NCBI RefSeq assembly: GCF_000002985.6
Contig: NC_003281.10
Coordinates: 2,418,001-2,482,000, forward strand
Length of the DNA: 64,000 nucleotides
Direction: 5' to 3'
DNA from: Caenorhabditis elegans
Taxonomy: Eukaryota; Nematoda; Chromadorea; Rhabditida; Rhabditidae
Part shown: piece after piece, positions 1-64,000 of the stretch
Layout: each line of letters starts with the position of its first letter
Numbering within the stretch: position 1 is the first letter of the stretch
The notes under the pieces: generated by a model
Database searches by the model: none
What the model was told of the DNA's origin: nothing
Seen by the model: only the letters and a program-made list of their open reading frames with translations
Position numbers and translations under genes: made by a program

Positions 1-191
1 GACGTGCCAGGTAGACCGTGCTGAATGAGCCCTCGCCGACTTCTTTTTCTACCTGAAAATTGAAAAATAAAATTTAAAATTTGAGAAAACCGGTTGAAAA
101 ATACACTTACTGAATAATCCGCTAAACATTTCATATTTGAGCCTTCCCGGCGCGCATTTTGCGGATTTTTTAGATTTTCCGGCACCTCCAT
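1..191 (-). CDS. Protein kinase, N-terminal exons (partial, runs off left end)
   Basis: Two exons read on the minus strand: 111-203 (coding from the ATG at 189-191) and 1-52, joined by a GTAAGT donor and a TTTTCAG acceptor. The second exon encodes VEKEVGEGSFSTVYLAR, which is the glycine-rich ATP-binding loop (GxGxFxxV) that opens a eukaryotic protein kinase domain. About 27 residues precede it, so the kinase domain begins almost at the N-terminus. A TTCAG acceptor lies 12 bases upstream of the ATG, as expected for a trans-spliced worm mRNA, so the start is probably real. The loop sequence resembles Ser/Thr kinases (the Cdc7 type has a similar GEGTFSSVYLA), but the group cannot be assigned from one exon. 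Kinase assignment is firm; subfamily is unknown. Confidence 0.8.
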   Translation of the reverse strand, partial: MEVPENLKNPQNARREGSNMKCLADYSVSVFFNRFSQILNFIFQFSGRKRSRRGLIQHGLPGT

Positions 192-1138
192 GACACGTAG
201 AACCTGAATTTTTAGAAAATTATCGAAAAAAAATTGAGAAAACGAGAGAAAATCGATTTTTTAAGCTGGAAATTGATGAAAAAAGCTTAATGTCGTCAAA
301 TAAAATGCCCTGGTACGCAATTACACCGGAGCCTACGCGCAAATGCGGACTTGCTGCTTTTGGCGGTAGTTCAAATAGGATTTTCTCGAGAAAAACACTT
401 TTTGATGAGAATATCCGATAAAGAAGCCATGATAAACACAAACTTTGAACTTTTTCTCGATGAACTATTGATTTTTCCGTATTATTTACACACGTGCACA
501 TCATCTTGTCAATATGAAGCCCCCGTGGCACTGTGTGAGGTTGACTCAATATTTGCTTAGCGATAAAAATACTGAAAAAGGTGCTGCGGCAACTGATAAC
601 GGACACTTTTCCGAAAAGTTATTCTCGAATATTCTAATTTTCTTGTGAAATACTACCTGACTATGCAGAACTTTGTTTTACCGGTAAGTTTCGCGAAATT
701 TTTGAATTTTCGCCGCATGCAAGCGCGCTCCAATGTGAATATTTCAAAATTTTCAAATGAAATATTGAAAACAGTAAAAAATCAATAATTATGGCGAAAA
801 AAAAACCAAAAATTCTGAAAAATCGTGAAAATGCGCTCCAATGCAACTATCGCAATTTTTCACGATATCGCAATACACGTGGTGCCAGTTGTCCCATTAC
901 GGTTTGATCTACAAAAAATGCGGGAACTTTTTGCCCAAAAAAAAATGTGACGTCAGCACGTTCTTAACCATGCAAAATCAGTTGAAAACTCTGCGTCTCT
1001 TCTCCCGCATTTTTCGGAGATCAAACCGAAAAAAGACATTCTGACACCACGTTGCAACACAAAAGCAGTAGAAATTGTTGTTGCAGTTGCAATTGCGCTC
1101 TGACGCAAATTTTCGACAAAGTCAATAATTTCCAGACA
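192..1138. other. Divergent intergenic region (kinase / galectin-like gene)
   Basis: No convincing exon. It separates the minus-strand kinase start from the plus-strand galectin-like start and holds an inverted-repeat element at 875-1052. Short ORFs here lack splice-consistent partners or recognisable protein features. Confidence 0.5.
875..1052. mobile_element. MITE-like inverted repeat, family M (copy 1)
   Basis: Ends are inverted copies: ACACGTGGTGCCAG at the left and CTGACACCACGT at the right, followed inward by TTACGGTTTGATCTAC and GATCAAACCG. The interior carries the family hallmarks ATGCGGGAA, TGTGACGTCAGCACG and TCTGCGTCTCTTCTCCCGCA. No ORF. The same element recurs at about 24.8, 26.95, 29.3, 55.1, 55.55, 56.35 and 56.92 kb, so it is a dispersed non-autonomous repeat. 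I do not assign it a Repbase name. Confidence 0.8.
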
Positions 1139-4100
1139 ATGCCGTTCCGTCGGGACATTCCAGCCGGCTTTCCAGTCGGGACCACATTTAAATTGACCGG
1201 AAAACCCTACGAGGACATTCAGAAGAGCATTTTCGTGATTTTCAACACAAATAATGGAGATCAGGCTCTTCGCGTCGAGCTTGTGCTCGTTCAACCGTCT
1301 AAAGTGATTCAGAATTTTTATTTGGCTGATCGAGTAAAATTTTAGCGGGAAAAAAGACTATAAATCGATGATTTTCCGTCCGAAATTGGAAAAAAAATCT
1401 ATAACTTTCAGAAAAATTGGAGAAAAATCAATAATTTTACCGAAATTGGAAAAAATCGATATATCACAGAAATTTTTTTTTCGAAAAATTCGATAAATTC
1501 TGAAAAAGCTGTCATAAAGTCGATGTCACCTCGAAAGTGATTTTAAAAAATCAATACTTTTCCAAAAAATCACTAAAAAATCGAAAATTCTCTAAAAATC
1601 AAAAATCAATATCGATTTTTCCAGCTAAAAATCGATTGCACCGTATCACAAAAAAAGTCAACCGCCGTCGAAACTCTTGTCGTCTGCCCGTTAAATCAAC
1701 GGGCGGTGCTGAAAATCATCACCTCCCAGCACTCGTTCCAGGTGAGAATTATTGATTTTATTGATTTTATTGATTTTTCCGGGGGCGCGAAAAATCGATA
1801 ATTTCAAAAAAAAACTTTTTTTCGAAACCCTTCCATGATTATACTTAATTGAAAGCTCGTTTTACGCTTAATCTGATAATAGTAAAACTATGGGTCTTAA
1901 CACGAATATCGTCGTGTTACTGTAGCTCCAAACTTTCTTTTTTTCCAGATTTTGTTCAACGAATCCAAGGTTGCAGATTTTGTGCACCGCGTCGACCCCA
2001 CACTAGTGAAATCGGTAATTTTAGCGAAAAATCGATAATTTTCATAGTTTTTGAAATTCAGGTACTTGTCAGCGGTCCAATGATCACCGAAGATGTCACT
2101 ATTACCCCTGGAACATCCCGTAAGTAGTGATTTTCTGAGAAATCGAACAATTTTTAGGAGTTTTGAGTGCGAAATTCGAATTTCTCTTCAATTTTTACTA
2201 CTGACAATGTATTTTCCGCTCAAAACTGGTTTTTCTGCATTTTGTCGTAAGATCTGGTGTGTGGTGGTGTTTGCGTACTTTCGAAGCTACAGTAACCCAA
2301 AATTTTTAGAATTTGAGCCACAAGCTCAGAAAAAAAGTGTCACGGGGTGAAATTACGCGAGGAATTCGAATTTTTTATTGATTTCACGAAAATTTCAAGT
2401 TTCCAACTACAAAACCAAAAATTTCCAGAACCCCTTCCATCCTACGAACAAGCAACATCTCCACCGGTAGAAATGATGGCTAATATGAATCTGGGAACTC
2501 CTCAAAAAGTCCCACTTCCGGATAACGAGCCATTCCCGCCAGCGCCAATGCCTCAGCCAGCCGCCCCGCCTACGCAGATCACTATGACTACGGTAGGTAC
2601 AGTAATCCTTGGAATGGCAATTTATATATTTATCGCACTGTGGAAATTAAAACAAAAAGAAAAATGCAAAAAACATCGCAAAAAGTGATAAAAAATGGGG
2701 AAAGTTGGGTGAAAATAGACAAAAATACAAACTTTTCAACGTTAAACTGATGGCTTAGAAACCCAAAGCTAGGCCACTAGTTAATATTGATTTTTCTAAC
2801 AAAGATAACATTTTTCCACACATTTTAAGCCAAAAATCAAAGAAAAATCTTTAAAATTGACAAAGTTATGGATTTTCGAAGATTTTCGAAAATCCAAAGC
2901 TTCGAAAAATTCAATTTTTGAATTTTTGAAAGATTTTTAGAATATATTTCAGGTTTTCCATACGATATTCAAGTTCACCGTGCCAAGACCTTCAATTTGA
3001 CACCCATCATGACTATATTCCGATCATTTTGGGTCCCACCGCGAAAACTACAGTACCCCTGGGGATTTTCGTGGTGGGATTCAAAGTGAGCGGAACCTAG
3101 TCCTGATGGGTTGAATGTGAAATTTTAGGTTTTAGAAGAGTTTCGCTAAGAATTTGAAAAAAAAAATCAAAAAATTAAGATTTAAAAAAAATTTCGATGA
3201 ATTTTCCTTCTTTTTCAACCAATTTTCCCCAGTTTTTTTTTTGCATTCCCCGTAGTTTTTCAAGCTCTATGATATGAAAATCATCCCAATCTGAAAAAAT
3301 GTCAGGCTCCCGGCTCAACAGGCACCACCTCCTCCTCTTTCTACTTTACCGGCGGCTCGCAGGGATTCTCGAATCATCCGTACCCACTTCCGGGATTAAT
3401 CGATAATTCGACACATGCATCACAGCAGAATCCCGTTGGAACATTACCACCACAAACTTCCATGCCAAGTGCACCGCCTATCACTCAGGCTCCGCCGACT
3501 CCGGCGGGAGCTGCGTACACCTCGCCATATACCAGCGTCCCTGTAGGTTTTTTGAAATTTTTGAGTGAAAATTTGAGTTTTTCGAGTTTTTCGCTGCTAG
3601 GAACTTTTTTTTCGTAGATTTTAGAAGCAGCAAATTCCAAATTTTAAACCCTGAAAAATTGAGATTTTCAGATGCCACAGCCTCCGTCTTCCGTTCCACT
3701 TTCGTATACACCTGCGCCAACTCCATCGGTACCATATACAGTGGTAAATGTTGAGAAAATGAGAAAACTTTGAGAATTTTTGAATTTGAAACAAAAACAA
3801 TAATTTTTGAACTTTTTGAAAAAAAAATTTGGAAATTTTTTTTTTTTGAAAATTTTTTTCCATCAAAAAATTCTAAAAATTACCATTTTACGCTGAAACT
3901 CAAATTTTTTTGCCGAGCTCACAGAGAGCTTCAATTTGACACCCATATCGGCTATATTCCGATCATTTTGGGTACTGCCACGAAAACTACAGTACCCCTG
4001 GGGACTTTCGTGGCGGGACCCAAATTGAGCGGAACCTAGTCATGATGGGTTTCAAATTGAAGCTCTTGCTGTCCTAAATTCTAACTTGTATATATATTAT

Positions 4101-5859
4101 GAAGCTTCTAGTAAAAAAAAACTTGAGAAATAATTTTCTTTAAAAACTTTTTTTTTTCGAAAGTTTTCGAAAATCCATAACTTTTTTAGTTTCTGAGAAA
4201 TTTACTTGAATTTTTGAATATTATGTTCAAAAAATGCTGAAAACCCGCAGAAAAATATATTTAACCATTTTCATCTCGAGACTACAGTAGCCCAGGAGTT
4301 TTCGTGGCGGGACCCAAAATTTTGATTTTTTGTTCAAACCCCTATCTGCTTATACTTATTTGAAAGCTCTCCACGAGCAAAATTCAAATTTTTAGCTTAA
4401 AAGTCTATAACTGAGCTCCTAGAAAAAATTAAGGTTCATGAAATTTCCAGACCTACCCCCAATCGGCTAATTCAACTCCAGGAATTCCTCAGCCACTTCC
4501 CCAACAAATGTCACGTCAACAGGCTCCAATCTATCAAAATCAACAGCAAATGCCTCCGGGATACAATCCTTATCTCCAACAGCAACAGCAACAGATGGCA
4601 GTAATTTGAAAAAAATTTTAAAAAATTCGAAAAAAAAAATTTCAATTTTTTAAAAATGAAAATCAATAACTTTTTCGCTTAAAAACCTAAATATTTAACT
4701 CTAGCTCGTGGAGACCTTTAAAATGACACCCATATCGGCTAGGTTCCACCAACTTTGGGTCCCGCCACGAAAACTACAGTACCCCTTGGGACTTTCGCGG
4801 CGAGACCAAAAGTGAGCGAAACCTAGCCAATATGGGGGTGTCATTTTGAAGGTCTCGACGCGATAAACTCAAATTTCATAATTTCAAACACTTTTTCTTT
4901 AAAATTAAATAAAAAATTGGAAAAAGTAAAAAATTCCAAAAAAATTTTTTTAGGCCACCGTCCCAATGCCATATCCCTCAGGAGCAGCAGCAGTTCCAGT
5001 GTCTGCAATGGCACCACAAGTAGTACAGTACCCAACTACAGTAGTCCCATATTCGTATCCTGCCGTTCAACCGTATCCCATGTACCAACAGTATCGTGAG
5101 TTTTTTGTTGAAAAGAAAAATTCAAAATTCAACTTTTTTTTCAAAAACTTTTTATTCTGACTCTTTTTAATTCTAATATTCGTATTCAGCTCACCGAGAG
5201 CTTCAATTTGACACCCATCATGACTATATTCCGATCATTTTGGGTCCCGCCACGAAAACTACAGACCTCCTGGGGACTTTCGTGGCGGGACCAAACTTCT
5301 CTAAAATTGGCAAAATTTAAATATGATGATGTTTGGAGTAAGAGTTTGGCAAGTAAATTTTTGGAAAAATTTAGAAAAAAAAAACGATAATTTTTCGAGA
5401 TTTTCGAAATTTTTCGAAAATCCGTAACTTTTTTAATTTTCAACATTTTCATGAGATTTTTGACATAAAAAATGCAGAAATTTTCAAACTCACCCGGAAA
5501 AATAAATTGCACCTACCAAACCTGCAAACTACAGTACCCCGAGACTTTTCGCGGTGGGACCCAAAATACTTTGCTACACGCGGAACATAGGCATGTTGGG
5601 TGTCAAATTAAAGCTCTCGGCGTACTAAAATCAAAAATTTGAATTTAGAAACTTTCCAGTTACTGTAGCAAAAGTGTAAGCTGTGTCAAAAATTCAATTT
5701 CCCGAAAAAAAAAAGAAATTTTTCAGCAATGGGCTATGGCTATCAACCAGAAGTCTACTATTACGACGGAGGACACCATCATCATAGGGTGAGAGAAAAT
5801 CAATAAAAATCGAAAAAAAATCAATAATTTTTCAGCATCACCACCATCATTGCGACTAA
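1139..5859 (+). CDS. Galectin-like domain protein with Pro/Gln/Tyr-rich tail
   Basis: Eleven exons assemble with consistent phases into 428 codons: 1139-1333, 1625-1741, 1949-2014, 2062-2119, 2429-2592, 3306-3542, 3672-3743, 4451-4600, 4954-5095, 5727-5788, 5836-5859. TTTCCAG ends three bases before the ATG, a likely SL acceptor. Residues 1-145 read as a galectin-type beta sandwich: GTTFKLTGKP, VIQNF, then FQILFNESKVADFVHRV and VLVSGPMITEDVTI, matching the late strands of the family. The usual H-N-R and W-E-R sugar contacts are not obvious, so lectin activity is doubtful. The rest is low-complexity: PLPSYEQA, Pro/Ser/Thr runs, a polyGln stretch (QQQQQ), Tyr-Pro repeats and a terminal His cluster (HHHHR-HHHHHCD). 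An AATAAA follows at about 5896. Introns 5, 7, 8 and 9 each carry hairpin repeats. The galectin call is by motif only. Confidence 0.72.
2976..3115. repeat. Hairpin repeat, family H, in intron 5
   Basis: Left half has TTTGACACCCATCATGACT...GGGTCCCACCGCGAAAACT, and the right half is its approximate complement (TTTTCGTGGTGGGA...CGGAACCTAGTCCTGATGGG). Same family as 3.9, 4.7, 5.2, 5.5, 33.3 and 63.2-63.7 kb. Confidence 0.7.
3920..4068. repeat. Hairpin repeat, family H, in intron 7
   Basis: AGAGAGCTTCAATTTGACAC at the left pairs with the GGGTTTCAAATTGAAGCTCT end; the centre is a CCACGAAAACTACAGTACCC / GACTTTCGTGGCGGGACCC arm pair. A long near-perfect stem in the transcript of the host intron. Confidence 0.75.
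4697..4864. repeat. Hairpin repeat, family H, in intron 8 (best-preserved copy)
   Basis: GAGACCTTTAAAATGACACC at the left is complementary to GGTGTCATTTTGAAGGTCTC at the right, and GGCTAGGTTCC pairs with GAAACCTAGCC. The loop region holds the GGGTCCCGCCACGAAAACT and CTTTCGCGGCGAGACC pair. Confidence 0.8.
5188..5625. repeat. Two hairpin-family H fragments in intron 9
   Basis: A left-half copy at 5188-5295 (CACCGAGAGCTTCAATTTGA, then GGGTCCCGCCACGAAAACT) and a right-half-bearing copy at 5525-5625 (TTTTCGCGGTGGGACCC, then GGGTGTCAAATTAAAGCTCT) are separated by unrelated AT-rich DNA. Confidence 0.6.
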
Positions 5860-6487
5860 TTTCAAATTTGAATGATTATCGATTTTTTTAAAAAATAAAG
5901 CTATTTTCATAGAATTCGGAAATTAAAGGCTTGGACCCAAAATGTTCCAAAACTACCAAATTTCGTAATGAGACGTTCTGAACATTTTTCAAAAAACAGT
6001 TATGGCCGCTTAAAGTTTAGGAAAAAACTGTATATTTTTGGCTAAAATCTCAAATTTTGGCAACCGCTGAGACACTGAAAAGTTGAGATTTGAGCTAGAA
6101 ATAGACCATTTTTCCAAACTTTGAGGGGCTTATTTTTTAACTTATTTTTGAGCCATTTTCAGACCGTCTCATAACGAAATTCGGTAGCCATAGATCATTT
6201 TGGGCCAAAGTATCAAAACTCCATCACTTTCTCGATGTAAACTGAGCCACCCACCCACAAGTCTGCTCCATTTCTGCGAATAGTGCAATTTATAACCATT
6301 CGTTATGACACTTTTAGGGCTATTTGCTAGGTACTGCTGTTGTTGTAGGTAGGTATGGTAGGCGTATTCATCTCCCGGGGGAGTGACGGGTGTTCTCCGA
6401 CGGATCTCCTATCATTTTACATTTATCCTGGGCGACTGGTGGTTGCCTTTTGTTTTTTCTCTAGTCATTTTTTGCTGGTTCTGTGGA

Positions 6488-7519
6488 TTCCTTTACGGTG
6501 AGTTTTTAAAAAAAGTATTTCGAATTTAAAGTTATTCTTGACATTTTCTAGAGACCACAATTCAATTGGTACTTGTGTATTATACCGTGTGTATTAATTG
6601 TATAGTTTTGCCGATCTGATTTTCAGTTATTCGACGTTTGGTTTTTTAAACTAGGTTCACTCAATAGGTCGATCCCGTCAAGTAGTATGGACTAAAAAAA
6701 CAGTTGACCCCGCTAACTCCTTTTCTAGATGATATCATAACATACCAGTAATCGAATGTGACCGTCCAATAAAAGTTGGTGTTGCATTTCTCTTTAAAAC
6801 AGTTACCATCACCCTGCCTACTGCCACCCTAAAACCACAGAGGTGAAGATCATGACTGCTGTCTTCCAGACTCTACAAAAACCTCATTCTTGAGTTTTCC
6901 CTCTCCGAGAGCGGCCGTATTTTTGCAACTTTTCTCTATTGTTTTGTCTCCCGCCTACAAAATGATCTCATACAGTCTTTATTGCCGTGAGTGCCGATTT
7001 GTGGCCCCAGACGAAATGGCTCTCCAGAGCCACTTCGAGGACGTCCACGAGGGATTCCGGCAACCGCCCCCCCCCCCCCCTCGTAAGCGAACTGGAGCTC
7101 AACCGGTTTACCCGGCTGCCGCCAATGACCCGGGTGATGAGCTGCCCCGTCTACCTGGCTCGCTACAACGACTTTGGCCAACTGCAGCAACACGTGTTGG
7201 AGGAGCACCCCCCACGACTTCACGCGGGTTCCATGGTGCACACGGCACCCCATGTGCTCCGGGACTGGATCCGGCTCGTGGTACGGAAATTGGGGGCTGA
7301 CAGTTTGACCCACGTGAGTTTTTTTGCAATAACTTTTTTCAACTTAACTTTTTTCAGTTTTTTGTAATCGTACAACTTTTTAAATATTTTCAGTTCGGTT
7401 TGGGATGGCTCGAAAAAGTGGGGTTCGACGCGCCAGAGATCTTTGAAGTCTCAATGGTATGTCTGCTTTTTTAAAAATTGTATACACCGATAATGATAAT
7501 ATTTACTTTCCAGATCTGA
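6488..7519 (+). pseudogene. C2H2 zinc-finger gene with frame break at a 14-C tract
   Basis: A possible 5' untranslated exon ends at the GTGAGT donor at 6499 and is joined at 6867. Coding begins at the ATG at 6962. The first finger is perfect: CRECRFVAPDEMALQSHFEDVH (C-x2-C-x12-H-x4-H). Then a run of 14 C at 7067-7080 separates it from the second half, which is open only in the +1 frame: CPVYLARY...QQHVLEEH, a finger with correct spacing but Tyr in place of the second Cys. That frame joins in phase through 7394-7456 (FGLGWLEKVGF) to a two-codon exon at 7514-7519. Exon 6962-7313 is 352 bases, one more than a multiple of three, so the break is a single-base offset. Either the homopolymer length is miscalled or variable, or the gene is newly broken. 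The two-finger assignment is secure; the target is unknown. Confidence 0.65.
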
Positions 7520-7740
7520 GCCACTCCCGAAGCCAGCAGCACCAGCGGCGCCATCTGCAACTTCTCATTGCGACATTGTGACATTATTAATTTTATTCTT
7601 TTTATTATCATTATTGCCAATAAATACAAAAAGTGTTACAAAAGTGTTAGAAATAAAAAAAAGATAGGGTGTCAATAAGGTACGGGTGGTAGGGCTTGGT
7701 CAAATAACGGGGCTGAGGGTCGCAATAAAAGGGTGGGGGG

Positions 7741-7961
7741 AGAGTTTATAATTTAATTAGAGAATTCGAGTCTATCCAGCTAGAAAATGAATCCGGGTAA
7801 CCGGACCATTTTACTAGACTTTGCTTTTTCCCCTTGAGTGTCCGTGTGTCAACAATTTTCTCGATACGGTACACCGCATCAGGGTTGGGAATTTTTTTGG
7901 TTTTTTGGTATTTTGACGAAAAATCGCTTTTTTTTTTGGTTTTTTGGTTTTTTGGGACCAA
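7741..7961 (-). pseudogene. Chromodomain fragment of a transposon-type integrase
   Basis: The minus-strand reading ends with VYRIEKIVDTRTLKGKK, LVKWSGYPDSFSSWIDSNSL and a stop, a complete-looking chromodomain of the sort found at the C-terminus of Polinton/Maverick and chromoviral integrases (YLVKWxGYPxxxxSWI). No RNase-H-like integrase core is visible upstream on this strand. Instead the frame runs back into a simple CCAAAAAA-rich repeat at 7880-7960, so this is a decayed remnant. Which element class it came from is an inference from the SW(I) and LVKW motifs. Confidence 0.5.
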
Positions 7962-8190
7962 AAAAAAATGTTTGCCGTGTCTAGTCTCGACTCGAGACTA
8001 TTCTGTATTGGAATACATTAAAACATGTATTTTAACACAGTTGTGACGTCATAAATGAATTGATACATTTTGCAACATTACTTGAATAACCCCATTAAAA
8101 ATCAACTTAAGCATCAAACAAATTTTTATTTTTATTTTTTTATTTTTCAAAAACTCCAATTTTTTGTTTTTTTTTTTGGTCCAAATTTTT
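7880..8190 (+). repeat. Dispersed repeat 'GGTTTTTTGG / CTCGACTCGAG' (copy 1)
   Basis: Contains GGTATTTTGACGAAAAATCG, a T/G simple tract, GCCGTGTCTAGTCTCGACTC, the near-palindrome AGTCTCGACTCGAGACT, AACACAGTTGTGACGTCAT and ATTTTGCAACATTACTTG. A second copy lies in inverted orientation at 52010-52262, about 44 kb away. No coding potential. Confidence 0.75.
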
Positions 8191-8254
8191 GTAATCCCGT
8201 CTAAAGTAGTACCTCGACATGCTCATCTCCACCACATTTCTCCCTTTAAAGCTA

Positions 8255-8444
8255 GAGACGCAGAGTACTCCCGTTTGCTCCTGCTTGCAAAATAGCACAG
8301 AAAACCTAGAGACACAGAGTGCTCTACACTTGCTCTGCATTAAACGACTTCATTCTGTCTTCAATGTCGCTTTGTGTATAGTGACTACTTATTGATTTTT
8401 GCTAATACATATTATGCCTACTTGTGTTGTGGACCTATATTTTT
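8255..8444 (+). repeat. Conserved element E, copy 1 (core 8351-8386)
   Basis: Starts at GAGACGCAGAG, has an internal AGAGACACAGAG, then a core CATTCTGTCTTCAATGTCGC followed by TTTGTGTATAGTGACT, and ends CTACTTGTGTTGTGGACC. The same order of blocks recurs in copies at 10.1, 11.6, 15.1 and 20.7 kb, and the core alone at 22.8 and 23.7 kb. Either an unnamed non-coding RNA family or a short mobile repeat; the sequence does not decide. Confidence 0.6.
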
Positions 8445-8529
8445 GTTGAAATTAAAATTCTGCGGAAAAATTGAGGTATTATAGTATTATACTTTGTTTT
8501 CCTAAATTCTAATAAAAAACTAATTTCAG

Positions 8530-9472
8530 AAAGGACGAAAATATAACTTCCCTAATAAGCTCCAGCCTATAATATGGAGGTTCCCAACACATGTGTTTTT
8601 GGAAAAGGTGAGAATTGAACTAGAGGTATTACTTTAAAGTAGAGAAATAAAAAATTTTAAGACGTTTTTACATGAAAAAAATAACAATTTTTTTGTATTT
8701 TCTGTTCAGAAAATTGAAAAATTTTATACATTTTTATATCAAAACCAAGGAAAATCAGATTTTTTTAAACATTTTCCCACAGGAATTCGTATGCCCAACG
8801 TGAAATTGTCTGGAATATTGCATGTTCTAAATATTTAAGAACTTTTGGGAATTCCAAAATTCCATGAGAAACTGCTAGAAAAAACTGAAAATAATAAAGA
8901 AAATATGTCTCAAAAAAATTAAATTTGGAATGTAAGTTAGTGTGAAAAAGCGAGTTTTCACTGTTTTGTGGCATATTTAATTTAATTTAATTTAATTTAT
9001 TACGATAGTAAGATATCGTGAGGTATATTTTGAAAGTATTTTACAAATTAATTCAGGAGTTACTTTTTGATATTTATTGTCCTAAAAACCAGATTTCACA
9101 GAATAGTAGTTGGCGAAATTTTTAGATTTTTTGCTAATAATATACTCGTTACTCAACTCTTTAACTCATTTTTCAAGTACTAATTGTGAAAATTTTGAAA
9201 AAAAAAATTCTTTCAGAAGGCACAAGGACATGGATGGCTATGAATGTAGACGAGGAATATCCGATACCAAGTGTCAATGCCATCTTTTACAAGACATATG
9301 TAGTCTTGTATCTAATGATTGCGAGGACAATACCAGATTTGCGGCTTCCAAGACAATATTAATAATCGCAACAGAAACACTCAGCAAGTGTAGGATAAGT
9401 GCATTGGACCAATCAAAGGATCCGGTGAGGCTAAACATGCCAGATCAGCAAAGGAACAACTATCAACCGTAG
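8530..9472 (+). pseudogene. Degenerate two-exon ORF beside element E
   Basis: An exon-like block 8530-8608 (TTTCAG acceptor, GTGAG donor) is the close counterpart of the first exon of the small gene at 10.37 kb, including GGAGGTTCC and the TTTTTGGAAAAGGTGAGAAT end. A later block at about 9217-9472 has a good TTTCAG acceptor and an open frame with several Cys (CRRG, CQCHLLQDIC, NDC). The joined frames do not give one clean protein, so I treat it as a decayed or unresolved paralogue. Function unknown. Confidence 0.3.
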
Positions 9473-10089
9473 CGTGAATATGGACAATAAAGAGGTGATG
9501 AAGAACAGCGGTAGCAGGGAAGAAGAAGAACAGAAGAGCAGGACAGAAGAGCAAAAAAAGAATGGAAAGCTAGTATGCCGAAGTCAGTCAGTTGGATGGG
9601 AAAATGCCATGAAATATAGAAGATAGGAAGTGTCACTTTGTCAAATCAGAGTAGTCGACCGAAATGGCTTAGGTTAAACTTTACGCTCAACATATTAAAA
9701 ATAATTTATCCTTCCGAGAATAAACTGTTATGATACTCAAAATTTCATGTGTGTCTTAGTTCATATAAGTCTTACTTTGTAGCAAATATTTTTCGTCTGC
9801 AAGCAGCAGTCTGAAAGTTTTTTTTTGCCTCAAACGATAAAATGTAACAATTGAATATTTATTTCAAATATCGAGATATTATGAAAATCACAGGTTATTT
9901 GCAGAAATATAAGAGTCCACATATCTCCAAACTGATTTTCAGTTGAAAAATATATGTGGCAAATCACCAAATCTTGGAGGATTAGTAGCTTCAACTTCAA
10001 GAGGCTTCTCATATAGTCGTCCGGTTAAAATACTCTCACAAAAGTCACAGAAGAAGTTCCAAAGTTCTTTCCACTCTCAGTCCCTTTAT

Positions 10090-10290
10090 AGACGCAGAGA
10101 ACTTCCGTTCACGGAAAAATCACATTTTTGTAAAATAACATGGGAAACCCAGAGACACAAAAGGCCCTACAGCGTCCTGCATCCCGCAACTTCATTCTGT
10201 CTACAATGTCGCTTTGTGTATAGTGACTACATATTGATTTTTGTCTAATATTACTTATGTCTACTTGTGTTGTGGACCTATATTTTTTTT
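10090..10290 (+). repeat. Conserved element E, copy 2 (core 10193-10228)
   Basis: Core CATTCTGTCTACAATGTCGC then TTTGTGTATAGTGACT. The 3' block CTACTTGTGTTGTGGACC is identical to copy 1. The 5' blocks GACGCAGAGAAC and AGAGACACAAAAGG are present. It lies just upstream of a small spliced ORF, as copy 1 does. Confidence 0.6.
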
Positions 10291-10375
10291 AAACTGAAAT
10301 TTTGTTGAGGTAATATTATTTTTTTTCCTAAATTCTAACAAAAATCAAGTTTCAGAAAGGATGAAAGTAAAACTT

Positions 10376-10537
10376 TCCAAAAAAGTTTCACCCGGTAACA
10401 TGGAGGTTCCAAACATAGTGTTTTCGGAAAAGGTGAGAATTAAGTTTAATAAATTTTATAATCAAACTTTAAACTATCGTTTTTTTTTGAAGTAAGTTTC
10501 TGAACAAAGTTTCTTTCAGAATGATGTGTACGAAAGA
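10376..10537 (+). CDS. Small two-exon ORF, unknown function
   Basis: Exon 10355-10431 (AGTTTCAG acceptor, ATG at 10361, GTGAGAAT donor) encodes MKVKLSKKVSPGNMEVPN..., and a second exon opens after TTTCAG at about 10520. In phase 0 the product would be only about 31 residues. Another frame of exon 2 (MMCTKEFDYLNEANQ...) stays open to the TGA near 10664. The first exon is clearly homologous to the block at 8.53 kb, so this is a local gene duplicate, but coding status is uncertain. Coordinates are approximate. Confidence 0.3.
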
Positions 10538-10799
10538 ATTTGATTATCTAAATGAGGCCAACCAAGCTACACGTTTTCAAAATGTGTGGCTTCCAGGACG
10601 ATATACTGATTGCAATCACATGAAAAGAAAACAAGAGGAAGTGAACGGAGAAGAAAGTAATTGAGTAATTTGCTATGAGTAATTTTTTAAATTAGTATTG
10701 TTTAGTAAGCGCCCCAAAACACCTAGTTTTATTTGTTTTTACACTCATTAATTTTATTTTAACAATTTCCCTGGCTAGGTCGAGGCAGGAGCCTCAACT

Positions 10800-11281
10800 T
10801 TCCTCTGGAAGGGAGATGTCAGAGAGTGAGACGCAGAGTATATAAGGCTCGGCGCCTCCCCTCTCTACCTCTCCTCTCCTGTGGCGACCCGTCTCGACCA
10901 AGGCAGTTGGGAGTGGCAGGAGAGATGACCCTGTAGTTTTGCTAATATATTTCTTTAATATTTTATTTCTCTTTTGCTTCTTAGATTCCACTTGGCGGAG
11001 TTCTTCGTCATTTCAATGATGTGGATGAACTGGTGGCGAGCTTGAGGGGATGGCGCGACGGAATTCGTCGTGACATAGAATGGAGCAGAAGATTCATAGA
11101 TCGTCTGCGACACGCACGCGGCGATCTCCTCAACAAAACGCGTCAGGAGAATAGAGAATTACGCAAAATAATTCTCAATCTCGAGGCCCTGGATGAGATT
11201 GAAGGACTCATTAGAGTATGGTGAGTTTTTTTTTCTTAGTCTTTTTTTACCTTACCCTACCGTTTACAGGACAGAATAAAT
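10800..11281 (+). CDS. Charged coiled-coil-like exon with upstream TATA box
   Basis: An exon from 10985 (TTCTTAG acceptor) to 11221 (GTGAGT donor) is open throughout. It encodes a highly charged, Leu-rich helix (LRGWRDGIRRDIEWSRRF, ARGDLLNKTRQENRELRK, ALDEIEGLIRVW) and ends in the next exon as WTE-stop at about 11272-11281. There is no ATG in frame, so an upstream exon is missing from my model. A GC-rich segment at 10800-10940 has GTATATAAGG and could be the promoter or first exon. Base composition is richer in CG-containing codons than its neighbours. The helix resembles nothing I can name; a gag-like or cytoskeletal origin is equally possible. Confidence 0.35.
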
Positions 11282-11564
11282 GCTTCTGGTCTCCTTGCCA
11301 TTCAAGTCACCATTCAAGTGCCACCATGTCTGGTCTCCTCGCCATTCAAGTTATAAATTACAATTTCCAATTTTTTCTGAATAAAAGCTTTGTTTTCGTT
11401 TTATTTGTTTAATAAACGATTTGGATGAAAAATGGAATCTTTTATCATTTGTGAAAATCTTTGAAAATAAAAAAAGTTTCGACAAAAAACTGAATAATTC
11501 TTCAAACATTTAAATTTGATACAACTCCTTAACTTTATTCTTCAATCTTGAAACTGAAAATTCA

Positions 11565-11715
11565 GCGCCGAAGGCACTTTCCGTCTAAAAAGTACTTGCA
11601 ACATAGTACAGGAAGACCCAGAGACACAGACTGTCCTACAGCGTTCTACAGCCATCAGCTTCATTCTGTCTTCAATGTCACTTTGTGTATAGTGACTTTT
11701 CATTGATTTTTTTTC
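11565..11715 (+). repeat. Conserved element E, copy 3 (core 11662-11697)
   Basis: Core CATTCTGTCTTCAATGTCAC then TTTGTGTATAGTGACT, preceded by CCCAGAGACACAGACTGTCC. The 3' CTACTTGTG block is not preserved here. Confidence 0.55.
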
Positions 11716-12051
11716 TATATTATTTTAACTATTATTGTTGCTGAAGTGTTGCAAATGGATCAGAAATTTGAGGTGACAATATAATTTCTTTCAAGTTTAA
11801 AAAAATGATCATAATATTTTCAGAAGGATGTATGATTTAAAGTGTTGGGAATCACTTGGGAACCCAAAACAAATTTTTTGACAATCAAATGTCCAGAAGA
11901 ATTTTCAGAAAAGAATTCAAGATGGACAGACTCAAGTGTACCGTTACTTCTGAACCTAAAACTATTCCAGAGATCACTCTGGATAGAAGAAGAACAATAC
12001 GGATGGGATACCAGTTCTATACAACGCCACCTTTTTTCCAAGAAGAAGCCC

Positions 12052-12436
12052 AATTCAGACTATGCTGTCTGTACGCGATTCCGTACCCTTCTTCCTAAAT
12101 TCCTAAACCATTGCTCAACTGCACTTTAATCCCATTCAGTTGACAAAGTGCATTCCTTCCAATCCAATCAACCATGTTGTTTCTCCCCTATTCATCTTCA
12201 CTTCTTTACCATCTCTCCTTCCATTTGGTTTACTCAGCCCACCTCCTCTAGGAGTATAAAAGCTCCCCCGTCCAAGTGGACGGAACAGTTATCGTCAAAC
12301 CAATTCTTCCCCAACTCTTCAATTCTTCCCCATTCCCATATTCCATTGTATCTGTTATTCCTCGATTAAGTAACTCTGAGCTATTCTCAGAGGCTAGAAA
12401 CCCCACTGTCCATCTGCACATATTATTTACAATTTA
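12052..12436 (+). repeat. LTR-like repeat A with TATA box
   Basis: Begins CAGACTATGCTGTCTGTACG and ends CTCAGAGGCTAGAAACCCC...CTGCACATATTATTTACA. Contains AGTGCATTCCTTCC, GAGTATAAAAGC and GTTATCGTCAA. Repeat B starts immediately after with the same opening, so A and B are tandem copies of one LTR-type unit. Confidence 0.6.
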
Positions 12437-12679
12437 GACTATGCTGTCTGTACGCGATTCCGTACCTTTATTTCCCCACAATTCTTAAACCGTGACTCAT
12501 AGCACTTTTAATATCATCTAAGTGCATTCCTTCCCCTCTTTCGAATGGTTTTTGTATCTCTAGCATTCCTCCTCAATGTGCCACTGAGAGTATAAAAGGT
12601 GACCGTCCTCAAGGACGTTACAGTTATCGTCAACCCCCCGTCTTCCCTCATTGAACCCTCATCCAATTCACCGTTTTCC

Positions 12680-13084
12680 TGTCAAATATTGTAAGATATT
12701 TGAATATTTCTCCTTTCCCGTTTTACGACCACTATTCCACCACCTAAAATATTCCCATCTCTTATGGCCCCGATACCATGCTTATGATTCTACAAATGTG
12801 AATGTGATCATTTCAACCATTTTATTATTGTGTACCTGTCACCCTCTGACACCACGCCACTCCCCGTACCATCCCCACAACCCCTATAAATACCCTCTGC
12901 TCCAAGGCAACAACTATTCTTCTTTCACATTTTCTTGTTTTTGGTTATTTTATTTGTTACTTTGGTTTTTTTCTTATTATTTTCTTTCTTCTTTATTTAA
13001 GATAAAAGGTTTAATTACCCAAGTTTGAGATACTACAACAACGAAACTTCACAATCTACATCTGTCGACGAGATCAATTCGACA
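12680..13084 (+). mobile_element. Nested LTR (repeat C) with TATA box and embedded SL1
   Basis: A 405-bp segment opening TGTCAAATATT and closing ATTCGACA, i.e. TGTC...GACA, the TG...CA form of an LTR. A TATA motif (CCTATAAATACC) sits at about 12883, a polypyrimidine run follows, and the exact SL1 leader lies at 13008-13029. Two bases after the end comes a primer-binding-site-like sequence. No internal gag-pol is present, so this is a solo or 5'-only remnant. Confidence 0.55.
13008..13029 (+). other. Exact SL1 spliced-leader sequence outside an SL RNA gene
   Basis: All 22 bases of SL1 are present: GGTTTAATTACC at 13008-13019 and CAAGTTTGAG at 13020-13029. The next bases are ATACTAC rather than the GT donor that follows the leader in SL RNA genes. 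This is therefore a copy of an SL1-bearing (trans-spliced-like) RNA end and not an SL RNA gene. Confidence 0.85.
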
Positions 13085-13086
13085 AT

Positions 13087-13140
13087 TGGTGACCCAGGCA
13101 GGGCACGAACCTGCAATCTTCTGATTAGAAGTCTTATCAC
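13087..13140 (-). other. Antisense tRNA 3' half / retroelement primer-binding site
   Basis: TGGTGACCCAG complements a tRNA 3' end (CTGGGTCACCA). Continuing on the minus strand there is a perfect T arm (GCAGG TTCGTGC CCTGC) and then GACTTCTAATCAG, resembling an anticodon arm with TCT (Arg). The match extends beyond a normal primer site to roughly 54 bases, as if reverse transcription had copied the tRNA primer. Confidence 0.55.
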
Positions 13141-13668
13141 CCATCATCCATTCGTTTCTATTGTTATTCGTCGTGTTCTAATAAATCTACTCTGAGCTAA
13201 TCTCAGAGGCCAGAAACCCCACTGTACCAACTGCACACATTATTCACTGTCAAATAATCGCTGGCGGAAAGTACACTGAACCTTTTGAAATAAGTAAATA
13301 CTCCGGATCGATATGGATTTTGTAAGGAAAATCCTTCAGTAAGGAAAATCCACAATCACAAGCGAGGCCAATTGGACTAAAAATTTAATGAAAATCAATT
13401 TGATAATTTTAATGTAAAAAAACCGGATTCTCAGCAAAGTTCTATAATTTTTTTTTGATAAAATTTGCCATCGAGTTTAAATACCGTCTGATCTTCAAGG
13501 GGAGAAAAATCGACATCAATCTTACTCAAACAACGGAAATGCCAAAAAAAAAACGAACCCCGAATTTTTGTTCTAAACCGAATCGTTTTAGTTTTGACCC
13601 CTGTGATAAAAAATAGATAACTTTATTGACCTCAATGCATAACAATGAAGTTCACAAGTAGATCATAA

Positions 13669-13832
13669 CTAAAGGCCGACAAGAGAAGGTTTCGGAGCAA
13701 ATCTAGTAGTTGGAGCACCCAATGAGCATAGCCCATCATTATTGTAACGACCCGAGTCACACGCTGATCCAGCTTCTCCAATGGTCAGATTATTCCACCA
13801 TTTGTCTTATCCCCAAATTGGTTCAAAAGCTC
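13669..13832 (-). pseudogene. CAP/SCP-like C-terminal fragment
   Basis: The minus strand reads DKWWNNLTIGEAGSACDSG, RYNNDGLCSLGAPTT and a stop at 13669-13671. This is the same Cys-bearing C-terminal module seen at 26.3 kb and 48.7 kb. An in-frame TAA lies just before the conserved KWW and no upstream exons are evident, so this is a broken fragment. Confidence 0.6.
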
Positions 13833-13923
13833 TGAAAATATCAAGGAAACTGAAGTCCTAGAAAATTAAATAGCTTACACGTTTAATGGATAAAGGTAAC
13901 AATCCAACTGGTACTCTGCACAC

Positions 13924-14415
13924 CAGGGGTGTGCGGATAACCGATTTTTTCGGCTAACGGATAAATCGGCTAATGCCGATTTTTTGAGAACCGGCTACAA
14001 CTAATTTCAAAATTTTCGGCTAACGGCTAATTCGGCTAATCTCAGTCATTCAAATCGGCTAATTTTCGGCTAATTCGGCTAATTCGGAAAATATTCATTT
14101 GGTAAAGCTTTTTTTGTCCATTCTGTTAATTCAGGTTTTGGGTTAATTTTTTCACTGTTATTGAGCAAATTCAGGGATGAACGACTGTTCAAATAGGAAA
14201 AAATCATACAAATTCACCACATTTTGTTTTCCAAAAAAATATGTTAGTTGAATTAGCCGAAATAGCCGATCGGCGAATTCGGCTAACATCCGCAAAATCG
14301 GCTAACGGATAACTACGTATTAGCCGAACTGCCAAAAAGTCGGCTAACGGCTAATTCGGCTACTCGAGAAAAATGTCGGATATCGGCTAATTCGGCTATT
14401 ATCCGCACACCCCTG
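13924..14415. mobile_element. hAT-type MITE with perfect 8-bp target duplication
   Basis: Terminal inverted repeats CAGGGGTGTGCGGATAA and TTATCCGCACACCCCTG bound 492 bp of CGGCTAA-rich sequence without ORFs. The flanking 8-mer CTGCACAC occurs on both sides (13916-13923 and 14416-14423). TIR form and 8-bp duplication are those of hAT elements. Confidence 0.9.
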
Positions 14416-15094
14416 CTGCACACCCAATGCCTTCGGTAAATTTTTCGAACGCCCTCTATGTTTTCTTCTAGGTCTAAGTCTCGAAACACTCATGAAATTT
14501 TTAGAAAATTTCCAGAAACTTTTCCAAACAACCGCAAAAGTGTTCTTCAATTTGTCGGATTTTTTGAAATTTTTAGGGCCCTCCTAAGAACTGTAAATGC
14601 TTCTAGAACTTTCTAAAACCAATTTCCAGATTTTTACTTAAAATTTGAAAAAAAAGACCATCTAGATTTTATTTTTAAAACGTCTGAAAATGAACAAATT
14701 TCAGATTTTCTTCAAAATTTTTTTTTTGAAAAAGTAGTAAATTTTCTGAAATTCACACATAAGTTTTCAGATTTCATGTGAAATTGCATTTTGGACCGAA
14801 TTTTATCGTTTTCAGAAAGTTGTTTCAGCTCAAAACAAAGCTTATTTCGGACTCCCAGAGAAATTTCGTTTTTGGGAAGTGTTCGATTCTTGAAACACAA
14901 TCAGATTTTCAGAAATTTTCAGATTAAAAAAAGGTGATATTCAGAATTTAAAAAAAAGAAATTATAAGAATGCCAACTTTTGCTTAAATTTTAAGTTCTT
15001 TGGCTTTCAGAAGACATGTGCTTCTGTGTAAGATGAGTCGTACTTTTGGGTTGACCTTTGTGCAGCTATAATTTCAAAGCTTCCTTAATCACAA

Positions 15095-15216
15095 GAGACG
15101 CAGAACGATCGGCAAAAACGAAATAGCATGGAAACACAGGAGGCGAAGAGTTTTAGAAAGCTTGCCAGCAGAAAGTTGTTCATTCCGTCTTCAATGTCTC
15201 CTTGTGTACGGTGACT
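15095..15216 (+). repeat. Conserved element E, copy 4 (core 15181-15216)
   Basis: GAGACGCAGAACG at the 5' end, then core CATTCCGTCTTCAATGTCTC followed by CTTGTGTACGGTGACT. It sits just outside the left arm of the giant palindrome. Confidence 0.5.
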
Positions 15217-15411
15217 TTTTTGCTTTTATTCAACTTTATATTGGTATCTTTCCCAATTAATTATTTCTGTAAATGTGATGCTGCTGATGGTAAATGGTAA
15301 GTGAAGAATGTAGTTAAATATTTAATACCGTAAAAAATTGTCTAGAACTTCTTTCTTCACATTCGGACCTACTTGGACAGACAAGAAAGTTTGCAGTCTT
15401 TGGCATAGAGA

Positions 15412-17559
15412 AATTTCTCGAATTTTTCATGTCCAATCATCAACACCAACACCATTCCTCGTGATTGTAATCCCTCCCTGTTTCTTCAACAATTAACTTT
15501 AATTTAATTATTTTAGTATTGTAATTATTGAAATCTCCAGCGATTGTAATCACCCCTTCCACACCCCTTCCACATCCCTTCCACATGGAAGTCCCTTACC
15601 GAGTGTAGAAGTCTTTAACACCTGACAACTTCTACAACCTGAAAAAGTTTTCTTGACACCTGACAAAACTCTTTTCACATAACATCTAGACCGCTTCTAA
15701 TCTATTTATCCTGAAACTATCTGGATCATCTTTAAAGATAGCTGAAATGTAACTCCTAACATTTATTCAATTCATCACATTCCATCAAAAGTACCTTCTC
15801 TCATTCTCTTTTTCTCTGTTATCTCAAAACTCAAATTTACCCAAATTCAAGAACTCAACTCTTTTTATCTTATCCACAAGTCCATTCCTTCCAAAAAAGG
15901 CCATTCATGATCTATCCACTGCTGATAACAAATATAATTAATTATTTAATTTCATATACTTGTTCTAAATAAATATTATTCCTTTGTTATCGATTTTTGT
16001 TAAAACAGAAAACGAAGTTATTACTTGGCAGAAGAGCGAAAATATGAAAAAGTGACCTGAAACTTTTTCAGATCACTTTTCCGGAAATTCACGCAAATAG
16101 GTAGCTTACCACTAGAAAGAGTGAAAAGTTCCAAGAAAATCTGAAAAAGATTGGGCCAAAAATTCTTAGTTTTGCACTGAAATATTTTCTGGTGTTTTTT
16201 TATTCAAAACTGTTGAAAACTTGATTAAAGTTGGTACTGCTCAAAAAAAGTTACGGTGCCTTAAAAAAATGGACTAAAACTAGTTAACATTTGACCGACT
16301 TGTCACGCGGCTGGAAACTAACTTTTTTGAAACCAATTGAAATGTGAGAATTATTACACAAATGGACTCAATTAAATTATTCAATATGTTGTAATAAATT
16401 GCAATATTGGAGCAGAAGCTCAATCTATTCTGTTAATTTCACACCACTGTTGTATTTCAAGAAGAAATTTTGACAACATTCCGTATGGTTAAAAAAAATA
16501 AATTTAACAACGACTTAACCTTAGTGTTGACCAATATTGTGTGTTTAGCAAACAGAGATGATTTTTGTATTTGAATTTATTGATAATACATTACTCGGCA
16601 GGGGTAAAATGAGAAAATTAGAAAAATGTAGTGGTAGTGTCAAGATAATATCATAGTACAATCATTCGGAAACAACAACTTCCTGGGGCTCGGTAGTTGG
16701 GACCTGTTGAAGAGTACAGTGAAACATAACATGAAAACATAAAATCACGTATTTCACATAAATGCAGGCATAAACGAACAAAACCGACGTGAAACATAAA
16801 AAGGAGATTGGTGCGTCGTCTGATCCCATCTTTAAAAACACAACTTCGGAAAAAATTGTCCTGAAAAAATATTGTTTTAATTTGAAAAGTTGCTAACACT
16901 TACACTAAATAAATAGAAATCCTGACGAAAACGAATATACAATAAGCAAGTTCACCAAATTTCTCGTTATTATTTTCCCGACTCCAAAACAACACTCGTT
17001 CAAAAACAATTAGAATAGTAGATGCAAACATGCATATCGAAGCGTCTTTCAGCTGTCCAGATTTGTTCTCAGATCTTGAATAAAAATGCATGCTAAACAT
17101 GAAAAGAGCAGTACATATGATTGCGAGGGATACATTAGTGGAAATATAGCACACTGAAATATAAATTTGAATTTTTCAAAAAAATATTAAAAGCCAACAA
17201 CTTACCTTTCTGGACAACTGTGGTCATTGTGAAGGTTATGTGAGTATCTAAGAAAAGTGCAGCCTTTTGTATGGTTCGTTATCATTGTCACACATTTTTT
17301 AGAGCTTTGAATACGAACAACGTGCTGTGAATAAATACAAATGGTTTGTAGCTTGATAAGAGTTGTTTGATTATGAAAAATGGGTTATTACTCAAGTTTT
17401 TTTCCCATGTGGAAGGGGGGGGGGGGGGCATGGATAAAAAATTTTTGAATAAGGTGAAATGGGATAGGTAACAGAAGAAAACCAGTTTTTTTTTTGAAAA
17501 TTTTAGACAGGATCTTCCAAAAAGAGAAGTATTCATTCGTAATCTATAATTTCCACTTC
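15412..17559. repeat. Left arm of giant palindrome (2.15 kb)
   Basis: Reverse complement of 17777-19920. Outer edge AATTTCTCGAATTTTTCATG, inner edge GTAATCTATAATTTCCACTT. Every segment I compared was identical except a G run of 14 here against 11 C in the other arm. The spacer is about 217 bp. Confidence 0.95.
16662..17227 (-). CDS. Four-helix membrane protein, left copy of palindrome pair
   Basis: Exons 17206-17227, 16904-17153 and 16662-16860 (minus strand) give 156 residues. After a short MTTVVQK start, four hydrophobic segments follow: about residues 9-32 (STNVSLAIICTALFMFSMHF), 44-62 (ICMFASTILIVFERVLFW), 76-103 (LAYCIFVFVRISIYLV..IFSEVVF) and 110-138 (ISFLCFTSVLFVYACIYVKY). A polar tail ends QEVVVSE. 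No signal peptidase site is evident. The family is unrecognised; the topology suggests a small tetraspan protein. The coding sequence is the exact mirror of 18105-18670, and the two are transcribed divergently from the palindrome centre, so promoters are duplicated as well. Confidence 0.75.
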
Positions 17560-17776
17560 ACAAAGAAAGAAACAAAGAAAGAAACAAAAAAATTAATAAA
17601 AATTCTCGAAATGTTTGAAATTTTTTTCAGTTTTGCGACGTCAGAACTACCGTATTTCCTCTATTAGTTAGGTATCTCTATTAGTTTTGCACCTCCATTA
17701 GTTTTGCATCTAAAATCACTAATCGAAAATTAATTTTGCACCCCTTAATTTGTTCGTGGAAATTATAGATTACGAA
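17560..17776. other. Palindrome spacer
   Basis: About 217 bp of unpaired DNA containing an AAAGAAAGAAAC run, ATCTCTATTAGTTTTGC / CCTCCATTAGTTTTGCATC short repeats and an extra tandem copy of GTGGAAATTATAGATTACGA at its right edge. Confidence 0.8.
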
Positions 17777-19920
17777 AAGTGGAAATTATAGATTACGAAT
17801 GAATACTTCTCTTTTTGGAAGATCCTGTCTAAAATTTTCAAAAAAAAAACTGGTTTTCTTCTGTTACCTATCCCATTTCACCTTATTCAAAAATTTTTTA
17901 TCCATGCCCCCCCCCCCTTCCACATGGGAAAAAAACTTGAGTAATAACCCATTTTTCATAATCAAACAACTCTTATCAAGCTACAAACCATTTGTATTTA
18001 TTCACAGCACGTTGTTCGTATTCAAAGCTCTAAAAAATGTGTGACAATGATAACGAACCATACAAAAGGCTGCACTTTTCTTAGATACTCACATAACCTT
18101 CACAATGACCACAGTTGTCCAGAAAGGTAAGTTGTTGGCTTTTAATATTTTTTTGAAAAATTCAAATTTATATTTCAGTGTGCTATATTTCCACTAATGT
18201 ATCCCTCGCAATCATATGTACTGCTCTTTTCATGTTTAGCATGCATTTTTATTCAAGATCTGAGAACAAATCTGGACAGCTGAAAGACGCTTCGATATGC
18301 ATGTTTGCATCTACTATTCTAATTGTTTTTGAACGAGTGTTGTTTTGGAGTCGGGAAAATAATAACGAGAAATTTGGTGAACTTGCTTATTGTATATTCG
18401 TTTTCGTCAGGATTTCTATTTATTTAGTGTAAGTGTTAGCAACTTTTCAAATTAAAACAATATTTTTTCAGGACAATTTTTTCCGAAGTTGTGTTTTTAA
18501 AGATGGGATCAGACGACGCACCAATCTCCTTTTTATGTTTCACGTCGGTTTTGTTCGTTTATGCCTGCATTTATGTGAAATACGTGATTTTATGTTTTCA
18601 TGTTATGTTTCACTGTACTCTTCAACAGGTCCCAACTACCGAGCCCCAGGAAGTTGTTGTTTCCGAATGATTGTACTATGATATTATCTTGACACTACCA
18701 CTACATTTTTCTAATTTTCTCATTTTACCCCTGCCGAGTAATGTATTATCAATAAATTCAAATACAAAAATCATCTCTGTTTGCTAAACACACAATATTG
18801 GTCAACACTAAGGTTAAGTCGTTGTTAAATTTATTTTTTTTAACCATACGGAATGTTGTCAAAATTTCTTCTTGAAATACAACAGTGGTGTGAAATTAAC
18901 AGAATAGATTGAGCTTCTGCTCCAATATTGCAATTTATTACAACATATTGAATAATTTAATTGAGTCCATTTGTGTAATAATTCTCACATTTCAATTGGT
19001 TTCAAAAAAGTTAGTTTCCAGCCGCGTGACAAGTCGGTCAAATGTTAACTAGTTTTAGTCCATTTTTTTAAGGCACCGTAACTTTTTTTGAGCAGTACCA
19101 ACTTTAATCAAGTTTTCAACAGTTTTGAATAAAAAAACACCAGAAAATATTTCAGTGCAAAACTAAGAATTTTTGGCCCAATCTTTTTCAGATTTTCTTG
19201 GAACTTTTCACTCTTTCTAGTGGTAAGCTACCTATTTGCGTGAATTTCCGGAAAAGTGATCTGAAAAAGTTTCAGGTCACTTTTTCATATTTTCGCTCTT
19301 CTGCCAAGTAATAACTTCGTTTTCTGTTTTAACAAAAATCGATAACAAAGGAATAATATTTATTTAGAACAAGTATATGAAATTAAATAATTAATTATAT
19401 TTGTTATCAGCAGTGGATAGATCATGAATGGCCTTTTTTGGAAGGAATGGACTTGTGGATAAGATAAAAAGAGTTGAGTTCTTGAATTTGGGTAAATTTG
19501 AGTTTTGAGATAACAGAGAAAAAGAGAATGAGAGAAGGTACTTTTGATGGAATGTGATGAATTGAATAAATGTTAGGAGTTACATTTCAGCTATCTTTAA
19601 AGATGATCCAGATAGTTTCAGGATAAATAGATTAGAAGCGGTCTAGATGTTATGTGAAAAGAGTTTTGTCAGGTGTCAAGAAAACTTTTTCAGGTTGTAG
19701 AAGTTGTCAGGTGTTAAAGACTTCTACACTCGGTAAGGGACTTCCATGTGGAAGGGATGTGGAAGGGGTGTGGAAGGGGTGATTACAATCGCTGGAGATT
19801 TCAATAATTACAATACTAAAATAATTAAATTAAAGTTAATTGTTGAAGAAACAGGGAGGGATTACAATCACGAGGAATGGTGTTGGTGTTGATGATTGGA
19901 CATGAAAAATTCGAGAAATT
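17777..19920. repeat. Right arm of giant palindrome (2.14 kb)
   Basis: Reverse complement of 15412-17559. It ends at 19920, where GAGAAATT gives way to GACACAAGC within an exon-like RS-domain sequence. Confidence 0.95.
18105..18670 (+). CDS. Four-helix membrane protein, right copy of palindrome pair
   Basis: Exons 18105-18126 (donor GTAAGT), 18179-18428 and 18472-18670 are joined in phases 1 and 2; 471 bases, 156 residues. Protein identical to the left copy. Hydrophobic segments, Cys content (CYIS, IICT, ICMF, AYCIF, LCF, ACIY) and the acidic C-tail (TTEPQEVVVSE) are as described there. A poly-C tract lies in the 5' flank and contributes to a spurious 81-codon ORF (17799-18044) that I do not call. 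Conservation of both copies could reflect very recent duplication or ongoing arm-to-arm gene conversion. Confidence 0.75.
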
Positions 19921-20027
19921 GACACAAGCACGGATTTTGGACTGGGACAGGGGAAATCATTTTTCCTGTCACTTCTTCTTTCTGGCGATCTTGATCTTTC
20001 ACGCTTCTTTCTCTCCGTAAGCTTCAC
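19921..20027 (-). pseudogene. RS-domain exon fragment cut by the palindrome edge
   Basis: The minus strand encodes KLTERKKRERSRSPERRS followed by DRKNDFPCPSPKSVL, an Arg/Ser-rich segment like those of splicing factors. The reading frame ends exactly where the palindrome's right arm begins (19920), so the fragment appears truncated by the rearrangement. No other exon of such a gene is seen nearby. Confidence 0.4.
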
Positions 20028-20234
20028 AGTACATCGTTGAAATCTGAATTTTGATTTGAAAAAATAGTTAATATAGCAGTTTCGAATGGCTTACATTAGC
20101 TTTTTTAGCCCCAAAATATCCCAGAACTATCGATTTTCGCATAGAATTGTTTTGAAAACTTTTTTCAAAATTTTGGAAAAACATTATGGCTAGTAGGAGT
20201 ACTGTAGTTTTGTTGTAGATCCCGAAATAGTAAG

Positions 20235-20340
20235 TGTAAGCCTAAGTATACACCTAAGACCAATCCTAAGCCTGAGCGTAAGCCTAAGCCTAAGCCTGAG
20301 CCAAAGCCTAAGCCATATCCTAAGCCTAAGCCTAATCCTA
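20235..20340 (-). repeat. Interstitial telomere-like (TTAGGC-type) repeat
   Basis: About 100 bp of CCTAAG units (AAGCCTAAGCCTAAGCCTGA), i.e. degenerate TTAGGC, the nematode telomere unit, on the minus strand. Confidence 0.8.
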
Positions 20341-20630
20341 ATTTGGTAGTTTTGAGTCATTTTGAGTCTACAAAAAGTCTGAAATTTCATTCCTCGCCTC
20401 TTCAAAAACTCCAGGTGGGACCTCCATGTTGTAGCGGTAAATTTCTTCGTAATTTTTGAGTCTTGATGGCGCTCCATTGCTCGAAAGAAGGCTTTATGTT
20501 TCTTCACAAATCTTCAAAATTCAAGTTGTAGCCCGCGTTCTGAAGTTTTTAGAATTAGAGAATAATGCTGAAAATCTAAAAATTACTTCAAAGTTCTTGT
20601 AAGACTTCAAATTAAAAATATTCCAGAAAA

Positions 20631-20826
20631 TATAGGTCCACAACACAAGTAGACAAAGTTAATATTAGAGAAAATCAATAAGTGGTCACTATACACAAAG
20701 CGACATAAAAAGCATAATGAAGCTCATAAGCGGGGAGCTTTGCTGGCTCTGTCGTGTCTCTTGTTTTTCTGTGCTATTTCTAAAGTATTGAATTTTCAAG
20801 GGAACCGACGTCTCCTGCGTCTCTAG
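20631..20826 (-). repeat. Conserved element E, copy 5 (minus; core 20685-20720)
   Basis: Reverse-complement copy with all blocks in order: TAGAGACGCAGGAG, AAATAGCACAGAAAAAC, AGAGACACGACAG, the core ending TCGCTTTGTGTATAGTGAC, then CTACTTGTGTTGTGGACC. It lies outside the right palindrome arm, in opposite orientation to copy 4 outside the left arm. Confidence 0.6.
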
Positions 20827-22787
20827 TGTGAGGGGAACAGGTTAGAGTGGAGAGAAACAGGTACACAGCCATCAAAACAAAAAATCTGCAATTTTTTTTG
20901 AAAAGATTTCCGAAAACGAGTTCAATTTTGACCCCTTTCGTCTGAAAGCAATTCCAGAAACTTCAAAAATATTCAAAAAATAAAAATTCTAGATTTCACC
21001 AGAATTGAAAAAGTCCAACATATTGCAAAAATTTCCAAAAAAATTTTCAGAACCATTCCATTAAAGAAGTTTCCAAATTTTTCAACAATTTCTTAAAAAT
21101 TGCAGATTTTTCTAGAATTTTGAAGCAATGCCAGCTGTTCTCTGAACATTCAAAAAATCCAAACTTTTCTAGAACTTGAAAAATTCTGATGTTTTTAGTT
21201 TTTCAAAAAAATCCAAATCTTTTTAAAACTTAAAAAATTTTTTCAGGTGTTTCCCAAAAATTTTAGAACCATTCCATTAAAAGAAAATTCCAGCAAGAAA
21301 AAGAATGAAGGAATTGATAAAAATATTTGTGTATGCACAAATGAAATTTTTTTTGAAAACTGTATGTTCTCTACACAAGCCTAAAAATAATTTTTAAAAC
21401 AATGAGTTTTCAACAACTTATAATTTGCACAATTTCAGAAACAATTTTCCACTCCTATCCATTTTAAAAGCAGTTTCAAAAAAATGTTTTAAATTACCAG
21501 ACATGCGATATAATTGGCTAATACATATTTGACAAGTATATAATATTTTATTCGATAAAAAAGACCTCTGATCGAAATTTTATCACAAAAGATTTCGAAT
21601 GTGCTCATTAATTTTTCATAGATTTTGTTGTTCCTCCCCAAAAGTTTGGACCGAGACAATTAGGAAAAATGTATGTTTTATGTGATTTTTAGGCCAAAAC
21701 TCGGATTTTCCCTAAAACTAATCTGTAAATTAATTCAGAAACCTCCGAAATTACCATTTTTCAAAATTTCAAAATTTCAAAATTGAATATATCAAGTTTC
21801 AGAAAAAATCAAATTTGATGAAAGTTGGCGAAATTTCCAGAAATCGGCAGTTTTAGAAAATGCTCATACCAACAACTTTTTTTCTAAATTTATTGATTTA
21901 ACAAAAATAAAACATTAAAAATCAACATGAAATAGAGAAAAAATAATTTTTTTGATTGGTGCACCCCGCGGGAAGGGAAAGGCTCCATGCATAAGTATTA
22001 GAGTGGGCGCTCCAGCCATCTCAACTTGGTTCACTTCGCAGCTCGAGGTGGAACCTCTAACTCCAGGACATAGAGTGGCACCGTCCTTTTATCCTCAAAA
22101 ACACAAGTAATCGAGTGGTGGGGCCTTTGTGTCTGTAATAAAATTGTAATGTAACTTTGAAAATGTTTTCAAAAGCAAATTTTTTTTTTCAGCCAAAATA
22201 TTCCCCTTGAGTCTGCTTCCACCATGACAATCTCTCTGACGTTGTTCCTTTCTGTTTTTGTTTCTCTTCTTCAGAGAAACGGGCGTACCGCGACAGTTTG
22301 TCCCTCAAGTCTCACGGTTTTTAAGGAATTTTTTTTTCAATAAACTAACTAACCTGCTTGGTGTTGTTTTCCAAAATTTTCCACAAAATTTGTTGCCTGT
22401 TTGCAAGGAGGTTTCGGTCCTTGGCTTTGTTGAAATCCAAGTTACTGTAATTCGAAGGAAAGATTAATGGTAATTCACCACTAAATTTTATTCGGAAATT
22501 TGAAATTTCCTCTCTAAATTTTTTTTCGGAGAATTTGAATATTAAGCCATATCTTTTTGACTAAATTTTTTTTCTAGAAAAATTGAATTTCCAGCAAAAT
22601 GTTCCTCTAAAAATGTTAATTTCTAGCCAAATTTTTTGCCGAGAAAATTGAATTTCCCGCCAAAATGTTTCAAAAACTTTTTATGATTGTAAGGCATATT
22701 TTCTAATTTAAAACTCACAATTTCCGACGAAAAATGAGGATTGCTTACAGAAATAGTTAAAATGAAAATCCGAGAAAATAGAATAAG

Positions 22788-22821
22788 ATCACCATACACA
22801 AGGCGACATTGAAGATAGAAT
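22788..22821 (-). repeat. Conserved element E, core-only copy 6
   Basis: The reverse complement reads ATTCTATCTTCAATGTCGCC then TTGTGTATGGTGAT. Flanking blocks are not recognisable. Confidence 0.45.
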
Positions 22822-22984
22822 TAAGGAACACTTGGAGATCAGAAAGTCCTATGGGCAGCTGTCGGGGTGGCCGGATACTGAATGGGTGCCTGATTTATTA
22901 CACTTGGTCAATTAGACCTTTCAAGTGTAACTAGAAGATTAGTAAGAATTCCAATTTGCATATATTCATTAAAAATAGACATTT

Positions 22985-23490
22985 TTCGGCTCCAAACAAC
23001 TTTTTTTTGTTGAAAAAAAAAACAACTTTTGGTGCATTTTCTGAATGTTTTTAAAATAATCTTCCGTACAAACAAGCATATTTTGTTTAGTATTTTCTGG
23101 TACAGTTGACTATGTTGAACAGTTTAAAAAAAAAAAAGAATGACTCCATATAATTTTTTAGTACTTTTGAATTTTTGAAAAAAAAACAGCTTTTGATGCA
23201 TTTTATGAATTTTTAAAAATTATCTTCCGTACAAACTAGCATACTTTGTTTGGTATTTTTTAGTACATTTGACTATGTTGAACAGTTTTTTAAAAGAAAA
23301 AAGAATGACTCCAAATGATTTTTTAGTACTTTTGAATTTTTAAAAAAAAACAGCTTTTGATGCATTTTCTGAATTTTTTAAAATAATCTTCCGTACAAAC
23401 TAGCATACTTTGTTTGGTATTTTCTAGTACATTTGACTATGTTGAACAGTTTTTTAAAAGAAAAAAGAATGACTCCATATAATTTTCCCT
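22985..23490. repeat. Tandem repeat, about 164-bp unit, three copies
   Basis: GACTATGTTGAACAG recurs at 23108, 23271 and 23435. Each unit also has CTTCCGTACAAAC, GCATACTTTGTTTGG and AAAGAATGACTCC. The left copy is the most diverged. Non-coding. Confidence 0.85.
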
Positions 23491-23730
23491 ACTATTTTTC
23501 ATCTTCCAGTTAACGAAATTAATTGATGTTATTTTTATATTTCCGCGTTCTATAATTTCGATATTTTTTCGCCATCATACGATACGATATTTGTTGCAAA
23601 ACCCGATATATATCCAAATCCCTACACTCCTTTGTGCAATTCCATTAATCAATGGAATAAATCTCCAAAGAACAGTGTACAGGTATTTAGGAGCCGAAGA
23701 TAAATTGAAGGTCTCATATGAAATAAATGT

Positions 23731-23766
23731 CATTCTGCCTTTCAATGTCGCCTTGTGTATGGTGAC
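23731..23766 (+). repeat. Conserved element E, core-only copy 7
   Basis: CATTCTGCCTTTCAATGTCG then CCTTGTGTATGGTGACT, followed by a T-rich run. It agrees with copy 6 in having GTATGGTGA rather than GTATAGTGA. Confidence 0.5.
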
Positions 23767-24822
23767 TTTTTATTTTATTCAGATTTTTTTAAAATTACCA
23801 TTTATTTTGGGATTTTTCTCGATTTTGTGGGAAATTGTGAGTTTTTCTGTGAAGTTTAAAAAATATAGTTGCATTTTTGTCGGTAGATTGCTTTAAGCGC
23901 CAGTGGGGATATTGTTAGAAACCTTTTATCATTTCTATAGTAAGATAATTTATAATCTATTATGTAGTATATATCACAAAAAAGACAAATACTTAAAGGA
24001 AACAAAAAATCTCGAATTAAAAAATCTTAATAGTAAGAATTTTGAAAATTCCAAAATTAAAAAAAATTCTGAATTACGGTATAAATTTTTTAATTTTGGA
24101 AAAAATTATGACCTAGTTTGAATTTTCAAACATTACTTATTTTTTATATGATTTTTCAGATGCAGCCAAACTTGCACCAAAGTACATGTTCAAGAATGGA
24201 AATGTTTTATGAACATGTCCTCGGCATGCACCAAAAATAAGTTCAAAAAATTACGTAAGTTTTGAGCTTTTTTTTATAATTAAAAAAATTCTGAAGATTT
24301 GAAAAAAATCAAAAAAAAATTAATCTAGTTCCACAAGTTTAGGGAGTTCTTCCAAATTTTTGCATAAATTTTCAAAAAAAAATTGCAGAGATTTTTGAGA
24401 ATTTTTTAAATTCTAAATTGAATAAAACAAATGTTTTCTTAAAAATTTCAAAATCTGGGAGTCGGCGGAAAACGAAATTCCGGAAAATCTGCAAATCGGC
24501 AAAACGGCAAACTTGCCGTACTTTAAATTTATTCGATTGAAATCGGTTTTATTTTATATACTTTTTTGATATCATGTCAAATCACAACATAGTGTCAAAC
24601 ACTCTGGAAATGGCGTCATCTTTTCAATATCGTTCAGTGCAATATTCTGAATTTCAATGTTCTGACGTTTTACTAAAAAATAAATGTTTCAGAGTTCCAT
24701 GCGTTCATTTTTCACATTTGGTTTTGTTTGAAACAAAAAACAAAAAACTTTCGTTCAAAAAGTTGCATTTTTGTTCAAAAAATTGTGAACATCAGGAGAT
24801 TTTTAAGAGTGAACTCAAATTT

Positions 24823-25024
24823 ACACGCGATGTCAGGCTGTCCCATTACGGTTTGATCTACAAAAAAATGAGGGAATTTTTTCCCGAAGTAATGTGACGC
24901 ATTTATTTGTCCGCTATTGAAACAATTCATGCAAAATATGCTGAGAACTCTGCGTCTCATCTCCCGCATTGTTTGTAGATCTACGTAGATCAAACCGAAA
25001 TGAGACACTCTGACACCACGCGTA
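24823..25024. mobile_element. MITE-like inverted repeat, family M (copy 2)
   Basis: ACGCGATGTCAGGCTGTCCC at the left against GAGACACTCTGACACCACGCG at the right, with the internal ACGGTTTGATCTAC / GTAGATCAAACCG pair and AACTCTGCGTCTC. Confidence 0.75.
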
Positions 25025-25915
25025 ATTTACACAGTTTTGAAGCTGACAACTTTATTTGATGCAGAATAAAAAATGGTGTGTCCAGCTGTGGGGAAAACAA
25101 CACTGGTTTAGGAGGCCTCACGAAAAAGGGAATTGGCACTGTGCCAACTCACAAAACGCAATTTTTCTCAAAGGAAACGATACAACGATGCTCTGAAATT
25201 AGCGTTTTTTCCAGAAGAAATTTTCAAAAAAAAAACGCTTTTCGTGCGTTGGCACTGTACAGTGTCAATTCCCCTTTTCATATTTCACCTTCAGGCTCTG
25301 GGCTTTGCTAAAAAATCAGCTAACAAAAACTTGAAACTGAAAATTTTGGAATATTAATACTTTCAAACTTAGAAATCCGCTCAGATGTTCATAATATTTT
25401 TAAAATAAGTAGTCCCCATCTCCAGATTGATTTAGTTTTATAGTCACATTTTGCAAGAAAATAACCCGGTTGTTTTGAACAGGACCCAAAAGTTTTTTCA
25501 AATGCATTAAACATGTACATTACGTACTATACAAATAAAAAACAGAATAGGAAAAAAAAATGAATTACCGCTGAGAAATGAAGAAAAATACAAATTTTAC
25601 TGAAAATATAGAAATTACATATTAATGTACTTACTGTGGTAATTTTAAAAAAATGGCAAAAACAAGCTTTACAATGCTTCAAAATTTGAATTCTTGGCTT
25701 TCTAGAATGTTCTATTTCCGCAAACCGAAAAATTTTCCGAAAATGTTCTTCCACTGGAAAAAGGGGGTTCTCTTACTTAATGAAATTTTCTCGAATTAAT
25801 AATTATAAATGTTAGTTTACGGGCCCATACTGTCAGAGTGATTTTCCATATCAACAAATTTTTCTTACATGATCAACCTCTTACAAACTTCTACAAAATA
25901 GGCAAAAGTATTTAT

Positions 25916-26646
25916 TCAGAATGCAATCGCAAATAGAACAGTACCTAGAATGATAGGAAATACGAACAAGGAAGATGATGCTTTCGATTCGGAATCTTTT
26001 GCAGGGGCATCAGTTAAGCGGGAGGCCGATGGGGTGGTTGTCTCTTTTACATTAGTATTGATAGTAGAGGATGCCACAGTAGATGTTGAAGATAGTTCCT
26101 CCTTGGCCGATGTCACCGGAGCTGGTGTTGTAGGAGTTTCACTAGTGGTAGATGCGACTACAGTGGACGTGGAGGAAGCTAACACTTCAGGTGAAGTCTC
26201 AGCAGTATCCGGAGTAGGTGTCGTAGTAGCCTTAACAGGAGAGCATAGTCCGTCATTATTGTAATAGTCCTTTGGGCATTTAGATCCAGGAGTTCCTTGG
26301 GATTTACTTTTCCACCATTTGTTGCTGTACAGAGGTGACATTTGACAATCGATACCCTACAATGCATCTCAATCCCCATGATAGTTTTGTAATGAGGATT
26401 AAGCAATGTTGTTGAATCTTGAATAATCTGAAAAAAAAATCAACTTTTGACTAATCTAGTACTTTATTCACATTAACTCTCCAGTTCATTCATATATGCT
26501 ATTTCATACTTCTTAGCCACTTCTCGACGATACTCATTCAATTCCTTCACCTTTATTTCAAACTTTGCAGGAAACTCCCTTTCGCCGCTGGTATCTTGAG
26601 CACACGAGAGCCCAAGGAATATCAGAATAAGGACAGATGCTAGCAT
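25916..26646 (-). pseudogene. CAP-like secreted protein with Thr-rich stalk and GPI-type tail (probably broken)
   Basis: The ATG at 26644-26646 opens a signal peptide (MLASVLILIFLGLSCAQ) and the start of a CAP/SCP-like domain (KVKELNEYRREVAKKYEIAY, MNEL), then meets TAA. After an acceptor at 26428 another segment reads IIQDSTTLLNPHYKTIM, and a further frame (26341-25916) carries the C-terminal module NKWW...GTPGSKCPKDYYNNDGLCSP, a long Ser/Thr/Pro/Ala stalk and a hydrophobic end (SSSLFVFPIILGTVLFAIAF) typical of a GPI-anchor signal. The central part of the CAP domain is missing and the pieces are in different frames, so full-length function is unlikely; 26341-25916 alone could still be expressed. 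Signal peptide and tail closely match the gene at 27.2 kb. Confidence 0.5.
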
Positions 26647-26949
26647 TTTTTAAATGTGTTGTTTGATTGAAAACGGTTCCATGTTTTATACTTTCGGGTG
26701 CGATGGCAAATCACAACAAAGTGACAAACGCTCCTGGAAATAGCGTCATCTTTTCAATATTGTGATATATTTATATTTTGAATTTCAATGTTCTGACGTT
26801 TAGTTAAGGCGTGTCTGAAAATCCGAGGGGTTTAAGAAAGAGCCGACAAACTTTTGCGACGCGTACCTAAATTTGATCGAAATAACCATGTCCTGTTTAT
26901 TTGATTATTTTATTTTATGTGCTGTGCTTTTTTTAATTGAATGAATATT

Positions 26950-27078
26950 CATGTACACGTTTATCTACAAAAAAAGCGGGAATTTTTCAAACAAAAAATG
27001 TGAAGTCAGCACCTAACTTCCAGCGATTCTTGCAGATCTACGTAGATCAATCCGAAATGGGACACTCTGACACACAGT
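26950..27078. mobile_element. Degenerate family M MITE (copy 3)
   Basis: ATCTACAAAAAAAGCGGGAA, TGTGAAGTCAGCACC, GTAGATCAATCCGAAATGGG and ACACTCTGACAC in family order; the left end is eroded. Confidence 0.6.
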
Positions 27079-27242
27079 AACGGAGACAGAATTCTGTTGC
27101 TCTTTTATGTGTCATCGAATTAAAATCGTATATGCTATATATATATTGCCATTACCTGAACTCACAACATAGTAGCGATTAAATGATCGCTAAACCTCTA
27201 ACTAAACTCTACAAAGTAAACAAATTTCAAACATGTTTTTAT

Positions 27243-27674
27243 TCAAAATGTAATCGCAAAAAGAACAGTACCTAGAATTATAGGAAATACAAACAGGGAA
27301 GATGATGCTTTTGAATCAGAATCTTCAGGGGCACCAGTTAAGCGGGAGGTAGATTGAGTGGTTGTCACTTCTACAGTAGTGCTGGTAGTAGAGAATGCCA
27401 TAGTAGATGTTGAGGAAGCTTCCTCCTCAGCTGGTTTATCAGTAACTGGAGTTATAGATCCTTCCTCTTCAGATGATGCTTCCCCTCCATATAATGTCTC
27501 CTGAACTGGTGTTGTAGAACCTTCCTCTTCAGATAAGTTTATCTCTGGAGTCGAGGTTTCCGGAGCTGGTGTTGTAGAGGCATCATCAGTAGTGGATGAT
27601 ACCACAGAAAAAGCAGAAAAATCTTGAGCACAAGAGAGCCCGAGGACTATTGAAATAAGGACGGAGGCTCTCAT
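27243..27674 (-). CDS. Secreted Ser/Thr-rich (mucin-like) GPI-anchored protein
   Basis: Single-exon ORF of 143 residues. Signal peptide at residues 1-16 (MRASVLISIVLGLSCAQD). Residues 20-115 are rich in Ser, Thr, Pro and Glu, with repeats of (S)EEEGS-TTPV and EEEASSTST that suggest dense O-glycosylation. After a Ser-Lys-Ala-Ser-Ser-Ser linker comes a hydrophobic C-terminus (LFVFPIILGTVLFAITF), a GPI-attachment-type tail. No folded domain is visible. Signal peptide and the last 35 residues closely match the CAP-like locus just upstream (25.9-26.6 kb), and both stop codons are followed by similar DNA. This looks like a paralogue that lost its globular domain. Promoter has a TATA-like TATATAAAGG on the coding strand. 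Confidence 0.75.
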   Translation of the reverse strand: MRASVLISIVLGLSCAQDFSAFSVVSSTTDDASTTPAPETSTPEINLSEEEGSTTPVQETLYGGEASSEEEGSITPVTDKPAEEEASSTSTMAFSTTSTTVEVTTTQSTSRLTGAPEDSDSKASSSLFVFPIILGTVLFAITF

Positions 27675-28222
27675 GATTTTAATGTATCTTCTTTTGGATA
27701 TACCCTTTATATATGTGTTTTATTGAATGGGATATTCTCACAATATCCTGACGCTAGTTTTATTTATTTTTTGTTTGTAAAGAGAGTTTGATTGAAATAT
27801 AAATCTAGGTGGATTTAACAACAAAACTGTGAAAATTTTCAAAAAGGAAAAATAATTGGATATTCTTGTGACGTTAGTGTTTTCTAACATACAAAATGCT
27901 TAAAAACTGGCTACCATATACGTTATATTGTCGCTTCGCCTGTTTTACTTTGAAAGGTTATATCTCACTCCGTTACAAATATATCAATAGATAATAGACA
28001 TATATCAATAGATAATAGATATATAAAAAAAGAAATAGGCAATATTTTGTTAGTTGATAAGATTTTAATAGAACAACTGACAAATGACATTTAAGCTGTC
28101 AAAGAAAAAAAGTATACCCAATTCTTTATTTCCGTCACCCCGCGCCCAAAGATGAAAAAAAAGTCAATATAGTTTCCTCCCGTTGGCACAAACGCTTATC
28201 AGTGATCATTTGTTGTTCCGCA

Positions 28223-30535
28223 ATGTCGCTGGCAACTAAATTCCCCAAAAACTTCAAGTTAGCAACTGCAACTGCCGCCTATCAAATTGAAGGTGCCAAG
28301 GATTTGAATGGTTAGTTGCTTTATGTGATGGAGTTTTAAATTTTTTTTTTTTTGAAAACTTTTTTTTCAGGCCGCGGCTTCAGCACCTGGGATGCCATCC
28401 GCCTGGAACCCGGCCGAATCCTTGACAATTCCGACCCGGACCTTTCTTGTGATGGTCTCCTAAAGTACAAGGAGGATGTAGCTCTTCTCGCTGAAATCGG
28501 TGTCACCAACTATCGATTTTCCATCTCCTGGTCCCGAATTCTCCCGGACGGAACTTTATCGACTATCAACGAGGAAGGCATCAAATTCTACCGGGATCTG
28601 TGCCTATTGCTAAAGGAGAATAATATCGAGCCAGTGGTTACCCTGTTCCATTTCGACATGCCACTTGCGATATACGATAACGGAACTGCTTGGCTTAACA
28701 GGGAGAACTGTGAGCATTTTGAGAAGTTCGCAGATCTATGTTTCCAAAAGTTCGGGGATCTCGTGAAAACATGGATCACATACAACGAGATCAACTGTCA
28801 AGCATGGGGATCGATTGTGAAGGTTGAAGGGGAGTTCTGGTTGTGCCCCGAGCGTCCGGAGATTGAGAATCACAAACAGGCACCGTATTTGTGAGTTTGT
28901 GAAGAAATGGCGACCTGAAAGGTCCGTCGGCGTTCGGGGACCGAGTAGTTGACGGACTGAATCGATTTGCCGGCCTGTAAACGGCCCGTAGTCGGCCATG
29001 TCCGTTCTACAAGTGTATAGATTGATAGTTAGGCCAATATACACCACTGGCATAAGTTGAGTTGTTCCAGACTACCTCAAAGTTTTCGGGACGGCAGGTT
29101 TCACAGCTGATTCGTGTCGATATACGGAGCGTTCCCCTTCTCCGTAAATTGGCTGAAAGGCTCCGTAAATTGGCTGAAAGACTCCGTAAATTGGCTGAAA
29201 GGCTCCGTAAATCGACACAATGCATTTTTTGGGCCGGTAATTGTAGAATAATTAAGGCGAACCCTTCACGGTAGGCAGGCGAGAGCGCCTTACAACTTCA
29301 CGTGATCAAACCGTAACGGGGGAAACCTGACACCACGTGTGGCATGTGTTTTTAGCATAAAACTCAGTCCAGTCACCTCAGTCCAAACTTAAAAACGAAC
29401 CTAGCTGCTGTTGACCTTTGTAGATCACAAAGAGATTTATCCGTCTAGATCACACTCTTGCCGGCCTTACGACCACCCTATTTTTTCAGCGGCGCCGCCA
29501 ACATGCTCCTGACCCACGCGAAGATCTACCGAAACTACGACCAGAACTACAAACCAACACAGCATGGGATCCTTGGAATCACGAATGGAGGAAGGTTCTG
29601 CTTCCCGGCAACCGATTCGCAGGAAGACATTGAGGTAGGGAAACTCGCATGTGCCCTAACAACTATATTTTCATTTTTCCAGGCTTGCAATCGAGCTCGC
29701 GACTGGCTATTTAACTTCACGATTGAGCCGATTCTCTCTGGTTCGGGAGATTTTCCAGTGCTGATGAGGGAGAGAATGCCGTTTATACCGAAGTTTAGTG
29801 AGGAGGAGAAGGAGATTATTAAAGGTTCGAGTCAGGGAAAGCACTTCACCGATTCAAAATTTTTTCCAGGAAGCACTGACTTCATCGGAATCAACTACTA
29901 CCTCAGCTTCCTGGTTCGCGCGCCGAAAGATGGTGAGAAAGCTTCTTCCCAGTCTCAGCATGACGGTGGTTATGTGTTTGTGGAGGGAAAATGGGATAAG
30001 TTAGTAGTAGATCGTTGCATTCAATCAATCCCGCAGTTCCTTCAGAATATGCGGCGAAACCTGGATTCGTTACGCCCCTGATGGGCTCCTAAAAATTTTG
30101 AGATATGTCAAGGAAAAGTATGCAAATACTCCGGTGTTTATAACCGAAAATGGATGCATGGATATAGTCGGGCAGGACCAAGAAGATGCTTTTCACGATC
30201 AACATCGAATTGATTACATCTCTGGGCATTTGGAAGCGGTGGCGAAAGGTAAGAATTGTCAACTAGCGAAATGTTTATCATAGTCTTTTCTACGGAATCC
30301 TAATTAATCATTAATCAATAATACAGTTTTTTCAGCTCTCGATGAAGGCTGCAACGTGATCGGTTACACTGTTTGGACGCTAATGGACAACTTCGAGTGG
30401 GATGACGGTTTTGAGCTCAAGTTCGGGCTCTGTGAAGTCGATTTCGAATCTCCTGATAAAACACGGACTATGAAGAAGTCCGCGTACTTTTATAAGGAGT
30501 TTATCAAGGAGTTCAAGGATTTTCATGGGATTTGA
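28223..30535 (+). CDS. klo-2: Glycoside hydrolase family 1 beta-glucosidase (klotho-like)
   Basis: Seven exons join in phase into 475 residues: 28223-28310, 28371-28890, 29490-29634, 29683-29824, 29870-29999, 30046-30248, 30336-30535. That is the normal GH1 length. Landmarks: FKLATATAAYQIEGA near the N-terminus, FSISWSRILPDG, the acid/base region TYNEI (family TFNEP; the Glu is kept, Pro is Ile), GINYY, the nucleophile motif FITENG, and WTLMDNFEWDDGF near the end. Both catalytic glutamates are present, so it may be active. No signal peptide, so probably cytosolic. Intron 29825-29869 is 45 bases, in frame and without a stop, so its retention would only insert 15 residues; removal restores KGSTDFIGINYY. 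The large intron at 28891-29489 holds a tandem repeat and a MITE scrap. The symbol rests on memory of C. elegans E02H9.5. Confidence 0.8.
29140..29212 (+). repeat. 20-bp tandem repeat in klo-2-like intron
   Basis: CTCCGTAAATTGGCTGAAAG repeated three and a half times with one substitution (AAAGA for AAAGG). Confidence 0.9.
29301..29340. mobile_element. Family M MITE end fragment (copy 4)
   Basis: GTGATCAAACCGTAACGGGG then CTGACACCACGTG, the right terminal part of family M, inside the large intron of the beta-glucosidase gene. Confidence 0.6.
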
Positions 30536-30539
30536 TTTA

Positions 30540-31460
30540 AATTTAATGTTGTGTATTTTGTATAGTTTTTGAATAATATGTACTACTAATGTTTTATAGT
30601 ATTTAATGCTACATATTTGATATTAATGAAGTTGTGCAATATTAAATGACATATATAATGAATAATGTTGTATTCAATTAAGTGCTATGTATTAATATTA
30701 ATGTCGAATAATATTATATGTCATGTAATGTTAACAATGTTGCAGAAAATTAAATGCTATGCACTACTTATAATGATGTGTATTAATTAGTCGTGTCTAC
30801 TATTAATAATGTTGTATACATTTGAATGTTTTTTACTATTATTAATGTTCTATAGTATCTAATGCTTTGTATTAATGTTAGTGTTGAATATTTTTGAATG
30901 CTATGTGCTATTAATAATGTTGTATATTATTAAATGTCATGTACTATTATATTAATAGTGTGTTGCTCAGTGGCTATGCTTTGGGACTAAAATGCCTCTC
31001 ATTTACAACCACTTCCTACACAGGGGGAGAACAACAGAGCAAGCGGGAGGATACTGGCAGAGGCGGCATTGATCAAACTATAGATAAGACATTTTGTGTG
31101 CACTGGACCACACAACAGCTATGTATTGTTTTAATGTATAGTATCTGATGATGTGTATGTACTATTAATATTGTTGTATTGATTTAAAGAACTACATATA
31201 TTAGTGTCATAAAGTATTCAATGTTATACAGTACATATTACATGAATAATGTTGACTATTATTGAATGTTATGTGATATTAATAAAGCCGTATACTATTA
31301 ATTTCATGTACCAATAATGATGTTGCATAGAATTAAATTAATTTAATAATGTTTTATAGTCTTAAATTTCATGTACTATCATTAATGTTGTATAATATTT
31401 AATGGTGTTGTAATAATGTTATATCGTATTAAATTATATGTAGTATAAACAAGGTAATTT
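30540..31460. repeat. AT-rich degenerate minisatellite with internal insertion
   Basis: Irregular repeats of ATTAATGTTGTAT and TTAAATGCTATGTA between the convergent 3' ends of the beta-glucosidase and nuclear receptor genes. A block at about 30963-31125 (GGGGGAGAACAACAGAGC, GGCAGAGGCGG) is GC-richer and unrelated, so it was probably inserted. Confidence 0.7.
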
Positions 31461-31532
31461 TTTAAATCTAAAGCGGTCATCAGCGGTTGCCGAAGTAGAT
31501 CAAACACTTTTCATTTTATAAAAATCCAATAA

Positions 31533-34500
31533 TTAATAATTTGCACCTCCACCACCGCGTTGAATCAGCTTAATAAGAAGATCGTCCAGTTGCCATAAGT
31601 CGAAGAATTGGATTTTCTGGTGGGACTCTAAGCACTCCATTCCAACGGCCTGCAAAATAATTTATAGATACATGCCTGCCTTTAAGATGCCTCCAACTCA
31701 CAAAAATACTGCTCATCATCAAAATGACATTTCCAATCCTCTGAGCAATATCCTCTTTTGTCATACCAAGGGTCTGATAATGAACGTTCAGCGCTCTTAA
31801 TATGGTATCCATGTAGGTATTCATAAACTTTTTCAGTGGTACCGACACTTCACAGGTTGCTGAAACTGAAGAAATTTGGATTTTAGGGGGGAATTTTGTA
31901 TGGGAGACTTACTGGAAGATTTGAAGCATACTAATGCTTTTAGAAGGACAAATTCTACAAATGTTAGGTTAATGACTTTCATTGAGACGCAGACTTCGTT
32001 GATTAGGCGGTCCATGAGCGGGCGGTATAGTCTGAAAATTTTACTTCAAACAACTGAAAAATTAGAATTTTGGACAATTTTTTGTGATAATCAAGAATGC
32101 AGCCGACATTCCCGGGAATGAAAAAACGAACATTTGAAAAATTCGGACCCGCAAGATGTCGGCTGCTGTGACTTTTTGGGAGTTTTGTTGGTAAAAACTT
32201 GTCAACTGCAAAAATGTAGAACGGATCTACAATTTTTTAATTGATACTTTTTTGCTGTAAATTTAAAATTTTCAGTTTTGCGGGTTTGAAAAACACCAAA
32301 ACTCTAAACTTTTTTCAAAAAAAAAACTGAAAACATTTAAATTTTTCAATATGTGTCCATCAAAAATTGTATTATGTACATAAACTCACTTAATTTTCAA
32401 ATCCGCCGTAATACAATCTTTCTCGTCCTCCCATCCGGTCTTATCCCCGTCTTGGACCCCAACGTACATTCCATTGAACATTACAAATCTGAAAATTAAT
32501 TTTGAAAGTTTTGGCGACAAAATTTGAAATCAGTAGGTTTTTAGCTTTCAAATAAACTCCATATTGCTTAGGTTTTGTTGATTTCGAAAATTTTTGGGTC
32601 TCGCCACGAAAATCGCTGGGTTTCTGTAGCTTAAATCGGGTTTAGCTAAATTTTGGGGGTTTTTCACCATAATATTTATATATCTAGTACGTTTTCAATC
32701 ACAATCTTTGAATTTCAGCCCAAAAGCTTTCAGTCGGTGTTTGCGTACTTTTGGGGCTACAGTAACCCGTGAAATTTCAAAATTGAGTAAAAACCCTGTA
32801 AAAAAAGGGCTAAACGTAAAATTTGACAAGAAACTTGAATTTTTTATTAGTTTTTAACGAATTTTCGATATAAATTAATTTTGAGACAAAAAATTTTTTA
32901 TGAAAATTTTTTTAAAATTAACTTTTTTTCAAAATTTTTTTTTGCTTAAAACTTACTTTTCAGGTAATCCAAGCCTATAAGAAAGGTAAGACGGGTCCAA
33001 TATAGTGTGATACAGTACACATCTCCTTAGAAACACAGATTTATCCTTGATATTGAGCAATTCAAAGTGCCGCCACCCTCGGAGCCATTCGTAGATCACC
33101 AGGATTTGTGGACGAATGTGCTTTTGGATTCCGGCAAATGTTAGAGGTTGGAGGTTAGATTGGGAGTATGGCTGGAAATGTTAAAAAATTTGGGTTTTGT
33201 GAGAAAAAAATTTTGTCGAAAAAAATTTTTTTTTTCGGAATTTGTTTTGAAAAATTTAAATTTTTTAATTACCTACTTTTCTAGTATAAATTTTCGAAAT
33301 CAGCTCATTCAGACCTTTTAAATGACACCCATCATGCCTAGGTTCCGCTCTTTTGTTGGTCCCGCCACGAAAATTCAGGTTGCTGTAGTTTTCGTGGCGA
33401 GACCCAAAATACTAAAAATGGGCAGAATATAGGCATGATGGGGGTCAAATGAAAGGTCTTGACGAGCTGAGTGTGAAAATTTCAAACAAAAATGTTTGGA
33501 CGAAATTTGAAAAAAAAACTATTTTTTCTCCAAAATTCAAAACTTTTCCAAACTCATAACTTACAATTTCATTAGCATTCTCATTTGTCAGCAATTCAGA
33601 AATACAACTATTCGAGCAATATAATAACTTTCGTCGCTCATTAAATAACCTCTCCTCCCGCAGGAGGTCCTCCAGAACCTGCTCCGCTTCGAAGTTTCTG
33701 GAAATTAATACGGGTTTCGGGGGCTTAGCATTGTTTCAGAACTTTCAGAACACTTTTAGGTTTTAAATAGGATTTTCCTCACATTTTAAGCCAAAAATTA
33801 TCGAAAAATAGCAAAAACTGGCAAAGTTATAAGGTTTTGAAAATTTTTGAAAATTTTTGAAAATTTCGAAAAATTAAAAAATTGGAAATTTTTTGGGTTT
33901 TTATGTGTTTTTGTTTAGACAAGTTGAACATGTATAGTTTGAGACAAAAATTTATAAAAACACAAAAAAATCAAACTGGGAATTTTCCAAAAATAAACTC
34001 GAAAAAAATTTCCCAAAAAAATACTTTTTTTTCGAAATTTCAAATTTTGCATATAAATCTAACTATTTTCGTAATTTTTTTTTAATTTTCAGTGCTTTTT
34101 AGACCAAAAGTTGTAGTTTTACAGCAAAAAAATCCTTACTAACAAACGTTTACCTCACTTCAAAATTAGTCTGGGTTATTGTAGTTTAAAGGTACATAGA
34201 CCAATTTTCTCATTTTTCTGGTGCAGTGTAAACATTATGGCACTAACATTAACATATTAAACAGAAACAAAATTTGCAAAAAAAAATTTTAGTTGAAAAC
34301 AATTTCCAAAAAAAAATTTTTTTTATCAAAATATTTTTGGAGATTCTAATTTTCAAATCTTCCTGAAAAATTTAATTTTCAAGTTTTTTATTTGATTTTT
34401 AGTCTGGAATTTTTAGAATTTTTCATATTTCCTTATTATTAAAGATTTCCTTAATAAAAAAATCTCACAACGTGATATCGGTCCCAGAACACATAGAGAC

Positions 34501-36805
34501 TGAAATTTTCGGGGAAAGCGAAGAAATCTCCTCAGAAATCGACGAAGAATAGCTTTGAGCATAGTGAATTTCCGGTGATGAATCTTCATAAATTCTCTCA
34601 TCTTTTGTAACAATTACTGTAGTTGTTTGGGGTACTGTAGGTGTGGGCGGGGCGAAGGTGTGCTCCTGGGTTTTCAGGGAGTTGGTGCTGTTGTACATGA
34701 TTTTTCGGCGGCCAGCGTTGCAGTCACGGCGGGGTTGGACTGCTGATCTGAAATACGTTAGGGATACTGTAGAATTAAAAAAAAAAGATTTGAAATTTTG
34801 AAAAGAAAGAATAATGGAAATTTTTTCGGGAATTTTTTTCTAAAATTTTTTTCAAAATTTATATAAAATACCCAAAAGTTTCGGAAAATTTCAGGAAGTT
34901 ATTAGAATTATCCACGAAAAAAACCTGAAAATTTCTGGAAATAAATTTCGAAAAGTTGAAAAATTCCCAGAGATTCTACAAATTTTTAAAAATCAAGTAT
35001 TGAATAATCTTGGGAAATAGAGAAAATGTTTGCATTTTTCGGAAGATTTCAAGAAATTACAGAAATTTTCAACAAAAAATACCTTAAGATTTCTGAAAAT
35101 TATTTAAAAACTATTGGAAAATCTTTAAAACTCGAATAAAAAATTCCCAAAACATTTCAAGAACTTGGAAGATATTGCAAACCTTCAGGCAATTTTTAAA
35201 AATTCCCAGAAATTATATAACCACATTCCGAAAATGGAAAAATTCACAAAAAATCTTTAACTCAGAAAATGTTAGGTAATTCTGAAAAAAGTTCACAAAA
35301 ATTGAAAATTGCCAAAAAAAACATTGGAAAATGTCTGATTTTTTCTTAATTTAAAAAAAAAACATTCTAAAATATTACTGAAAATTGCTTGAAATTTTAG
35401 GACTTTTTTGTTTCAGCTGAAACACTACATTTCCCAAATTCCAAATTTCCCAAAAACCTACCTTTCCATTCCCATATTAATGCATTTATGATACCGACAA
35501 GCTCGACAAATCACTCTCATCGCTGAAAATTTGAAAAAATTATAGAGTTTGCACAAGAAATGCGCCAGGGAGGGAAAGTGCTGGCGCACTTTCCGTGCCT
35601 ACCGTAGTTCACTCTACAAGTGTTTTGGTGGGTGCAGACGAAGTTACGGTTGAGGGTTACGGTACGTCTGAAAAGCAAAAATTTTTGATTTTTCATGGTT
35701 CGGAAATTTAGTTGTCGAAATTTCAAAGACAAACCTGAAAAACGCTGCACACGCAGAACAAGAGGCCGCATTGAAATGATATCCATTGGATGGAGCTTCG
35801 CAAATTGTGCACTCCTTCATGTCACTTGTTGAGCTTGAGGTGCCCCAGTCGTGGGGTTCTGGAAGTAATTGGGTAATGCTTAATTTTACTAGAAGTAAAA
35901 ATATTTTGTCTACAATTTAAGTTAAAGAACAGCTTAACATGTTAAAAATGAAAAAAGTTATGAATTTTTGAAAATTTTTTGAAAAATTGTTTTTTTTTTT
36001 GAAAAAAATAATTATTTTTTCAAATTTTCAAAGCTTCCTAGTTTGTTCAATATCTACGATTTTTCACAAACTTTTTTGCACAAATCTATTGAAATTCAAA
36101 CAATTTTACTATAGATAAAACAGTCAAAACTATTTTTCATAAATTTAAAAAGTTACTGTACAAAGGCTAAAGACGCATAACCCGAAAAAAGTTGGATTTT
36201 TGTGTAAAAGTTTCAAATTAGTATAACTTCGTCTATTTTTGAGATGTTCAGAAGATGTTTTGTTCAAAATTTAGATAACTTATTGTTTTGTATTAATTTA
36301 TAAAAACTTATAAAAACTCAAACAAATTTCTATAGACTACGGTAGTTTAAAGGCGCACAACCCAAACAATTTTGGATTTTTGTGTAAGATTTTCAAATTA
36401 GTATGTTTTAGTTCATTTTTAACACTAATTAACATATTTTTGATTAAAACATTGACAATTTGTTTATCTATAAAGTTTATTATTCCTTTTCGATTTAAAT
36501 TCAAAACTGCAAGGAGTACTGTAGTTTAAAGGCACATAACGGTACTTGTGTATTATTTCCCCTCATTTTAATATTATCCATTTTAATAAAACGTGGTGTC
36601 CCTTTTCTTTTTTTAGGCTTAGAACTTGTTATTTTCTAAGCCTAAAAATACAAAAACTCCACACGTTTTTATTTAAAAATTTATATTTAAAAATGAGGGG
36701 AAATAATACACAAGTAACTATAACATAACTCCCAAAAAACTATTTTTAAATTAAAAAACTCAGCTTACCATGTCCATAATACATCGAAGATCCACCAGAT
36801 ATTTG
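31533..36805 (-). CDS. Nuclear hormone receptor (supplementary NHR type)
   Basis: Eleven minus-strand exons join in phase: 36769-36805, 35735-35858, 35603-35667, 35462-35522, 34469-34747, 33565-33697, 32957-33171, 32390-32488, 31913-32031, 31702-31859, 31533-31649. From the first in-frame ATG (36782-36784) this gives 461 residues; an upstream exon may exist. The DNA-binding domain shows [15 protein letters not shown], then [10 protein letters not shown] (P-box, CSACAAFF), [10 protein letters not shown] and CRACRYHKC, i.e. two C4 fingers. A Ser/Thr-rich hinge (34.5-34.7 kb) follows, then a helical ligand-binding domain ending in [16 protein letters not shown], the helix 11-12/AF-2 area. It probably acts as a nuclear transcription factor; the ligand is unknown. 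Intron 6 carries a family H hairpin, and an intron or 5' flank holds a MITE-like palindrome. Confidence 0.85.
33305..33470. repeat. Hairpin repeat, family H, in NHR intron
   Basis: AGACCTTTTAAATGACACCC pairs with GGGGGTCAAATGAAAGGTCT; the inner pair is GGTCCCGCCACGAAAAT / TTTTCGTGGCGAGACCC. Same family as in the galectin-like and smg-6 introns. Confidence 0.8.
36541..36719. mobile_element. Short palindromic MITE upstream of / within NHR gene
   Basis: TACTTGTGTATTATTTCCCC at the left is complementary to GGGGAAATAATACACAAGTA at the right. The centre has a second stem (TTTTTAGGCTTAGAA / TTCTAAGCCTAAAAA). 179 bp, no ORF. Confidence 0.85.
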
Positions 36806-37314
36806 CTGGAAAAAATGCAATTTGAAATTTTGAAAAATTAGCAGGAAAAAAATTTCAAAAAACAATTTTTTTTAAATTTTTTTGTAAAATTAATTTTAAT
36901 TTTTTTTTTGAGTATTTTCAAAAATAAATATTTTGTAACCAAAATAATACAAAAACCACAAATATAAATTCCAAACAACAGACAAAAAAATTATAGTAAT
37001 CCAAAAATGGCACCAGTTTCACCCAGCAAAAAAAAGTTTTCCGGGAAAGTCCACAGAACAAAATAGACTCCGGTAACCCATCAATTTCTGGTAATAGCAT
37101 TAATAAATGAGAGATTTAGAGAAAAATACGAAGGAAATGTTCTTATCAAAACGGGTTTTGTAGCACTCACGTGTGTGTGTGCTTCAAGTGTGCTCCAAGG
37201 TGTAGGAGGTAAAGAATAATAGGCATTTTGATTCGATATTTTGTACTAATCAAAGAATGTATATTATTTGGGGTTGTAAAAAATAATGAACATATAACTG
37301 TTTTGCAAAAAAAC

Positions 37315-37975
37315 TGGCTTAGACAGTCTTAGGCAGGCTTAGGTAGGCATAGGCAGGCATAGGCAGGCTTAGGTAGGCTTAGACAGGCTTAGGTAGGCTT
37401 AGGCAGGCATAGGCAGGCATAGGCAGGCTTAGGCAAGCATAGGCAGGCTTAGGCAGGCTTAGGCAGGCTTAGGCAGGCTTAGGCAGGCTTACAGAGGTTT
37501 AGGCAGACTCAGGCAGGCTTAGGCAAGCTTAGGCAGGCTTAGGCAAGCTTGGGCAGGATTAAGCATGTGTAGGCAAGCGTAGGCAGGTGTTGGCAGGCAT
37601 GGGCAGGCTAGGTAGGCTTAGGCAGGCTCAGAAGGCTTAGGTAGGCTTAGGCTGGCTTAGGCAGGCTTAGTCAGGCTTATGCAGGCATAGGCATGCTTAG
37701 GCAGGCTTAGGCAGGCTTAGGCAGGCTTACAGAGGTTTAGGCAGACTCAGGCAGGCTTAGGCAAGCTTAGGCAGGCTTAGGCAAGCTTGGGCAGGATTAA
37801 GCATGTGTAGGCAAGCGTAGGCAGGTGTTGGCAGGCATGGGCAGGCTAGGTAGGCTTAGGCAGGCTAGGCAGGCATAGGCAGGCTTAGGCGAGCTTAGGC
37901 AGGCTTAGGCAGGCTTAGGCAAGCTTAGGCATGCTAAGGCAGGCTTAAGCAGGCATAGGCAGGCGTAGGCAGTAT
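37315..37975 (+). repeat. Long interstitial telomere-like array
   Basis: About 660 bp of GGCTTAGGCAGGCTTAGGCA units, a 10-bp period built on TTAGGC. A block from TTACAGAGGTTTAGGCAGAC to GGCATGGGCAGGCTAGG is present twice (about 37490-37615 and 37728-37852), showing a larger, roughly 238-bp duplication inside the array. Confidence 0.9.
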
Positions 37976-38110
37976 TTTTTGCAAATTTTCAACTTTCCCA
38001 TAAGATCGTTTCCACTATTACCAAATTGAATTATCTTCTGTAATTCGATTTGTGATCCACTATTTCCCTATTTGAGTGAATATTTTTCAATATTTTTTCC
38101 ATTTTCAACA

Positions 38111-38957
38111 ATGCCTTCCTTTCTCCTACTTTTCGCCTTCCTAACCCCATTGGTCACAGGACTGACCCATTTCCATTTCAGTGGACAACTCAACTGCCAC
38201 CTACCTATCTTCCACTATCAATTGGAAATTTGGGAAGAGGATTATTTATTACGATGATTTGCTAACCAAGCAGAGGGTGATCAAGTCATATTCCCCACAT
38301 AGCTTCGTGATTGACACGCAGGAGTCGGATGATGGAGTTGATTTTGGGGTGAGTTTCGATTATCGGAAGTTAAGCCGGAATATTCCTGGCTTATGTTCTC
38401 AAGCAGGCGTAGGCAGGCTTAGAAAGGAGTAGGCAGGTGTAGGCAGGCGTTGGCAGGCGTAGGCAAGCGTAGGCGGGCGTAGGCAAGCGTAGGCAGGCGT
38501 AGGCAAGCGTTGTCAGGCGTATGCAAGAGAACGCAGGCCGAGGTGATGAAATTCTGGGGGAATTTTTCAAATTTTCTGATCTGGGGAACTTCCGCCAGGC
38601 CTAAGCCTAAGCCTTAGCCTAAATCCAAGCGCAAGCCCAAGCCCAAGCCCAAGCCCAAGCCTAAGTCCAAGCCCAATCCCAATCCCAAGCCCAAGCCCAA
38701 GCCCAAGCCCAAGCCCAAGCTCAAGCCTAATCCCAAGCCTAAATATTTCCAGGGAAAATACGAAATCTACATGCTCATCTACCATAACTGCACCACGGAC
38801 CGGACTATGAGAAAGATGAGACATGAATGGGGAACATTTGGCATTCGTATTGCGTTAGTTTCTTTTTTTTTTAGTTTTTAAATAATTTATTCAAAATTTC
38901 AGAGATGCTTTTTCAACGATGAACATTGATGTTTTTGACAAAGGAGAGAAAGTTTGA
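38111..38957 (+). pseudogene. Transthyretin-like protein gene, fused exons 1-2 with frameshift
   Basis: Signal peptide (MPSFLLLFAFLTPLVTG), then FHFSGQLNCHLPIFHYQLEI and WEEDY match the two paralogues at 49.3-51.4 kb. In those, an intron follows EEDYL; here exons 1 and 2 are contiguous and the frame shifts by one base (TAA/TGA exit, then YDDLLTKQRVIKSYSPHSF in the next frame). Later exons 38753-38853 (KYEIYMLIYHNC) and 38903-38957 (MNIDVFDKGEKV, stop) keep normal introns. Summed exons are 394 bases, not a multiple of three, so a nonfunctional allele or a sequence error is likely. The family is secreted and small; its IYHNC motif is the conserved LxIYHDC of TTR-like proteins. The remaining intron 2 is filled with telomere-like repeats. 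Confidence 0.7.
38405..38748. repeat. Opposed G-rich and C-rich telomere-like arrays in a TTR-like intron
   Basis: 38405-38535 has GGCGTAGGCAAGCGTAGGC units. 38595-38748 has the complementary-strand type GCCTAAGCC, drifting to a 6-bp AAGCCC run. The two head-on arrays could fold back on each other. Confidence 0.85.
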
Positions 38958-39433
38958 TATATAATTTCCGTGTTTTACGTTTTTTGAATGGAATAAAAAA
39001 ATGTTGCAAATTTGTCCGTGGAGCGCACTTGCTACTAGTAGGGCTCCCATGAGGTCGAGGTCGGCGCAACGGCCTCACAGCCGCATGTGTCCAAATGTAT
39101 AGTGCGGCGCGGAACCCCGAACGTGTCATTTCGCGCCTCACTCAGCTGGGAGCCCAAATTTTGCAATTCGCTAAGATTTAAAAACTTGCATTCCATTTTC
39201 AGCGGGAAAATTTTAAGTTTCACCGTAGAGCGCATTTGCAGCATTGGCAAAAGAAGTTTAAATTAATGAAAAATAAATATTTATTTTCGACGTGAAATTT
39301 CCAATATTTGAATAAATTTTAAATTCAATATATTCAATTTTCCCAAAACGTGGCCATTACGTGGAAGGTCATCTAAATACGTATAAAAATCTCCAGTTCC
39401 TTCAGTTTCAAAGAGTTTTAATATTTTTCAAAC

Positions 39434-39764
39434 ATGAATTTTCTTCAACTGATGATTGTCGTGATTCTCGTGGTTCTCTATTAATGAGTACAACGGTAAT
39501 GAAAAAGTGGAACTTACAACTACTGTCAAAAATTATAAACCAAAGAATAACACAAGAAAATGGCCAGCAGTTGAAGCAAAGTATTTAGGAGTTGTAGTAA
39601 GTTTTGGGAAATTGTTTAAAAATAATTTTTTTAAATTCAATTTTCAGTATGACAACCACAATAAACTTCCCAAGAACTGTGAAGGACAAAAAGTTGAAGT
39701 TCAAATGATGAAAATTGATAAAGAACAATATGGATGGGTTATAACAGATATTTTAAATGAGTAA
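39434..39764 (+). pseudogene. Short paralogue of the 45.8-kb VGxGF-repeat gene, frameshifted
   Basis: The ATG at 39434 gives a signal-like MNFLQLMIVVILVVLY and then TAA. One base over, INEYNGNEKVELTTTVKNYK continues to a GTAAGT donor at 39597 and joins 39648-39764 (YDNHNKLPKNCEGQKVEV, GWVITDILNE, stop). The two-exon module aligns with the C-terminal part of the gene at 45813-46876 (KLFLTVKITKFTP, AKYIGEL, WMVTKIL). The frame break after the hydrophobic start makes it a probable pseudogene, unless the start lies elsewhere. Function unknown. Confidence 0.5.
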
Positions 39765-41040
39765 AACAACGTTTTTTCAATGAATATTACTTTTATTATT
39801 TTCAAAACATTTGTTTTTGCAAATCTTGGTGGCAGACTGGCATAATTTGATATGTTGTAAACAGCAATTTTTCAAAACTTTGTCTCGCTTTAAAACTTTA
39901 CTGAAAAAGTAAAGACTAAAAAACTCGGATGACAAATTCAATTAATTGTTTTTAATATATTTTTATTTTATTATTTACACTGTTCCGAAAGAAGTTTTAA
40001 AAAAGAAATTAAGCGAATATTTATGATTAATAAGTTTCAAATTTTGTATTATACAATGCACAATTAAAAATAGTAAAATCAAATTTGAATTTAAAAAACC
40101 ACATAGATTTTTTTTTTATTGTCTGGCTTTCCATCTGAGTAGTTAATAGATTCCATAGATTTTGGTGTTAAACATTTTTCTACCGCAATACATTTTTATC
40201 TAAAATATCAAGATATTGTTATCCAAAATATACGGTTCCTCCTGGAAGGCATTTAGAAAATAAAAGTTAGAAAAGGTTGCTATTCAGCTTTAATTTGTAA
40301 GGATTCCCACCCTTTTCACTTCACATTTTACATAAATAAATACTAATTTATTTGCCTGTAAATTCTCTCTGATAATTTACAGAAAGAACGGACGAAATCG
40401 GTCAAGGACAACGATTTCTACAGCGAGGACAATTTGTGTGGAGGAGAAACTCCAGTTCAAACCGCCGCCAAGCTGTCGTTGGTCGCATTGTCGCGTCGAG
40501 ACCCGTCGTCGTTAAAGGCTGCACCTTTAACCCGGAAATGCCTATATAAGGAGAGGACGACGCTCATTTGTCATCATTTCTTAACTCTTTAACCCGTTAC
40601 TTGTCGTTTTCCCTTTTCTCTCGTTTACTCTGTTTCGACGATGCAATTCGTCTGTTCCCTTTTACTTAATAAACCCTTATAAGATCGATCAGTGTGCGTG
40701 AGTGGCAGTTACATCCTATACCTTTATTAATTTAAGATTGGCAAATTTTAATCTGTTCCAGTATTTTTTGTCTTTCAACGATTATTTCATGAACGAAAAA
40801 ACCTAAAATTACATCATTCTTCAATGAATATTCGACTTATGAAAATTTACTGACTCATACCCCTCTTGTTAATAAAATTTTCCGTGTGTGTGAAGCATTT
40901 TTTTTTGGATCAATTCAGTTTCTTATCAACAAAACCTATACACACAATCACCGAATGAAAATCGAAAAAGAGGAAACTGACAGCATTGCCTACTAGGAGT
41001 GAGCAAGTTGTGCTTTTCGATTTTTTATCAAATTATTATA
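39765..41040. other. Intergenic tract with an LTR-like segment
   Basis: AT-rich, no supportable gene. Contains the LTR-like sequence at 40356-40710. Confidence 0.4.
40356..40710 (+). repeat. Solo-LTR-like sequence with TATA and polyadenylation signals
   Basis: Opens TGTAAATTCTC and closes GGCAGTTACA, a TG...CA form with TGTAA/TTACA inverted ends. Inside are CCTATATAAGGAGAGG (TATA), a pyrimidine-rich leader and AATAAACCC (polyadenylation). No second copy is in the window and no clear target duplication, so the LTR identity is inferred. Confidence 0.45.
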
Positions 41041-43005
41041 CTCAGATAAATGGTTTGGAGTCTAATTAGAGAGAACCCGGTCTAATCCTAATCTTCCCCA
41101 ATCAAAATAGATGAAAAGCGAGTCAAATTAGAAACACGAAGAAAGCGGTCTAATTAGAAGGAGGCCGAGTCTAAATAGATGAAAAGTGAGTCTGATTAGA
41201 AGCAGGCAAAAGCGAGTCTAATTAGAAGGAACCACTTCTAAATAGATAGAAACTGAATCTAAATAGATAGAAACTGAGTCTGGAGAGTTTCGTTTTTTCG
41301 TCGGTTTTCTAAAAACACTAGTGGCTGGAGCGCACTTTCTGACTTCACTGAAAATTCTCCAGGCTAATTTGAATTGTTTTTCTCAAGATATTTCATTGAT
41401 TTGGATTCCGAATAAAAATTTAAGAAAAATGTCTCAAGCATTTTTCAAAAAGATAATTAAATTAATTTTGACGATTTTCAAGGTTCTGGGCTTGTGAGAA
41501 AAGTGATTATTGTGAAAACGGTGGCTTAAGAAATCAGAGAAGATTAAATTTTAACATTCATATTAAATTTTCATTCGAGCAATCTCCTAAATCAATTAGA
41601 GTTTAATTCGAGTTTATTGAGTATATATAAACCAGGGGTGTGTGGCAAATCTCAAAATTTGCCGAGCTCGGCAAATTCGGCAAATCTACTTTTTTGAAAT
41701 TTGCCGTGCTCGGCAAACGGCAAATTCGGCAAATTTGCCGCACACCCCTGATATAAACCTTCAAAGGCTTAAAATTTATTAAGTTAAAAAGTTAAGTTAA
41801 CTCTCTTGCAAGACAAGATCTTGTCGTTAGAACTAATAAAATGCCAACTGAAAAGTTGTTGGCCTTGATGTGAAAAAACATTTTGTTAGTTTGTGCCTTT
41901 TGGTTATCTTCAGTTACTGCGAAGATGCGAGCTCCAAAAGAAGACAAAAATAGTCCACAGAGATCGATCTAGATCTGTGCTCAACCGTATCTCAGTTCTC
42001 GATAAAGATAACAAGTTGCCTGCAACTTTGAAAACCTTTAATGTTTCAAGCTTGACAATGTTGTAGTTGATGAATTTTTGATACCTCGCCTCTAAAATGA
42101 GATGCATCCGTTTTAAGACGGGAGGTTTTATTGTTCAGAGCTCCAAGGAATGCCGGCTTGACTTATCGAAAGCATCAAATTTGGCAATTTTTGAAATTGT
42201 ATGACAAAATGACCAACTGATATATTTTTTTAAATTTAATTTATTTACGCACTCAAGCCACTCATGCTTTTATTTTCTTTCTATTGTAATGTTCAAATAT
42301 CGGTCAGCAACTTTTTGGTGGAAAGCGTTCAACTACAAAGTCGTTCTTCACAATAAGGAAATTTTTTTTGATAATAAAATTCAATGGAATGCTTATGTAT
42401 TACTGCTTCTGAAACGTTTGGTCTAGATGAATGAAAGCAAACAAGGCGATGAACTACTTAATTAGCGTCGCAACAAAAATACACACGCGTAAGGTTGGCT
42501 GAACAGGTAACGACTCCGATCTAGAAGCAGAAGGTGAAGGGTTCAACTCCGGGTGGTGGCAAGAAAATTTCTCGGATATTGGTCGCAGGCTCAGTGAGGA
42601 TGTCTAGATTCCACAGGGTACTAGGTAGTAACCTGTGGAAAAAGTGAACGAACAGGGTCGGCAGGGGCAGCTGAACGAGCATAGGTCATAGGAATCACAT
42701 TTTCCAAAAATTCACTTTTAAAAATTCCGAGTCTATATAGGAGGCGAAAACCGAGTCTAAATAGAAGAATTCCGAAACTAGTTAGAAAAACTCCGAATCT
42801 AGCTAGGAGAAATCCGAAACTAGTTAGGCGAAATCCGAATCTAATTAGAAGCGGGGCGAGTCAAATTAGGAGAGCGGAGTCTAATTAGAAGCGGGACGAG
42901 TCAAATTAGATAAAAACCCTGTTCGATTTAGGTTCGATTAGTTCTACTCCGCATTCCGATTAGCTTCGCTTTTCACATAATTAGACTCCAAACCATTTAT
43001 CTGAG
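41041..43005. mobile_element. TA-flanked inverted-repeat element (1.97 kb) with subterminal repeats
   Basis: CTCAGATAAATGGTTTGGAG at the left and its complement CTCCAAACCATTTATCTGAG at the right, both flanked by TA, as expected for Tc1/mariner-like insertion. Subterminal zones are packed with GAGTCTAATTAGAAG-type motifs in opposite orientations on the two sides. No transposase ORF; the interior holds a hAT MITE at 41633-41750 and a weak tRNA-like sequence near 42490. Non-autonomous. Confidence 0.8.
41633..41750. mobile_element. Nested hAT-type MITE with perfect 8-bp target duplication
   Basis: TIRs CAGGGGTGTGTGGCAAAT and TTTGCCGCACACCCCTG; interior of GGCAAATT repeats. Flanked on both sides by ATATAAAC (41625-41632, 41751-41758). 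Same TIR start as the element at 13.9 kb. Confidence 0.9.
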
Positions 43006-43740
43006 TAGGAACGAACAATGATCATTGAAATGCCGAATTTTCAAGAAAAATGACAATTTTTTGTGTTTTTTGTTAAATTTTTATGGAATTTTTTGAAGAA
43101 TTAATAAATTTTGTTTTTTTTTTTTAAATTTTTTCATCGAAAATGTGCATTTTTCTCTGAAAAATTGGAAATTTAATTCAAATTTCGTAAAAATTCAATA
43201 AATCGTAATTCGCGTCGAGACCAGTGTTGAGATTCGAGTGCTGCGCCTTTAAAGAGTACTGTAGTTTTTGTCTTTCGAATTTTGCTGATTTTTCTCAGAT
43301 TTTGTACATTTCTCGGCTATTTTTTGCCGTTTCAAGGATTTTCCAATTAATTTCAAGTTTTTCAACAAAGATTTAACGTGATTTTCCCTAGATTTGCTTA
43401 AGTTTCAGAGATTTTAGCTTTTTTTTTCTTGATTTTCAGTTAAATCTTCATGAATATTACGTTTTTTCCAATTCTAACAAGTTTTTACCATTTAGTATTG
43501 CTAAAACTTATTTAAATTTTTTGAAAACCTAATTTTCATACAAATTAAATAAAGATTTTCGTGTTAAACAAGTTTCGTGGTGAGACACATGGCACAACTT
43601 TGCTGTATGCGCCTTTAAATGGCTACTGTACCGGAATTAATATTTTTCACCGGAAAAATCGATATTTTCATTGCAAAAAACTGAATTTCCCCCGCGAAAA
43701 AGTCAATAAAGATTACACTTTTTGCCATTTGGCTTCTCAT

Positions 43741-44940
43741 ACGGCTTCTGAAACGTATAAAAACTCGTTTTTCGGCTTAGGCCCACGCCAAAGATTTTCG
43801 ATTTTCTCCTCATTTAAAAAAAAAAAATTTTTTTTCGAAAAATCGATAAAAATTGATGATTATCGATTTTCATCCTGAACCCCCAGAAAAATCAATAATT
43901 TCTTTTTCAGAAATACGATTATCTGGTCCCACGTGCTGATACACAAAAACGTGCCGAACAAGAGGCTGCGGATAAACGTGCGGCGACGATTACTGTAGAT
44001 TCGACGATGCGGGCGGTTCGGGAAAGGATCACACAGCGGGAACTTGTACGAAAAGTGGAAAATGATACGCCAAAGATTTTCGATTTTCTCCTCATTTTTT
44101 TAAAAATTATTTTTTTTTTCGAAAAATCGATAAAAATTGATGATTATCGATTTTCATCCTAAACCCCCAGAAAAATCAATAATTTCTTTTTCAGAATTAC
44201 GATTATCTGGTCCCACGTGCTGATACACAAAAACGTGCCGAACAAGAGGCTGCGGATAAACGTGCGGCGACGATTACTGTAGATTCGACGATGCGGGCGG
44301 TTCGGGAAAGGATCACACCGCGGGAACTTGTACGAAAAGTGGAAAATGATACGCCAAAGATTTTCGATTTTCTCCTCATTTAAAAAAATTTTTTTTTTCG
44401 AAAAATCGATAAAAATTGATGATTATCGATTTTCATCCTAAACCCCCAGAAAAATCAATAATTTCTTTTTCAGAATTACGATTATCTGGTTCCACGTGCT
44501 GATACACAAAAACATGCCGAACAAGAGGCTGCGGATAAACGTGCGGCGACGATTACTGTAGATTCGACGATGCGGGCGGTTCGGGAAAGGATCACACAGC
44601 GGGAACTTGTACGAAAAGTGGAAAATGATACGCCAAAGATTTTCGATTTTCTCCTCATTTAAAAAAATTTTTTTTTTCGAAAAATCGATAAAAATTGATG
44701 ATTATCGATTTTCATCCTAAACCCCCAGAAAAATCAATAATTTCTTTTTCAGAATTACGATTATCTGGTTCCACGTGCTGATACACAAAAACATGCCGAA
44801 CAAGAGGCTGCGGATAAACGTGCGGCGACGATTACTGTAGATTCGACGATGCGGGCGGTTCGGGAAAGGATCACACAGCGGGAACTTGTACGAAAAGTGG
44901 AAAATGATACGCCAAAGAAAAGTGCACTGATTTTTGATAT
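43741..44940 (+). repeat. Four-fold tandem array of an exon-bearing 279-284-bp unit
   Basis: Exon-like blocks of 165 bases at 43911-44075, 44195-44359, 44474-44638 and 44753-44917, each after CTTTTTCAG and open for 55 codons: (K/N)YDYLVPRADTQK, RAEQEAADKRAATITVDS, RAVRERITQRELVRKVEND. A GTACGA donor after ...QREL would make each exon 135 bases and phase 0 at both ends, so copies could splice together in frame. The units between them share an intron-like CATCC(T/G)(A/G)AACCCCCAG segment. Copies differ by only a few bases, so the expansion is recent. I cannot find start or stop exons and do not recognise the protein; it looks like a charged helix. Confidence 0.7.
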
Positions 44941-45400
44941 TCGGTACTATTTTTAGATTTTTTAAATATTTTTTTTCGGTGAAAACCTCCATTTTTCCTT
45001 AAAAATTCGAAATTTCAGTGGAAATGCGCTCTATTGCTAATAGGAGGTACGAATTTCGGTATTCCCCCCACTTTGTAATTGTTTCTGAAAAAGCCATCGA
45101 CTTTAAAGGGACATGATCTACCCCATGTACCTTTAAAGTAGGTGAGCCCCAGCACAAATACACTGTGGAAAATACATGAAATTGTGCCTACTATTCTCAA
45201 TGGGGGCGCATTTGCCACCGGGGATGCGGAAGCTATGCCCAAATTTTCTTTTTTTTTTTGAAATACTTAAAGAATTTAGAAAATTTTAAACTTTTTTTCA
45301 GCTAAAACCAGCGGTTTTTTTAAACTGGTACTGTAGGGGTACTGTAGTTTGGGAATATTTGAATTTCCAGCTTTTGAAAAAGTATTGGATTGAGATATAA

Positions 45401-45634
45401 CTACAGTAACCCTACCGTATACCTACAGTGCCTTAACATTATCCCACACCAACTTCCAACCCAATACCTTTTCAAAAGCTCAAAACGCAATTCTCACAAA
45501 CTACAGTAACCCTACCGTATACCTACAGTGCCTTAACATTATCCCACACCAACTTCCAACCCAATACCTTTTCAAAAGCTCAAAACGCAATTCTCACAAA
45601 CTACAGTAACCCAACCGTATACCTACAGTAAAAA
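45401..45634. repeat. 100-bp tandem repeat (2.3 copies)
   Basis: ACTACAGTAACCC(T/A)ACCGTATACCTACAG starts at 45400, 45500 and 45600. Intervening ACATTATCCCACACC and AAAGCTCAAAACGC are identical in the two full units. Confidence 0.9.
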
Positions 45635-45812
45635 AAATGTTTGGCAAAAAATCGAAAAAATTGCGTATTTTCCATTTTCAACTCGAAACATGCAATTTTT
45701 CATGTTTAAGGGTCACCATAAAAGGGGCGGGCTTTGCAATTCGTTTTCACCGAAAATGGAAGACTGATATAAATGAATCACATTTTTTTTCAGATTAAAT
45801 ATATCTCGCGAA

Positions 45813-46876
45813 ATGATACCTGAAAAAATCGTTCATTTTGAAGCTGTTGAAATTGCACCTCAAGCACCAAACGAAAGGTTTGCAAATCCCGCCCAAAAAG
45901 TAGGCTCCGGATTTTCAACTACTGCTAAGAAACCAGAACCTATTGTTGGAACTGGATTCTCGTTGGCTTCGAGAACGGAATCGCCAAAACCAAATTCGAC
46001 GGTCGTAGGAAAGAGATTCCAACGGCCTCAAACTCCAAAACAAAATACAAAAGTGGTGGGAAGCGGATTCCCATCTCCACAAAAACAGGTAACCCCGGCA
46101 AACAACAATAAAGTTGCTGGCTCGGGATTTCCTAAACCTCCCAAAAAGGAGGAAAAAATCGTTGGTACTGGATTCCAACCACCGAAAAAAGATAAAAACT
46201 CTGAAAAGCAAGGACAAATTGTTGGCGAAGGATTTACGACTTCGCAAACAAAAGAGGAAAAGCAGCGGGCCGTTGTCACAAGAATTGACGAAAAACGACC
46301 TGGTTTATATTACTTGTGGAATCTCGATTCAAAAACGTTAGTTTGTTTAAACTTACTTCACAAGAGTTTTGTGATATGTCCATCGGGAATCTTGTAAACT
46401 TGGCATTGGACACACGATGGACACATCGGAAATAATTTTTGTTAATTAAAACTTCTATTTTTCAGTGAAGGATTGTTCAAAACTACAAAGTATGTTTTGG
46501 CACTGGGTCATCACTTTGAAGGAACTTTCCAGAAACAGGAAGATGGAAGATGTGTTTGTAAAGAGTACATAAGACAAATAACTGAGCTTTTGCACGGCGG
46601 CATCAATGATAAAGAGAAACTTTTTTTGACGGTTAAAATAACCAAATTTACACCGGCAGGAGTCAATCAAAAATTCTCAACTGGAACAGCAAAGTACATC
46701 GGAGAATTGGTGAGTTTTCGATCAGCTGTTCTATTTATAAGACAAAAATGTTTTAGCTGGAAGGACGCACTGATGAAACTAAATTAACTGCTGGATGCAT
46801 AGGAAAAACCGTCAAGATTGAACGCCGTAGAGTTGGAGAGAAGGACTATGTTTGGATGGTTACCAAGATTTTGTAA
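45813..46876 (+). CDS. Unrecognised protein with N-terminal VGxGF repeats
   Basis: Exons 45813-46336, 46466-46709 and 46757-46876 join in phase into 295 residues. Residues about 28-150 contain seven spaced motifs of the form (V/A)G-x-(G/R)-F: VGSGF, VGTGF, VGKRF, VGSGF, AGSGF, VGTGF, VGEGF. They are separated by Pro/Lys/Gln-rich linkers (SPQKQVTPANNNK, KPPKKEEK), a disordered basic array. The C-terminal half is a compact module (LYYLWNLDSKT, VLALGHHFEGTF, KLFLTVKITKFTP, AKYIGEL, GKTVKIERRR, WMVTKIL), shared with the broken copy at 39.4 kb. It has beta-strand character and few Cys. No signal peptide. A TTTTTTTTCAG acceptor lies 20 bases upstream of the ATG. Function unknown; the intact frame and good splice sites argue it is a real gene. 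Confidence 0.75.
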
Positions 46877-47689
46877 CTAGTTACAATATGAATATCAACA
46901 TTTCTAACTAACTTCAATTCCTTTTTTGACTTTTGATTCTGAATTTATTGTGTTTTAAGGCAACATTCTATTTTCCGGAATTTATTTATGTTTGTTTTTT
47001 CATGTTTAATTGTGAAAGTAAGCGATTTTTCAACCTCGTCAATCTTTTCTATATTTAAAAAATGAATTAAGTTAATCAAGTGCTGTGAATGGTTCTAGGA
47101 TTTTTAATTTCAAAAACCTTATATCTGAAACAGTGCGGATAGACAGCATTAAGTAAATCAAAAGATACATCTCTGAAATATCACCAAAACTACAGTTTCA
47201 TTTTTTTTAGCAAAAAATTTTATTTTAGCAAAAATATTAAAGTTTGGTCTTATTTTCTCAATATTTATTTCCTATCACAAAGCGTTTTCAGTTACGACTC
47301 TCTTGTGCAGCATTCTTTCGAAAACCGCGAATCACAAAAATTTCATACCAAAAGTTTGATTTCACTTTTAAGATAAGAAAAACTATACTTTTTTTGCCAA
47401 ATTTTCATGTATTGATTTTATAATTTCTGTCGTAGTTGACCTCAGATTCGCTTACGTTTTTTGCTATCAATCGATGCGTGTACGCGGATAGTGGATCATT
47501 CATTATTTTATTTGGGTTGAGGTAACAAAATTTTTCTCATTAAAATTTTTGCTGCTCAAAATTCTGATATCATTTTAAAATACACTTTCGCAAAAATATA
47601 AAGGAATATAAATCAAACTCTAACAATTGTAGAACTCTTTAATATTTTTCAGCCCTCATAACAAAAAATATACTGTACTCGAAAGTGAA

Positions 47690-48800
47690 TTACACCGTAA
47701 CAATGTTCATCTTGGCGACTTCTTAATGCCTGCTTGATTAATGAAACAACATTGAAGTTATTCCAAAAATGCTCTCATCCTAATGATGAGAACGTTAGTG
47801 TCGTACAAAACTACGCATATGTAAGTTGATTTTTCTGCGAGAAACTTCAAATCCGTTCAACTTTTCAGTTGAGATTCCCATCTGCAGAGGCAACGTTTGA
47901 TAACAACGGATCTTTAATTTTTAACACAAGAAACTTTGGACCAATAGTATCATCTGATCAGAATTTATCTCCCGGAAGATATGATATTGTTATCAAAGCG
48001 TGAGTACCTTTTTGGCGCCAGGAAATACTCGGAAATCTTATCAATGTTCAGAACGGGGCAATTAGAAAAGGGTGACATCCCCTTGTGTGCTGATGTTATT
48101 GATGAAGCCAACTTTTATGAAGAACCAAGAAGTAAACTATCCCGAAAGGGTATTTCAAGATACCCAACTATAAAATCTCACCGTTCAAACTCACCATCCG
48201 ATGGTGCATATGAATATATTGATGTGATTTATCCAGGCGATCAAGAGTATGAACATCTTGAACATTTTAATACAATTCCTTGGAAATGCAGCTGCCGGAG
48301 AGGAAGGTTCGCCACCGATGTCTCAAGAAAATGAGAAGCTTTGTGTAAGAAAATGAGAAGCTTTGTGGAAATGAGAAGCTTTGTGAAATTAATCATTATG
48401 TACCTTGTCCTCCAAGAGCAGGTATTAATTCCACACAAAAAACCATTGGATGCGTGTATAGAAAATGTAACCCAAATGTGAAGGGTACCAATTGCTTTGT
48501 TATTTTTCCCCGATGTGAGTTTAATTACTTACCAACTATTCATTTATTTTAACATTTTTCAGAAACCGTCTTTTAGGCTACGAGATTAATCAATGGTGGA
48601 AGAATGTAACATATGGAGAACCTGGATCCGCCTGCGACCCCGATCGCCACAACAACGATGGTCTCTGCTCATTGGGTGCTCCGACAACCACGACTACAAC
48701 TACTACACCCAAACCGCCTCCAGCTACTCCGAAGCCTGATCAGAAGGATCCAAAGGACGATGCCAAATCTGCATCTGGTGGACCTTCGAATATTGAATAG
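47690..48800 (+). pseudogene. CAP/SCP-like secreted protein, multiply frameshifted
   Basis: Pieces of one protein are recognisable in different frames: ACLINETTLKLFQKCSHPND up to a donor at 47820, LRFPSAEATFDNNGSLIFN and on to 47999, a block after 48050 (YPTIKSHRSNSPSDGAYEYI), FLGNAAAGEEGSPPMSQEN, KLCEINHYVPCPPRAG, TIGCVYRKC (the CAP IGC...C signature) and, after 48563, LLGYEINQWWKN, PGSACDPDRHNNDGLCS and a Thr/Pro-rich tail ending at 48798-48800. A triplicated AAAATGAGAAGCTTTGTG (48329-48383) breaks the frame. This is the longest local relative of the fragments at 13.7 and 26.3 kb. CAP assignment is by motif and moderately sure; loss of function is well supported. Confidence 0.55.
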
Positions 48801-48949
48801 AATATGATTGTTAATTAATTATTTTTATTGGAACATTTTTGAGATTTTTGTTGGAGAACAGGAAACCTTGAATTTTTGGATTAAATACTTCAAAATTTAT
48901 ACTTTCAGTTTTTTCAGAGTACTGAATCCCCCACACCTGAGACTCATAA

Positions 48950-49012
48950 GGTATAAGCCTAAGCCTGAGCTTTAGCTGAAAGCCTAAGCCTAAGCCCAAG
49001 CCTAAGTAAGTC
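48950..49012 (-). repeat. Short telomere-like repeat
   Basis: AAGCCTAAGCCTGAGC and AAAGCCTAAGCCTAAGCCCA, CCTAAG units downstream of the CAP-like pseudogene. Confidence 0.75.
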
Positions 49013-49346
49013 TATGCCAAAGTTGGCATGCAGTCTTAGCGCACAACTATTTGAAGCTGTAAGTAGGCAGGTAGGCATGAACACCTTCTGCCTAACAGGT
49101 GTTTTAGTTTTTTTGAGAACGCTCTGTGTGATTGCAATTGTAAATATTGGTCAGAAAAATCACACACGTCGAGGAGCTACGACTCACTCAAGACCAAAAC
49201 GCCTCTAGCGGGGCCAAAATCGAATTTCTAGACCCAGAAACGTACCTGTTAACTGCCTAAACGTAAATAATAAAAAAAACTAATTGCAGTTTAACTTTAT
49301 TCATAGAGAAAATGTAGATTTAATAATAAAAATCCCAAATAAAACT

Positions 49347-50285
49347 TCAAATATGCGTTCCTCTGTCGTAAATTTGAACATCCATGGTCTTGTCGACTGT
49401 TCTGAAACGATAGAAAAGTGCACAAAATCGAAAATTTATTAGAACCCACGCAAGATAAATGTTGTACGTTCCCCAGTCGACTTTCAGTGACTTAACATTT
49501 CTACTTGGATTGCAGTCGTGGATGATGAGCATGTAGATTTCAAACTCCTGCTGGAAAATTTAGGCTTAGGCTCAGGCTTAGGCTTAGGCTTGGCGTCCAC
49601 AGAGCGGCTTTTACTACGTGGCCTAGAAAAATCAAAAACTCGGCCAATGATTTATCTGGGATTTTTGACGTGGGATGTTTCTGAAACTTGACGAGAATGT
49701 TCTCGAAAGGGGGTTCTATTGTTCCACCGTGGCGATTTTTGAGAAAATGTTCCGTATCCATGTTAATGAAGGTGGCCGAGTTTTCTTATTTTACGGCCAC
49801 GTAGTAAAAACCGCTCTGTGCGTCAGTGGCGAGCGTTAGCTAGCTCGCCACTGACGCTATTTCGGCTTAGGATTTTCCGGTTTTTCTGATTTTTCAGTGG
49901 GTTCCTGTTGGCGGATCAACGCTTAGGCTTAGGCTTATGCTTAGGTTTAGGCTTAGACTTAGACTTAGTCCTAGGCTTAGATTCAATTACCAAAATATCA
50001 GCTCCGTCGTCAGTATCATTTCCAATAACATCGTACGTATTCGGCCTCCTTGAAACCATCCAATCAGTCTCTCCAATCTTGTCGTCCACTTCTTTGCTGA
50101 AAATTTCAGAAAAAAAAGTTGATGGCCCAAATCCTGACAACTCACAACGTATCCTCTTCATGCATCTCCACACGATAGTTGAAAACTGGCAGTGGGCAAA
50201 TTAAATTGCCAGAAAAATGGAATCTAGTTCCAAGTACAGCGGGAATAAGGAATATAAAAGTAAGGAGAAGGTGTTGGGAAACCAT
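49347..50285 (-). CDS. Transthyretin-like secreted protein (divergent pair, left)
   Basis: Minus-strand exons 50146-50285, 49991-50096, 49450-49550 and 49347-49401 give 133 residues. Signal peptide MVSQHLLLTFIFLIPAVLG, then FHFSGNLICPLPVFNYRVEM and HEEDT (the G-x-L-x-C-P-x-P start of a TTR-like domain), NDTDDGADI, and EIYMLIIHDCNPS (conserved HDC), ending in IYDRGTHI. The last intron (49402-49449, 48 bases) is in frame without a stop, so retention would add 16 residues. Intron 2 carries telomere-like repeats and a MITE. Its start lies about 200 bp from the plus-strand paralogue at 50486, suggesting a shared divergent promoter. TTR-like proteins are nematode-expanded extracellular proteins; the ligand here is unknown. 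Confidence 0.8.
49556..49985 (+). repeat. TTAGGC-like tracts in TTR-like intron
   Basis: Two short runs, 49559-49592 (TTTAGGCTTAGGCTCAGGCT) and 49919-49984 (ACGCTTAGGCTTAGGCTTAT), flank the MITE at 49598-49820 within intron 2 of the minus-strand TTR-like gene. Confidence 0.8.
49598..49820. mobile_element. MITE in TTR-like intron
   Basis: CACAGAGCGGCTTTTACTAC at the left against GTAGTAAAAACCGCTCTGTG at the right, followed inward by GTGGCC/GGCCAC. 223 bp. Next to it is a perfect small palindrome, CGTCAGTGGCGAGC / GCTCGCCACTGACG (49821-49857). Confidence 0.85.
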
Positions 50286-50485
50286 TGCGAAATGGAGGAA
50301 AATTGAGAAAATGTTCAGTTTTGTAGAGCAGATGGTAAATTGAATTAGGATGAAGCTTGGGAACTTGGGGCTTCTGCAAAACTGTACCGGGTCCCAGAGA
50401 TTTTTTATTTCTCCATTTCTTGACATAATTCGATTTAACTCCAAGCTATAAAACTTCAAATGATCAGTTTTCCATCCAATTCTCA

Positions 50486-51443
50486 ATGGTTTCTTACCAA
50501 ATTCTACTTCTTCTAGTCTCAATTTTACCTTTAACATATTCCATAAGAACTTCAAAATGGCATTTCAGTGGGAAACTACTATGCCCATTATACACATTTA
50601 AGTATCACCTTGAGGTTTTTGAAGAGGATTACTTGTGAGTTAAGCGGAACTTTCGTTTTAAATTGCGAGATTTTCAGCCGAAAAACCGATGATTTGCTGA
50701 CTAATCAGACAGAGGTGAGCTCTATCAGCCCGCATCTTTATAAGGTGGACGCAGAGGAAACGGATGATGGATTGGATTTTGGGGTACGGTCATGTTATAT
50801 CTTGATTTATTTAAAAAAATATATACATTTATCGAAGAACATACAGCAGATTTTTCACTTGTTAAAAATGCTTTGAAGGTGGTGTAGTCGAGTTCAAAGA
50901 AAACAAAGACAAGTTGGTCAACTTTCACTAATTTTTGGGTGTTTTTTTGAGCCGCCATAACTTTTTTTTGAAAAGTTTTCAAGAAGTTTCGTTATGAAAT
51001 TCGGTGTTTTCCGACAATTTTAAATCTAATAAATCAATATCAAATTCGACTAGCTGCCCAAACAATTTCAAGTCGATGCAACATGTGCAGACCTAGCAAT
51101 ATCTCAGTTGCTTCCAGTTATATCAAAAAGTATTCAACTACAAAGTTGAAGAAGAACTTGCAATAAACATTTCATCAGTACAAATTTCCTTTGTAAACCC
51201 ACAACTAACACAGATATGAGCTGCCAAAGTCGATAAATAATTTTTCAGCGACACTTCGAAATCTACATGCTCATCATCCACGACTGCAATCCAGACAGAT
51301 ATGTGAAGTCACTGAAAGTCGATTGGGGAAAGTACCATATTGATATCGAGTTTGTTACATTTTATGCATTGAAATTTGAAATTTTCAGTGAAGTCAGCGA
51401 GGTCAAGGACATTGATGTTTTTGGCAAAGGCTCGGCATTGTGA
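50486..51443 (+). CDS. Transthyretin-like secreted protein (divergent pair, right)
   Basis: Exons 50486-50634, 50678-50783, 51249-51349 and 51389-51443 give 136 residues with the same intron positions and phases as its minus-strand neighbour. Signal peptide MVSYQILLLLVSILPLTYS, then HFSGKLLCPLYTFKYHLEV, FEEDY, RKTDDLLTNQTEVSSISPH, ETDDGLDFG, FEIYMLIIHDCNPDR and DIDVFGKGSAL at the end. The exon around IHDCNP is almost identical at DNA level to the minus-strand gene, pointing to recent duplication or conversion. The 465-base intron 2 lacks the telomere-like repeats found in the two paralogues. Intact and probably expressed. Confidence 0.82.
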
Positions 51444-52009
51444 TTTTGAAGTCTAAAACATAATCATTGTGTTTATAAAGTCTTTATTCCAATACGTCTT
51501 ACGTATCTAACCAAAAAAGTGTTTTTGAGGCAATGTACCAACATTACTTAGAAAGTTGGTAGAACGTCACGGTTATATCGTGCTGTGCGAGGTGTTTCTC
51601 ATGAAATTTTCGAAAAACCAAAAAAACCAAAAAAAAACCAAAAAAATTTTGATGCTGAAGTTGATTTTTAATATATCATTTACTATATATAAAGCGCGTG
51701 TCCTTCTGTCCCTATGTAGTTTGATCTCTGATCAGAGCAACGAAATTTTGGGAAACCTTATACTAAATGCGCAGCAGACATCGATCGAGGTCCGCGATAG
51801 ACACCGTATATCTAATGTGTTTTCTCAAAAAAGTCGGGGGCCGCGCCGGAGGTGCGGTCCACGGCTGGTATTTATATATTTATTCGTTCACGTTTTAAAG
51901 AAATGGCAAGAAGAAGAATCAAAGTATTTAAAAAGGACAAAACATGTGAGCGATAAGATGATCGAGTAACCGTAATATAGTTTCGAGATCAAATGTGGGG
52001 AAGAAGTAA

Positions 52010-52262
52010 TGGGGTTATTCAGGTAATGTTGCAAAATGTATTAAAATACATTTATGACGTCACAACTGTGTTAAAATGCAGGTTTTAATGTATTTTAATA
52101 CAGAATAGTCTCGAGTCGAGACTAGACACGGTAAACATTTTTTTTTTTTTGGATTTTTTGTTTTTTTTTGGACCCAAAAAACCAAAAAAAAACCAAATAA
52201 TCGATTTTTCGTCAAAATACCAAAAAAACCAAAAAACAAAAAACAAAAAAACCAAAAAAATA
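52010..52262 (-). repeat. Dispersed repeat 'GGTTTTTTGG / CTCGACTCGAG' (copy 2, inverted)
   Basis: Reverse complement of the 7.9-8.1 kb repeat: GGGGTTATTCAGGTAATGTT, ATGACGTCACAACTGTGTT, AGTCTCGAGTCGAGACTAG, then the CCAAAAAAACC tract and CGATTTTTCGTCAAAATACC. Confidence 0.75.
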
Positions 52263-52725
52263 TAATGCCTTTGTTATTAATAAGGCCAGCATCTCAAATT
52301 ATGAAACCTACACTAACAGAAGTCTAGCACTGAGTTTTTAACGTATCTTATCATAATATGATAAATTCTAAAATAATTGGTTCAGAGTATCTGAACATAA
52401 AACTACTCGGTAAAACGTTGCAACTTCATAGCACACTCTTGCAACTTTTCAGGCATCCTTTTATGTTTTAACTTCTTAACAAACCTCTGCAACTTCTTCG
52501 CAAAGATTCAATAAAATTGGTTCTGGCGACGCACACGCTGTTTTTTAGAAAGCTCCTGCAAAGTTCTGCAGATTCCTGCAGACTTTAAACACGCGAAAAT
52601 CGCGTTGCGGATAGGTTTTTATTCGAATAGTTTTTCCTATTTTCTCGGATTATTTAAAGATTTTTTGTTTTTTAAATGTATTTTTAATACTTTTTTCACA
52701 AATGGTTGGAATTGGAAATGGCTGG

Positions 52726-53548
52726 ACCCAGCCTACCCCAGGCAGACCCAGCCTACCCCAGGCAGACCCAGCCTACCCCAGGCAGACCCAGCCTACCCCA
52801 GGCAGACCCAGCCTACCCCAGGCAGACCCAGCCTACCCCAGGCAGACCCAGCCTACTCCAGGCAGACCCAGCCTACCCCAGGCAGACCCAGCCTACCCCA
52901 GGCAGACCCAGCCTACCCCAGGCAGACCCAGCCTACCCCAGGCAGACCCAGCCTACTCCAGGCAGACCCAGCCTACCCAGGCAGACCCAGCCTACCCCAG
53001 GCAGACCCAGCCTACCCCAGGCAGACCCAGCCTACCCCAGGCAGACCCAGCCTACCCCAGGCAGACCCAGCCTACCCCAGGCAGACCCAGCCTACCCCAG
53101 GCAGACCCAGCCTACCCCAGGCAGACCCAGCCTACCCCAGGCAGACCCAGCCTACTCCAGGCAGACCCAGCCTACCCCAGGCAGACCCAGCCTACCCCAG
53201 GCAGACCCAGCCTACCCCAGGCAGACCCAGCCTACCCCAGGTAGACCCAGCCTACCCCAGGCAGACCCAGCCTACCCCAGGCAGACTCAGCCTACCCCAG
53301 ACAGGCCTAGCCTACCCCAGACAGGCCTAGCCTACCCCAGACAGGCCTAGCCTGCCCCAGGCAGCCTAGCCTACCCCAGGCAGGCATAGCCTACCCCAGG
53401 CAGGCCTAGCCTACCCCAGGCAGGCCTAGCCTACCCCAGGCAGGCCTAGCCTACCCCAGGCAGGCCTAGCCTACCCCAGGCAGGCCTAGCCTACCTCAGG
53501 CAGGCCTAGCCTACCCCAGGCAGGCCTAGCCTACCCCAGGCAGGCACC
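52726..53548. repeat. 20-bp satellite, about 41 copies, two sub-blocks
   Basis: Unit GGCAGACCCAGCCTACCCCA repeated almost without change from 52726 to about 53285, then a variant unit GGCAGGCCTAGCCTACCCCA to 53548. One 19-bp unit (near 52975) shifts the phase. The period is not a multiple of three and no stop occurs in any frame, so all three forward frames read the same 20-residue repeat (QADPAYPRQTQPTPGRPSLP). The long ORFs here are therefore artefacts of the repeat. Confidence 0.95.
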
Positions 53549-55095
53549 ATGATAGCATCAGTCAGAGAGGAAACAGTGAACCTCTCAGAACCCGAAAACG
53601 CCATCACTCAGCAGACAAACCAAGACTCCTTCAGGAAGGAGTACTGGAGAGTTGGGCTTACAACGTTCGAACGTGCGGTTTTACCCGGCTCCCTCACACT
53701 TAGCGAGGGTCGAAGACATGCGGCACCCAACAACGACCGCCCAAAATTCACCGATAACCCAGGAAGCTCCCGAAGGCTTGTACCACACTATGTACCACAT
53801 ACAAAATATTTGAGAAAGGATGAAAACTGAGAAAAGACGAAAAAACTTATTGCTCACCCTAATACTTATTTTAATTTCTAACATCGCTGATAACGTCTAA
53901 CATTCTAAAAAACCTCCACAGCGAACCCCTTCCATTCCCACGGTCCTCTTCTTCTCCGCCAAAGGTCATACTCATCTTCCCATAGTCCGCAATTACACCC
54001 CCTCCCCCCTCGACGCACAATTGCGTACCCCACCCTCCTCTCAGCGTCTCCAGCCGTCATCCCTTTTCTCTGCCCAATTCATATCACACATTTTCTCTTT
54101 CTCTCTTCCCATTCACTCTTTTCTTTTCGTTCCCTGTTTTTTTGTTACAATGCACGTGTGTGTTTATACTGCTCTCTGAGGGAGAAAAAATCAGTAAATA
54201 TATCATTTCTGTGAGGTCCGTTTTTTTTTAGTCCAAATAGGCTGTAGTAGGCTGAAAAAGCTTACTTTAATTACTATATTAATCGAAAAAGAACGTAAAT
54301 TGACAACATTTATTGCTCAAATTTGAAAAATTGCTGCATTTTTGAGCATTGTAATTAATTACAACACACATATATATATATAATTTTAAAAAATGACGAA
54401 ATTTAATTTTTGAGCAAAAAGAATTGTCAAATTTCGTTTTAGTAGTACTTTTGTACTTTTGTTTAAAATCCCAATTAGAAACGTTACTTTGAAAACTACC
54501 ATATTCTTGAATTTTTTATTTCAAATTTCGGTTATAAACGCTATTTAATTCCCAATTTCCAATGAGCCTCTACTAGAGTCTTCCCCAATTAGAAATCGAT
54601 ACCGAAAATTCCATTGTTACCCCCCATGTACTTTCCCATGTCTCTATTTGATGGGTGGCTAATCAAACAATTACCCCTTCCCTCCCCCCACCCCGCCGAC
54701 GTGTATGTTCTGTTTAGCTTAACAGAAGGTACCCGCTCCACCAGTGATAAGAATTGTTTCACTGTGTTGTATGTGTTTGCATTTCGGAACAGGAAAACGT
54801 TTGGTGGTGGGGGGACATAAAAGTTACATAAAACTTTTTTTTTGTTACTTTGCGAAAATCGAAATAAAAGTAGCGATCTTGTGATATCGGAGAAATTTAG
54901 GGTTTACTAGTATTCTTGGGAGGGAAAATCTCAAAAAATCCGAATTTCCAGACCCAAAAGGCCCTTAATTTATATAAAGTATGGTTTTCAGAACTTAATA
55001 GCTTGGTTTTAACTATTCATATTAGTTTCAGCCTAAAAATATGACATTTTTTAAAGTTTTAACCAAAAAGTTTCTCGTCGAACCTATGAGTTTTC

Positions 55096-55281
55096 CCACG
55101 TGGTGTGGTAGGTTGTAACGGTGTGATCTACAAAAATGCGGGAATTTTTTTCCCCAAAAAATGTGATGTCAGCACAGTGTTAACCATGCGAAATCAGTTG
55201 AGAAGTCTGCGGCTAAATTCGCGCATTTTTTGTAGATCTACGTAGATCAAACCGATATGGGGCATTCTGACATCACACCAA
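55096..55281. mobile_element. Family M MITE (copy 5)
   Basis: CCCACGTGGTGTGGTAGGTT ... GGTGTGATCTACAAAAATGC at the left and GTAGATCAAACCG ... CATTCTGACATCACACC at the right, with TGTGATGTCAGCACAG inside. Confidence 0.75.
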
Positions 55282-55545
55282 TTTTCAGCTTTTTCCTGGA
55301 TTTCTAGGTACAAAATTGAAGTTTTCAACGCTTTTTTGGAGATTCCCACGGATTTTTAGCTATTTTCAACGGCGGTTTTCGGTTTTCCAACACCCACAGC
55401 TTTAGAAAATGCAAAATCCCGTCTAAAATCTAGAGGAATGACGAATTTTTGCGAAAAAATCTGTTTATCCTCTGCTCATCCCCTCGTAAAGCCCGCTGTC
55501 AACACCTTTTCTTAATTAAATTTTTTTGCTCCAACTCCGTTCTCA

Positions 55546-55715
55546 CGTGGTGCCAGGCTGTCCCATTACGGTTTGATCTACAAAAAAATGCGGTTTTTTT
55601 TGCCCAGAAAAATGTGAAACCATACAAAATCAGTTGAGAACTCTGCGCCTCTTCTCCCGCATTTTTTGTAGATCTACGTAGATCAAGCCGAAATGAGACA
55701 CTTTGACACCGCGTG
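55546..55715. mobile_element. Family M MITE (copy 6)
   Basis: CACGTGGTGCCAGGCTGTCC at the left, CACTTTGACACCGCGTG at the right; inner ACGGTTTGATCTAC and GTAGATCAAGCCG pair. 165 bp upstream of the smg-6 start. Confidence 0.8.
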
Positions 55716-55880
55716 CTTTCTCTTCAATTATAGCTTTTTCTCCTGAACTTTTGCAGTTTTATAGCGTAGGTAGGCAGGCAGGTAGGCATGCCTGAATCTG
55801 TATTTTCCTTTTTTTGTATGTTACATGCTTCTCTTTTATGATATATCTCAAAATTCCAAATTTCCAGCTCACCAAGCAAA

Positions 55881-58800
55881 ATGAACGGAGACACAGACGC
55901 CTCGTCATCTAGGACGGGAGCTCCACGAAAACCGCGCCCAGAAATTCAAATCTACCGTCCAGGAATGCTCCGCCAGGGAGGGAGCACGAAAAGCTTGAGC
56001 TCTACGAACGAAGAAGCACGACCACCACGCCCGGAGAAGTTGAACACAACAACGACGACGATGTCGGGCAATTCCAGACGAAGAAGCAACGATACGGACA
56101 GTGTGACGTCACGTGGTGGATCTGGAAGTACGACGCCCGATGCAAATGTGATTAATGCCATGAATGAGCGAGGTGGAGGAAGGAATCGATTTGAGAAAGG
56201 CTATCGACAACAACAGAGAACAGATGGGCCATCGAATTATGTAAGTTTTTATCTTATCGCTCAAAAACCAAAAGTTCTACCCTAACACTACAGAAAAAAA
56301 CTGAAATTACCTAAAACCCTCAAAAAATTTTGGAAAAATTCATTATCTAGCACGGGGAAACGGTGTCAGAGTGCCTCATTTTGACGTGATCTTCGTGGAT
56401 CTACAAAAAATGCGGGAGTTGAGACGCAGAGTTCTCAACTAATTTTGCATGGTTAAGAACGTGCTGGCGCCACATTTTTGGTAATAAAAATTCCCGTATT
56501 TTTCGTAGATCAAACCGTGATGGGACATCCTGACACCACCCTCAGCAAATTTTGAAAAACTAATATTTTAGCATGATAAAAGCCCCAAATTCAGCTGAAA
56601 ATGTCTCAAAATACCTTAAAAGCACTAGAAAACGACTTGAATTAACGGAAAATCTTAAAATCTATGGCAAAACTGATATTTTTACGGGAAAAGCCAAAAA
56701 TTTTCAGTAAATCTCTCGAAACCCAAAGTCTTCACTATGAAGTAGCTGAAATTGACTGAAAACCCTCAAAAATTGTTTAAAAACTCATTATTAGCACGAG
56801 AAAATACCTTAGTTGGCTGAAAATCCCCAAAAACGCCAAAAATCCAAATATTTAACTCTAAAGCCACTGTGGAACGGCTGAAGGTAACTCAAAATCCTCA
56901 AAATTTGAGAAATCACGTGGTATCAAGTTGCCCCATAACGGTTTGATCTACAAAAATGCGGGAATTTTTTGGCCAAAAAATGTGACGCCAGCACGTTCTT
57001 AACAATGCGAAATCAAATGAGAACTCTGCGTCTCTTTTCCCGCAATTTTTGTAGAACTACGTAGATCAAGCCAAAATTGGAGACTCTGACACCACGTGAG
57101 ATCACGTATTTTGGCTCTGGAATTTAGCTGGAAAAGGTCTCAAATTCTCATGAAACCCGACTGAACCCAACTTCAAACTGGCTGAAAACTTATATTTTGT
57201 CTCGAAGACTCCAGGAAAAAAGCTAAGAATTGCTCAAGATTGAACTCAAATCCCCAGAACTAGACAAAAGTCTGAAATTGACTGAAAAGTTGCACACCCC
57301 TACAAATGTCCCAAATCCCACGAAAACCATTCCAATTCCAGAATTCCACACAATCCCTCTACGACACACGGCAACATGGTGGCTATATGGAGTACCAGGG
57401 CAACCACCGATCGAATCACCGGAATAATGGGAGATACAGTAACCAGCAGCATCAGCAGCATCGGCAACCGTTCGAACGACCCGGCGGAAATCATTATGTA
57501 GGTTATCAGGTTTTCTTAATGGAAGTGTCTGGGGGGGAGAAGGGGTGAATTAATTAGAATTAATGGGATGTGTGGGATGTGAAGTGATCAGTAAGGTATG
57601 ATGGGAATATGGAAACTTTAGGAAAAAAGAAATTTTGGGGAAAAAGAGATAAATCGCTCAAATTCTAGTCTAAAACTGTAAAACTTAGTAGAAATTGTAC
57701 CAAACAGCTGAGAAAAGCTTTAGAAATTAGCCCACTTCAAGAAAATTCACGTCTAGTACAGAAAGCTAGAGATTTTATCAATCTGGACAGTTTTCCATAC
57801 AAATTCGAGGTTTTTACTGGTGAAAACTGTCAGAATTTGAGAAATTTGACAATCTGAACTTAGAATTACGTTTAATACCGCCTTAAGAAGGCATGATACC
57901 GTTTCGAATTGTAAAACTCTGAACAACCTTAGAAAATTGTCCGTTCTCGAAAAAAAACATAAATTTTTGCGGAAATCACCATTGAGTACGATAGTCAAGT
58001 ACGCAAACACGACGCGCATTTACAAAATTGCGTATCAAATATTTTTTGAGCTAAAGCTTTTTTTGTTCAAACAACCAAACTTTTAAAGCTAAATCTTTTC
58101 AATTTCCAGACCCGCGGCTTCAACGAGCGAGCTTCCATGCGCGGGGACGGCGCCATCGCCCGACGTCCTCAAGGATCCCGTCGCCAACGCAACGATTCCA
58201 TCAACTCTACCCAATCAGAAATGCCACCTCAAACCGGTGCTCAACTTCACATTGACACCTCATTCGACTCGGCATCTCAGTGTGGAGCCTCATCGAATTT
58301 CTCGATGAATTCCCTTGGCGAGGCGTTCAGTTTCGAGGAAATGTGCCAGAACCTGCAGAATTTCGCGTCGATGGATTGGAGTAAAGAGGTGGAAAATGAG
58401 TTTGCAATGCAGAAAGAGCAGGAGGAAGAGGAAGAGCGACGGATGGAGCAGAAGCTTCAAGAAGCTGCTGCTCAGGAAGCTCAGAAAGCGGCGTCTCCGA
58501 GGAGAAATAACCGAAGGAATAATCGAAGAGGTGGAGGCAACAGTCGGTACCATCCCGATGAATCCGACAGAGAAAGCTCGTTCGGTGGAAGTATCGCCGA
58601 GGAAAAAGAGGAAGAAGAAGCCGAGGAAGAGCTCAAAAGTGGTGAGAGAACTCCGACTTCTGTGCGAAGCGGCAACTCTTATAATCCACGTGTTCTGTAC
58701 CAGAGAACACGTGGAGCCAACGACGAGAACCATCCGAAACGAAGAGACGCCGCCGTGGAGAAGAAGCCGAAAGAGCCGAGACGGTACCGCGGTGAGCATG

Positions 58801-61800
58801 ACGATCGGGATGATGATGCTTCGGAGTATCATGGAACGCTGGAGAACCATATGTCGTCGGGACGTCTTGCTGGGAGAATTCAGATTGTGCAGCGCTCGCA
58901 GAATGGGACGGAAGCCGGGGGAAATCGTGAGTTTTTTTGGGAATTTTGGAAATTTTTCAGCCAGTTTCAGTGTAAAAAATAGAGGAATAATCACGGAAAA
59001 GCTGAAAAAATCGATAAAATTCTGCGTTTTATCAGTGGAACGCACTTGCATTGTCCTCTATTTTGAATGTCTTTTATTTATCGAAATAGTAGAATTTGGA
59101 TAAAAATTCTGATTTTATCTACACAAGTGCGGTTTAGCACAAAAAATTGAATTTTTTTTAAATAAAAAGTGCAAACGCGCCCCACTGTGAAAAATCGATA
59201 ATTTCAAGAAAAATTGAATTTTCTGCGATTTTTTCTGGAAATTTTTGAATTTTAAGCCTTGAATCCGGTTATTTTTTCTACTTCTTAACGAAAATTTCTG
59301 AAAAATCGGCAAATTTGTGATTTTTCATCTATTTTCGGAATAGTTTTTTGCGGGAAGTTGAGATTTTCGAATTTTTTTCCGACTTTTCGATCTTTCTTTG
59401 ATTTCAAATCGGCTTATTTTAATATTCTTCTTCAAAAAGTGCTGAAAATTGACTGAAAACCGACTGAAACCCTTCTAGAACCCCTAAAAATGCAAGTGCG
59501 CCCCACCGCACCGCAACTTTTTGAGAGCGAAAATCGAATTTCGAACTGATTTTCTCCGTTTTTCGGCTCAATTTCTTATCAAATAATCAATATTTTTTGT
59601 TCAGGAAACCGCCAATCATCCGAAGAAAAGCCGAGAACCTACCAAAAGCGCAGGTGAACTGAAAATGCACTGATTTTTTACGATTTTCTACCGCTTTACC
59701 CCCTTTTTTACCCCCCAACCAGTGTCCTCTGGGATCTCCAATTAATAATTATTCTCACATTTCTAATCAATTGTCCATTCCAACAACTAATCTCTGTGTG
59801 ATCTACTGCCTTTTTGATCTGTTTTTATTTCTGTCTTTTTTTCCGAATTTTTTTTCTAATAATTTGGAAATTTTTAATAAAAATCAATAATATCCTCTGT
59901 TTGCTATACATTTTTCGCTAACCGTAAATTTGCTTTGGGTTTCTAATATTTTTTGGTGAAAAACAATTTTTTTTTTGGATTTTTCAAAAAAAAATGTTTT
60001 TTTGAATTTTATAAAAATCGATATTTTCAGCCAAAACCAGTCAGAAATGGCTAACCGAGCTGAAATTAACCGGCGAAGACAGGAAGATATCGATCGTAAT
60101 GAGGGAAAACAGATTAGAGAAGTGATTTTACCGCCGCCGGCAAACCCAAAAAAAAATCGATTTTTTTTCCAGATTAGCGAAAAAATCGAGAAATTATCAG
60201 CGCCCGTTAAGAAGCGCGACCTGAAATCCGCTGAAAAAATGGCTGAAATTAGGTAGATCAAAGAAAAAATTGATTTATCGATTTTTTACCTCGAAAAATC
60301 GATATTTTCAGCATGGAATTGGCTAATATCTACTCGCAAGTCATCATTCATGACGTCATCTACTCATTTACGGCAGGTCTCGAGCAGAAATTGTTTCGAC
60401 AAGCATTTTATAAGGTTTTTACAACAAAAAATCGATAATTTGAGTGAAAATTACTGGAAAATCGATAAAGTGTCCAATAGAGCGTACTTGCATTTTTTTT
60501 ATTCGAAAAATTTGAAATTTCTGGTTTTCCTGCCAATTTTGATGGTTTTAAAGAAGAAAAATGAAAAAAAAAATCAAATTTTCGACGAAAAATCAATTTG
60601 AAAAATTCTCACTAAAAAATCGAGAAATTTTTAAAATTTCCCACTGAAAAATCGATAATTTTTTTTGAATTTTAAACCGAAAATCGATAATTTTTTTTGA
60701 ATTTTAAACCGAAAAATCGATAATTTTTTTGAATTTTAAACCGAAAACTCGATAATTTTTTAAATTTCCAAATTATTTAAAAATCGATAAAATTTTCAAA
60801 TTTCCCACTGAAAAATCGATAAAAAATCAATAAATCAATAAATTTTCCAGTGCATCGAATCTCTACGTACGGGCTCCAATTCAGCTGCTCCAGATGCTCG
60901 TCTAATTCGTGCCGTCACTCAAAAATTGCTGCTCAACGGAATCGTCTACTACGAAAATCTCATCGCCACGTACGAGACGCAATTCCACGTGGCGCTGACC
61001 GACGCACTGACGTGGCAATCGGGAAGCCCGTCGGATGAAGAGCTCTGCGAGCAATACATCGAACTGCCAATCGGAATTCAAAAATTCGACAGCGCCACGC
61101 AAAAAGTGAGCGGGAAACTTGGAAAAAATTTCAGTTGAAATTTGAAATTCGACGAAAAATCGATTTCTTGCCTCAAAAGCAAGTGCGCCCTACCGAACTC
61201 TAGGCAGTTTTGGCGCGAAATTTGAATTTCTCTGAAATTCTTGGTTTTTTTTTCACCAAAAAACATAATATTCAACTGTAAAAACCCCTATTTTGTCGAT
61301 TTTCCCGGAAAAATTCAAAAAACCGACTAAATCAAATGCGCTCCACCGAACTCGGGTTTATTTGGCGGGAAATTCAAATATTTAACTGTAAAACCTCCAA
61401 AAAAAAATTCAAAAAGCCGCCTAAACCGAATTCGCTCTACCGAATTCCCCCCGGGAAATTCAAATTTCCTCACTAAAAATTCCTCCAGACTGCCATCAAA
61501 TCCCTGTCCCGACACTTGATCTCCCTCGGAGACCTCCATCGCTACAAAAGTTTGATCGACGGATCGGAGAATTACGAAATTTCGAAAAGGTATGGGTCTC
61601 GCCGCGAAATTGGATGTTTTGGGTTACTGTAGCTATAGTTTCAGCTGTGTCGAGATATGCTATTTTACGTTAAATGTCTAGTCTTCGTTGGAATTATAGT
61701 AATATTCGAATTGCTACGTCGATTAATGGGATTTTTTCTGGTTTTGAAATTTTTTGTTTTTTGGGTCCCGCCAAGAAAATTAAGATTTTGGGTTACTGTA

Positions 61801-64000
61801 GCTGTAGTTTCAGATGTGACGGTGTAAATATCCTGAATTTTTGCATTTCAGCTTATAAGTCAAGCTGAAACAACATTTTTTTTTAGGCCAAAAAGTAAAA
61901 AAAAACCTAATTTTTTCGGGTCCCGCCACGATTACTGTACTTTTTCACCATTTTTTACAGTTGCTACCAAAAATCGTCACAATTATGGCCGAGCACTGGA
62001 CATCCGTACAATCAACTCGGTATTGTGGTATATTACTCGGTGAGTATTAATTTTTTGCGAAAAAAAATTATTTATTGATTTTTTTTGTTAATTTCAAAAA
62101 ATTTTCCAAAAAAAAGCACATGGTCAGCTGGGTAAAAACAAAATAGGCTCAAAATTTGGAAAAATCTAGAAAAATTGAAAAAAACATTTTTTTTTGAAAT
62201 TTTTGAAATTTTTCACAAATTGTTTCCAAACCGAATTTAAATATTTTTAATGCAAAATTAAAGTATTTTACAATTAAAAATCTCTGCGATATTTTTTGAT
62301 AGAAAAAATGTTTTAAATTAAAACAATTCGGACGTACTTATGACACATTTTTCCAACAATGAAAATTTCCAAAAAAAAAACTCTAAAAACTGCGTTTCAA
62401 CCCAATTCTGAGTCATTTTTATTCAAAAATTCGAATTTCCAGCAGAATTTCGAGCTAGAAAACGTTTTTTGTCAGAAACAAATTTTTGGCCAAAAAAAAA
62501 TTCTGAAAAAAAAAATTTCAAAAAAAAAAAACTTTTTTTTCAAAAAATATTATTTCACAAAAACTCAATTTAGGTTTTTTTTGGGCTATTTTTTATGCAA
62601 ATATTTGAATTTCCCGCAAAATTTCGAGCTAGAATCGTTTTTTTTTGTCAAAAAAAATTTTAAACAAAAAATTTTTTTTTCAAAAATTTTCAAATTTCCC
62701 CCCCCCAAAAAATTCGGCCCAAAACTCTAGTTTTTGCCCCATTCAGATGCTGTACCGTAGTGCGCGACGTGCCCGTCTTGTGCCAGTCGACGTGTTGTCA
62801 AGGCAACGACAGGTATTACCTTCCCCCGCCCCCCCCCCCCCCGCACTTTTTTTCCAATTTTTCTAACATTTTTTCCGTCATTTTTCGTATTTTTCACTTA
62901 ACCCCATTTTGAATTTTCACAATTTTCAAAAAAAAAGTTTTATTACACATTCGTCGAAAAAATCTGCTAAACTTTTCTGCGAATGTGTAATATTTCAAAC
63001 TTTTGGGCTATGTTTTTACCCCTCTGACACGTGTCTTTTTATGGTGATGGTTTTTCGTTTAAAGATGCATATATATATGACTAACCTTCTTTGCTTGGTG
63101 ATTCGGAACTATTAAAATTTTAACAAAAACACCAAAAAACTTGAATTTTTCGCTTTAAGCTTCTTAATTTTAAAATAAAAGTCTGAAAATCAAATTTTCC
63201 ACGCTGAGACCTTTTAAATGACCCCCATATCGACTATATTTGCTCAATTTCTCGTAAAAATCGAAAAATTTGGGTCCCGCCACGAAAATCGCACTTTAAA
63301 GGCGCAAGCGTTTTTCCAATCAGGAAGACAATACAAAATTCGATTTTTCCGTAAAATTCTACATCTGAATACGTTTTTCCTGGGCGTCTAGCGGTAACTT
63401 GAAGTTTTTGAGGTTTTGGGTCTCACCACGAAGTTTTCCCGGGTTACTGTAGCCTGACAATTTCGTGGCGAGACCCAAAATTCTCTAATTTAACGCTAAA
63501 AACTCAGAAAAAACTACCCGACCCAGAATTTGACGCGGAATTCGAATTTCGTACTAATTTTCCTATTTGAATACCCTCCTATGTGCCTTTAAATTTTGGG
63601 ATTTCGTGGCGGGACCCAATTTTTTCTAAATACAGGGAATATAGCCGATATGGGTGTCATTTAAAAGCCCTGAACGAGATGATTTCCAATTTTTGAACTA
63701 AAAATTTGACGGAATTTAAGTTTTTCGGAAAATTAAAAATTTTTGAAAAAAAATAGTTTCGAAAAAAAAATTTTTTTTTTTAGTTTTTTTTCTCTAACTC
63801 ATGCTTTTGCTAATCTATTGTGTGCTGCTAATCTTAACCCAAGCTTCACCTAAATTTCCACCTAATACTCCAAAATTTCACCAATTTTCTCTTCCAGAAG
63901 CGAGTCATTGACGAGTTCTTCTGCCTGACCCGAGCTCTTGCGTGCTCCCATCCTTATGAGGTGGCAAAGGACCGTCTGAAGCAGAGAATTGATGCGATGA
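55881..64000 (+). CDS. smg-6: SMG6/EST1-like nonsense-mediated decay factor (partial, runs off right end)
   Basis: Exons 55881-56240, 57342-57497, 58110-58926, 59605-59653, 60031-60252, 60312-60414, 60851-61106, 61489-61589, 61961-62039, 62747-62812 and 63898-64000+ join in phase. The N-terminal third is disordered and basic (RRNNRRNNRRGGG), with an acidic coil (KEQEEEEEERR). From exon 6 a helical 14-3-3-like/TPR domain follows, with SRHLISLGDLHRYKSLI, the exon 8-9 join KSCYQKSSQLWPSTGHPYNQ, then VIDEFFCLTRALACSHPY, the EST1/SMG5-6-7 signature (LGDLxRY ... GxPYNQL ... RxLxCxxPF). The PIN nuclease domain would lie beyond the window. TTTCCAG lies 13 bases before the ATG. A 51-base in-frame segment of exon 5 (GTGATT...TTTTTCCAG, about 60121-60171) looks like an optional intron. 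Introns 1 and 10 hold transposon repeats. SMG6 rather than SMG5/7 is inferred from the long basic N-terminus and memory of chromosome III. Confidence 0.78.
56345..56545. mobile_element. Family M MITE (copy 7) in smg-6 intron 1
   Basis: GGTGTCAGAGTGCCTCATTT at the left and CATCCTGACACCACC at the right. Relative to other copies the interior is inverted (GAGACGCAGAGTTCTCAAC precedes TAAGAACGTGCTGGCG). Confidence 0.75.
56923..57098. mobile_element. Family M MITE (copy 8) in smg-6 intron 1
   Basis: CACGTGGTATCAAGTTGCCC at the left and GACTCTGACACCACGTG at the right, with ACGGTTTGATCTAC / GTAGATCAAGCC inside. Confidence 0.8.
63205..63680. repeat. Hairpin family H halves in smg-6 intron 10
   Basis: A left half (GACCTTTTAAATGACCCCCA, GGGTCCCGCCACGAAAATC) at 63205-63295 and a right half (TTTCGTGGCGGGACCC, GATATGGGTGTCATTTAAAA) at 63598-63672 bracket about 300 bp of related CCACGAA / TTTCGTGG pieces. 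Confidence 0.65.

What the first reader, a model, noticed from the sequence alone, without database searches (positions are those of the whole stretch)
15412..19920. 4.5-kb near-perfect palindrome carrying a divergently transcribed identical gene pair
Arms of about 2.15 kb separated by only 217 bp appear identical apart from homopolymer length (14 G against 11 C). Each arm holds a complete three-exon gene for an unrecognised four-helix membrane protein, including promoter and 3' flank. Such near-identity implies either very recent duplication or continuing arm-to-arm gene conversion, as in sex-chromosome palindromes. A long inverted repeat with a short spacer is also expected to be unstable and could be a source of double-stranded RNA.
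Basis: partly seen in the sequence, partly recalled or inferred. Interest (0 to 1): 0.85.

Follow-up and report, generated by a model that had tools for sequence, protein, structure and literature searches.

The report
Worm palindrome with duplicated siRNA-target gene
A 4.5-kb mirror-image stretch of the C. elegans genome carries two identical copies of a small worm gene pointing away from each other; it is a real but fairly ordinary inverted gene duplication, and the gene pair appears in print as a recent duplication targeted by the worm's own small RNAs.

Summary
Arms 15412-17558 and 17777-19920 are reverse complements with no substitution; the only difference is a G14 versus C11 run, and the spacer is 218 bp. 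The gene is C. elegans W04B5.6: a five-exon model in either arm reproduces NP_497555.1 exactly. A six-frame search of the window's genome found the protein only in these two arms.

Fischer et al. [quoted passage not shown] That E02H9.6 is the other arm is my inference. Palindromes of this kind are known in C. elegans; a small-heat-shock (hsp-16) palindrome in the same assembly has 1,891-bp arms with one mismatch.

Best reading: a young inverted duplication, silenced by RdRP-made 26G/22G siRNAs. The arms are identical because the event is young; arm-to-arm conversion is possible but unshown. The genes diverge, so their own transcripts are not complementary; a hairpin would need transcription through the centre. 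New member of a known kind; modest interest.

The parts
15412..17558 (.). left palindrome arm, 2,147 nt
17777..19920 (.). right palindrome arm, 2,144 nt, reverse complement of the left arm with 0 substitutions
17559..17776 (.). 218-nt spacer; holds a dispersed-repeat piece at about 17645-17743
17415..17428 (+). G14 run, the only site that differs between the arms (C11 at 17907-17917 in the right arm)
18105..19782 (+). right-arm gene copy: exons 18105-18126, 18179-18428, 18472-18583, 19156-19222, 19694-19782 give NP_497555.1 (W04B5.6) exactly; alternative third exon 18472-18670 gives 156 aa
15550..17227 (-). left-arm gene copy: exons 17206-17227, 16904-17153, 16749-16860, 16110-16176, 15550-15638 give the same protein
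17228..18104 (.). 877-bp region between the two ATGs; promoters of both divergent genes should lie here (inference)
   Evidence: coordinates
17756..17799 (+). the same 21 nt twice: 17756-17776 (end of the spacer) and 17779-17799 (two bases inside the right arm); candidate templated-insertion scar
16236..16332 (.). remnant of a dispersed repeat in the left arm; mirror copy at 19000-19096, inside the third intron of the five-exon model

Best explanation
A young inverted (palindromic) segmental duplication in C. elegans copied one complete small gene, W04B5.6, with its flanks, to give a divergent pair (W04B5.6 and, by inference, E02H9.6). SHOWN here: geometry, zero substitutions, abrupt boundaries, identity of the protein, no other copy of the protein found in the genome. 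[quoted passage not shown] INFERRED: the duplication arose by replication or break repair with template switching at the inner junction (the repeated 21 nt), and the arms are identical mainly because the event is recent. INFERRED from the published pathway: RRF-3 and Dicer make 26G RNAs on the mRNA, ERGO-1 and secondary 22G RNAs silence it, and because the copies are identical any siRNA from one copy can act on both.
For: Arms with 0 substitutions and one homopolymer difference; no collinear homology just beyond either edge; the protein matched only the two arms, 4 of 4 matches at E <= 1; exact match to NP_497555.1; W04B5.6 and E02H9.6 named as adjacent and likely recent duplicates among eri-6/7 targets. 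The gene fits the published target profile (short, few exons, poorly conserved): the one protein hit, of 8 candidates, is the gene itself, and neither protein model has a Pfam match up to E = 1. The third intron of the public model has a weak-looking donor (TAC|gtgatttt), in line with the poor splice signals reported for ERGO-1 targets (review passage). Zero differences fit any age up to about 380,000 generations.
Against: Zero substitutions do not exclude conversion: Zhao et al. report that the hsp-70 (F44E5.4/.5) and hsp-16 structures predate speciation yet have near-identical arms in C. elegans. 'Lineage-restricted' is weak: I could not tell which nematode genomes the protein database holds, and a search with the exon-2 frame returned no candidate at all, not even this locus. 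Three of the four introns of the public model start with gtaag and do not look poorly spliced. The sequence of E02H9.6 was not seen.
Confidence: 0.62

Rival explanations
1. The palindrome is old and its arms are kept identical by continuing arm-to-arm gene conversion, as proposed for other C. elegans palindromes and for primate Y palindromes.
For: hsp-16 in the same assembly: 1,891-nt arms, 414-nt spacer, 1 mismatch, reported as older than the species split; 99.7% arm identity at F44E5.4 with the same argument; passages of PMC3966223 list hsp-16 among loci with evidence of gene conversion.
Against: No relative outside C. elegans found that would show age (both weak); no collinear homology beyond the arm edges, although hsp-16 outer edges are equally abrupt (10 of 60), so edge sharpness does not discriminate; the G run is not homogenised; the same paper reports that the hsp-16 structure degenerated in C. 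briggsae, so maintenance is not universal.
Confidence: 0.28
2. The palindrome itself triggers silencing: read-through RNA crossing the centre folds into a 2.1-kb hairpin that feeds Dicer, and the structure is kept for that role.
For: The pair are endogenous siRNA targets; any transcript crossing the centre would carry one sense and one antisense arm (sequence).
Against: The genes diverge, so their own RNAs are not complementary; the siRNAs are described as 26G RNAs that need RRF-3, with non-canonical Dicer duplexes; I showed no inward promoter; many targets in that study form clusters with shared homology, and the text read does not describe them as palindromes.
Confidence: 0.07
3. Assembly artefact at a clone join (the two copies carry names that look like two clones, W04B5 and E02H9).
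For: The two gene names have different clone prefixes.
Against: A false overlap would be expected to give a direct, not inverted, copy; a 218-nt spacer and different G-run lengths separate the arms.
Confidence: 0.03

Closest known systems
C. elegans gene-bearing palindromes of Zhao et al. 2007 (F44E5.4/F44E5.5 hsp-70; hsp-16 locus T27E4; F42F12 pairs)
   Same: long near-identical arms with complete paralogous genes and a short spacer; the hsp-16 locus measured here has 1,891-nt arms, 414-nt spacer, 1 mismatch and HSP20 reading frames in the arms
   Different: those are reported in three Caenorhabditis species; here no relative in another species was found, so conservation of the structure is untested
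eri-6/7-dependent (ERGO-1 class) endogenous siRNA targets (Fischer et al. 2011)
   Same: W04B5.6 and E02H9.6 are named members; short, few exons, near-identical paralogue
   Different: targets there are described by shared sequence; the text I read does not describe this pair as a palindrome
Primate Y-chromosome palindromes (recalled; discussed and cited in PMC1803023)
   Same: near-identical arms with genes
   Different: autosomal, about 2-kb arms, conversion not shown here

Membership tests
C. elegans gene-bearing palindrome | long near-identical inverted arms with paralogous genes and a short spacer | tested here: met
   control locus
C. elegans gene-bearing palindrome | inverted structure conserved in sister species | not testable with these tools
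   I had no other Caenorhabditis genome to search; protein searches gave only the gene itself and no candidate
eri-6/7 and ERGO-1 class siRNA target | 26G/22G siRNAs against the gene, lost in eri-6/7 mutants | not testable with these tools
   no small-RNA data used; taken from Fischer et al. 2011, section 7 read
eri-6/7 and ERGO-1 class siRNA target | short, few exons, near-identical paralogue | tested here: met
eri-6/7 and ERGO-1 class siRNA target | poor conservation | tested here: inconclusive
   no relative found, but nematode coverage of the database is unknown
Palindrome under arm-to-arm gene conversion | arm divergence far below expectation for its age | tested here: inconclusive
   age unknown; zero differences fit up to about 380,000 generations without conversion
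Mobile element with inverted ends | many copies of the arm in the genome | tested here: not met
   full-length arm at 2 places; the other 69 of 71 matches listed are short pieces of a dispersed repeat at arm positions 805-929 (40 of 256 first-look candidates were scored, so repeat counts are lower bounds)

The most novel reading that the evidence does not exclude
Palindromic architecture itself routes young genes into the ERGO-1 pathway: an inverted duplication creates occasional through-transcripts that form hairpins, these recruit the RdRP, and the pair is silenced from birth; W04B5.6/E02H9.6 would be a clean natural test locus.
Probability: 0.1. Interest if true: 0.6.

Novelty: new member of a known kind. 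Interest (0 to 1): 0.3.

Why it matters
It joins two literatures that, in the texts I read, are not joined for this locus: near-perfect gene palindromes and siRNA silencing of newly duplicated genes. The locus has a palindrome with zero substitutions, a defined central spacer and a published siRNA dependence, so it could test whether inverted geometry adds anything to silencing beyond copy number.

Tried and rejected
Transposon: rejected, 2 full-length places. Hidden protein family: no Pfam family up to E = 1 for the 156-aa or the 179-aa model; AlphaFold2 on the single 179-aa sequence gave mean pLDDT 48.6, pTM 0.38, too poor for a fold search, so none was run. Rfam families at gathering score and tRNAs in the window: 0 and 0 (the tRNA tool ran with the bacterial code). 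Edge erosion as a clock: not discriminating, because the hsp-16 outer edges are equally sharp. A 3-kb flank comparison gave one 36-nt match at 86% (E 1.2e-6) that is not collinear with the arms, and short weak ones. The G run as a landmark: common in this genome, 2,093 forward and 2,524 reverse overlapping 14-mer matches. Naming the right-hand neighbour: no source name returned. Frequency therefore rests on the 64-kb window and one 200-kb stretch of chromosome V chosen because I recalled hsp-16 lies there; it is not a random sample. Two papers on inverted repeats in C. elegans (PMC6239182, known to me from the reference list; PMC310894, a catalogue for chromosomes III and X, from the reference list) are not held, so a listing of this palindrome there cannot be excluded. 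My first notebook entry placed the G run two bases off; one search gives the right place.

Full report
What is there. The window lies at C3:2418001-2482000 of a genome of 100,286,401 bases in 7 contigs, whose fifth contig has 20,924,180 bases. From recall these are the sizes of the C. elegans N2 reference and its chromosome V, so C3 should be chromosome III; the protein search names the gene as C. elegans W04B5.6. The palindrome has arms 15412-17558 and 17777-19920, with 0 substitutions and one difference, G14 against C11, and a 218-nt spacer. Arm edges are abrupt: 11 of 60 and 17 of 60 matching bases just outside the outer and inner ends. A 3-kb flank comparison gave one 36-nt, 86% match that is not collinear with the arms.

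The gene. The public protein NP_497555.1 (179 aa) is reproduced letter for letter by five exons in the right arm, and the left arm gives the same protein. A simpler three-exon reading gives 156 aa and is also open. The two share the first 128 residues. Kyte-Doolittle windows of 19 at a cut-off of 1.6 give about four hydrophobic stretches in both (8-33, 45-63, 76-94, and 108-141 or 108-129), so a small membrane protein is plausible. No Pfam family was found for either model and no usable fold. The six-frame search of the genome places it only in the two arms: 4 of 4 matches at E <= 1, all 5 candidates scored.

What is in print. Fischer et al. 2011 (PMC3213143; [quoted passage not shown] As one search found no third copy, E02H9.6 should be the other arm; I did not see its sequence. 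A search for W04B5.1 to W04B5.6 gave 4 papers; I saw passages of 3 of them and did not open PMC5179134. A search for four E02H9 names gave 2 papers; I did not open PMC5603424. None of the passages seen describes the palindrome; nor did the listings point to a paper on this locus. Supplements could not be read. W04B5.1, a pseudogene with the same clone prefix, is also reported as a potential direct endo-siRNA target (passages of PMC7136021); I did not place it in the window.

How unusual. Zhao et al. 2007 (PMC1803023; parts 1-3 of 4 read) describe the same architecture for hsp-70, hsp-16 and F42F12 pairs and argue for active maintenance, perhaps by gene conversion, while reporting that the hsp-16 structure degenerated in C. 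briggsae. The parts read do not mention W04B5. As a control I measured the hsp-16 locus in the same assembly: 1,891-nt arms, 414-nt spacer (the paper also gives 414), 1 mismatch near the outer end; three frames taken from it, two of them a mirror pair, match Pfam HSP20. Its outer edges are equally sharp (10 of 60). With at least 300 nt and 90% identity, the window gave 1 inverted pair and the 200 kb of chromosome V gave 2 overlapping rows at the hsp-16 locus.

Age. Passages of PMC8727991 give a wild-type substitution entry of 0.0184, in units that the msh-2 entry of the same table (0.42, stated in the text as 4.22e-8) shows to be 1e-7, hence 1.84e-9 per site per generation. For 2 x 2,144 sites this predicts 0.79 substitutions per 100,000 generations, and zero stays above 5% probability up to about 380,000 generations. 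That paper reports G/C runs as more indel-prone than A/T runs in mismatch-repair-impaired lines, so a run-length difference as the first visible change is not surprising. Youth alone therefore can explain the identity; conversion is not needed but not excluded.

Formation. The last 21 nt of the spacer (17756-17776) repeat the 21 nt at 17779-17799, which start two bases inside the right arm. Passages of PMC5068794 describe templated insertions, some over 20 bases, by repeated priming in C. elegans polymerase-theta repair. An abortive first copy at the inner junction is my inference; without an outgroup the extra copy could be older.

Silencing. Both genes point outward, so their mRNAs have the same sequence and do not pair. 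The published scheme has 26G RNAs that need RRF-3 and Dicer, with ERGO-1 and 22G RNAs downstream. The palindrome is thus not required for siRNAs; a hairpin route remains possible only if RNA crosses the centre.

Verdict. A real, clean, recent-looking member of a known class of C. elegans palindromes whose gene pair is already published as an siRNA-targeted, likely recent duplication.

Noticed in passing
52725-53543: Minisatellite of about 41 copies of a 20-bp unit, 97% matches.
   Followed up: no
43785-44918: Four tandem copies of a 279-bp unit, 97% matches.
   Followed up: no
20237-20341, 37316-37972, 48954-49006, 49560-49591, 49921-49980: Short-unit arrays whose units are, or contain, the nematode telomere unit TTAGGC (unit recalled) or a shifted form of it, inside the chromosome.
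   Followed up: no
25916-26356 and 27243-27719, minus strand: Two threonine-rich open frames with nearly the same hydrophobic C-terminus; a search with the second gave itself and one 62% relative, 2 of 250 candidates at E <= 1e-5, and no Pfam match above cut-off.
   Followed up: partly
28340-28894 and 29449-30081, plus strand: Open frames matching Pfam Glyco_hydro_1 (family-1 glycosidase), E 9.8e-54 and 9.5e-07, probably exons of one gene.
   Followed up: partly
17645-17743: The spacer contains a piece of a dispersed repeat; best copies elsewhere are 93-97% identical; 87 matches in all for the spacer query, this locus included, with 40 of 146 candidates scored.
   Followed up: partly
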